The translations under genes were made by a program, and so were the position numbers. The notes below the pieces were generated by a model. That model worked only from the letters and a program-made list of their open reading frames with translations, was not told the origin of the DNA and ran no database searches. This document shows, piece after piece, positions 1 to 64,000 of a stretch of DNA of 64,000 nucleotides; positions within the stretch are counted from its first letter, which is position 1, and every line of letters begins with the position of its first letter. The DNA is from Caprella mutica. Taxonomy: Eukaryota > Arthropoda > Malacostraca > Amphipoda > Caprellidae. The stretch spans positions 1-64,000 of the forward strand of contig CANNZV010002625.1 in NCBI GenBank assembly GCA_947561585.1, written 5' to 3'.

Positions 1-2010
1 GGACAACATTGGCAATATTGGGACAGCATTGGCAATCTTAATTGGGACAACATTAGCAATATTGAGACAACATTGGCAATATTGGGACAACATTGGCAAT
101 ATTGGGACAGCATTGGCAATCTTGGGACAACATTGGCAATATTGGGACAACATCGGCAATATTGGGACATCATTGGCAATATTGGGACAACATTGGCAAT
201 ATTGGGACAACATTGGCAATATTGTGACAACATTGGCAACATTCGGACATCATTGGCAATATTGGGACAACATTAGCAATATTGGGACAACATCGGCAAT
301 ATTGGGATACCATTGGCAATATTGGGACAACATTAGCAATATTGGGACAACATCGGCAATATTGAGACAACATTAGCAATATTGGGACAACATCGGCAAT
401 ATTGGGATACCATTGGCAATATTGGGACAACATTAGCAATATTGGGACCATATCGTCAATATTGGGATACCATTGACAATATTGGGACAACATTGACAAT
501 ATTGGGACAACCAACATTGGCAATATTGGGACAGCATTGGCAATCTTAATTGGGACAACATTGGCAATATTGGGACAACATTGGCAATATTGGGACAACA
601 TTGGCAATATTGGGGCAGCATTGGCAATCTTGGGACAACATTGGCAATATTGGGACAACATTGGCAATATTGGGACACCATTGGCAATATTGGGACAACA
701 TTGGCAATATTGGGACAGCATTGGCAATATTGTGACAACATTGGCAATATTCGGACATCATTGGCAATATTGGGACAACATTGGCAATATTGTGACAACA
801 TTGGCAATATTGGGACAGCATTGGCAATATTGGGACAACATTGGCAATATTGGGACAACATTGGCAATATTGGGACAACATTAGCAATATTGGGATAACA
901 TCGGCAATATTGAGACAACATTAGCAAAATTGGGACAACATCGGCAATATTAGGATACCATTGGCAATATTGGGACAACATTAGCAATATTGGGACAACA
1001 TTAGCAATATTGGGACAACATCGTCAATATTGGGATTCCATTGACAATATTGGGACAACATTGGCAATATTGGGACAACATTGGCAATATTGGGACAACA
1101 TTGGCAATATTGGGACAGCATTGGCAATCTTAATTGGGACAACATTAGCAATATTGGGACAACATCGGCAATATTGGGATACCATTGGCAATATTGGGAC
1201 AACATTAGCAATATTGGGACAACATCGTCAATATTGGGATACCATTGACAATATTGGGACAACATTGACAATATTGGGGCAACATTGGCAATATTGGGAC
1301 AGCATTGGCAATCTTAATTGGGACAACATTGGCAATATTGGGACAACATTGGCAATATTGGGACAACATTGGCAATATTGGGACAGCATTGGCAATCTTG
1401 GGACAACATTGGCAATATTGGGACAACATTGGCAATATTGGGACACCATTGGCAATATTGGGACAACATTGGCAATATTGGGACAACATTGGCAATATTG
1501 TGACAACATTGGCAATATTCGGACATCATTGGCAATATTGGGATAACATTGGCAATATTGTGACAACATTGGCAATATTGGGACAGCATTGGTAATATTG
1601 GGACAACATTGGCAATATTGGGACAACATTAGCAATATTGGGACAACATCGGCAATATTGAGACAACATTAGCAATATTGGGACAACATCGGCAATATTA
1701 GGATACCATTGGCAATATTGGGACAACATTAGCAATATTGGGACAACATCGTCAATATTGGGATACCATTGACAATATTGGGACAACATTGGCAATATTG
1801 GGACAACATTGGCAATATTGGGACAGCATTGGCAATCTTAATTGGGACAACATTGGGACAACATTGGCAATATTGGGACAACATTGGCAATATTGGGACA
1901 GCATTGGCAATCTTGGGACAACATTGGCAATATTGGGACAACATTGGCAATATTGGGACAACATTGGCAATATTGGGACAACATCGGCAATATTGTGACA
2001 ACATTGGGAA
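1..2010. repeat. 20-bp minisatellite array (block 1)
   Basis: Tandem array with unit attgggacaacattggcaat, about 100 copies, running off the left window edge. Point variants recur (acaac/acagc/acacc, ggcaat/agcaat/gtcaat, attg/cttg), and a recurring longer variant ending in tcttaattggg resets the phase. Because 20 is not a multiple of 3, all frames read a 60-bp (20-residue) protein repeat on both strands; these frames are by-products of the array. The last units decay near 2,010. Confidence 0.97.
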
Positions 2011-2640
2011 TGTAAGGAAATATCCTTCACCTAGAACTGTATATATGTTATTTTGTTTGTATGTTTTTTTTTAATTAAATATGTGTTTAAAAATTATGTG
2101 TTTATCCCAACTCGTTGCCCGTTATGAGTATTATGAATAAAGTCGTTAAAATTAAAATATAATTGAATATTTACCTTTAAAACGGGCAATGAGTTGGTCT
2201 CCAATGTTTTCCCAAGTTTTCCTCAGAGTAGCGAAGCTCGGAAGTAGTCAGTTGTCGTTTGATGCTACTAGGGTAAACACAACCTAGCTAGTATCTCCTT
2301 GTGTTAACGTTCGCCACAGCCAAAACCATGTCTGGCTGAAACTTTAGCTTCTCCCCCCTACCACCTGACGACTGCCGCTTTGTTGTGATGAGCTACAGTG
2401 ATTGAGTGATGTCCAGTGTTGTTTTGTTAACGGACCAACCAACTCTCACTATCATTGGATCCCCCATTCCCTGAGCTCCCAGATGTTTCACCGTGCTGAC
2501 GGAACTAGGAAGCAACTGATTACAGTATAGGTGAGACTGACTCAAAAGCGTGTGCCGTTAGTTTCTGTACTTTCAGTTATTTGTTTCCGACTGTTCATCT
2601 TACTCTGAAAACGGGCAACTGATCATTCATTATTTTCTAT
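2011..2640. other. Unassigned, somewhat GC-richer stretch
   Basis: No convincing open frame or RNA gene. It is less AT-rich than its surroundings from about 2,200 to 2,620. It contains the hairpin listed separately at 2107-2197, and a related aacgggcaactg motif near 2,608. Confidence 0.4.
2107..2197. repeat. Inverted-repeat element with 17-bp arms
   Basis: The left arm ccaactcgttgcccgtt pairs with the right arm aacgggcaatgagttgg (16 of 17 positions), separated by about 57 bp of AT-rich loop. This could be a miniature MITE or a regulatory hairpin. No target-site duplication was recognised. Confidence 0.5.
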
Positions 2641-2671
2641 TTTACGAACTATATATATGCTGACTTTTAAT

Positions 2672-2815
2672 TATTCTCCAATTAAATTTCTATATAACTA
2701 AATTTCAATATAACTAAATTTCAATATAACTAAATTTCAATATAACTAAATTTCAATATAACTAAATTTCAATATAACTAAATTTCTATATAACTAAATT
2801 TCTATATAACTAAAT
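2672..2815. repeat. 16-bp tandem repeat
   Basis: About nine copies of ctaaatttcaatataa (variant with tctata). The array passes directly into the 18-bp array that follows. Confidence 0.85.
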
Positions 2816-3800
2816 TGCTTAAAATTATTAAATTGCTTAAAATTATTAAATTGCTTAAAATTATTAAATTGCTTACAATTATTAAATTGCTTACAATTAT
2901 TAAATTGCTTACAATTATTAAATTGCTTACAATTATTAAATTGCTTACAATTATTAAATTGCTTAAAATTATTAAATTGCTTACAATTATTAAATTGCTT
3001 ACAATTATTAAATTGCTTACAATTATTAAATTGCTTAAAATTATTAAATTGCTTAAAATTATTAAATTGCTTACAATTATTAAATTGCTTACAATTATTA
3101 AATTGCTTACAATTATTAAATTGCTTACAATTATTAAATTGCTTAAAATTATTAAATTGCTTACAATTATTAAATTGCTTACAATTATTAAATTGCTTAC
3201 AATTATTAAATTGCTTACAATTATTAAATTGCTTACAATTATTAAATTGCTTACAATTATTAAATTGCTTAAAATTATTAAATTGCTTACAATTATTAAA
3301 TTGCTTACAATTATTAAATTGCTTACAATTATTAAATTGCTTAAAATTATTAAATTGCTTAAAATTATTAAATTGCTTACAATTATTAAATTGCTTACAA
3401 TTATTAAATTGCTTACAATTATTAAATTGCTTAAAATTATTAAATTGCTTAAAATTATTAAATTGCTTACAATTATTAAATTGCTTACAATTATTAAATT
3501 GCTTAAAATTATTAAATTGCTTACAATTATTAAATTGCTTACAATTATTAAATTGCTTAAAATTATTAAATTGCTTACAATTATTAAATTGCTTAAAATT
3601 ATTAAATTGCTTACAATTATTAAATTGCTTACAATTATTAAATTGCTTACAATTATTAAATTGCTTACAATTATTAAATTGCTTAAAATTATTAAATTGC
3701 TTAAAATGATTAAATTGCTTACAATTATTAAATTGCTTAAAATTATTATATTGCTTAAAATTATTATATTGCTTAAAATGATTAAATTGCTTAAATTTCT
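2816..3800. repeat. 18-bp tandem repeat
   Basis: About 54 copies of ttgcttacaattattaaa, with a second type reading ttgcttaaaattattaaa. The two types are interspersed in short runs. A 330-residue open frame (six-residue repeat of the LLKIIK/LLTIIK kind) is only the array translated, because 18 is a multiple of 3. Confidence 0.97.
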
Positions 3801-4341
3801 ATATTGATAACTATACAGCTATTAAATCTATACTATTTCAATTTCTAAATAATTAAGTATACCTTCAGTAATCCAAAACATATTCTTTGAATTCTTTTTG
3901 ACCGAGATATACTATTCTAGGAACTAAATAGGGGTTTCTGCTGCGTTATCGTTGCTGCCTCTTGCCGATCAGTCTACTTAACTTGTACTTCGGTCGAACC
4001 AAAATCGGTAATAATTTAATCCAGCATTGATAATAAATATTCATGATCATATTTCACTTTATTCCCATCTTTATTTATTATAATATATTTTCCATTTTTT
4101 CATATTTACAGTTTTCAAGATTTCCAGTTGCCCCTGCATTGAAGTTACGTGGATCACACGCACCGTCCACGGAACATTATATAGGAACTATTTTTTTAAA
4201 ACTCTAAATATTTCATTATTACTACTGTCATTAAAATCCAAATTGAACAGTACAAATATATAAATTAATTTCTTTTGTTCTAACTTTCATATTAAATAAA
4301 CTATTAAAATTTATACAAATTCCACCTTCCTTCCTTTTTCG
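3801..4341. other. No gene seen
   Basis: AT-rich single-copy-looking DNA between two arrays. No supported coding region, RNA gene or repeat. Confidence 0.5.
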
Positions 4342-4345
4342 ATGC

Positions 4346-4582
4346 AGGCAATATTGGGACATCATTGGCAATATTGGGACATCATTGGCAATATTGGGAC
4401 ATCATTGGCAATATTTGGACAACATTGGCATTATTGTAACAACATTGGCAATATTGGGACAGCATTGGCAATACTGGGAAAACATTGGCAATATTGGGAC
4501 AACATTGGCAATATTGTGACAACATTGGCAATATTGGGACAACATTGGCAATATTGGGACAGCATTGGCAATATTGGGACAA
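4346..4582. repeat. 20-bp minisatellite array (block 2)
   Basis: About 12 copies of the same unit as block 1 (attgggacaacattggcaat, with acatc/acagc variants), in the same orientation, 2.3 kb downstream of block 1. Confidence 0.93.
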
Positions 4583-5029
4583 CAACACTAATTGTCAGGA
4601 GCAAGAGATGAGAAGGCTGTACTATGATATATCAATTCATAATATATTGTATCTGACATATATTGTCATACTACCGTAACCTCTAAATGTAGTCATCTGC
4701 AATTTTGATGATTTCGAGTCCTGAGTAATTAATTCCTATCAGATAATTAGGTATGCACGAGTGAAACTGTGGATGTACCAATAATTTGTAATGAGGACTG
4801 TCATAGACAGCGTTCGATTAATTATATTTGGTGTTGTTGCATAAATAATAAATATAAACACTGTGGTAATAAATTAATATTGACATTACAGCAGAAACCA
4901 AAAGTTAGTAATAATATATAGAGTTAAATTATTATTCGAGTTTGGAGAGTGTTGTTTGTATTAATGAATAATTTATATTATTTTAGCATAGGGTTGCTAG
5001 GCAGTTTCTTGATAATGGGATGTTATTTA
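4583..5029. other. No gene seen
   Basis: AT-rich DNA without a supported feature, ending at the left edge of the Helitron-like element. Confidence 0.45.
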
Positions 5030-5314
5030 TATCTATACTAATAATTTCCTTAGTGTGTTTATTTATTTATTTATTTGGTGTCCGCTTTTACACGACGGGT
5101 ATTAAACATGAAGAATGTAACTATGATACGCACGGGATTATATTGACTTGCTATTTAAATTACCTTGTTTTTATTCAATTTTAAATGTATTTTATCTATA
5201 AAATAAATTAGACTATGCAGAAAATTAAATTTTAATTGAATTCATAGAAAGTAACGTAATAACGGGTGATACATTGGTATTGATAATTACACACTATTTT
5301 TAACGGGCAAGTAC
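5030..5314 (+). mobile_element. Helitron-like non-autonomous element, copy 1
   Basis: Starts A|TCTATACTAATAATTTCC and ends ..AAGTACATTAG|T, as expected for Helitron-type insertion between A and T with a 5' TC and 3' CTRR end. It is about 285 bp and closely matches the element at 61811-62098 along its length. Internal acgggta motifs recur. No Rep/helicase is encoded. The class assignment rests on the termini; a strong 3' hairpin is not obvious. Confidence 0.55.
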
Positions 5315-5317
5315 ATT

Positions 5318-5607
5318 AGTTACTTATAATTTCCGTCGTGTGTTCATTTATTTATTTATTTATTATTTGGTGGCTGTTTTTACTTGACGGGTATTAACTA
5401 TTAAACATGAAGAAGAATGTTACCATGATACAGACGGAAATATATTGATATTAAATTTAAATTCTTGTTTTTTTTTTCATTTTTATGTGTTTAATTATCA
5501 ACGTAAACAGAAATAAATTTTTATTTAATTCACTAAAAATAACCTCTTCAACGGGTAATATTTTAATATTGAAAACCCTTTATTAACAGGGAAGTACAGC
5601 AGTATCA
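5318..5607 (+). mobile_element. Diverged Helitron-like element, tandem to copy 1
   Basis: Directly follows copy 1 and shares its order of motifs: ataatttccgtcgtgtgt, the tttatttattta run, ttgacgggtatta, aaacatgaag, then aacgggtaat and gggaagtac near the end (..acagcagt). It is clearly older than copy 1. Confidence 0.5.
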
Positions 5608-5727
5608 CAATAATAACATATTGATATCAATTATTTTTAATTGATCAATGAAGCTAAGTAATTAAAAATTGAATTGATATACTCGTATCCCTTCGTGTTA
5701 CGGGGTCTATGTCATTTGGTTCTGTGT

Positions 5728-5806
5728 TTATAAAAAGTATAATACACATGCATAGTTAATTTAGCTTATGTATAATTGAATGCTTTCTCAGTTTTAAGGT
5801 TGAATA
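5728..5806 (+). repeat. Left terminal inverted repeat of the MULE-like element
   Basis: About 77 bp pair with the complement of 10725-10800 with roughly three mismatches, through the motif gaatgctttctcagttttaa. Weaker pairing continues inward into the start of the 18-bp array. Confidence 0.85.
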
Positions 5807-5815
5807 ATGAAATAT

Positions 5816-6425
5816 TTTAATATATAATGAAATTTTAACATTTAATGAAATTTTAATATTTAATGAAATTTTAATATTTAATGAAATTTTAATATTTAAT
5901 GAAATTTTAATAATTAATGAAATTTTAATATTTAATGAAATTTTAATACTTAATGAAATTTTAATATTTAATGAAATTTTAATATTTAATGAAATTTTAA
6001 TATTTAATGAAATTTTAATATTTAATGAAATTTTAATATTTAATGAAATTTTAATATTTAATGAAATTTTAATATTTAATGAAATTTTAATATTTAATGA
6101 AATTTTAATATTTGATGAAATTTTAATATTTAATGAAATTTTAATATCTATTGAAATTTTAATATTTAATGAAATTTTAATATTTAATGAAATTTTAATA
6201 TTTAATGAAATTTTAATATTTAATGAAATTTTAATATTTAATGAAATTTTAATATATAATGAAATTTTAATATTTAATGAAATTTTAATATTTATTGAAA
6301 TTTTAATATTTAATGAAATTTTAATGAAATTTTAATGAAATTTTAATATTTAATGAAATTTTAATATTTAATGAAATTTTAATATTTACTGAAATTTTAA
6401 TTTTTAATGAAATTTTAATACATAA
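5816..6425. repeat. 18-bp tandem repeat inside the MULE-like element
   Basis: About 33 copies of aatgaaattttaatattt with a few variants and one short local triplication near 6,320. The unit matches the inner edge of the left TIR; the right TIR has a single comparable stretch, so the array probably expanded from TIR sequence. Confidence 0.95.
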
Positions 6426-6548
6426 GAAAACACTTTATGCCATTGTTTCCTGCTCAAATTTAGAATGTCCATGGATTATTGTTGAATAATTTAATTAATA
6501 CCAACAATAACATCGAAGCTTATCATAACGCAACGTAACGCCTCTTGC

Positions 6549-6788
6549 TTGCATCCAAACATATGGAAATTCATAGATACATTGAAAAAAAAGGAAAGTG
6601 TAGCTGCAACAAAGAAAATGCAGATCGAATGCAGTGAGCCATTTCATGGGGAAAAGAAGTACAGACACGCTACGGTAAAGCTTCAAAATATTGTTAAACG
6701 ATACAACTCAGACGATGAATTATTGCTTTTTAAAACCATTGCCCACAATATACGGTATTACTTTTTTCTATACTATGAACTAATTTAA
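6549..6788 (+). pseudogene. C-terminal fragment of a Mutator-like transposase
   Basis: The frame reads HPNIWKFIDTLKKKES, later KKYRHATVKLQNIV, and ends after KTIAHNIRYYF. This order (HPNIW-FID-LKKE, then a K-KYRD..-RI-NIV block, then a short hydrophobic tail) is what I recall from the C-terminal end of insect MULE transposases that often carry a FLYWCH zinc finger upstream. Only about 75 residues remain. There is no in-frame ATG at the left edge, and the frame is interrupted upstream, so this is a remnant. The position just inside the long TIR pair supports the assignment. Confidence 0.6.
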
Positions 6789-7219
6789 ACCTTCGTGTTT
6801 AAAGCTTATTATACCATGTTAGACGTAAGCAAACCTTTGTTGTAAAAAATCTATATTTTTAGAGTATGCTAAATTTTAGAGCCAGTGGTTGGGGCCCTAC
6901 TTTAGAATACCTCCACCGTATTTCCTGCGTGTCGTAAGAGGCGACTAAAAGGGAGCGGAGGGGGATGATGGAGTTTCAGAAATAGTCTCGCACCAGATCT
7001 TCCTGGCTCTTTCTTCCTTTGCCCTCAGCCCATTTGGTGTGGCATGGGTCCCTTTCCTCTAGTCTTCTCTTTTCTCTTCCGTTAATCCTACCTGTGTAGG
7101 CAGGGCAAGGGGATGAATAATGGAACGTAAACCATTGTTACTGTCAGGTCCCTCTTGAACTTGGCGACTTGGGGGTTCACCATAATAATTGCCTTATCTG
7201 AGAGAGCGGCTACTCTCAG

Positions 7220-10200
7220 ATGGACCGTTTATTCCGCAATCTCATTTTCTCATTTATGGGTGATTTTTCTCTTATTTTTATTCCTAACTCTAGTCATTAT
7301 TGTGCCTACAAACAGCAGTTACACGATTTATTGGAACAGCTGTGTAGAGCATTAGCTACTAATTCTAGTCATTTCAGTGCTCTCCATCTATGGTATCTTG
7401 AGCTAGACAATTTGTGGGAAGCATCTAGTCAATCTTCGTTTTTAATTTTCTTAATGCTTTCATTTTTTAAATTTGCAACTGTTCAATTCATTTTTATACT
7501 AATTAAACTTTGTGGGGATGTTGAATCCAATCCTGGCCCTAGAAATAATGCTAATAAATGTCGCCTACTATACTTTAATGTACGTGGAATGAGTTACATG
7601 CCTGTTCAGCTCACTACGATGTTATATTGTGTTCCGAAACTTTAGTGTCAAAACGTAGAAATATTTCTGAACTACTTTTGCCCAATTTTAATCGACCTGC
7701 CTTGCTTCTACGTGACTCCAGGCCTAGAGCGATAGGCTTTGCTGTGTACATTAGAACTGAATTTTGTGCTTCTATCAAAAATGATCATATTTGCCAGTGC
7801 CACGAGATTCAACTTGTTAAAATTACAAGCAGGACCAATAATTTTTACATTTTTAGTTTGTATAGGAACCCAGACTTAGATAATAGCATATTTGATTGCC
7901 TTCTGAACTCTATGTTCGAGATTCAGGGTGCTGACCGTAAAGCCTCTTTCCTTTTTTGTTGGTGATTTGAATGTTCATCACCAGGAATGGCTTGTTTCGG
8001 TTAGTAATACTGATTCGGCAGGTATAGCTGCTCTTGACTTTTCCAATCTTTCTGGATGTGACCATGCAGCTCGTTCAGGAGGGTACACACAGAAGTGGCA
8101 ATTGTTTGGATTTACTCCTTACTGATGTCCCTGATGTGGTGGATGTTAGAGTTAAACCCCCGTTAGGTTCGTCAAATCATTGTGTTGTTTCCTTTAATGT
8201 GAGGCTTACTTTCCAAATACCTGATATAAGATTTGAACGAAGAGTGTATTTAAAGGAAAGAACTGATTGGAGAGCTGTTTTGCGTGACGTTGAATCAATT
8301 CACTGGGGTAATATATTCAGATCTTCACACCCTGCTGGCCTCTTAAATGATGAGTTGTTGAATATTATCAATAGGAGAGTCCCTCAAAAAATCATACGGA
8401 CTCGCTGCAAAGATAAGTGCTGGTTTAATGAGGACTGCAGGCGAGCTTTTAATGATAAGCAGAGAGCTTACCATCGCTGGACACGTAATAGAACTGACAA
8501 TTTATGGAGGGAGTACACGCGTCTCCGTTCTGTAGCTGCCAGAGCTTATACTACTGCACAAATTGAGTTCAATAGCATTCTGCAGGATTCTCTTGCTAAT
8601 GAAACTCAGTCCCATAAGTGGTGGTCTACCTTAAAAACTGCTCTTTTTGGTGTAGATTCCTCATTGCCACCTTTACGTGGTAACCACGGTAAACTCATCT
8701 TTGAACCTAAGGCTAAGGCGGAATTGTTGTCGGAATCTTTCCTTAGTAAGCAAAGTGGTTGAAGTCAAAATTTACCTGACACTTGCCATCCTGAGCCAAA
8801 AATAACTAATATAATTTTAAGATCTTCAATACTGAGAAAGTATTTGAATGATTTGGATTCACATGGGGGTGTTGATCCTAACGGGATTTTCCCACTTTTA
8901 TTAAAGAAAATATCAGATCTCTTGGCCCCTAAAATAGCCAGAATTTTCTGAATTTTAATCTGCTCAGGTTCTTTCCCTAGAGTTTGGCGTACTGCTAACA
9001 TAACTCCAATTCCTAAAGGAACTTCGCCGAGTCCATTCCCTACAGAATATAGGCCTATATCCCTGACCCCGACCTTGTCTAAGATATATGAAAGACTGAT
9101 ATTTGAGAAATTCCATAAATTTGTTGAATCCTCTAACCTTCTGCCTAATACTCAATTCGGCTTTCGAAAGGGCTTGGGAACTACGGATCCACTGCTTACT
9201 TTTGTGCATGAAGTTCAAAGTGGCCTTGTCTCGCGTTCAGAAACTAGGGCAATCTCTCTTGACTTTAGTTTTGCCTTTGATTTGGTGAATCATAAGGGTC
9301 TTTTGTTTAAATTGGAATCTATGGGCGTTGGAGGTAAGATACTGAGAGTCTTGAATGAGTTTATTATGTAATGAACATCAGTGTGTCAGCGTTGATGGGA
9401 AATTTAGTGAATTTAAAACTATGTTGTCTGGTGTGCCTTGGATCCACTTCTTTTCATCCTCTTCTCGTCGGATATGTGGGTTGGACTTGAGAATAGGATG
9501 ATTGCATATGCAGACGATACTACGCTGTATTCAACTATTGATAGACCTGCCAATAGAATTGAAGTAGGAAATTCATTGAACATAGATCTTGAAAGAATCC
9601 ATGAGTGGTGCACTGTTTGGGGAATGAGGTTAAATCCTCATAAGACACAGTCTATAATTTTTTCTCAATCAAGGACTCTGCAACCAATTCAACCACCTCT
9701 GAGCTTATGTGGGTCATCAATTCCTTTGTCAGAATCGATAAAACTTTTTGGTGTCACTTTTGATGACAAACTTACTTTTGAAAAGCATATTCGAAATTTA
9801 TCATCATCAATTGCTCAGAAGACAGGACTTCTGCGCAAATGTCTTAAGACTTTTGGGAATCACGAGACAGTAACTAGGTCTTTCTTCGCATTTATTCTCT
9901 CTTGTTTTGAATATTGCTCTCCAGTCTAGTTATCTGCTACTCTCTCCTATTTGAGGCTACTTGATCGAGCGTTCAGTGGAATTCGTTTTATTATACCTGA
10001 TCTTTCGATCGATTTTCATGAACGCTGTAAAGTTGCCAGTTTAGTTTTGTTTTTTAAAATATTTAATAATGATAATCACCCTATGCATTGTCATTTGCTA
10101 CCTCCTTACATTCCTGTAAGAGTGACAAGATTTGTAGGTAGCGTCAATGATTCAGCTTTACAGAGTATGCGGTATAATACTACACAATATTCTCGCAATT

Positions 10201-10319
10201 TCTTGCCGTTTATTTGTAAGATATGGAATGAACTCCCTAATGATGCTGTCGATGTTGTGGATTCAGCCAAGTTCAAGTCAGCAGTGAAGCAACACTACTC
10301 ATCCGCTAGGGTACCTTGA
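7220..10319 (+). pseudogene. Broken ORF2: endonuclease-reverse transcriptase polyprotein
   Basis: The reading frame shifts at least four times and is stopped several times. Pieces in order: 7220-7645 (hydrophobic N-terminal part, 2A-like motif, then the endonuclease start LLYFNVRGM); 7627-7965 (SETLVS, AVYIRTEF, YRNPDLD); 7928-8125 (GDLNVHHQEWL, the endonuclease GDxN-H block); 8034-8762 (LDLLLTD..SSNHCVV, the SDH-type end of the endonuclease, then the linker); about 8763-9371 (RT fingers: TPIPKG, YRPISLTPTLSKIYE, FGFRKG, SLDFSFAFDLVNH; stop at about 8949); 9438-9929 (AYADDTTLY catalytic box); and 9951-10319 (tail with FICKIWNELPND). Stops near 8,763, 8,949, 9,369 and 9,927 plus the frameshifts make it non-functional. 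A functional copy would copy its own RNA by target-primed reverse transcription. Confidence 0.9.
7511..7540 (+). other. 2A-like ribosome-skipping motif in ORF2 leader
   Basis: Codons 98-107 of the 7220 frame read CGDVESNPGP, preceded by a hydrophobic and leucine-rich segment. This fits the canonical 2A consensus D-V/I-E-x-N-P-G-P, known from some CR1-group non-LTR elements as well as from other genomes. It sits just before the endonuclease start, so skipping would have separated an N-terminal leader of about 106 residues from the enzyme. Confidence 0.85.
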
Positions 10320-10724
10320 GTTTACCTATTACTGTGGAATGGAATCACAGTTCAATAGAGTGGAACTTCATCATTGTTTTTTTTATGCTGAAGAGTACCA
10401 TAGCTTTGTAGATACAAAGTCAATTTGTGTGACTCTTTCGGCAATCTCTCTTCTCCTGGGTATTTGAGTACTGCTGGGTCTTTCAGATTTGTAGTCCACG
10501 GATTTTCCAGTTGTCCTCTCTTACTCATGTCATGGAAGGAGGGGTTTTAGTGGGATAGAGTCCCAAACTACCAGGGCTGAGCATGTCTGCTCTCCCAGGT
10601 GTGCATGATGCATTTCCCCTTCTTTGCCTTTGGCTTAAATTTTTTTTTTTTAAAACACGTTGTGGAAGCGCATCAAGTGTTTTTATATATTATAATTTCA
10701 TTAAATTTTAAAATATTCTATTAA

Positions 10725-10800
10725 TTAACCTTAAAACTGAGAAAGCATTCAATTATACATAAGCTATATTAACTATGCATGTTTATTATACTTTTTATAA
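10725..10800 (-). repeat. Right terminal inverted repeat of the MULE-like element
   Basis: The complement matches 5728-5806 with about three mismatches. The arm may extend inward to about 10690, where taatttcattaaa is the single-copy counterpart of the 18-bp array unit. Confidence 0.85.
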
Positions 10801-11204
10801 GGCGGTGGAGACAGTAACTCAAAAAACATATACGCTGTGTACGTATTCTTAGAAACAATATCTTTATTCACTATAACTTCAAAAACTTGTGAATTAGAAA
10901 TGCTATTTTAATAACCTATATCCAAAAAATACTATATTCTAAAAATAATATACATCAAAAACTGTATTTAAAAAAAATTAGGTATAAATGCCTTAACCTT
11001 ATAACACGATATTCTTAAAAAATATATCGTTAAAATTACTATCGTTAATTGTAACTATTTTTATAACCATATTCATTAATACCAGTATTTAAAAAAAAAT
11101 TTATTCAAACGATAACCTAAAAATTCTAAGGCGTTTTAATCTATATTTTTAAAATCTTAGACGGAAGAATCATAACCTTCTTGGGCACACCTTTTATAAA
11201 CACG
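10801..11204. other. No gene seen
   Basis: Very AT-rich sequence with short oligo-A/T runs. Nothing supportable. Confidence 0.5.
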
Positions 11205-11311
11205 AACCCAAATGGTCCACGACCCAAATGGTCCGCGACCCAATTGACCACGACCCAAATGACCACGACCCAAATGACCGCGACCCAAATGACCACGACC
11301 CAATTGACCGG
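11205..11311. repeat. 15/16-bp tandem repeat
   Basis: About seven copies of acccaaatgaccacg and variants (aattgacc, ggtccg). It is GC-richer than its surroundings. Confidence 0.85.
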
Positions 11312-11400
11312 ACACCCGTCTTACGGCACTTAATAACAGCCTAACGTGAGAAAGTTAGGTTGGAGTCACCACATTTAAAATTTGAAGCCCAATTATAATA

Positions 11401-11650
11401 TCGTTCATTTGCAAAAACAACGTCATAAACGCGAAAATATATTGTACTTTTGAGTTATTATAGACAGATAAATCTTAAAATGTTGATTACTTCAGTATAA
11501 GTTTCAACTTTGTAGCTCAAAAATTGACCGTTAGATAGGCTAAATATCCTAACGATATACCATTAAGTATACGTACATTACATGTTCTAAAATGACTCTA
11601 CTGAAAAAAAACTTTTTCGGAATTATTACAATGTTATCGCAAATGAGCGA
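11401..11650. mobile_element. 250-bp MITE, copy 1 (TCGYTCATTTGC family)
   Basis: Starts tcgttcatttgcaaaaacaa and ends with the rough complement (..gcaaatgagcga). The interior shares cctaacgatataccattaa and acgtacattaca with the element of equal length at 53856-54105. Class unknown. Confidence 0.6.
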
Positions 11651-11802
11651 AATTCAACGATACCCTCCATAATCACTGAACGGTTACAAATATTCGATAA
11701 ATAGGGAATAGCTACATAGAGTTATGATGAACTACTCTAGAGAGAGGAAGTGTTGCAGCAATTGCAGGACGCTAAGGTAGACGGTGTAAAACCTTATTTT
11801 CT

Positions 11803-11893
11803 TTCAGTTATATCATTTCTCCATTAAATTTTGTTTCAGTTATATCATTTCTCCATTAAATTTTGATTCAGTTATATCATTTCTCCATTAAAC
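11803..11893. repeat. 32-bp tandem repeat, three copies
   Basis: Each copy begins ttcagttatatcatttctcc, at 11803, 11835 and 11867. Confidence 0.9.
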
Positions 11894-12015
11894 TGACGCT
11901 AGATTGCCAGTCACGTGACCGAAAAATAAGGATTTTAGCGTCCCGCAAGACGCAATATTATTTTGGCCACTGACTCACCACTTGAATAACTGGCATTAGT
12001 TATTTTAATTCATAC

Positions 12016-14815
12016 TGTAACAGGAAACTACAAACAGAGGGTAAATTAAATACTTGATTCTTTGATAATAATATATTAATAAATCTTATCATAGATTATC
12101 TGCAAGTACAACACCTAAGTTAATTATTAATAATAGATAAGGTACATATGGTCAAGTTTGTACGTCAGACTATTGGAGACAATACTGTGAGTTTAAACTC
12201 AGTCATAAATCACAGAAAAGGGGAAAGTAGAGAGAATAAGAGGAAGGCTGTAACTAAGACCTGTTGGTTAATCACTGATTTTTAACGTAAATCTGTGCGT
12301 CCATCCAATCAATAATCACAGAAAAGGGAAAATGTAGGCTCGATCTCAATCGAGTACTACTAGAGGGTAAAGGTAAGGTGAAGAAGGTTCAATCTCGATT
12401 AAACTCTCCAAGAGGGTGAAGGTAAGATGAAGGTTCAATCTCGATTAAACTCTCCAAGAGGGTAAAGGGAAGATGAAGGTTCAATCTCGATTAAACTCTT
12501 CAAGAGGGTAAAGGGAAGATGAAGGTTCAATCTCGATTAAACTCTTCAAGAGGGTAAAGTGAAGATGAAGGTGGTTCAATCTCGATTAAACTCTTCAAGA
12601 GGGTAAAGGGAAGATGAAGGTTCAATCTCGATTAAACTCTTCAAGAGGGTAAAGGGAAGATGAAGGTTCAATCTCGATTAAACTCTTCAAGAGGGTAAAG
12701 GGAAGATGAAGGTTCAATCTCGATTAAGCTCTTCAAGAGGGTAAAGGGAAGATGAAGGTTCAATCTCGATTAAACTCTTCAAGAGGGTAAAGGGAAGATG
12801 AAGGTTCAATCTCGATTAAACTCTTCAAGAGGGTAAAGGGAAGATGAAGGTTCAATCTCGATTAAACTCTTCAAGAGGGTAAAGGGAAGATGAAGGTTCA
12901 ATCTCGATTAAACTCTTCAAGAGGGTAAAGGGAAGATGAAGGTTCAATCTCGATTAAACTCTTCAAGAGGGGAAGGGAAGATGAAGGTTCAATCTCGATT
13001 AAACTCTTCAAGAGGGTAAAGGGAAGATGAAGGTTCAATCTCGATTAAACTCTTCAAGAGGGTAAAGGGAAGATGAAGGTTCAATCTCGATTAAACTCTT
13101 CAAGAGGGGAAGGGAAAGAATGCTTCGAGTCCAATTACCAATGAGGGATAAGTATTCAGACTTATTATCCTTCTTTTAACCAATTGCCATGAGGTGTAAG
13201 ATCTCAATCTTATTTTCCTCCTTTGAGCAAATTTCCTTTGAGGGATAAGTATTTCAACTTATTTTCCTGAATTTAGATTTCAAAATCTGGACGGATATCC
13301 TATTCAGACTGTGAAGAATTAATGAGATTACATCTCATTTTAATAAAATCCTAATTACATATATAATAATCAAAGACATATTTTATTACAATGAACATCT
13401 ATGATGTAACACTAAAATAAATAATAAATACACAAAAAATAACATATATGATATAAATAAACGATATAAGACATTTGAAAACAAATTTCATGGGTAACTA
13501 CTCTATTTACTTGGTTTATCTTTTTCATATTGCATCAAAGAATTTCGGGGTAAATATTGCCTAACAGGTGATATGAGTACTTACAAAAATATAATGAAAT
13601 ATATAACAATATTCTTAGATATATTATCACATGTAAAGGGTATTCTAAGTCATTATAAATAGTTAAATAGCATTTAACTGATGCACAGAATAAACCTAGC
13701 ATTTTTACTAAAAACTTCCAATTACAAACAAGATGATTAATTTTTATACATTACATTTAATCTAAAGACTTAATACAAGTTTATGAAACCTAAAATAAAT
13801 ATCTTCAGTGACATACATTTTAATAGTTTTTATAATAGTTAATGAACTTTTCTGTGATTAAGGGTCGTAATTCCTTGTATCTAAAGGAATGTGCTTTAGT
13901 TAAGCTAATGACTAGAAAATAATAGAAAACAACATACAATTTAATCAGACAAGTAATAGAAATATAAATAGGTTAAATTTAGAAGGCATCTAATTATGCA
14001 AATGGTTTTAGTAAGGCAATAGTTAATATTATTTACATAATTCCACTGAATGTTCTCACCTCTTGAACTGACGCTGGCTTGTTAGGGATTATTGCCAGAT
14101 TCACAATATTTTAATAGTTATATTTAAATAGAAACTTATACTAGTTTTTGAGGTTCATAATTTAATCGAAAGATTAATAAATGCATATCTAAGTTTTTGA
14201 ATATAAAAATAGATAAATTAGTTACGTATGAAAGAAATTATTAATGATTGAAGTTAGTTACAATAATTTGTGCGTTCGTGCGTGTTTTGTTCTAACAGTT
14301 GTTAGAACAAGCATCAGATTAAAATTAGGAGTTAAAAATCTACATTAACATGTTTTAAATGTATAAAAAATAACAATATTAATATATGTAATATATAACC
14401 TGTATATATATTTATTCAATAAACAATAATTCACTATCTTAACTACCTTCTCAACGGCGGGGGAAAGATAGCTGCGCACAAAAGGTGCGCATGAAATCGA
14501 ATGGTCTTTGAAGCTAATAATATGGTCTATATTATGTATATCAGCTTGTTATGAAACATTTATTATGAGATATAGTTCATATATTAATTTTACAGTAGTT
14601 TTACATATTGTGATAGATTGAAAAATGATTATTGACGATATAAAGAAGTAATTTGTTAGGAGTGATTGAAGCATAATAATTAGTTGATTGGTTTGGTGTG
14701 TTCAGTCATTTTTAGTCTAGTGTTTTATCAGGGTAACTTCGATATTTTCAAAATATGTTATTTCATGTTGCAAACAAACAAAAAAAAATAGGTGGAGAAT
14801 TTGACGTCCGTTACA
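12016..14815 (-). repeat. 3' LTR (element orientation), 2,800 bp
   Basis: Begins tgtaacaggaaactacaaac and ends ttgacgtccgttaca. It contains a 46-bp array at about 12,345-13,110. In element orientation the LTR begins TGTAACGGACGTC. It differs from the other LTR at 12955, 13136 and 14168 in the positions I could compare by eye. Confidence 0.95.
12345..13112. repeat. 46-bp array inside the 3' LTR
   Basis: About 16 copies. Each holds ggttcaatctcgattaaac, then tcttcaagagggtaaaggg, then aagatgaa. One unit carries a 3-bp insertion (near 12,573), and two units have gggg in place of gggtaaa. The motif ggttcaatctc resembles a tRNA B-box (one mismatch to GGTTCRANYCY). Confidence 0.95.
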
Positions 14816-14825
14816 CTCTCCCCAA
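14816..14825 (-). promoter_or_regulatory. Polypurine tract
   Basis: The minus strand reads TTGGGGAGAG directly before the 3' LTR. This is the expected primer site for plus-strand DNA synthesis and confirms that the element is on the minus strand. Confidence 0.75.
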
Positions 14826-15050
14826 CTTAAAATTTGCTGTCCCAGCAAAACAAAAATAAATATTATTTATGAACTTTTCATTTAAAAAAAACCTATTTAC
14901 GTCTCTCAGTATTATACTAATAACTGCCAGTCCATTTATCTAAATCTCAAAAAATAAACTTCTTGTTTTATTATGAAACTTAACCTAATTTAACAATAAT
15001 AACTACCTCATAATAACGAAACACATTACTTAATAATAACTTTATTATAC

Positions 15051-16685
15051 TCAAATGCAGCTGATTTGAAGATTTGCCAGTCTTCTTGAGTTAATTGTCA
15101 GATGTAGGATCTCCAAGATGATCCTCAGGATGGTAATCAGCACTGCTGTCCGATGCGCTGATAAACCTCCTAGCATTTGGTCCCAATCTTCTTCATAAGA
15201 CAGACTTGTACCTTTCAGTCGTCTAGCTTTGTGAATCTTCATGATTCCAGATGAAACAATTGAAAACACTATAGATGTCAGGTATCCAATTGGATCAAGA
15301 GAACGTTTGACAAAGAAGACTCGTCTGCCAGGTACTCTTGAGTTATTCTTTAAAGATAACGGTGCAGTGGCTGTTGCATCAGAGTCGCCTTGCACTTTGA
15401 GTGAAGTTTCTGGTCGATCTTGAATACATTTTTGATTCATCACGATCTTGACAACTTGATGACCATTGAGTCTTGGTTGACAGTTTTCATCAATAACATG
15501 ATCAAAAACAGTAATCATTGTAGACAAAACACTTGCATTGTCATCATCAGAAGATGCGCTGACAACTGTACCACAGTCGCCTTCCACTTTCGGTGAGGTT
15601 TGGGGTCGATCATGACAACTCTCTTCATTTAACGAAGTCTCGAGAACTTGATGGCAATGGAAATCTGGTTCATGATTGCCATAGTCGAACTGTTTGATTT
15701 CAGTATTTGATGTACACGGAAAACTTGCATCGTGTTCTTCAGAAAATGCATACAAATTATTACATACTGCCACTGGTACAACCTTATCGAAACTGCTTTC
15801 CTTAACGAACAAAGAAGAAATATCTAGTGAATCCTCATCATCACGAGGTGGCGATTGAAAGATCAATGACTGTAACATCTTTTCATTCTGAGAATCAATT
15901 AGTACCTGCAGAGGTGAACAGACACCGAACAACGAATCAGTTTTACTGAAACTTGCATCAAACTTCTTCGAATTATCGTTATTAGTTGAAGCAGCAGTAA
16001 TAGTGAACTTATGAAAGGTTTCACTATCGCTGAGAGATGAAGCACCGTCGTTTTCTTGTTCGTAGTGATCGTCAGATATATAATAAGGATTGCAGTAGTC
16101 ATTAATATGATGAACATCATCGCTTTGAAGCTTCAGATTATCATAATCTGATTCTTGAAGATTGAAGTCATATCCTCTACTTAGTAGAGTAGCTGATTGC
16201 TCAGATATATAATTCGCCAGTTCACACAAACTTTCGGAATCTCTCTGATCTGCTCTATCCATAAGAACAGGTGGGAGACCTCTAATGAAAGAGTCTATTG
16301 CCATCAGTTCAGCATGTTTTTCTACCCCCGGCCAAGCTTTGTTGGCAAGGTCAAAACAAGATGCAGCGAAGTCTAAGATATCTTCGTCTTGATCCCATTT
16401 AATGTTCTCTAATTTCATTCGAGACCGTCTTCTCTCTTCAGAAGAATTTCTTCTTAGTAGAATAGTTAGAATATCAGACCAACTGTTTATTGAATCTCTC
16501 ACAAGACATACTCTTCGTCTACTCTTGCTGTTGAGATATGCCAGGAAAACTTTCATTTTTTCATTATCATCTATTGCAAAAACGGAGCAATAGTCATCAT
16601 AATATTCGACGTAGTCATCAAGACTTTCGTTTTCTCTTTGGGTACGAGCCCCAAACCTTATTTCAAAGCTTCTATATGGTGCCAT
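15051..16685 (-). CDS. Gag-like protein of the LTR element
   Basis: 544 residues from ATG at 16685 to TGA at 15051; it is the only intact ORF of the element. The first ~200 residues look like a retrotransposon Gag/capsid region: FGARTQRENESLDDYVEYY, later FLAYLNSKSRRRV, ENIKWDQDEDILDFAASC, and FIRGLPPVLMDRADQRDSES. The middle (about 200-440) is acidic, Ser- and Asn-rich and low-complexity. It contains an imperfect internal duplication around CHQVLETS..CHDRPQTSPKVEGD and GHQVVKIV..IQDRPETSLKVQGD. No CCHC zinc knuckle is visible. A hydrophobic stretch (PIGYLTSIVFSIVSSGIMKI) lies near residue 470, then a basic tail. The role would be particle assembly and RNA packaging; the C-terminal half matches nothing I recognise. 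The intact frame in a young insertion fits recent selection or very recent mobilisation. Confidence 0.75.
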   Translation of the reverse strand: MAPYRSFEIRFGARTQRENESLDDYVEYYDDYCSVFAIDDNEKMKVFLAYLNSKSRRRVCLVRDSINSWSDILTILLRRNSSEERRRSRMKLENIKWDQDEDILDFAASCFDLANKAWPGVEKHAELMAIDSFIRGLPPVLMDRADQRDSESLCELANYISEQSATLLSRGYDFNLQESDYDNLKLQSDDVHHINDYCNPYYISDDHYEQENDGASSLSDSETFHKFTITAASTNNDNSKKFDASFSKTDSLFGVCSPLQVLIDSQNEKMLQSLIFQSPPRDDEDSLDISSLFVKESSFDKVVPVAVCNNLYAFSEEHDASFPCTSNTEIKQFDYGNHEPDFHCHQVLETSLNEESCHDRPQTSPKVEGDCGTVVSASSDDDNASVLSTMITVFDHVIDENCQPRLNGHQVVKIVMNQKCIQDRPETSLKVQGDSDATATAPLSLKNNSRVPGRRVFFVKRSLDPIGYLTSIVFSIVSSGIMKIHKARRLKGTSLSYEEDWDQMLGGLSAHRTAVLITILRIILEILHLTINSRRLANLQISCI

Positions 16686-16841
16686 CTTAGTAGAGAGTTC
16701 TAGAATAATGCATTCTGCATTCTTTCCTGCATATGACGCAGGAGAAGGATCACAGGTACTTTTTCCAACGAAGGTGCAACAGTATCGGGTAAATTGGCAG
16801 TGATGCCGGTTAGATACCTAATATGCTCTGAGCAACCTTAT

Positions 16842-16857
16842 CCTGTCTACAGCGCCA
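16842..16857 (-). other. Possible primer-binding site
   Basis: The minus strand reads TGGCGCTGTAGACAGG, starting with the TGG expected opposite a tRNA CCA end. It lies 23 nt inside the 5' LTR edge, farther than usual, so this call is weak. Confidence 0.25.
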
Positions 16858-16880
16858 AAAAAAAATTTACCCACTCTGTA

Positions 16881-19680
16881 TGTAACAGGAAACTACAAAC
16901 AGAGGGTAAATTAAATACTTGATTCTTTGATAATAATATATTAATAAATCTTATCATAGATTATCTGCAAGTACAACACCTAAGTTAATTATTAATAATA
17001 GATAAGGTACATATGGTCAAGTTTGTACGTCAGACTATTGGAGACAATACTGTGAGTTTAAACTCAGTCATAAATCACAGAAAAGGGGAAAGTAGAGAGA
17101 ATAAGAGGAAGGCTGTAACTAAGACCTGTTGGTTAATCACTGATTTTTAACGTAAATCTGTGCGTCCATCCAATCAATAATCACAGAAAAGGGAAAATGT
17201 AGGCTCGATCTCAATCGAGTACTACTAGAGGGTAAAGGTAAGGTGAAGAAGGTTCAATCTCGATTAAACTCTCCAAGAGGGTGAAGGTAAGATGAAGGTT
17301 CAATCTCGATTAAACTCTCCAAGAGGGTAAAGGGAAGATGAAGGTTCAATCTCGATTAAACTCTTCAAGAGGGTAAAGGGAAGATGAAGGTTCAATCTCG
17401 ATTAAACTCTTCAAGAGGGTAAAGTGAAGATGAAGGTGGTTCAATCTCGATTAAACTCTTCAAGAGGGTAAAGGGAAGATGAAGGTTCAATCTCGATTAA
17501 ACTCTTCAAGAGGGTAAAGGGAAGATGAAGGTTCAATCTCGATTAAACTCTTCAAGAGGGTAAAGGGAAGATGAAGGTTCAATCTCGATTAAGCTCTTCA
17601 AGAGGGTAAAGGGAAGATGAAGGTTCAATCTCGATTAAACTCTTCAAGAGGGTAAAGGGAAGATGAAGGTTCAATCTCGATTAAACTCTTCAAGAGGGTA
17701 AAGGGAAGATGAAGGTTCAATCTCGATTAAACTCTTCAAGAGGGTAAAGGGAAGATGAAGGTTCAATCTCGATTAAACTCTTCAAGAGGGTAAAGGGAAG
17801 ATGAAGGTTCAATCTCGATAAAACTCTTCAAGAGGGGAAGGGAAGATGAAGGTTCAATCTCGATTAAACTCTTCAAGAGGGTAAAGGGAAGATGAAGGTT
17901 CAATCTCGATTAAACTCTTCAAGAGGGTAAAGGGAAGATGAAGGTTCAATCTCGATTAAACTCTTCAAGAGGGGAAGGGAAAGAATGCTTCGAGTCCAAT
18001 AACCAATGAGGGATAAGTATTCAGACTTATTATCCTTCTTTTAACCAATTGCCATGAGGTGTAAGATCTCAATCTTATTTTCCTCCTTTGAGCAAATTTC
18101 CTTTGAGGGATAAGTATTTCAACTTATTTTCCTGAATTTAGATTTCAAAATCTGGACGGATATCCTATTCAGACTGTGAAGAATTAATGAGATTACATCT
18201 CATTTTAATAAAATCCTAATTACATATATAATAATCAAAGACATATTTTATTACAATGAACATCTATGATGTAACACTAAAATAAATAATAAATACACAA
18301 AAAATAACATATATGATATAAATAAACGATATAAGACATTTGAAAACAAATTTCATGGGTAACTACTCTATTTACTTGGTTTATCTTTTTCATATTGCAT
18401 CAAAGAATTTCGGGGTAAATATTGCCTAACAGGTGATATGAGTACTTACAAAAATATAATGAAATATATAACAATATTCTTAGATATATTATCACATGTA
18501 AAGGGTATTCTAAGTCATTATAAATAGTTAAATAGCATTTAACTGATGCACAGAATAAACCTAGCATTTTTACTAAAAACTTCCAATTACAAACAAGATG
18601 ATTAATTTTTATACATTACATTTAATCTAAAGACTTAATACAAGTTTATGAAACCTAAAATAAATATCTTCAGTGACATACATTTTAATAGTTTTTATAA
18701 TAGTTAATGAACTTTTCTGTGATTAAGGGTCGTAATTCCTTGTATCTAAAGGAATGTGCTTTAGTTAAGCTAATGACTAGAAAATAATAGAAAACAACAT
18801 ACAATTTAATCAGACAAGTAATAGAAATATAAATAGGTTAAATTTAGAAGGCATCTAATTATGCAAATGGTTTTAGTAAGGCAATAGTTAATATTATTTA
18901 CATAATTCCACTGAATGTTCTCACCTCTTGAACTGACGCTGGCTTGTTAGGGATTATTGCCAGATTCACAATATTTTAATAGTTATATTTAAATAGAAAC
19001 TTATACTAGTTTTTGAGGTTCATAATTTAATCAAAAGATTAATAAATGCATATCTAAGTTTTTGAATATAAAAATAGATAAATTAGTTACGTATGAAAGA
19101 AATTATTAATGATTGAAGTTAGTTACAATAATTTGTGCGTTCGTGCGTGTTTTGTTCTAACAGTTGTTAGAACAAGCATCAGATTAAAATTAGGAGTTAA
19201 AAATCTACATTAACATGTTTTAAATGTATAAAAAATAACAATATTAATATATGTAATATATAACCTGTATATATATTTATTCAATAAACAATAATTCACT
19301 ATCTTAACTACCTTCTCAACGGCGGGGGAAAGATAGCTGCGCACAAAAGGTGCGCATGAAATCGAATGGTCTTTGAAGCTAATAATATGGTCTATATTAT
19401 GTATATCAGCTTGTTATGAAACATTTATTATGAGATATAGTTCATATATTAATTTTACAGTAGTTTTACATATTGTGATAGATTGAAAAATGATTATTGA
19501 CGATATAAAGAAGTAATTTGTTAGGAGTGATTGAAGCATAATAATTAGTTGATTGGTTTGGTGTGTTCAGTCATTTTTAGTCTAGTGTTTTATCAGGGTA
19601 ACTTCGATATTTTCAAAATATGTTATTTCATGTTGCAAACAAACAAAAAAAAATAGGTGGAGAATTTGACGTCCGTTACA
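16881..19680 (-). repeat. 5' LTR (element orientation), 2,800 bp
   Basis: Near-identical to 12016-14815 at a constant offset of 4,865 bp. Differences seen at 17820, 18001 and 19033. It would drive transcription of the gag gene on the minus strand; no core promoter could be fixed by eye. Confidence 0.95.
17210..17977. repeat. 46-bp array inside the 5' LTR
   Basis: Same copy number and order of variants as the array in the other LTR, including the 3-bp insertion unit, as expected when both LTRs were made from one template at insertion. Confidence 0.95.
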
Positions 19681-19684
19681 ATAC

Positions 19685-20700
19685 CTATGATATCTGTAGG
19701 TATCATGGATACCAATCAAAATATTCGCTCACTTTTTTGTTTTTAATGGAAAATACTGTTTATTTAAACAAAACTTTTCAGATATTTTTTCTATTTCTGG
19801 CTTGTAATCGAATACCATAAAAGCTCTTTCAAGTATCTAAGCAATTAATTTTGCCGAGGTAATAAATAATTTTCAAAACACGCTTGAAAAACAATGATAA
19901 GTACAGCATAGAGAGCCTAGTATTTCATTTGAAATTTAGTCCTTTAATAGCTTCAATATTTTTGAAGAGTGGCTTTCGACAGCACTCCAAAAGAATGATC
20001 TCTTCATTCACTTTCATAAATAATGGATTCAATTGACCAGAGTGGCTCGAAGAGACTGCTGGAAATGAACTCTTGGTTCTAATATAGAAGAAAATAGTGG
20101 CGGGTATTTTCGTATAAAATAGCCAGTATGTATTGCGTGGGTACATGGTCACTATTATCATTATTATATTTATTTAAATCCGGTATTTTTTTATTATTTT
20201 TTGTATGAATCAAATAGCGGATATTTCTATTTATTTTCATCATAATTTGTATTACTTTTATTTATAATCAATAATTTTAGATTCATTAATATATGATTTA
20301 AAATATATAGTTTTAAGAAGTAATGATGAAAAACCTCTTGAAAATGTGGATTGTTGAATACATATATTATTTCAATCAAATTGATTTATCGTAAGTTTAT
20401 ATTATGAATGAATATGTTCAATTAGAAATGATGAAGAATTAAATATTTACCAAATTTGAATTTTAGAATTAAAGGAAATTTTGACGAAATTGGAATACCA
20501 AAGCGCTTTCGTTTTATTTCAAAAAAGTTAATTTGAAAAAAAAAACTTTTTGAATCGCCAGTTTTCCATGATTATGTTTTTAAAATATGAATTATTTATT
20601 CGTTCTCTTTATATTGTCTTGTTTATTGCCTTCGCAAAATTGCGGAAAGTTACGTTTTGCTTGAAATTTATTTTTTTCGATTAACTTAAAAAATGTTCAG
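19685..20700. other. No gene seen; flank of LTR insertion
   Basis: AT-rich. The first 45 bp resemble the right half of the palindrome centre of the TTAA element at 45.9 kb (see findings). A 78-residue minus-strand frame at 19925-20161 has no recognisable family. Confidence 0.45.
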
Positions 20701-20866
20701 TCGAATTGCTTGAAATTTGGTGGGACGATTAGTTAATGTCCAGGAACCATTTTGTTAGATTTGGAGAGCGATCGGTTTAAAGGTCAAGGTCAAGGTCCCG
20801 AAAAGGTCAAAATCGATTGAAGAGGCAGCGAAGGTATTCACTCTATGAGTGCCAGTTCTACTTTAC
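20701..20866 (+). repeat. Dispersed repeat with GGTCAAGGTCAAGGTC motif, copy 1
   Basis: Reads tgaaatttggtgggacgatt, agttaatgtcc, then aaaggtcaaggtcaaggtcc, then gcgaaggtat..gagtgccagttcta. The same order of blocks occurs twice at 23811-24072. It looks like the conserved 3' part of an old transposable element; family not identified. Confidence 0.6.
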
Positions 20867-21540
20867 TATTGTGCGCATTGACACAAGTTTTTTTTTTGGC
20901 CTGTTTTTCTGTTCATTAATTTCAGACATACTATTAAGAATATAAAAATCCTTATATAAACCATATTGAAAATATCAATTTATTATCATTTTGTCCATGT
21001 TATTGAATATCAATTCAAAATAGAGCTAATTTCTCAGCGAGCGTTTTATGATGGTACATGCAATAGTTGGCTCATATCTTATACCTAAAATCTCAAACTT
21101 TTAACAAGTCAATTTACTCACAAACAAAATTATTGTCTTATAAAATGCGCAATAACATATAAACTCCAATTCTCTGAAACAGCTCACAGTGTTTATTCCT
21201 TGATATTCCTATCCAATAATAGTTATATCCTCCGAACGTATGACCAATATCCTCCATATTTATTTTATCGAATCGACTGCACTTAAATTTAACGAGGATT
21301 GGCATCCAGAAAGAAAGATTCGAATTTCAGGAAATGCGAAGCCATTGAAGTTATTCGACGGAGTTACTTCACTTTTGGACTATAGGCGATTTACATTGAA
21401 GTGTCTTAGCTTGCTGTATTCTTATTCGTGAAGCTTTTAATGCGATGTAGATGTCTTTTAATATTTATTAACTACTTTTGTCTCTTGCCTAAAAGTTTAT
21501 CACATACAAGGGGTTGAGGGAAAAAAAATTCTCAAATATT
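20867..21540. other. No gene seen
   Basis: AT-rich DNA. Short frames only, none recognisable. Confidence 0.45.
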
Positions 21541-21543
21541 ATA

Positions 21544-21895
21544 CCCCAAGCAACACAAGTTAATGGGGCCCATGTTGGCACTAGGTGTACAAATCGTATT
21601 GGTACTGTGTGGTATTTTGCAAAATGGGCCAACATGGAGACAGCACGGGCTGTTATGTTGAAACCATCTTGTCCCAAGATATTGTCAATATGTTTTCAGC
21701 CATATAATGTTGATAGGTTATATACTAATCAGGTTGGGCCAATATAACAATTCAATGGAAGGTAACATTCCATGAGAATGGAAAACCACATTATCCCCAT
21801 GTAATTTCTAGGCTACTTTTCAGTCTGCCATCTCTTGCCCATCTAACCATCTAGGGCCCATGTTGGCACAATGTGTCATGGTTGCTTGGGACATT
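21544..21895. mobile_element. Palindromic MITE-like element (CCCAAGCAAC ends)
   Basis: The left end ccccaagcaacacaagtt..ggggcccatgttggcac pairs with the complement of the right end agggcccatgttggcac..catggttgcttggg only in part: the terminal ccaagcaac blocks are inverted. The gggcccatgttggca block occurs in direct orientation at both ends, with an inverted copy (tgggccaacatgg) near 21,626. Structure is mixed and possibly rearranged. Confidence 0.45.
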
Positions 21896-22033
21896 ATCAA
21901 TGTAGGATATTTTGTTTCTTATACTGAGAATAAACTATGACATCATTTAATATTTTGAATCGAGTTTCAAAATACTAGACTGGTAAGTAGATTTTGTAAA
22001 GACAAGTGGCTATAGATTATGGAGGAGGTTTTA

Positions 22034-22158
22034 GGATTCAAGCTTTCGAATAGAAAGATGCCTATTCATCGTCAGGAACAAGTGGCACACACTACTCACT
22101 ATTAGTGTTCTTGTCCCTGACGATGAATAAACATCTTTCTATTCGAAAACTCGATTCC
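22034..22158. mobile_element. Hairpin MITE (TTCGAATAGAAAGATG family)
   Basis: Arms of about 50 bp pair almost completely: ttcgaatagaaagatg..cctattcatcgtcagg against the complement of tccctgacgatgaataaacatctttctattcgaa. A single diverged arm lies at 31001-31044. Confidence 0.7.
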
Positions 22159-22346
22159 AAAGAAAAAACTTTTATAATATGTAATTTTCGTAGAGTATAA
22201 TTTGTTTCAATCAGATTAAAACTGGTTCTAAATCTAAAAGGTATGAATTATATCAATATTTTATGTCATGTTTGGTGTGTTAAAAAAATAATACAAATGA
22301 AATTAGAAGAATAGTGATGTTTTTAATTTTGAAGTGTCATGTGGGA

Positions 22347-23330
22347 TGAATCGGACACTTCTGTTGAGGTTGGTTCGAACGGTGTCCGAACCTTCCCTCT
22401 GTATCCGATTCAGTCCACCATTACAATTTACTGAAGAAATTCTTATGAAAAAGGACATTCTGAACTTGAAGTTAATTATTTTAATTGACATAGCATTCGT
22501 TTATAAAATAAGTTGCAACTTTTAATATATTAGTGTCTTTATTTGACGATCGTATTCATGCCTTTTCATTATAAAAGGAAAACTGATAGAGGACGTAATA
22601 ATGAAGGTATTCAAAAAACATTTGATGAATTCCAAAAAAGTTTATCTGTCAGAAAAGCTGCTGAAGTTGGAGGTGTAGCAAGATCTACACTTATTGACTA
22701 TACTTTAAACATTCGATGAAATATTTAAGATGTAATTTACTAATTTTGGTGAATTCCAAGAAAAAGGAAATAGTTATACCCAAAGTAAAAGGCAATAGTC
22801 ATACAATTTGCTTTTGTTATATAGCTTTTAAATATAAGGATGATTTAACAGTGATTACTAATGGGCTATCTATATTTTGTTGGAGAAAATGTTCAAATAT
22901 TACAATAATATTATTATGATAAATTTTCAAATACGATGAATTATTACTGTGAATAACAAGTCATTATGGATTATTTCAATTAATTTAGTAGAACCGAATA
23001 CAATCCTATCGTTTAATTACCCAAATTTCCAATGTTTTAACATTTTTATGGTGTCCGAATCATCCTCACAGCTTGTTCGAAGTCTCCCTCTAGGAAGGAG
23101 CATTCGGACACTTGAATCTCTCTTACATTTTGTCTTATAACTTTCGAATGGAGGTTTAAACTGTAAAACTGTCTCAATAAAATTTAAGTAGAATGATATA
23201 TCTACATATAGAAATCTTTATATAGTTAAATTCGAATGAGTTTACGAATTATTCATTTTTCCCCAAAAGTGTCCGAATGCTCCCGGTTCTCCCCTATACC
23301 CGTTATGTTCCTGTATCCTGATTATACTAA
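22347..23330. other. Region with recurrent GTGTCCGAA stem-loops
   Basis: The motif gtgtccgaa or its complement appears near 22,382, 23,051, 23,102 and 23,269. gaatcgga/tccgattc flank 22347-22409, gtgtccgaat/attcggacac flank 23051-23110, and gagcattcggacac (23098) is perfectly inverted at 23269-23282. Apart from the HTH fragment there is no recognisable gene. Confidence 0.35.
22558..22719 (+). pseudogene. psq/pogo-type helix-turn-helix fragment
   Basis: A 53-residue frame (ATG to TGA) reads YKRKTDRGRNNEG at the start, then SVRKAAEVGGVARSTLIDY. The order K-R-K-T-x-R-G, S-x-R-K-A-A-x-x-x-G-V-x-R-S-T-L is the N-terminal HTH_psq DNA-binding motif of pogo/Tigger transposases and of domesticated psq-domain proteins. 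Usual proteins continue for hundreds of residues; here a stop follows at once and the next 200 bp show no continuation. It may be an exon of a domesticated gene, but decay is more likely. Confidence 0.6.
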
Positions 23331-23810
23331 TGAAACCACTAAACAATATTGAATTAATGTTTGACCGTAAATTAATAAGAACAAAACAATTAAAATATAG
23401 AAAATATTGAAAACAAGCACTGTATTGACTCAAAATTCCATAAATTCGTAGATTTATACTTCAATATTTCATAAAACAAATTCCTATAATTTCTTTACTA
23501 AAATCCACACTATTATCATATCAAGTTACCAGTTGAGTAAATATAATATCTTGATGACATTCGTTTGATATTTTTCAGCAATATGACAGAGCCACACAAT
23601 ATTCTGCGTGTGACAGCATAAACGATTCACTCTCCAATCCATGCGATATTATTTAGTCCACCCTACTGACAAACATATTTTTGTTGGAGAGTGAAGGGAC
23701 ACGGAAATAAATTTGGGTGGAAACATTATCCGAAAATATGAAATATTATGATGCATTCAGTTACCTTTTTAAGGTTATATTTTAGGTGGCACTCATTTAT
23801 TTGTAAAGTA
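23331..23810. other. No gene seen
   Basis: AT-rich, no supported feature. Confidence 0.45.
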
Positions 23811-24072
23811 AAATTGCCAGAAATTTGGTGGGACGATTTGTCAATGTCCCTGAACTACCAGGTAGAATTTTGGGAGCGATGCGGAGAAAGGTCAAGGTCA
23901 AGTTCATCTATAACTGACAAAATATTCAACCAAATTATCTGAAATATGGTGGGACGATTGGTCAATATCCCGGAGCCAGTTTATCAGATTTTTATTTAGC
24001 GAACGGGACAAAAGTTAAGGTCATTTTTAATCAGCGGCGAAGGTATGCGTTCTGCCGAGTGCCAGCTCTAGA
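23811..24072 (+). repeat. Dispersed GGTCAAGGTCA repeat, two partial copies in tandem
   Basis: First part: ggtgggacgatttgtcaatg..aaaggtcaaggtcaagttc. Second part: ggtgggacgattggtcaata..aaagttaaggtca, ending gcgaaggtatgcgttc..gagtgccagctcta. Same family as 20701-20866. Confidence 0.6.
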
Positions 24073-24109
24073 TAGTTGATATTTTATGCTTACAAAGTTA
24101 TCTAAATCG

Positions 24110-24362
24110 GAATTTACTAATAATAATTCACTATCAGCAATTTACTATGAGTGATTTACTATGAGTAATTTAATATAATTAATTTACTATCAATAATTTA
24201 CTGTCAATGAATTACTGTCAATAATTTACTATGAGTAATGTAATATCAATACTTTACTATCAATAATTTACTATGAGTAATGTAATATCATTAATCTACT
24301 ATCAATAATTTACTGTCAATGAATTACTGTCAATAATTTACTATCAGTAATTTAATTTATTA
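24110..24362. repeat. 15-bp tandem repeat (AATTTACTATCAATA)
   Basis: Degenerate units such as aatttactatcaata, aatttactatgagta and aattactgtcaata. A longer block (about 100 bp) is itself repeated within the array. Confidence 0.85.
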
Positions 24363-25229
24363 CCAAATATGATTGTTATGCTCTTAAATTTTATTTAGAT
24401 TTAAATTTTTTTCTTAAATTACTTACCTTTAAAATCGTTACGCTATAATTAATTGTTGTACAAGTAAAACTCGTACAGCGGACGATATCAAAAAAGACGC
24501 ACTCAATAAGGGACAAAAATGATCCGTTCTAAGAAGTCCTACAACGAATGAATTATATGGTTTAACATATATTTATTTCATCTACCAAGTATTTATTCAT
24601 ATATTTATTATATTCATAGGTATTACAATTTACAATCAACAATTAATATATTATTTTTCAGACATTTAATAATTTTGTACAGTTACCCTCTTCCTACACA
24701 CGTATACTATGATTAGAAAAATTCCATATAAATAGTAGAAAGGTGTAACTACTTATCTGAATTGCTAGATTTGGCAGGTAAACTCAAGCAGAAATTTCGT
24801 GCTGTCAAAAAAGACGCAGTAACAATTAAGTGATCTTTTTTTTTTTGGGGGGACAAAACACAAAAAAAAAACGGGAAATAAAATAATTATTTTATATATT
24901 GTGTTCAGTTGAATTACATGTTATTAATTAGGTTATATATATTAGTTTGCATATTTCCTTTTTTTTATATTCTATTGTACTTTCATATTCTATTATACAA
25001 ATATACAATTAAATGAATACGATCAATTTTATACGATTTCCATTGAAATTTTCAATCAGTAATAATCTAAGATTGTTTGCCTTCATTAGCATTTCTTTGA
25101 AATACTGTTCAAGAAAACTTACCATTTCTATATCTCCAACAGAAGTCAATTATCAGACCGCATTGCGTCCATTGATCGATATAGCGACCACTTTTTCCAC
25201 TACATGTACTGTCCGTTGTGCGAGATTTA
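24363..25229. other. No gene seen
   Basis: AT-rich; the short motif tcaaaaaagacgca occurs twice (near 24,490 and 24,806). The open frame that starts at 25,013 owes nearly all its length to the following array. Confidence 0.4.
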
Positions 25230-26905
25230 CCTGTACTCCATATTTATGTACTCTATATTTATGTACTCTATATTTACGTACTCTATATTTATGTACTCTA
25301 TATTTATGTACTCTATATTTATGTACTCTATATTTATGTACTCTATATTTATGTACTCTATATTTTCGTACTCTATATTTATGTACTCTATATTTATGTA
25401 CTCTATATTTATGTACTCTATATTTATGTACTCTATATTTATGTACTCTATATTTATGTACTCTATATTTTCGTACTCTATATTTATGTACTCTACATTT
25501 AGGTACTCCATATTTTCGTACTCTATATTTATGTACTCTATATTTTCGTACTCTATATTTATGTACTCTACATTTAGGTACTCCATATTTATGTACTCTA
25601 CATTTATGTACTCTATATTTATGTACTCTACATTTATGTACTCTATATTTATGTACTCTACATTTATGTACTCTATATTTATGTACTCTATATTTTCGTA
25701 CTCTATATTTATGTACTCTACATTTAGGTACTCCATATTTATGTACTCTACATTTATGTACTCTATATTTATGTACTCTACATTTATGTACTCTATATTT
25801 ATGTACTCTATATTTTCGTACTCTATATTTATGTACTCTACATTTATGAACTCTATATTTATGTACTCTACATTTAGGTACTCCATATTTATTTACTCTA
25901 TATTTTCGTACTCTATATTTATGTACTCTACATTTATGTACTCTATATTTATGTACTCTATATTTATGTACTCTATATTTATGTACTCTATATTTATGTA
26001 CTCTATATTTTCGTACTCTATATTTATGTACTCTATATTTATGTACTCTATATTTATGTACTCTATATTTTCGTACTCTATATTTATGTACTCTACATTT
26101 AGGTACTCCATATTTTCGTACTCTATATTTATGTACTCTATATTTTCGTACTCTATATTTATGTACTCTACATTTAGGTAATCTATATTTATGTACTCTA
26201 CATTTATGTACTCTATATTTATGTACTCTACATTTATGTACTCTATATTTATGTACTCTACATTTATGTACTCTATATTTATGTACTCTATATTTTCGTA
26301 CTCTATATTTATGTACTCTACATTTAGGTACTCCATATTTATGTACTCTACATTTAGGTACTCCATATTTTCGTACTCTATATTTATGTACTCTATATTT
26401 ATGTACTCTATATTTATGTACTCTACATTTATGTACTCTATATTTATGTACTCTATATTTATGTACTCTACATTTAGGTACTCCATATTTATGTACTCTA
26501 CATTTAGGTACTCCATATTTATGTACTCTACATTTATGTACTCTATATTTATGTACTCTACATTTATGTACTCTATTTTTATGTACTCTACATTTATGTA
26601 CTCTATATTTATGTACTCTACATTTATGTACTCTATATTTATGTACTCTACATTTAGGTACTCCATATTTTCGTACTCTATATTTATGTACTCTATATTT
26701 TCGTACTCTATATTTATGTACTCTATATTTATGTACTCTATATTTATGTACTCTACATTTAGGTACTCTATATTTATGTACTCTATATTTATGTACTCTA
26801 TATTTATGTACTCTACATTTAGGTACTCCATATTTATGTACTCTACATTTAGGTACTCCACATTTATGTACTCTATATTTATGTACTCTACATTTATGTA
26901 CTCAA
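25230..26905. repeat. 15-bp minisatellite array with variant units
   Basis: About 112 copies of tatttatgtactcta, with three main variants (tattttcgtactcta, catttatgtactcta, catttaggtactcca). The period is a multiple of 3 and lacks stops in several frames, so long frames exist on both strands (a YSIFM repeat on plus, a INIEY repeat on minus). Variant order is non-random: about 300 bp near 25,440-25,745 reappears 600 bp later. Confidence 0.98.
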
Positions 26906-29900
26906 ATTCTCTCTGTTGAATTTCACAAAACAGAATTCAATTTCTACATCCTAAAAAAGATCAAAAATTTTAAGTTTTCCATTCGCTGGCAACCTCAAAT
27001 AAATATATATGCAGTATATATAATAAATATATATGTAGTTCTTCAATATATGTTAAGACTACATTTTATTTTGTGAGTTTCTATTTGTGTATTTGAAAGC
27101 ATTTGGTATTCCATTAAAATGTCTCTGGAGTATTTGTATGGCAGCACTCAGTCGACTACTAATGGCAGTAGAACTGTGCGAGCAAAGGTACAGCTATGAA
27201 TGATTAGTGTGCTATCTGCTAATGGAATAATTTAACAACAAATAGTAGTTTAAAGAGACTATCTAACATTAAGTTTGTTTCATATGTTATTTCGAGATTA
27301 TAAAGTAAAGAATCTATCTATAACTTAGTTTGACAGGATGTTAGATTGAATGTACTGGAAAATTGAATTCTATACTAGAGTTAAATATCTCTATGAGTAA
27401 AGAATCTATGTATAACTTATACTTTTTATTCTCGATTTGGTTTACTTACTCAACCTTTAAATTTTCGTGAGTAAAGGATTTATATTTAATTAACTTTAAA
27501 ATGTTCGATGTCATTAGTTATTTGCGAAAATTACATATATCATGACCTACGTTAATTGAAACCCACTATCCGACTACTGTGGGCGTGATTAAGTGACTGA
27601 GAATAACGTGACGTCATGTAGTTCCCTTTACTGTTTCAATAAATTAAATAAGACATCTTCGAAATGGGAATCTATAATGTATGAAATATTAATCATATCA
27701 TTATAAACCAATATGTGTACTAATCTACTATATAGTAATATTTTAATTAGGTACTAAGTCTCTCAACAAATAAAAACTTTTATCCAAATCATTTTTGACT
27801 TAATTCGAGGTTACCTACTTCAAAGTTATTAAATAATAAGTAATATAATTTATCACCGTCCATTCAGATTTTAAAAAGTCTATTTAATACTATAATATTT
27901 TAGAGCATTAATACATCTGATGATAGCATATAAAATAACTAATAGCTCTATATAATCATGTATTAATTCCATATATACAGCACTGGTATTAAATACATTT
28001 AATGAAAAGGAATTTATTATAAAATACTCTGACTAATCTAGCCTTAATTAAGATGTTATAATGGAAAAGAGTTGAATAATGGAAAAGAGTTGAATTATTT
28101 CTTCTCTAAAATCAATAAATTCTCTTTTTAATAGAAAATCATACGTAGAAAATTGATTGATTGTTTTGATATTTCATGTAAAACAATACAGTTTTCTAAA
28201 TTTAGGATGATAAAATATTACAAATTGATTGTTATTTAAATTTAGTTTAATTCATATCCAAAAGTATATACGGATATCATGAATACGAATTGAAATTAAA
28301 ATTATTTATAATTATCATGTCATTTTTTTCTGAATTTACCGTATAGAGACTACAAATAGTTTTATAGAATTTAATCAAAATGCTAACTCGCAATTAATTT
28401 CATTTAAGAGATTAAACTTGACTAAGGAATCTGAAATTTGAGGTTTTGAAACACTATTCAAAACTAGCAGTTTGAGTTCAATCAAAATACCAGTGAATTG
28501 TATAAACTCATTGATTTGCAATGAAACAAAATTCATTTATATGCTTCATAAAAGTTATTTATGTGAAAGAAGATGTATTATCTATAAAATATACAACAAA
28601 AATAATGTGTTATTTTGATAATTGAAAATTCATTTGAATGAATCATTTTGATGATATTTTTACTTTTTAAGTATTATTTTAGTAATACATTTTTTTAGTC
28701 TATGAATCCAAAACTATGACAATCTTTGCAAATAAGCTAAAAAATAAACAGAGACTTCCGAGAAATATATAACGTGACGCCCAGTCAGTATAAATTTGCT
28801 GAAATTTGGTCTTAAATGAAGTCTCCCAATTACTCTTTTATTCGGGGATAGGGTATTTTCTTTAGAATTCGTTCCTTTAAATTAAAGTATTAAGTAAATT
28901 AAAGGCGAAATGAAGTCAATATACCTATTCAAGTTTTCATTGCTCTATTGTATGAAAATTTTAAATTTGACCAATCAAAATATTTTCACATCCTATCAAA
29001 AAGATTGATATTTCAAATTGAATTCACTGAAAGCATATACCGCGGGATATGTACATTTACCTCAGGATTTAAAACTGTTGTTTCACTTTCAGAATTCACT
29101 TCCCCAGCAGCAATGCATTAGTCAAAGATCAAAAGTCCCGCCACGCAATCTCATCTTTTACCAAACCAGGCAAATTTATTCCGTGGATATTCACTGAAGT
29201 TAACCATATTTGCAGCTTGCCAAATGATTTTGCCTTTAGGAAGACCACAATTTGTCAGAGAAGATAAACGCTCTGTGGAGGTATTGCAGCTTTTATTTAT
29301 ATTCCACCTTCTTTTGTGTTAATGTTTGGTTGACTATATATTTATATGACTTGTAGTGTTTACAGTAAATTAAACTTCAGAGTTACTACAATACTAATAG
29401 TCTTTACTGTAAATTTACCTTCAGAAATACTAAAACCTGACAGTCTTAATTGTAGATTAAAATTAAAAGAAAGTAAAATAATTATAACTAGTCTTTATTG
29501 TAACTTACAGACATCTTAGCAATTCACAACCATCTTGATAATCTTATGAACGTATACAAACAAAGTAATATATCCCAAACTAAGACTTTACATACATCCT
29601 AAAGTTCTATATACAAAGTGCATGATACCTGAAAGCTCTCTATCAGACTGCAGGAAGACATATGACTGCAATGAAACTAAGGCTAAGAAGCCATAGCCTA
29701 TCTCAGATATTCTCCATCGGTTCTCCAGGGCTCAATATAATTGGATTTCTGGAAGCAATACAGAAGCCATCCACATCAATTCAGACGATAAGACGAAATA
29801 GTGCATGGAACTATACTATTTATCAAATAATAATGACTATCTAAGTATCGTGCTTTTAATTACCTACTTGGAAATATGAAGTGAATTGCGTTTAGTTAAA

Positions 29901-30046
29901 TTTAACACCTCGGTCCTGACTTTCATTAATATTTGAATTGTTTTCCAAATTCGAATGTCGTATTGAAAGAGAACGAGATTTTGTATTGTATTTCAAAAAT
30001 GTATATTGCAATAAATTACATTGTGTTATAATAGATTAATAATTCA
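26906..30046. other. Long AT-rich stretch without a recognised gene
   Basis: Only short frames; one of 60 residues at 29662-29844 has no recognisable family. A small duplication of aatggaaaagagttgaat occurs near 28,061-28,095. I see no RNA gene. Confidence 0.4.
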
Positions 30047-30235
30047 ATGAATACACTTAGGAACAAGAAGACACTTAGTGACAGGAGGATACATAGGAAC
30101 AATAGGACACTTAGGAACTTAAGGACACTTTTAAGAACATGTGGACATTTAAGAACAAGAGGACACATAAGCACAAGAGAACAAATCAAAGTAAAAGGAC
30201 AGTTAGGACAAATTGAAGAAAAAAGATAATTTTTA
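30047..30235. repeat. Degenerate 18-bp tandem repeat
   Basis: Loose copies of aggaacaagaggacactt. The 60-residue frame across it (RNNRTLRNLRTL..) is array translation. Confidence 0.6.
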
Positions 30236-33050
30236 CAACATATATAAGGATATTAAAAAAATGAATGAAAAAAGGAAAATAAATATGGGGTTACTGATTA
30301 ATATATAGGATCCTTCAAAAAGTTTTTTTACAAACATCTATCATTGTTGTATCCTAGCTTCCATTTTAAAAAAAAAGGTTTTCATTCATTTTCTCAAAAT
30401 TGAAAGGAAATATGTATATATTGCTATATATAGGGGTTGATAGATGGTTTAATCGTTCCAATTATATAACTTTAAGAGGATATCGGATGGAGTAAATCGA
30501 GCCTCTTAAAGCCAGTTAAATTTCATAAGTTTAGAGTTGTATGTAAAAATATGTAACATTAAACTAATAGATATAAAACCAAACGTACGTGTGTACCCTA
30601 CATGATATAAAGTAAAAAATAAAACAAAATCGTAAATTCCTTTCATATTATAATAATTTTATATTTTATTTAACCCTATAAATTGAATAAATCTGCTTAA
30701 AATCATGCTTGAATCGCCAATAATATTGATGTGATTATGTGAATTGTTTTCATATGAATCTTCCATGAAACGGCTTCAAATCGCACTTGAATCATCGTTG
30801 ATTTAAAGACGGTTACAGTCGGTTAGCATGTGCTTCTTCGATGAAGCGACAATCATTCTGCCTTATTTTATACGAAAAATCTTGGATAAAACGGACACTT
30901 CTTCGAGTATTTATCGATGATTCATCGTCAATACGCCGATTCATGTTTAGGTACTCTTCCAAAAATCGGCTATAAATCGGCCTTGAAAATCAACTGGGTA
31001 GTCCTGATGATGAATGGAAATCTTTCTATTAGAAAGCTTGAAACTTAAAATACCTTCAAAGTTGACTTCAAATAACCTCTTGATAAAACGGATATCCCTT
31101 TGAGTATGAATCTTTTCAATCGAATAGGTACATCTTAAATCAAAATGATGTTTTCTATTCATTATTTTATCGTTTATTCCTTGCAATAATCAATGTAGAT
31201 AATAATTATCGTATTAACTCTAAAAAGCGTGAACATGTTCCACTAATAACCTATTCTGTTTATTCAGTCCATTTACTCATATTATTGCAGTAATACATAA
31301 ATCAGATATCAATATTTTCAGTCTGCAAACTTGTTTTTGAGAGTTAGGTGAAGATTACGCAGCAACTTTGTAAGATAAGTCAGAAGTTAGAGTCAATATG
31401 GTAGAATAAACACAAGAAATGAATTATTCGAATTGCTATCTGAACTTCGTAGTGATAAATGTTATTCAACGTAAGAGATAAACTTAGTTGCAGTAATCAG
31501 ATTGAAACAAACAGATTTTCTTGATTGCAGTTAATTTTATATGATACGTACATGAATTATATAACTCTAATTGTGCATAAACTACCAATGCGTACCTACC
31601 AACAACCTTCATTACAATTATTTATTCAATTAAAAGTCTAAAATCTGACATTGTAATTGGAAAATGAAATCTAGTCAAAAAAAATTAGAACTTATATGCA
31701 GTAATCTATCATAGTTATCATATTATAAATCAACGCGTTCCTTTATTAATTAGTTAGTTATTCCGTCCGTTACTCTTTCAGTAATTAAATGTAAGCGAAT
31801 TCGATTCTAATCTCCTTGCTATGAATTTCTCCCCATTTTGTTATTAGGTAGTTATTAATGTTTTCATTTCAATTTTCAAATTTGAATGTCTAAAAGTCGT
31901 TTATTGGGGTACCATTGTCCAATTATTTTGACAAATGTACCGATATTGTAAGAATATTGAGGCAATGTTGTAGGTGATGTTGTCCAAGAAAATATCATTA
32001 CTATGAACGTTATCCCTTTCGATGCATGAACTTCAAGCTAATGACTGAAGACAACTTTTTGCAACTTAAAATGAGAAGAGCATCTGCTGGTTCCCAGGGA
32101 TGTGAAAATTAATGACATCCTTTTTATCGTGAGTTTAAATAATCTCCTGTTATAATTAATAGTTAGGTAACATTTTGGTATATGATGAATATAATATATG
32201 TTTACGGTATACACACTCGATTGTTCTGAGATGTTTCGAAAAGATATCAATAATATATGTTATATAATGACTTGTATAATATATTTGGGAAATACAGGGT
32301 AATTTATTAATATATTATTATTTCTCTACTATATTTGATTCATTTGAAGGTACATACAATGATGGGTATCGTATATAGCAAACCTATAATCTTTCGTTGA
32401 AATAGACACTTATTATATGATACTATATATATCATATAATTTAAAAAAACGTATGAGTAACTAATAAATAATTTATCGTTAAATTATAAATCAAAATTGA
32501 GAAGCCCATTCACACAAAATTAATATCTAAAATAATTATTATTGATTTTTATTACAAGAATAATAAAATAAATTCGCAGTTCAAGTCAAATATTTTTAAT
32601 ACTCCGAATTCATTTCATCTTTTCAACATTTTGACCTAAATATCTACATAAATAATAAAGATAAAAACACTTAAATTCTCTCACAAACGTAAGTTCCAGT
32701 GGACTGCAAATGAAGTGTTTGAAGTTAAGCATTACAAGGCTGTTTCTAATTGAATTTAGAAAGCAGTTGAATATGCATGAGACGAACCTTTGAAATTCTA
32801 ATTTTCATTGAGGGGTTTGAGGAAAATTCCCCATTTTCTTGGCCTTTGATCCGTAAGCTTTATTGATGAAGATTGTAAGGAAGATGACACTTTAGGAGAA
32901 AGGAATAGTTTTGTCTATTGTCCTCGAAGAAGCGGATTGATCTTCCCTCTTGAAAGTCCTTTAAAAGTATGAAAACGGGGAGAGAATTGGGTGATTTAAC
33001 TGAAATATGAAACAATCTTCACTTCAGTAAGCTTTGACCACTTGCTTATT
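30236..33050. other. No gene seen; scattered repeat traces
   Basis: AT-rich. 31001-31044 matches one arm of the hairpin MITE at 22034-22158. Near 31,940-31,985 a stretch (gatattgtaagaatattgaggcaatgttgt) looks like two stray units of the CAATATTG minisatellite theme. No gene supported. Confidence 0.4.
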
Positions 33051-33057
33051 CGATAGT

Positions 33058-33720
33058 GAAGATCCAAACCTAGAAAATATTGACCTTGAAGATCTCAACC
33101 TAGAAGATCTTAACCTAGAAGATCTTAGCCTAGAAGATCCTAACCTAGAAGATCTTAACCTAGAAAATATTAGCCTAGAAGATCCTAACCTAGAAGATCT
33201 TAACCTAGAAAATATTAACCTAGAAGACCTAAACCTAAAAGATCTCAACCTAAAAAATCTTAACCTAGAAGACCTAAACCTAAAAGATCTCAACCTAAAA
33301 AATCTTAACCTAGAAGATCTAAACCTAGAAGATCTTAACCTAGAAAATATTAACCTAGAAAATCCTAACCTAGAAGATCTAAACCGAGAAGATCTTAACC
33401 TAGAAAATATTAACCTAGAAAATCCTAACCTAGAAGATCCTAACCTAGAAAATCCTAACCTAGAAGATCTAAACCTAGAAAATCTTAACCTAGAAAATCT
33501 TAACCTAGAAAATCCTAACCTAGAAGATCTTAACCTAGAAGATCTTAACCTAGAAGATCTTAACCTAGAAGATATTAACCTAGAAGATATTAACCTAGAA
33601 ATTCTTAATGTAGAAGATCTTAATCTAGAAAATCTTAACCTAGAAGATCTTAACCTAGAAGATTTCAACCTTGAAGGTCTTAAGGTAGAAGATCTTAACC
33701 TGGAAGATCTTAATCATTAT
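33058..33720. repeat. 15-bp minisatellite; plus frame reads a five-residue NLEDL repeat
   Basis: About 44 copies of aacctagaagatctt. An ATG-to-stop frame of 237 residues (33034-33747) reads NLEDL, NLENI, NLEDP and so on, formally matching the A/x-N/D-L-x-x pattern of pentapeptide-repeat proteins. Against coding: the minus strand is also open over 214 residues, differences between units fall at all codon positions, and no promoter, intron or flanking domain is seen. I favour a non-coding array. Confidence 0.85.
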
Positions 33721-34935
33721 AATTTGAACATTGATAATCTTCCATAAAAACCTCAACCAAAAAGATCTTAGAAGTGATAATTAGAAAATAGCTTCAGTAA
33801 AGATAATAATTAGTAAAGATCTTAACATTGCAGATCTAAATTCTAAAGATCTCTCCTTCATAGATCATCAAAACAGATTCAAACCATCAAGATCATTAGA
33901 TAAAAAAACACTACCAGTATTCTACAAACAAGAAATGTTAATTAAAATTATTAAAATGTTAATTAAAATGTTAATTAAAATGACTAAAATATTAATTAAA
34001 ATGAAGGAAATGAATAATTAAGATATTGATGGAAAATATTTAATCATCTCCATGATATATTACAAAAATGAGAACACATTATAAGTTAATATATTATCAA
34101 GTAAGTATTTTTATTCCCTATTATTTATTCAACCTATGCATCTATGTAATCAAAATGACCAATCAACATCTGCATTCAGTTTGTTGTCCCTAATTTATTT
34201 CGGGGATTATTGCTCATGACGGCAGGAAATTTTAAATTATGAGAAAGGAATAGATTTATAAATTCAATAAAAAAAATATCTTCAAACCTAACTAATTTAA
34301 ATGTCTTCACTTAAAATTTTGACTTCGCTTAAAAACAGACTATTAATTTTTTTTCTGATTTAATCTATTAGAATTATTATTTATCATTAAGATGATTACA
34401 TATTTATTCCTTTTAATATAGCAATAGTACAAACAATCTCAAATACTGCTCAGTACCTAAAATCACTAAATAAACCAATCCCAATTTATTATTTTTCCAC
34501 AATGAAGTCCCCAATTAAGAATCCCTAAGTTACTTTTGTGGCGTCACTCCCCAACTATTATGCCATGATTCAAAACTTTGTCAATTATTGGATTTTGTAG
34601 AAACTTGGAGCTAGACAGCTCTGTGAACAATTTCTCACCATTTTTATGAAACTAAAACGCAACTTTCGTCATATCAACATTTTTCTAATGAGATATCATC
34701 TTTTCAGTAAGTTTCGCTGTTTTTAATTATCTGAGAAATTGGAAATGAAGCAAATGTTGATATTTGGAATTGTAGCACAGTTATATTTATTTACAAAGCG
34801 AATTTTTTTTGAGAAATTGTTCAACTGTGGAGGCTTTAAAAGGAAACTTTTTCGTTTGGAGAATTCTTTCACATAAAAATGATACGGAGAGAAAATGTTT
34901 TTCTGTGAAAAGTCTTGAATATCAAAGTAATTCGT
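33721..34935. other. No gene seen
   Basis: AT-rich; short imperfect repeats of ttaattaaaatg near 33,940-34,010. Frames are short and unrecognised. Confidence 0.45.
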
Positions 34936-37900
34936 AACTCTTACGGTAAAGAACATTCGTACAATATCTATTTACAGTCAATACAAATAATATTCCACTA
35001 GGGATGAACTCTTACGGAGAAGAACATTCATACAATATCTATTTACAGTCAATACAAATAATATTCCACTAGGGATGAACTCTTACGGTAAAGAACATTC
35101 GTACAATATCTATTTACAGTCAATACAAATAATATTCCACTAGGGATGAACTCTTACGATGAAGAACATTCATACAATATCTATTTACAGTCAATACAAA
35201 TAATATTCCACTAGGGATGAACTCTTACGGAGAAGAACATTCATACAATATCTATTTACAGTCAATACAAATAATATTCCACTAGGGATGAACTCTTACG
35301 GTAAAGAACATTCGTACAATATCTATTTACAGTCAATACAAATAATATTCCACTAGGGATGAACTCTTACGGTGAAGAACATTCATACAATATCTATTTA
35401 CAGTCAATACAAATAATATTCCACTAGGGATGAACTCTTACGGTAAAGAACATTCGTACAATATCTATTTACAGTCAATACAAATAATATTCCACTAGGG
35501 ATGAACTCTTACGATGAAGAACATTCATACAATATCTATTTACAGTCAATATAAATAATATTCCATTAGGGATGAACTCTTACGGTGAAGAACATTCATA
35601 CAATATCTATTTACAGTCAATACAAATAATATTCCACTAGGGATGAACTCTTACGGTGAAGAACATTCATACAATATCTATTTACAGTCAATACAAATAA
35701 TATTCCACTAGGGATGAACTCTTACGGTAAAGAACATTCGTACAATATCTATTTAGAGTCAATACAAATAATATTCCACTAGGGATGAACTCTTACGGTA
35801 AAGAACATTCGTACAATATCTATTTACAGTCAATACAAATAATATTCCACTAGGGATGAACTCTTACGGTGAAGAACATTCATACAATATCTATTTACAG
35901 TCAATACAAATAATATTCCACTAGGGATGAACTCTTACGATGAAGAACATTCGTACAATATCTATTTACAGTCAATACAAATAATATTCCACTAGGGATG
36001 AACTCTTACGGTAAAGAACATTCGTACAATATCTATTTACAGTCAATACAAATAATATTCCACTAGGGATGAACTCTTACGGTAAAGAACATTCGTACAA
36101 TATCTATTTACAGTCAATACAAATAATATTCCACTAGGGATGAACTCTTACGGTGAAGAACATTCATACAATATCTATTTACAGTCAATACAAATATTAT
36201 TCCTCTAGGGATGAACTCTTACGGTGAGGAACATTCATACAATATCTATTTACAGTCAATACAATAATATTCCACTAGGGATGAACTCTTACGATGAAGA
36301 ACATTCATACAATATCTATTTACAGTCAATACAAATAAAATTCCACAAGGGATGAACTCTTACGGTGAAGAACATTCATACAATATCTATTTACAGTCAA
36401 TACAAATAATATTCCACTAGGGATGAACTCTTACGGTGAAGAACATTCGTACAATATCTATTTACAGTCAATACAAATAATATTCCACTAGGGATGAACT
36501 CTTACGGTAAAGAACATTCGTACAATATCTATTTACAGTCAATACAAATAATATTCCACTAGGGATGAACTCTTACGGTAAAGAACATTCGTACAATATC
36601 TATTTACAGTCAATACAAATAATATTCCACTAGGGATGAACTCTTACGGTGAAGAACATTCATACAATATCTATTTACAGTCAATACAAATAATATTCCT
36701 CTAGGGATGAACTCTTACGGTGAAGAACATTCATACAATATCTATTTACAGTCAATACAAATAATATTCCACTAGGGATAAACTCTTACGGTAAAGAACA
36801 TTCGTACAATATCTATTTACAGTCAATACAAATAATATTCCACTAGGGATGAACTCTTACGGTAAAGAACATTCGTACAATATCTATTTACAGTCAATAC
36901 AAATAATATTCCACTAGGGATAAACTCTTACGGTAAAGAACATTCGTACAATATCTATTTACAGTCAATACAAATAATGTTCCACTAGGGATGAACTCTT
37001 ACGGTAAAGAACATTCGTACAATATTTATTTACAGTCAATACAAATAATATCCCACTAGGGATGAACTCTTACGGTGAAGAACATTCATACAATATCTAT
37101 TAACAGTCAATACAAATAATATTCCACTAGGGATGAACTCTTACGGTGAAGAACATTCATACAATATCTATTTACAGTCAATACAAATAATATTCCACTA
37201 GGGATGAACTCTTACGGTAAAGAACATTCGTACAATATCTATTTACAGTCAATACAAATAATATTCCACTAGGGATGAACTCTTACGGTAAAGAACATTC
37301 GTACAATATCTATTTACAGTCAATACAAATAATATTCCACTAGGGATGAACTCTTACGGTGAAGAACATTCATACAATATCTATTTACAGTCAATACAAA
37401 TAATATTCCACTAGGGATGAACTCTTACGATGAAGAACATTCGTACAATATCTATTTACAGTCAATACAAATAATATTCCACTAGGGATGAACTCTTACG
37501 GTGAAGAACATTCATACAATATCTATTTACAGTCAATACAAATAATATTCCACTAGGGATGAACTCTTACGGTAAAGAACATTCGTACAATATCTATTTA
37601 CAGTCAATACAAATAATATTCCACTAGGGATGAACTCTTACGGTAAAGAACATTCGTACAATATCTATTTACAGTCAATACAAATAATATTCCACTAGGG
37701 ATGAACTCTTACGGTAAAGAACATTCGTACAATATCTATTTACAGTCAATACAAATAATATTCCACTAGGGATGAACTCTTACGGTAAAGAACATTCGTA
37801 CAATATCTATTTACAGTCAATACAAATAATATTCCACTAGGGATGAACTCTTACGGTAAAGAACATTCGTACAATATCTATTTACAGTCAATACAAATAC

Positions 37901-38130
37901 TATTCCACTAGGGATGAACTCTTACGGTAAAGAACATTCGTACAATATCTATTTACAGTCAATACAAATAATATTCCACTAGGGATGAACTCTTACGGTG
38001 AAGAACATTCATACAATATCTATTTACAGTCAATACAAATTATATTCCACTAGGGATGAACTCTTACGGTGAAGAACATTCATACAATATTTATTTACAC
38101 ATTATACAAATAATATTCCATGAATGATGA
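34936..38130. repeat. 71-bp satellite array
   Basis: About 45 copies. The unit contains aactcttacggtaaagaac, attcgtacaatatctattta, cagtcaatacaaataatatt and ccactagggatg. Two unit types dominate and differ at two linked sites: ggtaaag with attcg, and ggtgaag with attca; a gatgaag subtype also occurs. A few recombinant units exist (gatgaag with attcg near 35,940 and 37,430). One stray diverged unit lies at 41378-41424. Confidence 0.98.
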
Positions 38131-38383
38131 ACTCTAGTCTCAATGTACCTGCCTGTCAGTTCAGTTCAATTGTTTCTTCAGATTTTCTTTTACAGAACGC
38201 TCTCCGACTTTTCTTCTCCCCTGCTTCATTTTTGCTCATTTCCTTGCCACGGGTATCCCGTCCGTCTAACAATATTCTCTATATTCGTTCTGCCAGATGC
38301 ATTTTTTCATGTTTTAATTATTATTCCAATGGTACTCATATGATAATATAGATGACATATTACTAGATTGTGATTCTGTTCTA

Positions 38384-38585
38384 AGGCCCGCTTCACACTT
38401 GCGTTTTTTTTACGCAGCGGGAAAAACGCTCTTCTTAAAATGTGTTCACACTTGCGTTTTTTTATCTCAGAAGTAAAAATCACATTAAATTTTTCACTTA
38501 GCAATAAAATAAACGCAAGGGTGATCACATTTTAATGAGAGCGTTTATTTCCGCGGTGTTAAAAACGCAAGGGTGAAGCTGGCCT
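38384..38585. mobile_element. MITE with GCGTTTTTT-type inverted ends, copy 1
   Basis: The left end aggcccgcttcacacttgcg pairs with the complement of the right end cgcaagggtgaagctggcct. An inner pair (tgtgttcacacttgcg against cgcaagggtgatcaca) repeats the motif. The ends resemble those of 48866-49021. No clear target duplication. Confidence 0.65.
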
Positions 38586-38639
38586 ACCAGTCAGTCTATT
38601 ATACTGTTGATAATAATTAGGAATGCTAGTGATGATAGT

Positions 38640-41110
38640 TAAATATTATTTGGATATGCTAACGGTTGAATTTGATGTGCTTGTCATCACAGAAACTAGA
38701 ATTTTTTAAGAGGTTTCGAAATGCTTTAAGAAAAAATAATCATAGTGGCATTGAATTTGGTGATTTGAATATATTTGAAGAAGCTTGTGACTCTATCGAT
38801 ACGTGAATGGATATTGTACTGTAAAGATAAAAAGATAATTGGTTTTAATAAAAATATAATGAACATTTTGAATAACCCTCATTGCGAGAAGAGGAAATTA
38901 TGGACATGAACTTGATTGATTATTATGATTCTAGTATCATTGGAAGAAAGGTTTCTTAATATGCCATCACAGAATTACATCTCTATTATCTGTAAATCAA
39001 CTAGATTCACTCGTGCTGTCCAACAAAATCACCCATCCCTTCTGGAGCATATATGGTACAATAAAACAAAAGTAAATTAATCTTCATACTTAATATTTTT
39101 AATTCTGATCATTTAACAAAATTCATATTAATGGAATATTCAACTGCGAGTTTCCAAAATTTTGTCCAGATACAATTTCGTGATCATTCTTCGGATAATG
39201 TAAAACTTTTTTCCAATTAATGCGCCAGGTGGAAGGAGAACTCTTCTAAAAACATTGTTGATGAAAGCACTAATTAATTCACTGTAACTGTTATTTACTT
39301 AAATTTAATTTAAATGTTTTCTCATTAAGACTAAATTCATCACGCAACAAAAAATGTGTATACATTGGTTCAATTCTACAATTCTGGAGGCTAGAAGAAG
39401 ATAGACATATTTTTATAAACGATTTAAAAAAAACATTTCATTCAATGTTATATCAAAAGATTTAAAAATGATTTCACTTAAACAATTTTTTTAATTTACA
39501 CTATCAAATACACGGTGTAATTGAAAAAAAAATTAACTTAAAACAATCTTTCAAATCAAAAACCACACAATCAATTAGTTATCAAATATTTATATTGCTA
39601 TTTTACTAATATTGCTAGTAAATTCAAATCGGATAGCTTTCCTTCGATCAATGATCCGATTTGTAATATGTGTTTTCACATTTTCGATTCATTCTTAAGC
39701 CTGTTTCTCAATTACTATTTCTAACAATTTAAAATATTCTAGCTATGGGTTATAAGAAATACCCACCAAGATATTTAAAATGAAAATATTGCAACTCTTC
39801 CTACCTTTACATTTACTCATTAATGATACAATATTAACTAGAGTGTTCCTAACATCTTAGAGAGAGCTGTAAATTATTGTCTGGTCCTGAATGTAATTGG
39901 CCAATCTCTATTGTACCCTTAATAGGTAGAATATTTGGAAAATGTATTCATTATATGTACTTAATTCTTATTTGCCAACGTTCAATGTAATTAGTAGTAA
40001 CCAGTTTAATTCCAAAAGTGTATAGGTACAACTAATGCTTTTCAAAACTTTGTTGATCATATTAATCATGAATTTAATTCTAAGAAGAATATTTTTGGAA
40101 TTTCTATAGACCTAATAAAGGCTTCCATACGGTTAGTTACGAATTATATCTAAAGGAGCTTCATAGGTACCTAATACAGGATATTTGTCATAATCACTTC
40201 CATAACTATCTTGAGGATCGTTCTCAGGGTCTACGATTGGGCAGAGCTATTTTTATAACTCAAAATTTGATTTATGGTATACCTCAGGGAAGTGTACTCG
40301 GTTCACTACTTTACAACCTCTTCATTAACGATTTAGTCAATATTTCTCAAAATATTAATGTATCTCTTTTTTTGCAGACGATAACAATGTGGCATTCCGT
40401 GACACTTACTATGAATCTTTAGTGAGAAATACAAACTAATATCTTTTTAAATTATCTGTGTAGAGATTACAAATAAACTTTGTCTTAATACAAATAAAAT
40501 GAAAAGAGCTGTCATTCACAAACAGTTCTTCAGCCTTTTTATACCCTTCATTTTGAATTTTGAAAATAACAAATGAAGATCCATAGCTGTGTGAAGTTTT
40601 TTGTGTGAATTTGGATTAAAGGTTAAATTTCTCACCTTCTATTCATTATGTTTGTACAGAAATATCCAAAGCTACTGGAATTGTAGTTTATAAATCTTCA
40701 CCTTGCAATTATTGATTAATTTGTCCTGTACTTTAATTTACCCATAATTTATTTTTTTGTTTGGAGGGAGAAAAATATCACAAATATAATTTATAGTTTA
40801 CGTAAACGTGCTCATACTGACTCTCTATTTAAAAAAAATACCTATCAATGATATCTGTCAAACTATCTACTGAAATACATATGTTTCTAATACAAAATTC
40901 AATCTACTCATCCTACTTGACATAACTACATACTAAAAGAAGTAAAAATATCGATGCTACATTCCCTAGTCTAACTCAATATGAAAGTTTGTTGATTTCC
41001 GGGGGCCCCTCATTTGGAATTCTATACCACTACCAATTCGCGAGAAAAATAAAGGTCTATTTTAAACGGAAATACAAAGGACACTTGGTGGCTGCTCTAT
41101 CGTAATGCAG
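38640..41110 (+). pseudogene. Heavily decayed second non-LTR retrotransposon
   Basis: Fragments of endonuclease and reverse transcriptase appear in the right order but in different frames with many stops: FDVLVITETRIF (about 38,670; endonuclease TE motif), GDLN near 38,760, FTRAVQQNHPSLLEHIWYN (about 39,005-39,065), SKAF-like DLIKAFHTV (about 40,110), GIPQGSVLGSLLYNLFINDL (40276-40335; RT PQG box), a frame-shifted ADD box at about 40,376, and a tail that ends KVYFKRKYKGHLVAALS (41053-41104). It is much older than the element at 6.9-10.6 kb and not obviously the same family. Confidence 0.75.
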
Positions 41111-41377
41111 TTATTTCTTGTTTATTTACGCCTTTTTTCGTTCAGTTACCATTCTTATCTCTGTTGATTTCGTTTGTTGATGCAATGTAAATGATTTTCT
41201 TTTACTTACATGTGAATGATTATTGTAGTGTTTTGTTTGAAATTTTACCTGTATAGATTTTCATTTCCTATATAGAGGAAAACTATAGTTTAACTTGAAT
41301 ATCTTTATATTTTGTAATCATAATTATTACGATTTTCTTAAATAAAACTATAGATGGGAATTTTATTTTAAAGTGTG

Positions 41378-41424
41378 CTCAATACAAATAATATTCCACT
41401 TGTGATGAACTTTTACGGTGAATA
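41378..41424. repeat. Stray unit of the 71-bp satellite
   Basis: tcaatacaaataatattcca..gatgaacttttacggtgaa matches the satellite that ends 3.2 kb to the left. It suggests that the MITE and non-LTR region sits inside a formerly longer array. Confidence 0.75.
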
Positions 41425-41789
41425 AATATTAATTACCAATTATCTAAAATCAAAATTTAGAAATTACAGTGAACGCTTGGTTAAAGTTTCTAATTACTTC
41501 TAAACATTATGCAAGATATTAATAGTGCACCATTACATTAATTAAATGTGTTGTATAAATAAGCCATTATCTTAATCTCAATCCTATTTTCAGAGTTTGT
41601 TTTGTGTTGCACAATGTTGTCGAACAATTTGTGGTAGTGCTCTGCTTTTTGTGTGTTGTTTATTTGTATTAGAAATTTATGGTTTGTTTTTGTCATGTCA
41701 ATTGTACAATTGTCCGCTTGTTTGTGTACTGTACAGTTTTTATTTTGGTTCACTTTTTAAGGTGTACCCAGTTTAGAGTGTGTGAACTG

Positions 41790-42225
41790 TGAATTGCATA
41801 TTAGTGAGTGATGTCTCTTTGTGATTTTGCTTTTGCAAATAATACACATCCACAAGAGTCCCTGATTCTTTTCCACATCTCCAGAGAAAAGTAGCAGAGG
41901 CCGCACCCACGTTACCGGGAGACTCACGGGAAGACGCGCCGAAAAAAAGACGGTATTGGGTTTTTAGACGAAACTTGGGAACGTTTTCTTTGATTTGAGT
42001 AAGGGAGCTCCCCTCCGCATTCCATGAACGTGCATGCGGGAGAATTTGGGGAGAGTTTACTCGCTGATCTTCATTAAATTCATGTGGAACCGATGTGTAA
42101 GTTTTTTTCAGCTTGTCAATTTGCTCCAGATGGTCTGACTCAATTCAAATGCTGTCATCAAGTTGCTCATACGTTCTCTGATACTTAGCTATGGCTTTTG
42201 CTCGACTATCACTCTCAAATATTCA
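41790..42225 (-). pseudogene. Possible decayed coding fragment, family unknown
   Basis: On the minus strand a frame reads ESDSRAKAIAKYQRTYEQ, one stop (about 42,144), then DHLEQIDKLKKTYTSVPHEF, later RLFFGASSRESPGNVG and FLWRCGKESG, ending near 41,790. The stretch of 41,880-42,060 is GC-richer than its flanks. There is no ATG at a suitable place and one internal stop. The opposite strand also holds a short GFLDETW motif that recalls some transposases. I cannot assign it. Confidence 0.3.
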
Positions 42226-42705
42226 TTCTGTGGGTAGGGAGTCTAGGGACTGACCACTACCCTCTTCACCAGCAATTTTTACCTATCTTCACTGTGTTCT
42301 TTCATTTGATAGGCTATACAGAGACCTAAAATATGAAAATAAATAGTACCAACGTAAGTAATTTATGGCAAATGTTCCTTATGCCTACATCGTTCTACGT
42401 CAATGTACATATGATCAAAAGATTTTAAATAAATGTACCTAAGATCTACAAGCATAAGATAAGGATTATGCATAATTGATGTTAGCACTACTTTGAGAAG
42501 CAGTGTTGCATCGGAAGTCTTCTTTATTTTGCCATGAATTATTGGCTTACTTGCTTCTTATTGAGGTTTTATACGCAATTGAAATACAAAAATATTCATT
42601 GCTTACACGAATTACTGTAGAAATTTAATAGTATGTAATGATCTGGAATGACCATTATTTTCTGAACAACCTTTTAAGCAAACAAATCCTCAGAATGTTA
42701 GATAG
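42226..42705. other. No gene seen
   Basis: AT-rich sequence, no supported feature. Confidence 0.4.
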
Positions 42706-43171
42706 ACCCCAATTGGAAATAGGAAACAGGATCGAGGCTGCGGTTAAGCCGATCGTGATAGTCACAACGGCAGCAAGGGAGCAGCGAGAGCGCAGCGTGG
42801 GATCAAAATGACCGCTTTGGGGGGGGGGGGGCTAATTCTATTTCGGTGTAACTGCGCAGAACTACTCTGTGCACCTGATCCTATTTACCTAGCGCGCTAC
42901 CTTACTGCGGATACGCGGCCTTTAGCCCAAACTGCTATAATAGTGATATAATATTACAGTCGTGGCTAGGGGCCACGCATCCGCAGTTAGGCAGCGCACT
43001 AGGCAAATAGGAGCAGGTGCCCAAAGTAGTTTTGCGCAGTTACGCCTAGTAGAATTAGCCACCAAAGCGGTCAATTTGGCACCCAAGCTGCGCTCTCGCT
43101 GAACCCTTGCTGCCGTGGTGATTTAACCGCTGCCTCGAACCTGCGCCTATTTTCAATCGGGATCCTTTGTC
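42706..43171. mobile_element. GC-rich fold-back element with ~200-bp arms
   Basis: Left and right halves are inverted copies: aggctgcggttaa..cggcagcaaggg..cagcgagagcgcagc..tgaccgctttgg..taactgcgcagaactact..ggatacgcggcc is matched by the complement from 43,165 back to 42,965. The arms differ by many substitutions and small indels. It carries a G-homopolymer near 42,820. It is far GC-richer than the region and encodes nothing visible. Confidence 0.8.
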
Positions 43172-43431
43172 GCTTTAACCTGAGTTTTAAGTTAATTCTT
43201 TCCCTATCTTTTTATTTTGGAAAGAATAAAAGGCTGGATTCAAGTAAAAAATTGTATTTATATCATCACAGTACCGATATATTATCATTATAGTAACATT
43301 CATTTTTTTATTTATATATATTATTTAGGGTCTACAACATGAATACTATGTACATTAAATAACTTAGAGGGGGGGGGGGGGTAGGGGTACTAAATTATTA
43401 CTTATAGCTAGCCATTCAGGTATGGGAGATA
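43172..43431. other. No gene seen
   Basis: AT-rich apart from a 14-bp G run near 43,370. Confidence 0.4.
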
Positions 43432-43636
43432 GGGGTGGAATTTCAGGATAATAGAGGTGGAATTTCAGGATAATAGAGGTGGAATTTCAGGGAATAGAGG
43501 TGGAATTTCAGGGGATAGAGGTGGAATTTTAGGGGATAGAGGTGGAATTTCAGGGGATAGAGGTGGAATTTCAGGGGATAGAGGTGGAATTTCAGGGGAT
43601 AGAGGTGGAATTTCAGGATAATAGAGGTGGAATTTG
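43432..43636. repeat. 21-bp tandem repeat
   Basis: About ten copies of gaatttcaggggatagaggtg, with some units ending ggataatagaggtg. The minus frame (EIPPLSP repeat) is array translation. Confidence 0.92.
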
Positions 43637-44830
43637 GGAAAATAGAAGTAGGAATAAAGTTGGATGTGGTGACTGTATAAAAAAATCAAGTTATTCAAAT
43701 TATCAGAAGTCATATTAAACTCAATATTAAAAAAGTTTAGATACAATGTAGAATCGTCACAACAAGATTTAGTGAGATGAAGATTCAAAATGTGATCCGA
43801 AAGTTTTATTTGAATTTTTAAAGCCATTTATCGTAATATCTAACGTAATATTCAGCGCAGTATTGTGGTAGACTTGCAGTCAGACTGCTAATTTACTGCT
43901 TTGATATCAAACCTTTTGAATAGATTTTTAAATTGCATAAAGTAAGAAAATAAAGAGTTTTTAACAATTTTAAAATAATTTAAAAATGTTTGTTTTACTC
44001 CGATATAAAATGTATTAGCTAAAAATTAGCATTAAAAAACAATGAATCTAATAGATGTAAGTTACGATCATTTTATGAAGAATTAAAGTTTTTCCGATGA
44101 TAATAAAACCTGCATAATTGTTATGCAGCTTTCAAAAATAATTTTATTCTATTAATAATTGCTGAATTACATGTTTTTATTTAATATAACATTCAAGCAA
44201 TGATGAATGAATATTGTATAATAAATACTTAATTGAGAATGATTGGCTAATTAATAAAAAGAATATATTTTAATAGAGATATATAATACTCTGTTAATTA
44301 CTTCTTAAAACAGCAAGCTATAAAATATATAAGATTTAATGTAATAAATTAATTAAAAAGCTATTAAATGGCAAATGAAACTAGTGATGGTTCAACCAGG
44401 TAAAATAGAATGAAATACTTTAATATTTATAAAAATATGATAAATGGGATGCGAATATTATTAATTCATGATAAAATTATTTAATTATGATAAATTAATT
44501 ATCGATTTGAGAAAAATAAAATAGATTAAATTATCGACTAATGATAATTAGGTTAATTAGATAATTAATTTACGAAAAAATAATTGATGGATTATGGAAT
44601 AATGATAAAAAGGTTGATTAAATTATCGATGTAGGAGAATATGCTGGGCATATTATTAATAATAAATATCCTAATTAAAATACTCTATTTATTGATAAGG
44701 GCTTCACATAATATCAACTAACTGTGCTATGAACATAGTAAAGTGGCCTAGAACCTCTAACTCTATATATACACTTAAAAAACTCTACTTTTCACCTGGT
44801 ATGTAATTAATTACCAACATTCTGCCGATA
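43637..44830. other. No gene seen
   Basis: Very AT-rich (long stretches of aatta/ttaat motifs). No supported feature. Confidence 0.45.
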
Positions 44831-44847
44831 TTCATACTATCTCTGGT

Positions 44848-45245
44848 AACAATATTCATAGGGACAATATTTTCACAATGTTGTAACAATATTTACAGGG
44901 ACAATATTTTCACAATGTTGTAACAATATTGGGATAGTGTTGCCCAGTTATTATTACAAAAATGTTGAAAGAATATTGGCGGAACATTGTCACAATATTA
45001 TAACAATATTGGCAATGATGTAACAACATTGACAATGTTGTTACAACATTAACAATGTTGCAAATATTGGGAGCAATATTGTAACAATATTGGAGCAATG
45101 TTGTTACAACATTGGGGGTCACATTGTCCCAATATTGCAACAATTTGGAAAAAGATTTCCCCAATGTTGTGACAATATTGGGGCAATGTTGTGACAATAT
45201 TGAGACAATGTTGTGACAATATTGAGGCAATGATGTCGCAATATA
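44848..45245. repeat. CAATATTG/CAATGTTG minisatellite (block 3), degenerate
   Basis: Imperfect ~20-22-bp units such as acaatattggggcaatgttg, acaatgttgtaacaatattg and variants. It shares the palindrome caatattg and the caacattg/caatgttg element with the blocks at 1, 4.3, 47.0 and 63.2 kb. Confidence 0.85.
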
Positions 45246-45440
45246 CATTGTCACCTGGGATAGTTCCAACATTCCCTCAATACTTACTATCGAATGTTGG
45301 AGAGATATCGGATTAATGTTGAGGCAATCATCAGGTTACAATATTAGGGAAGTTTCAAATTCTGTACAGCATTTACAAAAATTTGTGACTGGGTAAATCT
45401 TCGTACTATTTACTACATATTTACAATGATGAGTGATGAC

Positions 45441-45613
45441 TAGGCTTGTGACAATATGCGTTTAAAATCATAGTTCTTAAGAATATCACGAAGGAAATGA
45501 AATGGTATCGAATACCATATACCGCTGGTGTAGAACCATTTAATGCTCTTTATTTCAATCCGTCTATAATATTTTCAGGATCTGTGATTTTAAAGCATAT
45601 TGTCACAACCCGA
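45441..45613. mobile_element. hAT-type MITE, copy 1 (GGGTTGTGACAATATG family)
   Basis: Left end taggcttgtgacaatatg, right end catattgtcacaacccga. The flanking octamers gtgatgac and gtgttaac agree at six of eight positions, compatible with an aged 8-bp target duplication. The interior shares aaatggtatcgaatac and ccgtctataatatttt with the copy at 57507. Confidence 0.65.
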
Positions 45614-45787
45614 GTGTTAACTATGTTAATGATGACTATGTAATTCGAAAGAGATGAGATTTGTGATGATTATTTATAGGGGGAAATTCTGATTTAAAAT
45701 ATAAAAAGCAAACAGGATTAAGGTTCTACCTAGTATTCTGAAACTTTTTACACCAGGTAAGGGATCTGTCAGACCTGATTTTACCAC

Positions 45788-46036
45788 TTAAGGGCCGTAC
45801 ACACGTAGGGTTTTTAATGTCTTTCCACCAGACTTTTTGCTAAGCTCCTCCTACTTTTTCCACGAGAAAATAAGAAAAAATGATATAATTATTTTTTATT
45901 TTAGTTGGTATCCATGATACCTGCAGGTATCAAGGATACCAACTAAAATATTATATTCTGGTTGAAAAAGTAGGAGGAGCTTAGCAAAAAGTCTGATGGA
46001 AAGACTTCAAAAACTCTACGTGTGTACGGCCCTTAA
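45788..46036. mobile_element. piggyBac-type palindromic MITE with TTAA target duplication
   Basis: TTAA at 45788-45791 and 46033-46036 flanks an inverted repeat of about 70 bp per arm that starts GGGCCGTACACACGTAG. The centre is a second palindrome, ggtatccatgatacc..ggtatcaaggatacc. TTAA duplication is the hallmark of piggyBac-type insertion. No transposase is encoded. Confidence 0.8.
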
Positions 46037-46214
46037 GAGCATTTACTCACCAATGTTAGATAGACTCTTTGCCCTATTTGCTCTTTAACTGTTAGTTCAT
46101 ACGTTTGCATATAATGTATATTTTTCAAATTGAATTAATCGATTTCTTAATATATTTTCAATATGATTATTAATACAGTATTTCCTTAAATTATACATAA
46201 TTTGTATGAAGAAA

Positions 46215-46303
46215 ACCTTATGAGAAATAATTGTGGGCCATGGAAGATTAAGTATGGTAGCCTCTCCATTTTCTATGGCCCCCAATGATTTTATCCTGGG
46301 AAA
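46215..46303. mobile_element. Short hairpin MITE (GGGGCCATAGAAGATT family), copy 1
   Basis: aattgtgggccatggaagatt pairs with the complement of ttttctatggcccccaatgatt. The family has four copies in this window. Confidence 0.6.
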
Positions 46304-46700
46304 TAAATTTTAAGTCAAAAACTCAGATTTAATTAATGACAGATAATCTTATTCATTAATTATGAGTAAATTTAATAGATATTTTATATATTGACTTTTT
46401 GTTTCATGATATTCATTATTTAAAAAAAATCGTATTTGAAAAATATAAAAAACGGAATTTTCAGAAAATCTTAGAAATGTTTTTTTTTATTCTTTTTTTT
46501 CAAGTTTCGAAATTTTACGAAATGTATTTGTAGACAAACAACATCAAAAATGTTTATATAAGATAAATTATGTAAAACAACATTGTCCACAACAACATTG
46601 TACATCTTCCAAAAATACACTCTATAAGAACCGTCCTATCAAATTTATACGCTATATCATACATTCAGGTAAAAATTTCACTGAGGTTTAACCCTACATA
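46304..46700. other. No gene seen
   Basis: AT-rich with oligo-T runs. No supported feature. Confidence 0.4.
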
Positions 46701-46707
46701 TTAGCCA

Positions 46708-46880
46708 TACAAGGTAAATAACACATGGTAAATAACACATGGTAAATAACACATGGTAAATAACACATGGTAAATAACACATGGTAAATAACACATGGTA
46801 AATAACACATGGTAAATAACACATGGTAAATAACACATGGTAAATAACACATGGTAAATAACACATGGTAAATAACAGAT
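46708..46880. repeat. 14-bp tandem repeat
   Basis: Twelve near-perfect copies of ggtaaataacacat. Open minus-strand frames (MCYLPCVIYHVLFT repeat) are array translation. Confidence 0.97.
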
Positions 46881-47009
46881 GTTTAAACGCATATGTTCAA
46901 CTGTAAATCGTGAACATATCGTGAACATATCTAGTTCGTAAATCGTGAATTGAATAAAAATATATTTAGAATGAAAATTTAATTAATATTTAACAATGTT
47001 TCTTGGTGC

Positions 47010-47468
47010 AACATTGTCCCAATATTGTTACAACATTTTCCTAATATTGTTACAACATTGTCCCAATATTGTTACAACATTGTCCCAATATTGTTACAAC
47101 ATTGTCCCAATATTGTCCCAATATTGTTACAATATTGTCCCAATATTGTTACAATATTGTCCCAATATTGTTACAATATTGTCCCAATATTGTTACAACA
47201 TTGTCCCAATATTGGTACAACATTGTCCCAATATTGTTACAACATTGTGCCAATATTGTTACAACATTGTCCCAATATTGTTACAACAATGTCCCAATAT
47301 TGTTACAACATTGTCCCAATATTGTTACAACATTGTCCAATATTGTTACAACATTGTCCCAATATTGTTACAACATTGTCCCAATATTGTTACAACATTG
47401 TCCCAATATTGTCCCAATATTATTACAACATTGTCCCAATATTGTTAGAAGATTGTGACAATGCTGTA
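47010..47468. repeat. 22-bp minisatellite (block 4), interrupted by a MITE
   Basis: About 20 copies built from caatattgttacaacattg plus tcc. Some units lack a half-repeat. The array resumes for a few bases after the CACTG element (taacaacatttcccaatatt), so the MITE inserted into it. Confidence 0.95.
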
Positions 47469-47714
47469 CACTGAAAAAATTTGCTAGTCAGCCTGACTCA
47501 TCGCTTGAGTCAAGGCTGCAAAATTTCAATATTGGAGTCTTTTTTTTCTTGGTTGACTCTACCTGAGTCAATCTGACTATGAATTAGGAGTCAATATGAC
47601 TCTTGTTTTTGAGTAAAATGTTAGAATGAGTCAAATTGACTCACATTTTTGAGCCAGTTTTGGGACAAACTGAAAACTCAAATTTTGAGTCAATTTGACT
47701 CATTTTTTTCAGTG
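47469..47714. mobile_element. CACTGAAAAA MITE, copy 1
   Basis: Starts cactgaaaaaat and ends tttttttcagtg, flanked by TA on both sides (gctgTA / TAacaac). The interior carries many gagtca/tgactc inverted motifs. About 246 bp and closely similar to 53010-53258. The TA duplication would fit a Tc1/mariner-type source; family not established. Confidence 0.8.
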
Positions 47715-48150
47715 TAACAACATTTCCCAATATTATTTACCTGGGCAATAGAATTGTTTAATATCGAGTATTGCTATTACACTTAGTAACCTATTGACTT
47801 TTGTATACTATATTCAATAAATTTACTAAACCATATTTAACGCAATACTTGAAAATCGTCAAATTTAAACGGCGAATGATTATAGTTTCTGAAAAATTTC
47901 CATTTGTTCATTAATTGCATAATTTTTTCTAATAAATATTTTATGCTTCACGAAAAAACTAATAAAATAATATTTATTATCTCACTCTCATTTTACAAAT
48001 ATTCAATATTGATTTAATATTCAAACTATAAAGTTAACTAAAGTGAGGGCAAATTTGGTACACCAACATCGATAGTGATTTACCTTTAAATCTATAATGA
48101 ATGAAAGTTGAAGATTAAAATATAGTATTTCACTTAAAATCTCAATTGTC
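47715..48150. other. No gene seen; region downstream of the bili-like gene
   Basis: AT-rich intergenic sequence after the probable 3' end of the minus-strand gene. Confidence 0.4.
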
Positions 48151-48170
48151 AGTCATCTTGAAAAATAGTT

Positions 48171-48176
48171 TTTATT
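48171..48176 (-). terminator. Possible polyadenylation signal of the bili-like gene
   Basis: The minus strand reads AATAAA about 440 nt past the stop codon at 48617. Placement is plausible, but AATAAA is common in AT-rich DNA. Confidence 0.3.
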
Positions 48177-48616
48177 CTCCTAAGTCTCGACTCACCAAAC
48201 TTCTTATCTGTTTTTACTTTTTATGCAGAAAACTTACCCTGCATTTGCTTTTACTTTTTACTCTTCATTTTCTTGTATCTTTCCCCCACCCGATTGACTT
48301 CACTCAAAATCCACTTGTGTCCTACCCCCCATCTTCACTCAAACACCTTATCCATCTCTCCCTCTCCTCTATTTTCACTCAAACACCCCAAGCACCTCTC
48401 CCTCTACCCCTATTTTCACTCAAACACCCCAAGCACTTCCTCCACCACCCGCTCCATTTCACTGAGTGGGGGACTCTCTTGCAAAGTAGCGTTGCTGACC
48501 CTCCCCTCCACCATCCGATGGTACTTCAGATCCTGGTGAAGACTGCTGTGTTGGCTGTGGTTCTGATCGGGTTTCATGAGGAGCACAATTGGTCAGACAT
48601 ACTGCGCGAGTGCTCC

Positions 48617-48660
48617 TCATCTGTGGAAATGCCATGACCCCATAGTGCCTACGCAGCGTC
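48617..48660 (-). CDS. bili: bili-like gene, last coding exon
   Basis: The acceptor tttgtttcag is followed by 14 codons ending GSWHFHR and TGA. The split glycine codon joins the preceding exon's GATG end. Confidence 0.65.
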
Positions 48661-51600
48661 CTGAAACAAACACGCTGTTAGATGACGCACTAAATAAAAA
48701 GATAACACAATGAGATAAAAAGATAACGGAATGAGATAAAAAGATAACACAATGAGATAAAAAGATAACGGAATGAGATAAAGTATAACGCACTGTGGGA
48801 GCTTAAGCGACAAGATACACGACATACAAAAACTGTTCCACTAGAGTTAAATATTCAATAGACTTAGGCCCCTTTCATACTAGCGTTTTTTTTCATGCCA
48901 CATCAAATGTATTGGTTCGTGGAGGAACGCTACGACTGGTTAAGCGTATGTGTTTTGTATGATTGGGCGTTTTTCATGCTAGATTTTTGTAGAAAAAATC
49001 GCCTCGTGTGAAATAGGGCTCAGTACTTTCCACCAAGTATTGCAAACTAGATATCAAACATGTATCTCTGTCATACAGAGTTCAGAATGAAAGTTAAATT
49101 AAACAAAAAGGACGTCAGGAAATCCTAATCTTAAATATTCCTCTATTTTCTGCAGTCTTAGGAGCTTCAATCTTATGCAGAAAACTATTGAATAGCTAGC
49201 TAATCAATCACCAGAATGAGTTGAACTACAATAACTGGAGAAAGATATGTGCACCAAATACCTAAAATTTGTTGGAATATTATTCTACGAAAATAAAATA
49301 ATGTTATGAATGTGTAACTATGATCTTCATGGATGAGTTATTTTAAGATTCCATTTTGTTCTGATTTTTGGATCAAGAAGAAGTAGTTCGGTGGTATAAG
49401 AAAACTAGAAGAATGACCTGAATTAGGATTTTACCACAAAATCCCTAGTATTCCATAAATATTCTTTGAGAGTATTTATTAAAACATATTTTACAGAGCT
49501 GTAGCTGTTCAATTTCATTTACTGCTTAATTAACTGACAAAGAGGTTCGAAGGGTAGCATGTTTCCTGTTACAAATATATTAGAGTGTATTAATATACCC
49601 ATCACTTAAATTTGTCAACGAAAAGTCAGGTAAGTTGGTAACCCAGCATTCAGATGTTAAGTCTACGGAACACACTCACCATCTTCCGTGAATGTAGCGA
49701 GACAAAGCTTCTCCAGTTTGTTACTCAAAGTGGACCCAGGCACTTCTTTTCTCGACACTGTAGCCAATGGAACTAACACGTCTGTAAAAATAGATAGGGT
49801 TAGATGAGAGAAAAATATAAATTATCAGCATGAAAATTTTGTATGATACAACAATAATCAAGTACTAAATTGTTTATAATGAATTGATTAATCAAGCTTA
49901 TGATAATAGGTTTCCAGCGAACTCTATTTCTTTAACTATAAATTCTCAATTCACATCTGTTGTGACGGGAGATTTACAAAAATGGCATTTCCAAATTCAA
50001 AATTGAATTAGAGAAACCTATCTGGAATAACGTTAAAGGTCCTTTCTACGATTAATTTAAATTTGTAGAGCTAAGGTTATGTAACACATTACAGTTAACA
50101 GAAAAGAACCTGATCAGGTATTCGCTTCGAAATTAATTATAGTATAACAAATATTCAAACTGAACCTTCACTGCCTGTCACTGTAATAGGTTAAATAAAG
50201 GAACACGAAAGCCTTACAAATTATATCTCGTATTTTCGTATATTTGATGGTTATTACTTGTTAGGTAATTTTAGGTACTAATGATTTTTAGTGTAGAGGA
50301 ATTTAGGCTATGGTATGGCTAACTTCTTATGATATAACTATCAGCCTTGTTATCGTTTGGAATCAATCAGAAGTAACCCTTTCTGTTTCTTTGTTTAGTT
50401 AGTTTAGAAAGACGGAGGGTAATGCAAAACCCATCCAAATAACTTAAATTAAATATTATAATAACCGTATAGAACTAAATTTGAAAAGGTTTGCAGTTTT
50501 AAAATCAGAACCTTGGCTCTAATGAATAGAGTAATAAAAAATCTGTAAAATGGAGGGGACTTTTATCACTACTAATTAGACTGCTCGAAACTCAATCGAT
50601 CGAAAAACAAGTGCTCGAACGAATAATTGTTCGGATGAACAATTACTCGAAGGTTAAGTTAGATTAGAATAAACTGTTATTGTTTATTCGAGCAATTGTT
50701 TTGAACAACTGCTTTCAAAAATTGTCTTTCGAGCAATTTACCTAGAACCGGTTTGGACAGATACCAGTTCTTTCTTTACTGGATTAATATTATCGAAAAT
50801 ATATAAGCTATTCCTTCTACATTATTTGATTTATTTCATTAACATATTTGAATAATTCGAATATCATTTATGTAATGAATATAATATATGAGAAATTAGT
50901 GAATTTTTGTCAATTATTTAGTCTCGTTTCGACCAATTAAAAGAAGTTATACTATTTGAAGGGCAACTAAGGTAAAGAATAAATTAGTAATTTTCCTGGA
51001 TAGATTTTTATATTTCATGTTCATTGACGATCAAAATAGCTTTTTGTTAATTACACATTAATTTCATTATTTTTAATTCATTTTTTATATATTAAGAATT
51101 TATAAAGATATTTTTCTAGCTACTTCTTGTCGTGAAAAATATGTTAAATAAGAAAATTAGAACCATTAATTGGGTGAAAGATTTGACTTAAGAGAATGTA
51201 TCCTTTCATTTAAATATAAGTTATGATAAACCTGATGATAAATAATAATTGATGATAAAAATGATCTCTTCAAAACTCTGGTATTTTATACGAAATGAAC
51301 GCTTTAAAAAAATTTAGATTAAATTTAAGTAGGTAAATATTACATACAACAATGATGAAGCTTGTTTTTTTATTTTGAAAATTGTATTAATTTCACGTAA
51401 TTATTGATAGCGACAGTGAATGGAAGTTATTTAATTATATTGAAAAATGTATCGATATATTTTAATTATAAGATAAAACTCAATATCAACCATATATGTA
51501 TATTACAAAATCTATTTTCAAAATATTATGGAAAATTATTATATCTTTTTTCTCTTTGAAAATTATTAAATGAAGTTCCTGTACAATGTAAATGTATTCC

Positions 51601-54600
51601 TATTTAATTTATTATGTTTTTTTTTCTTATATTTGATTTAAAATTATAAAGATGCAATACATTTGTTCATGTAAGCTGTTGTTTAACATAACACTTAGAG
51701 AAAATAATCCAGTAGCCCATAGATTATCTTTAACAGCATTGTAAGTAGGTACATATTCATACCTATATTACATATTTAAGAAATATATTGAATAAACTAT
51801 ATAGATTAACTGTCGTTAGTGAGGTAAATTGTTTCGTTTGAACAGTTCAGGAGTTCACAATTTATTACTAATAATTAGGGTTGTGACATTTTGTAAGAAA
51901 ATATGCTCTAAAATTATAAATTCCATGTAATCCTAAGCGTGATATGAAAAATATTGTGGAGAACCCTTCTAGTTTAGCGATAGGAAGTTCCAATACCCTA
52001 AATTTTGATGTTGCTTATAACATTCATGGAGTTTATAGTTTTAAGAGCATATTTTTACAAAAAAGTCACAACCCTGCTAATAATACACTAGTTACCCCTG
52101 CAATAAATTTTCTCTTAAAATAATACACCTACAATGTTTAAAGGTGAAGTTAGATATCTTCCTTTCAATTTATCATATAATGTAACTATATGCTGAATGA
52201 AATAAGGATATGACGATATAATTATCATTGAATTGCAAAATATTTGAGTTCGTTATATTTTAGTAATATTCATTAAGACGAAATCTATAGACAAAGCATT
52301 CATGTCGCCTAGTTGTTGTTCATGGAAAAGCTATCTATTTTGTTTCATTTCTTACTTTGGATGCGGAAACGCATAGTAATATACTTAGGAAGTTTAATTC
52401 TCAAACTACTGTCTTAAAATTATTAGTATTTAGTATTTAATACTCAGTCTCAATAAACAAGTTTGAGGTAGAAAGTGATGTAAACAAATTGAGGTTTATG
52501 GCCCAGGTTTCTGAAACCAACTTTATAGATTATAATTACAGTAGAAATCCTATAAAATAAATGAGTTAGGATGTAGGTACCCCGTAAAGTGAACAAATTT
52601 TCTTCAGTCTGCCATAAAATAGCCATCAGTTTTCTAAAACTTATGTTTCTAGACTTTTTTTTATCGCAGACTAAAGAAAATTTTGTTCACTTTACGGGGT
52701 ACATTCTAACCTATTAACTATAGAGGAGTTCTACTGCACTCGAGAATGTAATTTAGGTGGTGATTAGTTTTTCTCACCATCGGCTTCAGTTGCCTGGTCC
52801 ATCATATGGCCCTCCAAATCATCAGGGTACAGCGCTGCCCTTCTCTTGATGTCCTCAACGAAACTGTTTATAAGGGCATCCATCATTACGGCCTGAAAGA
52901 TAGGAATAGAGTAAGACTTCATGATGAAGAGAATACAGTTCTCTTTAAAAGATAATATCAGTTCTTCGAAGTAAAAATAGTTTTTTTTCAGTTTTAAAGA
53001 TAATACCTGCACTGAAAAAAATTGTGAGTCAACCTGACTCGTCGCTTGAGTCAAGGCTGGTAAAACTCGAATAATTGAGTCTTTTTTATTGATTGACTCT
53101 ACCTGAGTCAATCTGACTATGAATTAGGAGTCAAAATGACTCTTGTTTTTGAGTAAAGTATTAGGATGAGTCAAATTGACTCACATTTTTGAGCTGGTTT
53201 TGGGACAAACTGAAAACTCAAATTTAGATTCAATTTGACTCGTATGTTTTCTTCAGTGAGTTCTGTGACATAAAATTATTAAATTCCTTACTAAATATAG
53301 TTTCGATAGTTTCTTCAAAATGAGTACGGAGGTATTCATTTTTAAATCAGAATCACAAGTGAAATTTGGTATCTTTTGAAGAGATAAATCATCAATTGCT
53401 TGCTTATTTTTAGTATTTACCTGTTTAGAGAATATCTGCAGTACTTTAGAGTATCTCCGCACACCTTCTACTACTGCAAACTGCACGAAAAGGCAGGGCA
53501 TGGAATCTGAAGACCAATCGGTTGACGGTTGTGCGTATTCCCAGGAAAGCTCGTCATACCGGAGAGATAAAAGTATATTCTACGGAAAAAAAGTCATTGT
53601 GAAACACTGAATTAGACAATTCATAATTATATAAAATATTGCTGGATGGAATTACAGTTAGCACTTTCAGTCACGGTATAACTTTTATATATTTTTTGTA
53701 GTTTTGATAGTCGAACTACGTTACTACGATGGTTGTAAATAGACTCTAGACAAAATATTATTGCTGACTCAACATTTATATATGAGGCGGTTAGTCAGAC
53801 TGGCCACGTACTTTCATGCGGAAACAATGATTACACGCTAATTATGTACATGATATCGCTTGTTTGCAACAACAACATCGTATACACAAAAACATGTATT
53901 TTAGAGTAATCTATATAGACATATAAATCATAAAATGCTGATCATTTTGGTAAAAAGATCATCATTGTAACTCAAAAATATACCGCTAGAAAGACTAAAT
54001 GTCCTAACGATATACCATTAAATGTACGTACATTACAAGTACTAAAATGCCTCTCCTGAAAAATAGCTTTTTTGAAGTTATGACACTGTTCTCGCAAACA
54101 AGTGATATATGGACCCCATTGCATCACTTTACTAGCTGATTAAGTCAAGAGTGAACTGTGCATATTTTTTAATTAGGTAATCCTAGTAAGAGCGGTGACT
54201 GGAGGGTTTAAATAATTTCATTCACTTTTGTGCAACTATTCACTGGCACAAATTATTCGCAATTGTGTAGTAATTCTGTTCTTAATGGTCACTCACCGAC
54301 TGACTTGGGTCAATGACCGTCAAACCCGCCCCGTTGATGGCGATAATGACCGGTAGGTCAGGTCTTGGTAGCCAGAGGGTCATTCCCCGTCTCGGAACCT
54401 CTATTTGACCGTGAAAAAAAGCACTCCTGAAAGGTTAGAAGATGAAAAGTAAATATTTTCAAACATGTTAGTACCCCTCTGTAATGAAATTCTGTTTAGT
54501 GAATGTGTGTCCTGAGTAAGAACGTAGCCTCTATAGTGAACAAATTTCAATCACTAAACAGGACTTCTTTATAGAGGAGTTCTACTGTAGTTATAGTTAA

Positions 54601-57600
54601 TAACAATTCTATTTATCAAAATATTTTATTGAAAAAGATACAATCTATTACATTTAATTTTATTTGAAATACAGGGTTTCTGAATTAGTTCTTTTCTAAT
54701 TTGTATCTCCAATTAAATTTACCCCAAAAAAGGTGTTGCATAGGAGTCACTGAAATTGTTCCAAACCAATCATGTCAAACTTGCGATTTTTTATGACAAT
54801 AATTTTCAATTAAAAACAAAAATTCTCTCTCCGAAACTCACCCATAGTACGGAAAAGCCCAGAAAAACTCACCCATAGTACGGCAATGTCCAGCAAAACT
54901 CACCCATAGTACGGCAAAGTCCAGCAAAACTCACCCATAGTACAGCAAAGTCCAGCAAAATTCACCCATAGTACGATAAAGTCCAGCAAAACTCACCCAT
55001 AGTTCAGTAAAGTCCAGTAAAACTCACCCATAGTACAGCAAAGTCCAGTAAAACTCACCCATAGTACGGTAAAGTCCAGTAAAACTCACCCATAGTACGG
55101 CAAAGTCCAGTAAACCTCACCCATAGTACGGCATAGTCCGGCAAAACTCACCCATAGTACGGCAAAGTCCAGTAAAACTCACCCATAGTACGGCAAAGTC
55201 TAGCTAAACTCATCCATAGTACGGCAAAGTGCAGCAAAACTCACCCATAGTACGGCAAAGTCTGGAAAAACTCACCCATAGTACGGCAAAGACCAGAAAA
55301 ACTCACCCATAGTACGGCAATGTCCAGCAAAACTCACCCATAGTACGGCAAAGTCCAGCAAAACTCACCCATAGTACGGCAAAGTCCAGCAAAACTCTTC
55401 CATAGTACAGCAAAGTCCAGCAAAATTCACCCATTGTACGGTAAAGTCCAGTAAAACTCACCCGTAGTACGGCAAAGTCCAGTAAAACTCACCCGTAGTA
55501 CGGCAAAGTCCAGTAAAACTCACCCGTAGTACGGTAAAGTCCAGTAAAACTCACCCGTAGTACGGCAAAGTCCAGTAAAACTCACCCGTAGTACGGCAAA
55601 GTCCAGTAAAACTCACCCGTAGTACGGCAAAGTCCAGTAAAACTCACCCGTAGTACGGCAAAGTCCAGTAAAACTCACCCGTAGTACGGCAAAGTCCAGT
55701 AAAACTCACCCATAGTACGGCAAAGTCCAGCAAAACTCCAGGTATTTCCTAGCCAGTTTTCGACACTGCACGTTGTTGGGTATCGACCGGTACTGCTCAA
55801 TAATCCTAATTTCGGGGCAGCTCTTGCTGCTAAAACTAATCAGATCAGCGAGTTTTAACCGACACACGTTATCTGGGAGGTAATCTAGTAGACGACGTCT
55901 GAAAATTAGAAAGCGGAGTGTTAGAGAGAATTGAAATTGAAATGAATTGGTTTGAGTTTAAATGCAAGGAAAGAATTACTTCGTGAAATAAACTGTCCAA
56001 TGTATGTAAATAAATAAAGTTAGTCAAAGGCTTAAACAAGCTCTAAGTACAAAATAATTAGTTAGTGTTGTGAATAAAAGTTGGTGAAGATCATTAAAAA
56101 GTTTGATAATTAAGATGATGCCTGACAGAAGTATCATTGTTATCAATTTTGTTATTGTTTCATGTGTTTCATCATGGCAATAATAACTAGGAACTCATCC
56201 TAATGATATCTTCGAGAAACCTTTGATATTTTGAAACATAATTGTACCTTTAGACACTTAATGGCAAAATTAAAAACTTAATTTTATCTCTATCCATTAA
56301 AACGTATTGATAATTTTGAAAACCTATTGACTTTTTCGAAAGCCTAAATGACATTCGCAAAATCCTATGTGACATTTTGAAATCTTAGATTACATTTTGA
56401 AGCTTATATTACATTTTCGAAAGCTTAGATTACATTTTCGAAAGCTTATATTACATTTTCGAAAGCTTAGATTACATTTTCGAAAGCTCGGATTACATTT
56501 TCGAAAGCTTAGATCACATTTTCGAAAGCTTAGATTACATTTTCGAAAGCTTAGATTACATTTTCGAAAGCTTAGATTACATTTTCGAAAGCTTAGATTA
56601 CATTTTCGAAAGCTTAGATTACATTTTCGAAAGCTTAGATTACATTTTCGAAAGCTTAGATTACATTTTCGAAAGCTTAGATTACATTTTCGAAAGCTTA
56701 GATTACATTTTCGAAAGCTTAGATTACATTTTTGAAAGCTTAGATTACATTTTAGAAAGCTTAGATTACATTTTCGAAAGCCTAATGACGTTTTAAAAAT
56801 CCTAAATGACATTTTTGAAACTTCAATGATATTTTCGTAAACCCATAAAGCCTTTCAACAGCCTAAATAACAATATTTCAAATACCCATTCCCCCACCCC
56901 TCACCGAAAGAAAGAAGGCGTGTGCGTGTTGTGATCGTAAGGCCCCAACTCCAGTCTCGCCTGAATCCCAGCCAACATTTCGTTGTCGGAAGACTCGCAG
57001 GGGTACCTCGCCGTGAGCAGGTTCCACTTTGCCTCTTCGTAGAGAAGTTCTAAAATTTTACAGTCTCTGCAATGAAAAGTGATGTTAGTATGAAAAAACA
57101 ACCATCTTAATGCTCTAAAAAATGATAGTCTTAATGACTGTGATAAGGGTGACCGGTCCTTTCGCCGAAAACCCTATCGTCGATAACCATTTCGCCGAAA
57201 ACAACTTCGCCGCATGACACGTTCGCCGAATGACACTTCTGCCGAAAATTTAAAAAAAAAACAGTATACGTTATAAATATAAAGAGATATAGTCCATCTA
57301 AGGTTAGGTTAGCGGTCCGATTGGAAGGGAAGTGTCGTTCGGCGAATGTGTTTTCGGCGAAAGGACCTATAAAACCGATCAAGACCGGTTTTGATTATTC
57401 TAATTTCTGTATCTTCAAATATTTCATTGTACGTATTTAGAAAAATATTGGAGATTAAATTCGAGTGACATAAAAGTTTTACCTCCAATCATTTTTGTGA
57501 AATTAGTAGGGTTGTGACAATATGTTTTTATAATCCTATAGATCCGAAGACGATCATAGAAATAAAATGGTATCGAATACTCTATTCCGCTGGTGTAGAA

Positions 57601-59649
57601 GAACGATTCATACAGTTTAATTCTCTCCGTCTATAATATTTTCGGGATCTATGATTTTAAAAGCATATTGTCCCAACCCTAGTACATACTAAGAATTTGT
57701 AAGCATTGACGCTGATTCAAACCTCTTGTGCATAATGACAATCAATTCTTTATCTGCATTTAATAACACAGTCAAAAAAAGTATAATCACCCATTGATGA
57801 AAAAAAAATCTTCTATCCATGACGATATTTGATTTGACTAAAATGTTATCGCTATTTATCATTGATTTAAAACACTCATAGTTTATCTTTTTCGCAAAAA
57901 TATCAACAATTTTCTCTAAAATTGTGGTATTTTAAAGGAAACCGGGATAAGGTGAGCAGATTCGAGAAAAATAGATCCTGTAAATTTTCCGATTGGGATT
58001 GATTCTTACCTAATTTTGACCTCATCCCTCTTGGTGAAGAATATGTTCCTCCTAAGGACTATCTTAGGCTCATGAGCCAATCTCTCGTCTTTAGAAGTTA
58101 GAGGCGTCTGACCAAACCTTCTGAGCATATCCGCCCAGTGCTTTCTCACTTCGAGGGGCCTGTGGAATGGTTTCAGTTGAATCTCTGAAAAAGAACGTAG
58201 TGGTCAGACGACAATGAGAAAAAGTGTGCATTGATTGCATTGTAGTAAAAGGGAATAATGTTATAAATAATTCTTTCTCTATGTGTGAACAGAAAAATGT
58301 AATTGAAGAAGAATCATCATGGATATTTATGATTGCATTGCGGATTAGGACCCTCTTAAAGTTAAAAATGAAATTATTGAGTATATTAAACTCACCCCAA
58401 TTGGTCGGATATTAATATTTGTTATACAGATTAGTACTCTTTTAAAGTTAAGAATTCCAATTATTGAACTCACCCAATAAAGGACAAACCATCCAGATGG
58501 CGAAAACCTCCATAGCTTGTTTCGGAAGGTTCATCTCCTCCTCTTCTATGATCAGAGCCAACATTTCTCTGGCCGTGACTCTCATGCCATCCTCTAGTCT
58601 GAACCTGATGGCTAGTCTAGAGTGTAGGTAAACGCAGGCATCAACCGTACTGCCGATACTTTTGTTGTTAGAGCAGCTGTTGTTGTTGCTGATGTTGGAA
58701 TTGCTGTTTGGAGAAGTGCCGTTTGTTGACCCTCCAACTGAAAACAGAATTTGATAATTCTTAGCTATGAGTGTAGTTACTACACCGAAAAGTTCATTTT
58801 TACTATGCGGGCTTCTGTCTTATGAATAAAAATGAAAATGAGCGTAGGCTCAAACAAGTTTCAAGCCACTACTTATTTTCAAAAATATATTTCTCAATTT
58901 GTTATGCAACAATATTAAAATGGAGTATACTTATATGTGAGTATACTTTCAGATTATGAGGAATTATTGTTTATGAATATATTTCCACTACCATTTTCTA
59001 CATCTCTTCACTTTACAATTAAAAATATTCTTAGTTTTTATATATGATGTCAATGATTTTTTCTGACAGCTGAAAATATATATTAATGAGTTTGTTTGTT
59101 TCCCTGTAATCACATTACGAGAATAAAGTGATAAGAAAATGTCTATCTGATATTATATCACCTGTTCAAGACAGTTTCTATTATCTTTTCTCACCTTTAG
59201 TTTTCCTGTCGATGTCAGGCTTGATTTTCTTCTCCAAGACTTCCTGATCCTGGTGATGGCCCCCAGTTGGAGGCACATGACTGATGATGGATGAAGATGA
59301 GGTGGGGGGTATACTGTGTCCGTGTGGGGGTCCGTGATCATGCTGTGTCGCACTGTGTGGGGGAGTGTGCGTGTGGGACATGTGGGGTGTATGCGGCCGC
59401 CTTTGGAGAGTTTGCGTCATATGGGGGCCCGGTGGTTGTTGATGGGGAACCATGCCCCCGTGTGGATGATTGCCCTTATCGATGGATGTGTCTATGCCCA
59501 TTGGTGTGACTTCGAACCCCATAGGGGCTAGGCCGGGGTAGTACATTGGAGAGGAGGAGTTGGAAGATGTTTTATCTAGGTGATCGGCACTCCCCTTGTA
59601 GTCCTTCGCTCTCAGGAAATCAGCTGTCGCTCTCTCGCGGAGAAATTCC
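48617..59649 (-). CDS. bili: FERM-domain protein, FRMD8/bili family (10 exons, N-terminus missing)
   Basis: Exons in transcription order: 59195-59649, 58474-58737, 58010-58184, 56905-57066, 55710-55898, 54297-54426, 53421-53579, 52778-52892, 49680-49781, 48617-48660. All internal boundaries are AG/GT, every junction keeps the frame, and the joined product is about 597 residues ending in TGA. A low-complexity Ser/Pro/His-rich N-terminal part precedes a FERM domain: F1 with VFAIWMVCPLLE, F2 with QLKPFHRPLEVRKHW, LYEEAKWNLLTARYPC and LELGPYD, and F3 with LPYYGSAFFHGQIE and LSLRYDELSWEY; then an IFSKQAVMMDALINSF helix. These blocks and their order fit FRMD8/Bili. Family knowledge: Drosophila Bili binds the Wnt co-receptor Arrow/LRP6 and dampens Wnt signalling; FRMD8 binds iRhoms and stabilises ADAM17. 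No promoter or start codon is in view; the frame is open to the first acceptor, so at least one 5' exon lies further upstream. Confidence 0.82.
48690..48790. repeat. 21-bp tandem repeat in the last intron
   Basis: About four to five copies of gataacacaatgagataaaaa, alternating with gataacggaatgagataaa. Confidence 0.85.
48866..49021. mobile_element. MITE with GCGTTTTTT-type inverted ends, copy 2
   Basis: The left end aggcccctttcatactagcg and the complement of the right end (agccctatttcacacgaggcg) match each other and the ends of 38384-38585. It lies in the last intron of the bili-like gene. Confidence 0.6.
49680..49781 (-). CDS. bili: bili-like gene, ninth visible exon
   Basis: Encodes DVLVPLATVSRKEVPGS then KLEKLCLATFTED. 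Acceptor tttttacag, donor GATG|gtgagtg. It lies after the FERM domain. Confidence 0.75.
49782..51867. other. Large intron of the bili-like gene
   Basis: Intronic AT-rich DNA. Around 50,590-50,750 there are imperfect inverted motifs (tgctcgaacg, ttgttcg, ttcgagcaattgt) that may be an old MITE. No other feature. Confidence 0.5.
51876..52076. mobile_element. hAT-type MITE, copy 2, with perfect 8-bp target duplication
   Basis: Ends tagggttgtgac / gtcacaaccctg with ctaataat on both sides (51868-51875 and 52077-52084). The 8-bp duplication and the YAGGGTTG-type ends are characteristic of hAT elements. It sits in an intron of the bili-like gene. Confidence 0.85.
52539..52736. mobile_element. pogo/Tigger-like MITE, copy 1
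   Basis: The left end cagtagaaatcctata pairs with the complement of the right end (cagtagaactcctctata). Inside, taccccgtaaagtgaac and its complement form a second nearly perfect arm around 52,580-52,705. CAGTAGAAC-type ends recall pogo/Tigger families. It lies just downstream of the 52778 exon, in the intron. Confidence 0.6.
52778..52892 (-). CDS. bili: bili-like gene, eighth visible exon
   Basis: Encodes AVMMDALINSFVEDIKRR then YPDDLEGHMMDQATEAD. The donor GATG|gtgagaa is chosen over read-through, which would stop four codons later (GEKN). Confidence 0.8.
53010..53258. mobile_element. CACTGAAAAA MITE, copy 2
   Basis: Same ends and interior as 47469-47714, with about 90 percent agreement by eye. 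It lies in an intron of the bili-like gene. TA duplication is not preserved here. Confidence 0.78.
53421..53579 (-). CDS. bili: bili-like gene, seventh visible exon
   Basis: 53 whole codons: NILLSLRYDELSWEYAQPS .. CLFVQFAVVEGVRRYSK .. IFSKQ. This is the end of the FERM F3 lobe. Confidence 0.88.
53856..54105. mobile_element. 250-bp MITE, copy 2 (TCGYTCATTTGC family)
   Basis: Same length and internal blocks as 11401-11650. The ends tcgcttgtttgc and gcaaacaagtga are inverted. It lies in an intron of the bili-like gene. Confidence 0.65.
54297..54426 (-). CDS. bili: bili-like gene, sixth visible exon
   Basis: Encodes SAFFHGQIEVPRRGMTLW, then RPDLPVIIAINGAGLTVIDP. Its first base completes the glycine of LPYYG from the previous exon. 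Confidence 0.88.
54470..54587. mobile_element. pogo/Tigger-like MITE, copy 2 (short)
   Basis: tagtacccctctgtaatgaa..ctgtttagtga pairs with the complement of the right part (..tcactaaacaggac..atagaggagttctactg). It shares the ctatagaggagttctactg end with 52539-52736. Confidence 0.5.
54838..55709 (-). repeat. 31-bp array of exon-end plus 5' splice-site units
   Basis: About 28 tandem copies. On the minus strand each unit reads ttttgctggactttgccg then tactatggGTGAG (or tactacggGTGAG for a run of nine units near 55,460-55,690). The same sequence forms the last ~30 bases of the preceding exon and its donor, so the array starts within coding sequence and each unit recreates a donor-like GG|GTGAGT. 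In the exon frame the bases after TATGGG are TGA, so use of any later donor would add an immediate stop. Confidence 0.95.
55710..55898 (-). CDS. bili: bili-like gene, fifth visible exon
   Basis: Encodes RRLLDYLPDNVCRLKLADLI, then CPEIRIIEQYRSIPNNVQC, then LARKYLEFCWTLPYYG. Acceptor attttcag|ACG. The donor chosen here is the copy nearest the exon body, the only one that avoids the in-frame TGA. Confidence 0.88.
56395..56795. repeat. 21-bp tandem repeat in an intron
   Basis: About 19 copies of ttttcgaaagcttagattaca, most with an aagctt hexamer. Open frames on both strands (RKCNLSF, LHFRKLR) are array translation. The flanking 55,899-56,394 is ordinary intronic AT-rich DNA. Confidence 0.97.
56905..57066 (-). 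CDS. bili: bili-like gene, fourth visible exon
   Basis: Encodes DCKILELLYEEAKWNLLTAR, YPCESSDNEMLAGIQARLEL, GPYDHNTHTPSFFR; FERM F2 lobe. Donor TTTCG|gtgagg. Confidence 0.88.
57155..57367. mobile_element. Palindromic element with TTCGCCGAAA motifs
   Basis: The ends ggtcctttcgccgaaaa and ttttcggcgaaaggacc are exact complements. Several further ttcgccgaa motifs lie in the left half, with ttcggcgaa in the right. About 213 bp, in an intron of the bili-like gene. Confidence 0.75.
57507..57681. mobile_element. hAT-type MITE, copy 3
   Basis: The ends tagggttgtgacaatatg and catattgtcccaaccct pair, and the interior matches copy 1 (aaatggtatcgaatac, ccgctggtgtagaa). No clear 8-bp duplication. It lies in an intron of the bili-like gene. 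Confidence 0.7.
58010..58184 (-). CDS. bili: bili-like gene, third visible exon
   Basis: Encodes IQLKPFHRPLEVRKHWADML, then ERLAHEPKIVLRRNIFFTKR; start of F2. Donor ATTAG|gtaagaa. Confidence 0.88.
58474..58737 (-). CDS. bili: bili-like gene, second visible exon
   Basis: A Ser/Asn-rich run (STNGTSPNSNSNISNNN) then F1: DACVYLHSRLAIRFRLEDGM, EEEEMNLPKQAMEVFAIWMV, CPLL. Donor TTGG|gtgagtt. Confidence 0.88.
58738..59194. other. Intron of the bili-like gene
   Basis: AT-rich, no further feature seen. Confidence 0.6.
59195..59649 (-). CDS. bili: bili-like gene, first visible exon (low-complexity N-terminal region)
   Basis: Frame open from acceptor gattgcag: EFLRERATADFLRAKDYKGS .. MYYPGLAPMGFEVTPMG, then a His/Pro/Thr-rich stretch (HTPHMSHTHTPPHSATQHDH) and EVLEKKIKPDIDRKTK. 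An internal Met (59546) could serve as an alternative start, but the open frame and good acceptor upstream argue for earlier coding exons. It is clearly GC-richer than the introns. Confidence 0.78.
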
Positions 59650-59696
59650 CTGCAATCGAGAGAAGGAAATTGCAGTGCAAGATAGAAACCAATTCT

Positions 59697-59990
59697 AAGT
59701 ACTATCGACTAAAGAAATGTTAAAAAGATGCCGATATGGGTACTATCGACTAAATAAATGATAAAAAATATACCAATAGAGGTACCTTTAACAACGGCTA
59801 AAAAATGCCAATGTGAGTACTATCAGATAACAAATGATGAAGAGATAACAATATGCGTACTATCGGTTAAAGAAAAGAAAAACAGAAAATTATATAAGTA
59901 CTATCAGTTAAAAAATTTATGGAAGGATACAAATATAAGTACTATCGGCTAAAGAAATGATATTACGTACTATCAGTCTAAAAAATATCT
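59697..59990. repeat. Degenerate ~42-bp tandem repeat
   Basis: Seven or so copies headed by gtactatcgactaaagaaat and variants, directly upstream of the first visible bili-like exon. Confidence 0.8.
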
Positions 59991-60085
59991 TGATCAGTGT
60001 ACCCTGGGTAGTATTATGGAAATAATTACGATACAACCTATTGAAAAATATTGAAATTTAATATAATCTAAATTAAGCCTGAATG

Positions 60086-60166
60086 AAAATTATGGTGGGA
60101 TTATAGAAGACGAAGTATTATCCCCTCTCAATCTTCTATGACCCCACCATAACTTTCGGAGAATGG
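60086..60166. mobile_element. Short hairpin MITE (GGGGCCATAGAAGATT family), copy 2
   Basis: attatggtgggattatagaa pairs with the complement of cttctatgaccccaccataa. Confidence 0.65.
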
Positions 60167-60600
60167 AATAGTATTAGGAATTGGCACTGTAACATCAGAA
60201 TAGTTGATAAGGGTTCCTTGTTCCAAATATTTAATTCATGGTAGCGTGCATGTATAGGTGGGTGCGTGACAGCAGTACCACCTAAAAACCATGTACAACT
60301 CGTACACAAAAAGCAACCAATACCCTTTGCAGAGCCGCTTTCCTAGCAAGTAATGTACAAAATGATAATTAAAAAATTTAATGAGAAAACATAGTCATAA
60401 ATAAGCATTAGTGTTCATTTATTAAAAAATATAAGTTTATATTTTTTTCTCAATATTATTTACTATTTTAACTAATACCAAAATAAATCAATTATTCTCA
60501 TTGTTATTTTTCCTTTTTTATTCATGTATATAGATTTTAAAATTTCACGGAGAATTTATATAATTAAAGATTGTTATACAACATCGAGTCAGATTAATTA
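60167..60600. other. No gene seen
   Basis: Contains a few GC-richer bases at 60,240-60,350, but no coding exon could be supported there. Confidence 0.35.
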
Positions 60601-60607
60601 TGGGAGA

Positions 60608-60684
60608 GAGTTATTGTGGGGCCATAGAAGATTAGGAAGACTGCCCAATTTGATCTTCTATAACCCCACCTTAAATTTTATCCA
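60608..60684. mobile_element. Short hairpin MITE (GGGGCCATAGAAGATT family), copy 3
   Basis: gagttattgtggggccatag pairs with the complement of tcttctataaccccacctta. Confidence 0.65.
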
Positions 60685-60949
60685 GGTATCTTCTATTCCA
60701 TGCATTTATTGCAAATAATTATTAAAACCTACTTGATACCTTTACAATTAGCAGAAAAAAAGAGTAAAGTAACTATCTAGCAATTGAGAGTAGAGGGTCT
60801 AAGTGACAGACAGACCCTTTACCCTATTTGACATTCTATACCGGAAGTTGCCAGTTTACTCTGTCCTCTGATGAATAAGAAATACTTTGAATGTCAAAGA
60901 AAAATACAACAAATGTCAAGCTTTTGATGTCACATATTTATACTGTACA

Positions 60950-61610
60950 GGCATCCCCCACTCTCATTACGTCTCAGACTTATGACAGATCTAATAAGTG
61001 TGGGACATATTCCTCACTTATTACACTTCAGACTTATGACAAGTCAAATAAGTGTATGACATGTCCCTCTCTTATTATGTCTCAAACTTATTACAAGTCG
61101 AATAAGTGTGGGACATATCCCTCTCTTATTATGTCTCACACTTATAACAAGTCGAATAAGTGTGGGACATATCCTTCTCTTATTATACCTCAGACTTTTG
61201 ACGAATCGAATAAGTGTGGGACATATCCCTCTCTTATTATGTCTCAGATTTATGACAAGTCGAATAAGTGTGGGACATATCCCTCTCTTATTATGTCTCA
61301 GACTTATGAAAAGTCGAATTAGTGTGGGGTATGTCCCTTTCATATTATGTCTCAGACTTATGACAAGTTAAATAAGTGTGAGATAAGTCCCTCTCTTATT
61401 ACATCTCGAACTTATGACAAGTCAAATAGGTGTGGGACATGTCCCTCTCTTATTACGTCCCAGACTTTTGACAAGTCGAATAAGTGTGGGACATATCCTT
61501 CTCTTATTATGTCTCAGACTTATGACAAGTTGAATAAGTGTGAGACAAGTCCCTCTCTTATTATGTCTTAGACTTATGATGAGTTGGATAAATGTGGGGC
61601 ATGCCTCGCA
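60950..61610. repeat. 54-bp tandem repeat
   Basis: About 12 copies, each with aataagtgtgggacatatcc, ctctcttattatgtctcaga and cttatgacaagtcg. The 18-residue frame repeat is array translation. A fragment of similar sequence (gggacatgtctcacacttatt) occurs at 63,091. Confidence 0.95.
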
Positions 61611-61810
61611 CTTTTTCTCTCTGGTATAGAAAATATTTCAAGATTTTAACATTGGTAATTTGGTAAGTAGTTTTCATCTCAGTTTCTTTCACAGTAACTA
61701 TTACAAACATTATGATTTAGGTTGTTGAGTTTGATTGATAATTATTATTGTATAATAATGTATTTACAATAAAAGGAATTTCAAATGAATATTACATCAT
61801 ACATATACTA

Positions 61811-62098
61811 TCTATACTAATAATTTCCTTAGTGTGTTTATTTATTTATTTATTTGGTGTCCGCTTTTACACGACGGGTATTAAACATGAAGAATGTAAC
61901 TATGATACGCACGGGAATATATTGACTTGATATTTAAATTCCCCTTTTCTATTCAATTGTTAAATGTATTTTATCTATAAAATAAATTAGACTATGCAGA
62001 AAATTTAATTTTAATTGAATTCATTAAAAGTAACCTAATAGCGGGTAATAAATTGCTATTAATGATGACCTGATATTTTTAACGGGAAAGTACACTAG
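61811..62098 (+). mobile_element. Helitron-like non-autonomous element, copy 2
   Basis: A|TCTATACTAATAATTTCC at the left and ..GGGAAAGTACACTAG|T at the right, about 288 bp, closely matching 5030-5314. The CTAG end and A/T flanks are better preserved than in copy 1. Confidence 0.6.
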
Positions 62099-63160
62099 TA
62101 TATACATAATTAATAATTTGGAGTAGAGTTTTAAGTTTTATAATTTGTATTTCCATCAAATAGTATTTGTATCTTTAATAAATATTGCAGTTCTCTTTTC
62201 ACAGAGCTGCTTCCACCATTTTACATTTTCGTTTGGGTAACATAATGAGGGTTGGTAATTAGATGATTTGTTTAGTTTCCTTATTTAATATTGGAACTGT
62301 TGAACACTGAAAAAAGATCAATTGGTCATTACTTTGAATACACTAAATATAAAGCAGAGTAAAGTAACCAGTGACCAAACGAGTATCTAATGCCGAATAC
62401 TTATTTATAAATATTGTAACAATTAAATTATATTTTTGGTAAATAGCAAAATAATTTGGATCCATTATAACCAAACCTATTTTTTGTCACCACGCATCAC
62501 TACCATTCCTTTTTCTGGGTGTTTGACTCTAATCCAGCAATGTTTCATAGTGCGGATTAGGATTCGTTTGGATACTTCTAAAATTTGAGATAATCACAGA
62601 TATTAATTTATCGTTAATAGATGACTACATTAACGATATCTGTCACACTGTGAAACCTATTACGCAACAGCTTTCTAAAATGAATTCCGTGAACTTAATT
62701 TGACTAAAACAATATATATTTAAAAATAGTATTTATTCGTTTTCAAAATTCAACAGTATATTGTGTTTCATTTCAGAAAAAGCTGCTCACAATTACAATT
62801 AAATTTAAAAGAAAATACTCATAAAAAGCTCCAACTAATCAATATTCTATTCGATACAATATCACAAAGGATTTTGCAATAATTAGAATAATTGTCACTG
62901 CAGTCGCACAAATTCAACTAAATTAATCAAACGATTATATAATATTAAACAGACTTCGTACTGCACTAATATGCATGCAACGTCACTCCAAATGAAAATA
63001 ATAATATAGTCAGTTATAAAATACTTTCTTTGATCCTTTGTTCGAAGAAACACAATATTGTAAGGGTATAATTATAAAATTTTAACTTCGGGACATGTCT
63101 CACACTTATTACTGAATTATCTAAAGTGTGAGTTATATGATTTTATAACAAGAACGGGGT
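62099..63160. other. No gene seen
   Basis: AT-rich intergenic DNA. I looked for an upstream minus-strand bili-like exon and found none I could support. Confidence 0.4.
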
Positions 63161-63162
63161 AC

Positions 63163-63562
63163 TGTTGTAACAATATTGAGACAATGTTGTAATAGTATTG
63201 GGGCAATGTTGTAACAATATTGGGGCAATGTTGTAACAATATTGGGGCAATGTTGTAACTATATTGGGGCAATGTTGTAACAATATTGGGGCAATGTTGT
63301 AACAGTATTGGGGCAATGTTATAATAGTATTGGGGCAATGTTGTAACAATATTGGGGCAATGTTGTAACAATATTGGGGCAATGTTATAATAGTATTGGG
63401 GGCAATGTTGTAACAATATTGGGGCAATGTTTTAATAGTATTGGGGCAATGTTGTAACAATATTGGGGCAATGTTGTAACAGTATTGGGGCAATGTAGTA
63501 ACAATATTGGGGCAATGTTGTAACAATATTGGGGCAATGTTGTAACAGTATTGGGGCAACGT
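63163..63562. repeat. 22-bp minisatellite (block 5)
   Basis: About 18 copies of ggggcaatgttgtaacaata plus tt; variants are taatagta and taacagta. It is the reverse-complement theme of block 4. Confidence 0.96.
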
Positions 63563-63650
63563 TACCACGAAAAAATGGTCCCTATGTAACAATTTCAGCA
63601 TCATATATTCATATCACATGTTATTTATTCATTTTTAGTGTTCTCTCCTG

Positions 63651-63800
63651 GGGAAAAGTTATGGGGGGCCATATAAGATTAATAGGGAAAGGATATGGTG
63701 GGGCCATAGAAGATTAAAACGTGTTCCATCTCAATTTTCTATGGCTCCACCATAACTTTCCCCTCTCAATCTTCTATGGCCCCACCATAACTTTTTCTTT
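63651..63800. mobile_element. Hairpin MITE (GGGGCCATAGAAGATT family), copy 4, compound
   Basis: Two nested or adjacent hairpins: aaaagttatggggggccata..ggtggggccatagaagatt against ttctatggctccaccataac and cttctatggccccaccataa. Confidence 0.7.
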
Positions 63801-64000
63801 GTATTAGTCTTATTCATATTTTCAATGTGAAAATGAAAGTAAAATAATATTGATGCATCATTTTTCATTAGGATATTACATTAAAATCAAAATATTAATA
63901 ATATCAATTAAAATATATAATTATATTAAATTTATATTTTTAATCATTAAATTATATAAAATTATGTTATGCAAACAATTTTTAGATTAACTTTTATTCG
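63801..64000. other. No gene seen
   Basis: AT-rich, to the window edge. Confidence 0.4.

Follow-up and report, generated by a model that had tools for sequence, protein, structure and literature searches.

A 31-bp minisatellite crossing an exon-intron boundary of a crustacean FRMD8/Bili gene

The gene and its boundary array

The features described here lie on the minus strand of the window (the whole 64-kb stretch of DNA that was analysed) and belong to a spliced gene model, in which GT and AG are present at every joined junction and 597 residues are encoded in a single open frame, followed by TGA. The 5' end of the gene was not found in this model, whose ten coding exons run from 59649 to 48617. 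The features are as follows:

48617..59649, minus strand: FRMD8/Bili gene, spliced model, ten coding exons identified including the stop codon
55710..55898, minus strand: FRMD8/Bili exon (189 nt, both ends in phase 2) encoding ...RKYLEFCWTLPYYG; repeat unit 1 is formed by its final 31 bp
55708..55709, minus strand: authentic exon-proximal GT donor, the sole place of 29 that keeps the frame; the boundary matches isoforms
55706..55708, minus strand: in-frame TGA met by any later-donor transcript; the ORF 55706..55957 ends here
54842..55709, minus strand: intronic minisatellite, 28 x 31 bp (868 bp), from TRF and reading in register
55462..55709, minus strand: units 2-9, eight near-identical copies carrying C at position -3 of the donor; the block that looks youngest and pairs best with U1 in the model
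54827..54841, minus strand: distal array edge GTGAGTTTCGGAGAG, presumably where the original intron began; GAGTTT in common with the exon
54297..54426, minus strand: next FRMD8 exon (SAFFHGQIE...), frame open across the junction

Judged by its Pfam domains (FERM central domain PF00373, 5.4e-15; KRIT1/FRMD8 C-lobe PF24522, 1e-15; both passing the cut-off) and its FRMD8 homologues, this is a FERM gene of the FRMD8/Bili type, which bears out the preliminary description in calling it a FERM gene. The top protein match among those listed is an unnamed protein of the amphipod Hyalella azteca, with 86% identity across 94% of the query of 369 residues, and the next homologues listed are decapod and insect proteins, many of them named FRMD8. 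Identities in a 21-row alignment are 71-76% for the isopod and decapod proteins and 45-49% for those of insects, and the nearest solved relative by sequence is KRIT1.

The exon from which the array extends is bordered by the acceptor TTTTCAG/ACG and the donor GG/GTGAGT, and the frame is open across both neighbouring exons; the acceptor proposed earlier at 54426 is upheld, with the frame open at that junction as well. The repeated segment encodes EFCWTLPYYG, in which five residues (W, L, P, the second Y and G) do not vary among the 21 rows of the alignment. A looser pattern (...W.LP.YG) is present in 114 of the 120 listed homologues (the best 120 of 185) and occurs twice in none of them. The six listed homologues lacking this motif are three lepidopteran variants (P0106, P0108 and P0112), one divergent prediction (P0109) and two exon-skipping isoforms (P0102 and P0118; Periplaneta X5 and Halyomorpha X2), where FFR or FF is joined straight to the next exon. 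These two isoforms also show the borders of this exon to be old. The frame, the alignment of homologues and the isoform boundaries agree with the earlier proposal that the exon-proximal donor is the coding one. The length of the exon (55710-55898) is also divisible by 3, its two ends have the same phase, and it is its homologue that is skipped in the predicted isoforms of Periplaneta and Halyomorpha.

The tandem array itself was detected by TRF on the minus strand at 54834-55738 (period 31, 29.2 copies, 92% matches, 0% indels, score 1439), and when it is read in register 29 units are seen head to tail, viz. the exon's own (55740-55710) and 28 in the intron. The central claim of the preliminary description, a 31-bp tandem repeat of the exon end and its donor, is thus confirmed; the array start given there (54838) lies four bases inside the TRF edge (54834). 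The intact donors can likewise be read directly. The exact donor core GGGTGAGT is present in 24 of the 29 units (after T in 16, after C in 8), and the remaining five carry GGGTGAAT (two units), GGGTGAGG, GGATGAGT or GGAAGAGT (one unit each). GT is retained at 27 of the 29 places, being lost in the GGATGAGT and GGAAGAGT units. If the real donor is excluded, then 28 extra places remain, of which 26 have GT and 23 the exact GGGTGAGT, so that the earlier figure of about 28 extra donors is slightly high. The units differ from each other by 10% on average, yet these 23 extra donors are exact.

Tandem arrays are often mis-sized in assemblies, and this one is known from a single assembly. A search of the genome DNA with 54700-55000 returned its own locus only (nine places, all within the array; the tool scores the best candidates only). 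However, the 64-kb window contains zero N, the period is exactly 31 throughout with TRF indels of 0%, and the differences between units are ordered into blocks and edges. Hence an assembly artefact, affecting either the copy number or the array as a whole, is considered very improbable.

Origin of the array and the genomic background

Since the exon end belongs to a region strongly conserved across the family, with its motif retained in the 21-row alignment and in the listed homologues counted above, the exon is, on this comparison, the source of the array, in agreement with the direction of derivation proposed earlier. At its far end the array runs into GTGAGTTTCGGAGAGAG, while exonic unit 1 starts at CTGGAGTTTTGC, and both of these contain GAGTTT. 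The two copies (55738-55733 and 54839-54834) are now 899 bp apart, which is 29 units, and therefore they would have been one unit apart before the expansion. We infer that the array was likely seeded by an accident at this 6-bp microhomology, common to the exon and the donor. If a slip or repair event occurred between GAGTTT in the exon (codons Glu-Phe) and at the donor (GTGAGTTT), then 31 bp apart, the exon end would have been duplicated along with its donor, and the array could then have grown into the intron by further slippage and unequal exchange.

The pattern of the units suggests past exchange among them, as units 13-14 equal units 27-28, unit 11 equals unit 26, and units 2-9 are almost identical, with the edge units remaining distinct from the rest. 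In Hyalella, Ser is found where the source exon encodes Thr, and the Thr codon is kept in 27 of the 29 units. This would fit an array that arose after the divergence from Hyalella, although homogenisation could look identical.

Minisatellites (arrays of period at least 10 with at least 3 copies) account for 24.3% of the window and for 22.0% of a 210-kb genome sample, made up of 20 contigs sampled at 10 kb each, chosen at regular intervals among contig numbers 36 to 720 rather than at random, and of the next 10 kb of the window's own contig. This share, with its many different units, looks high by eye. With about 22% of the sample in minisatellites, a seed falling on a splice site is to be expected now and then. 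Based on 28 TRF rows of at least 5 copies (some of them overlapping), about 19 splice sites, a 31-bp unit and 64 kb, a rough estimate is that chance would place about one boundary hit in every four such 64-kb windows, and a single such hit is therefore unsurprising. Among the 22 sequences covered (274 kb with the window; arrays with a period of 12 or more and 2.5 or more copies), the present array is the only one whose TRF consensus contains GGTRAGT.

Some other repeats of the window may be recorded here. The arrays at 12362-13116 and 17227-17981, about 4.9 kb apart, have an identical 46-bp unit in 16.3 copies each and are both followed by a 48-bp repeat, probably due to local duplication. Look-alike units (CAATATTG/CAACATTG) were seen by eye at 1-2011, 4347-4584, 44993-45244, 47009-47445 and 63156-63563. 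Frames resembling reverse transcriptase (GIPQGSVLGSLLYNLFINDL), again by eye, are present on the plus strand at 40010-40422 and probably represent a degraded LINE.

Donor choice and its consequences

If any of the donor places 2-29 is used, then in all 28 cases the protein ends ...YLEFCWTLPYYG, with the stop directly after LPYYG and before the FERM C-lobe; the in-frame stop after YYG that had been noted earlier thus applies to every donor place other than the first. Coding use of the array is thereby ruled out. The stop precedes the altered junction by 27 nt if donor 2 is used and by 58 to 864 nt with donors 3-29, and four further junctions are located downstream in the gene model, from which decay of the later-donor transcripts is expected, as it is on general knowledge for transcripts bearing such stops. 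However, a phase-2 exon with GG ahead of GTGAGT yields this stop by itself, so that no selection is needed for it. The first donor, which is transcribed first and is part of a defined exon, would normally be used, and any use of a later donor should lead to the stop and to degradation of the transcript; the array itself is most likely neutral.

The strength of the donors was modelled by their pairing with the 5' end of U1. Donor 1 scores -10.4 kcal/mol and donors 2-9 score -11.5; of donors 10-29, 15 match donor 1 at -10.4 and five are weaker (-9.8 to -3.1). Thus, 15 of the 28 extra donors equal the real one and eight are better, the seven other tested donors of the gene ranging from -8.1 to -10.4 kcal/mol. 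The predicted accessibility of donor 1 ranks 29, 18, 21 and 28 of 29 under four settings. Of the other FRMD8 donors, two (54297 and 52778) likewise come out as largely closed in the prediction, so that low accessibility alone need not block splicing, whereas three (59195, 58010 and 53421) are far more open. Neither modelled U1 pairing nor predicted accessibility favours donor 1, and the remaining grounds on which it might win are exon definition and transcription order.

These results also bear on a proposal based on RNA structure, viz. that self-complementary units (CCGUA/UACGG, GAGUUU/GGACUU) form a long stem in which the extra donors are hidden. The array RNA does fold far better than its shuffles (z -8.68, with 0 of 20 shuffles as stable). 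However, shuffling destroys the repeats, due to which the z-score overstates the case, and the real donor is hidden equally, as indicated by its ranks. Hiding of the extra donors is hence rejected as a sufficient explanation, and we regard a role of this kind as highly improbable. The strong self-complementarity of the array RNA (54835-55740) results from the unit being near-palindromic (CCGTA/TACGG).

U1 snRNP guards transcripts against premature polyadenylation, and the array could in principle gather it and so shield the intron at AATAAA/ATTAAA hexamers located downstream. Such hexamers are indeed present (AATAAA at 54664 and 54630, ATTAAA at 54658), none of them more than about 210 nt from the last donor. 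However, they are generally expected by chance in AT-rich introns, and we hold this explanation to be highly improbable.

If the donors were maintained for a function, their columns could be better conserved than the rest of the unit. There are 6 change runs in the 8 donor columns compared with 29 in the 23 other columns, and among the 31 circular windows the donor window ranks 13th by runs and 4th lowest by raw deviations (ties counted). The donor columns are thus not clearly more conserved than the others, and function is not required to account for them. In donor-column conservation, U1 pairing and predicted accessibility, no clear sign was seen of selection for regulation by the array, and the earlier suggestion that array length tunes splicing or feeds nonsense-mediated decay gains no support from them. 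The window has no match in Rfam at the gathering threshold.

These observations need to be weighed for the possibility of unproductive splicing, in which the downstream donors compete with the real one, the stop-bearing transcripts decay, and FRMD8 protein levels thereby follow the copy number. All 28 alternatives share the stop, 26 of them keep GT, and in modelled U1 pairing most match or exceed the real donor, as detailed above. Minisatellite donors are usable, as described for human IFI6 (PMC4526556), and raised SR proteins can, according to PMC9177970, activate intron-proximal cryptic donors leading to unproductive OGDH transcripts. However, the donor columns are not clearly protected, the stop arises automatically, and the comparable arrays of amphioxus are reported not to disturb regular splicing (PMC3087553, PMC3902484). 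Based on these considerations, we consider control by unproductive splicing to be unlikely. It would be rather improbable that, as a heritable array of variable copy number, the minisatellite acts as a dial, whose length sets the amount of FRMD8 and hence iRhom or Wnt signalling; under this reading every added unit would be another equal-or-better U1 site leading to the stop.

The interpretation that we favour, and consider probable, is that a minisatellite was seeded on the exon-intron boundary (a 'mirage', see below) and is most likely a tolerated passenger. It draws upon the array and its register, the conserved exon and boundary, the shared GAGTTT and the block history of the units, and further upon the minisatellite-rich background, the lack of clear constraint on the donor columns and the undisturbed splicing reported for amphioxus. 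Counted against the passenger reading are the 23 of 28 exact extra donors despite the 10% divergence of the units, the 4th-lowest rank by raw deviations, the failure of U1 pairing and accessibility to explain why the first donor should win, and the precedent of IFI6. The locus is a natural experiment in splice-site choice: as many as 26 donors compete with the real one, whose eight-base core is reproduced exactly in 23 of them, and a wrong choice is penalised by a stop. Should the first donor prove to be chosen nearly every time, then position and transcription order outrank U1 strength.

Comparison with known systems

Minisatellite-like tandem duplications of exon-intron boundaries, many of whose copies carry splice signals, are described in amphioxus as 'mirages' (PMC3087553, PMC3902484). 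Mirages are reported in Adh3 (units of 10-72 bp), in the globins BflGb6 and BflGb9 (about 150-160 bp), and also in PGBD5 and troponin C; they show length and somatic instability, and the data suggested that regular splicing is undisturbed by them, although the copies could act as cryptic sites (PMC3087553, PMC3902484). The FRMD8 array resembles them in being a tandem duplication of a boundary with splice signals in the copies: the repeat crosses the exon-intron boundary (unit 1 exonic, unit 2 onward intronic), splice signals are present in its units, and the authentic exon copy is still coding and conserved. Its distinct edge units are also much as described for the amphioxus globins (PMC3087553). 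It differs in belonging to a crustacean and in its 31-bp unit, through which a 5' splice site has gained 28 extra copies. In a literature search, which covered few subscription papers and is therefore weak evidence, no boundary-spanning minisatellite was found in a crustacean or other arthropod.

The minisatellite of human IFI6 (6-16, G1P3) has a unit of about 12 nt in about 26 copies, and its downstream donors extend the protein in frame. Going by the title of the work of Turri et al. in 1995, it is reportedly a source of splice donors. PMC4526556 describes it as supplying several donors, two of them in downstream repeat units that are used. Since downstream units are used in that case, silence of the donors in the FRMD8 array cannot be assumed. 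However, the downstream donors of IFI6 encode different isoforms, whereas in FRMD8 each later donor leads to a stop, with no in-frame extension of the protein from any of the places 2-29, all of which stop after LPYYG.

The likeness to intron gain by tandem genomic duplication (the AGGT model, PMC3443670) is that a local tandem duplication copies a splice signal. However, no new intron results from the FRMD8 array and the existing one just grows, the frame and junctions of the model retaining the old intron rather than one formed from a copied AG/GT. Formation of a new intron is rejected, a single acceptor-like TTTTTCCAG being present inside the array (unit 16, by a simple pattern).

Because amphioxus mirages and human IFI6 are already known, the FRMD8 array is placed under a known kind, and it appears to be a crustacean case of this phenomenon with many intact, stop-linked donors. 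It thereby joins the cases from lancelet and human, and other minisatellite-rich genomes may hold more. What is distinctive of it is the combination of many intact competing donors, mostly with an equal or better U1 match, and a uniform stop.
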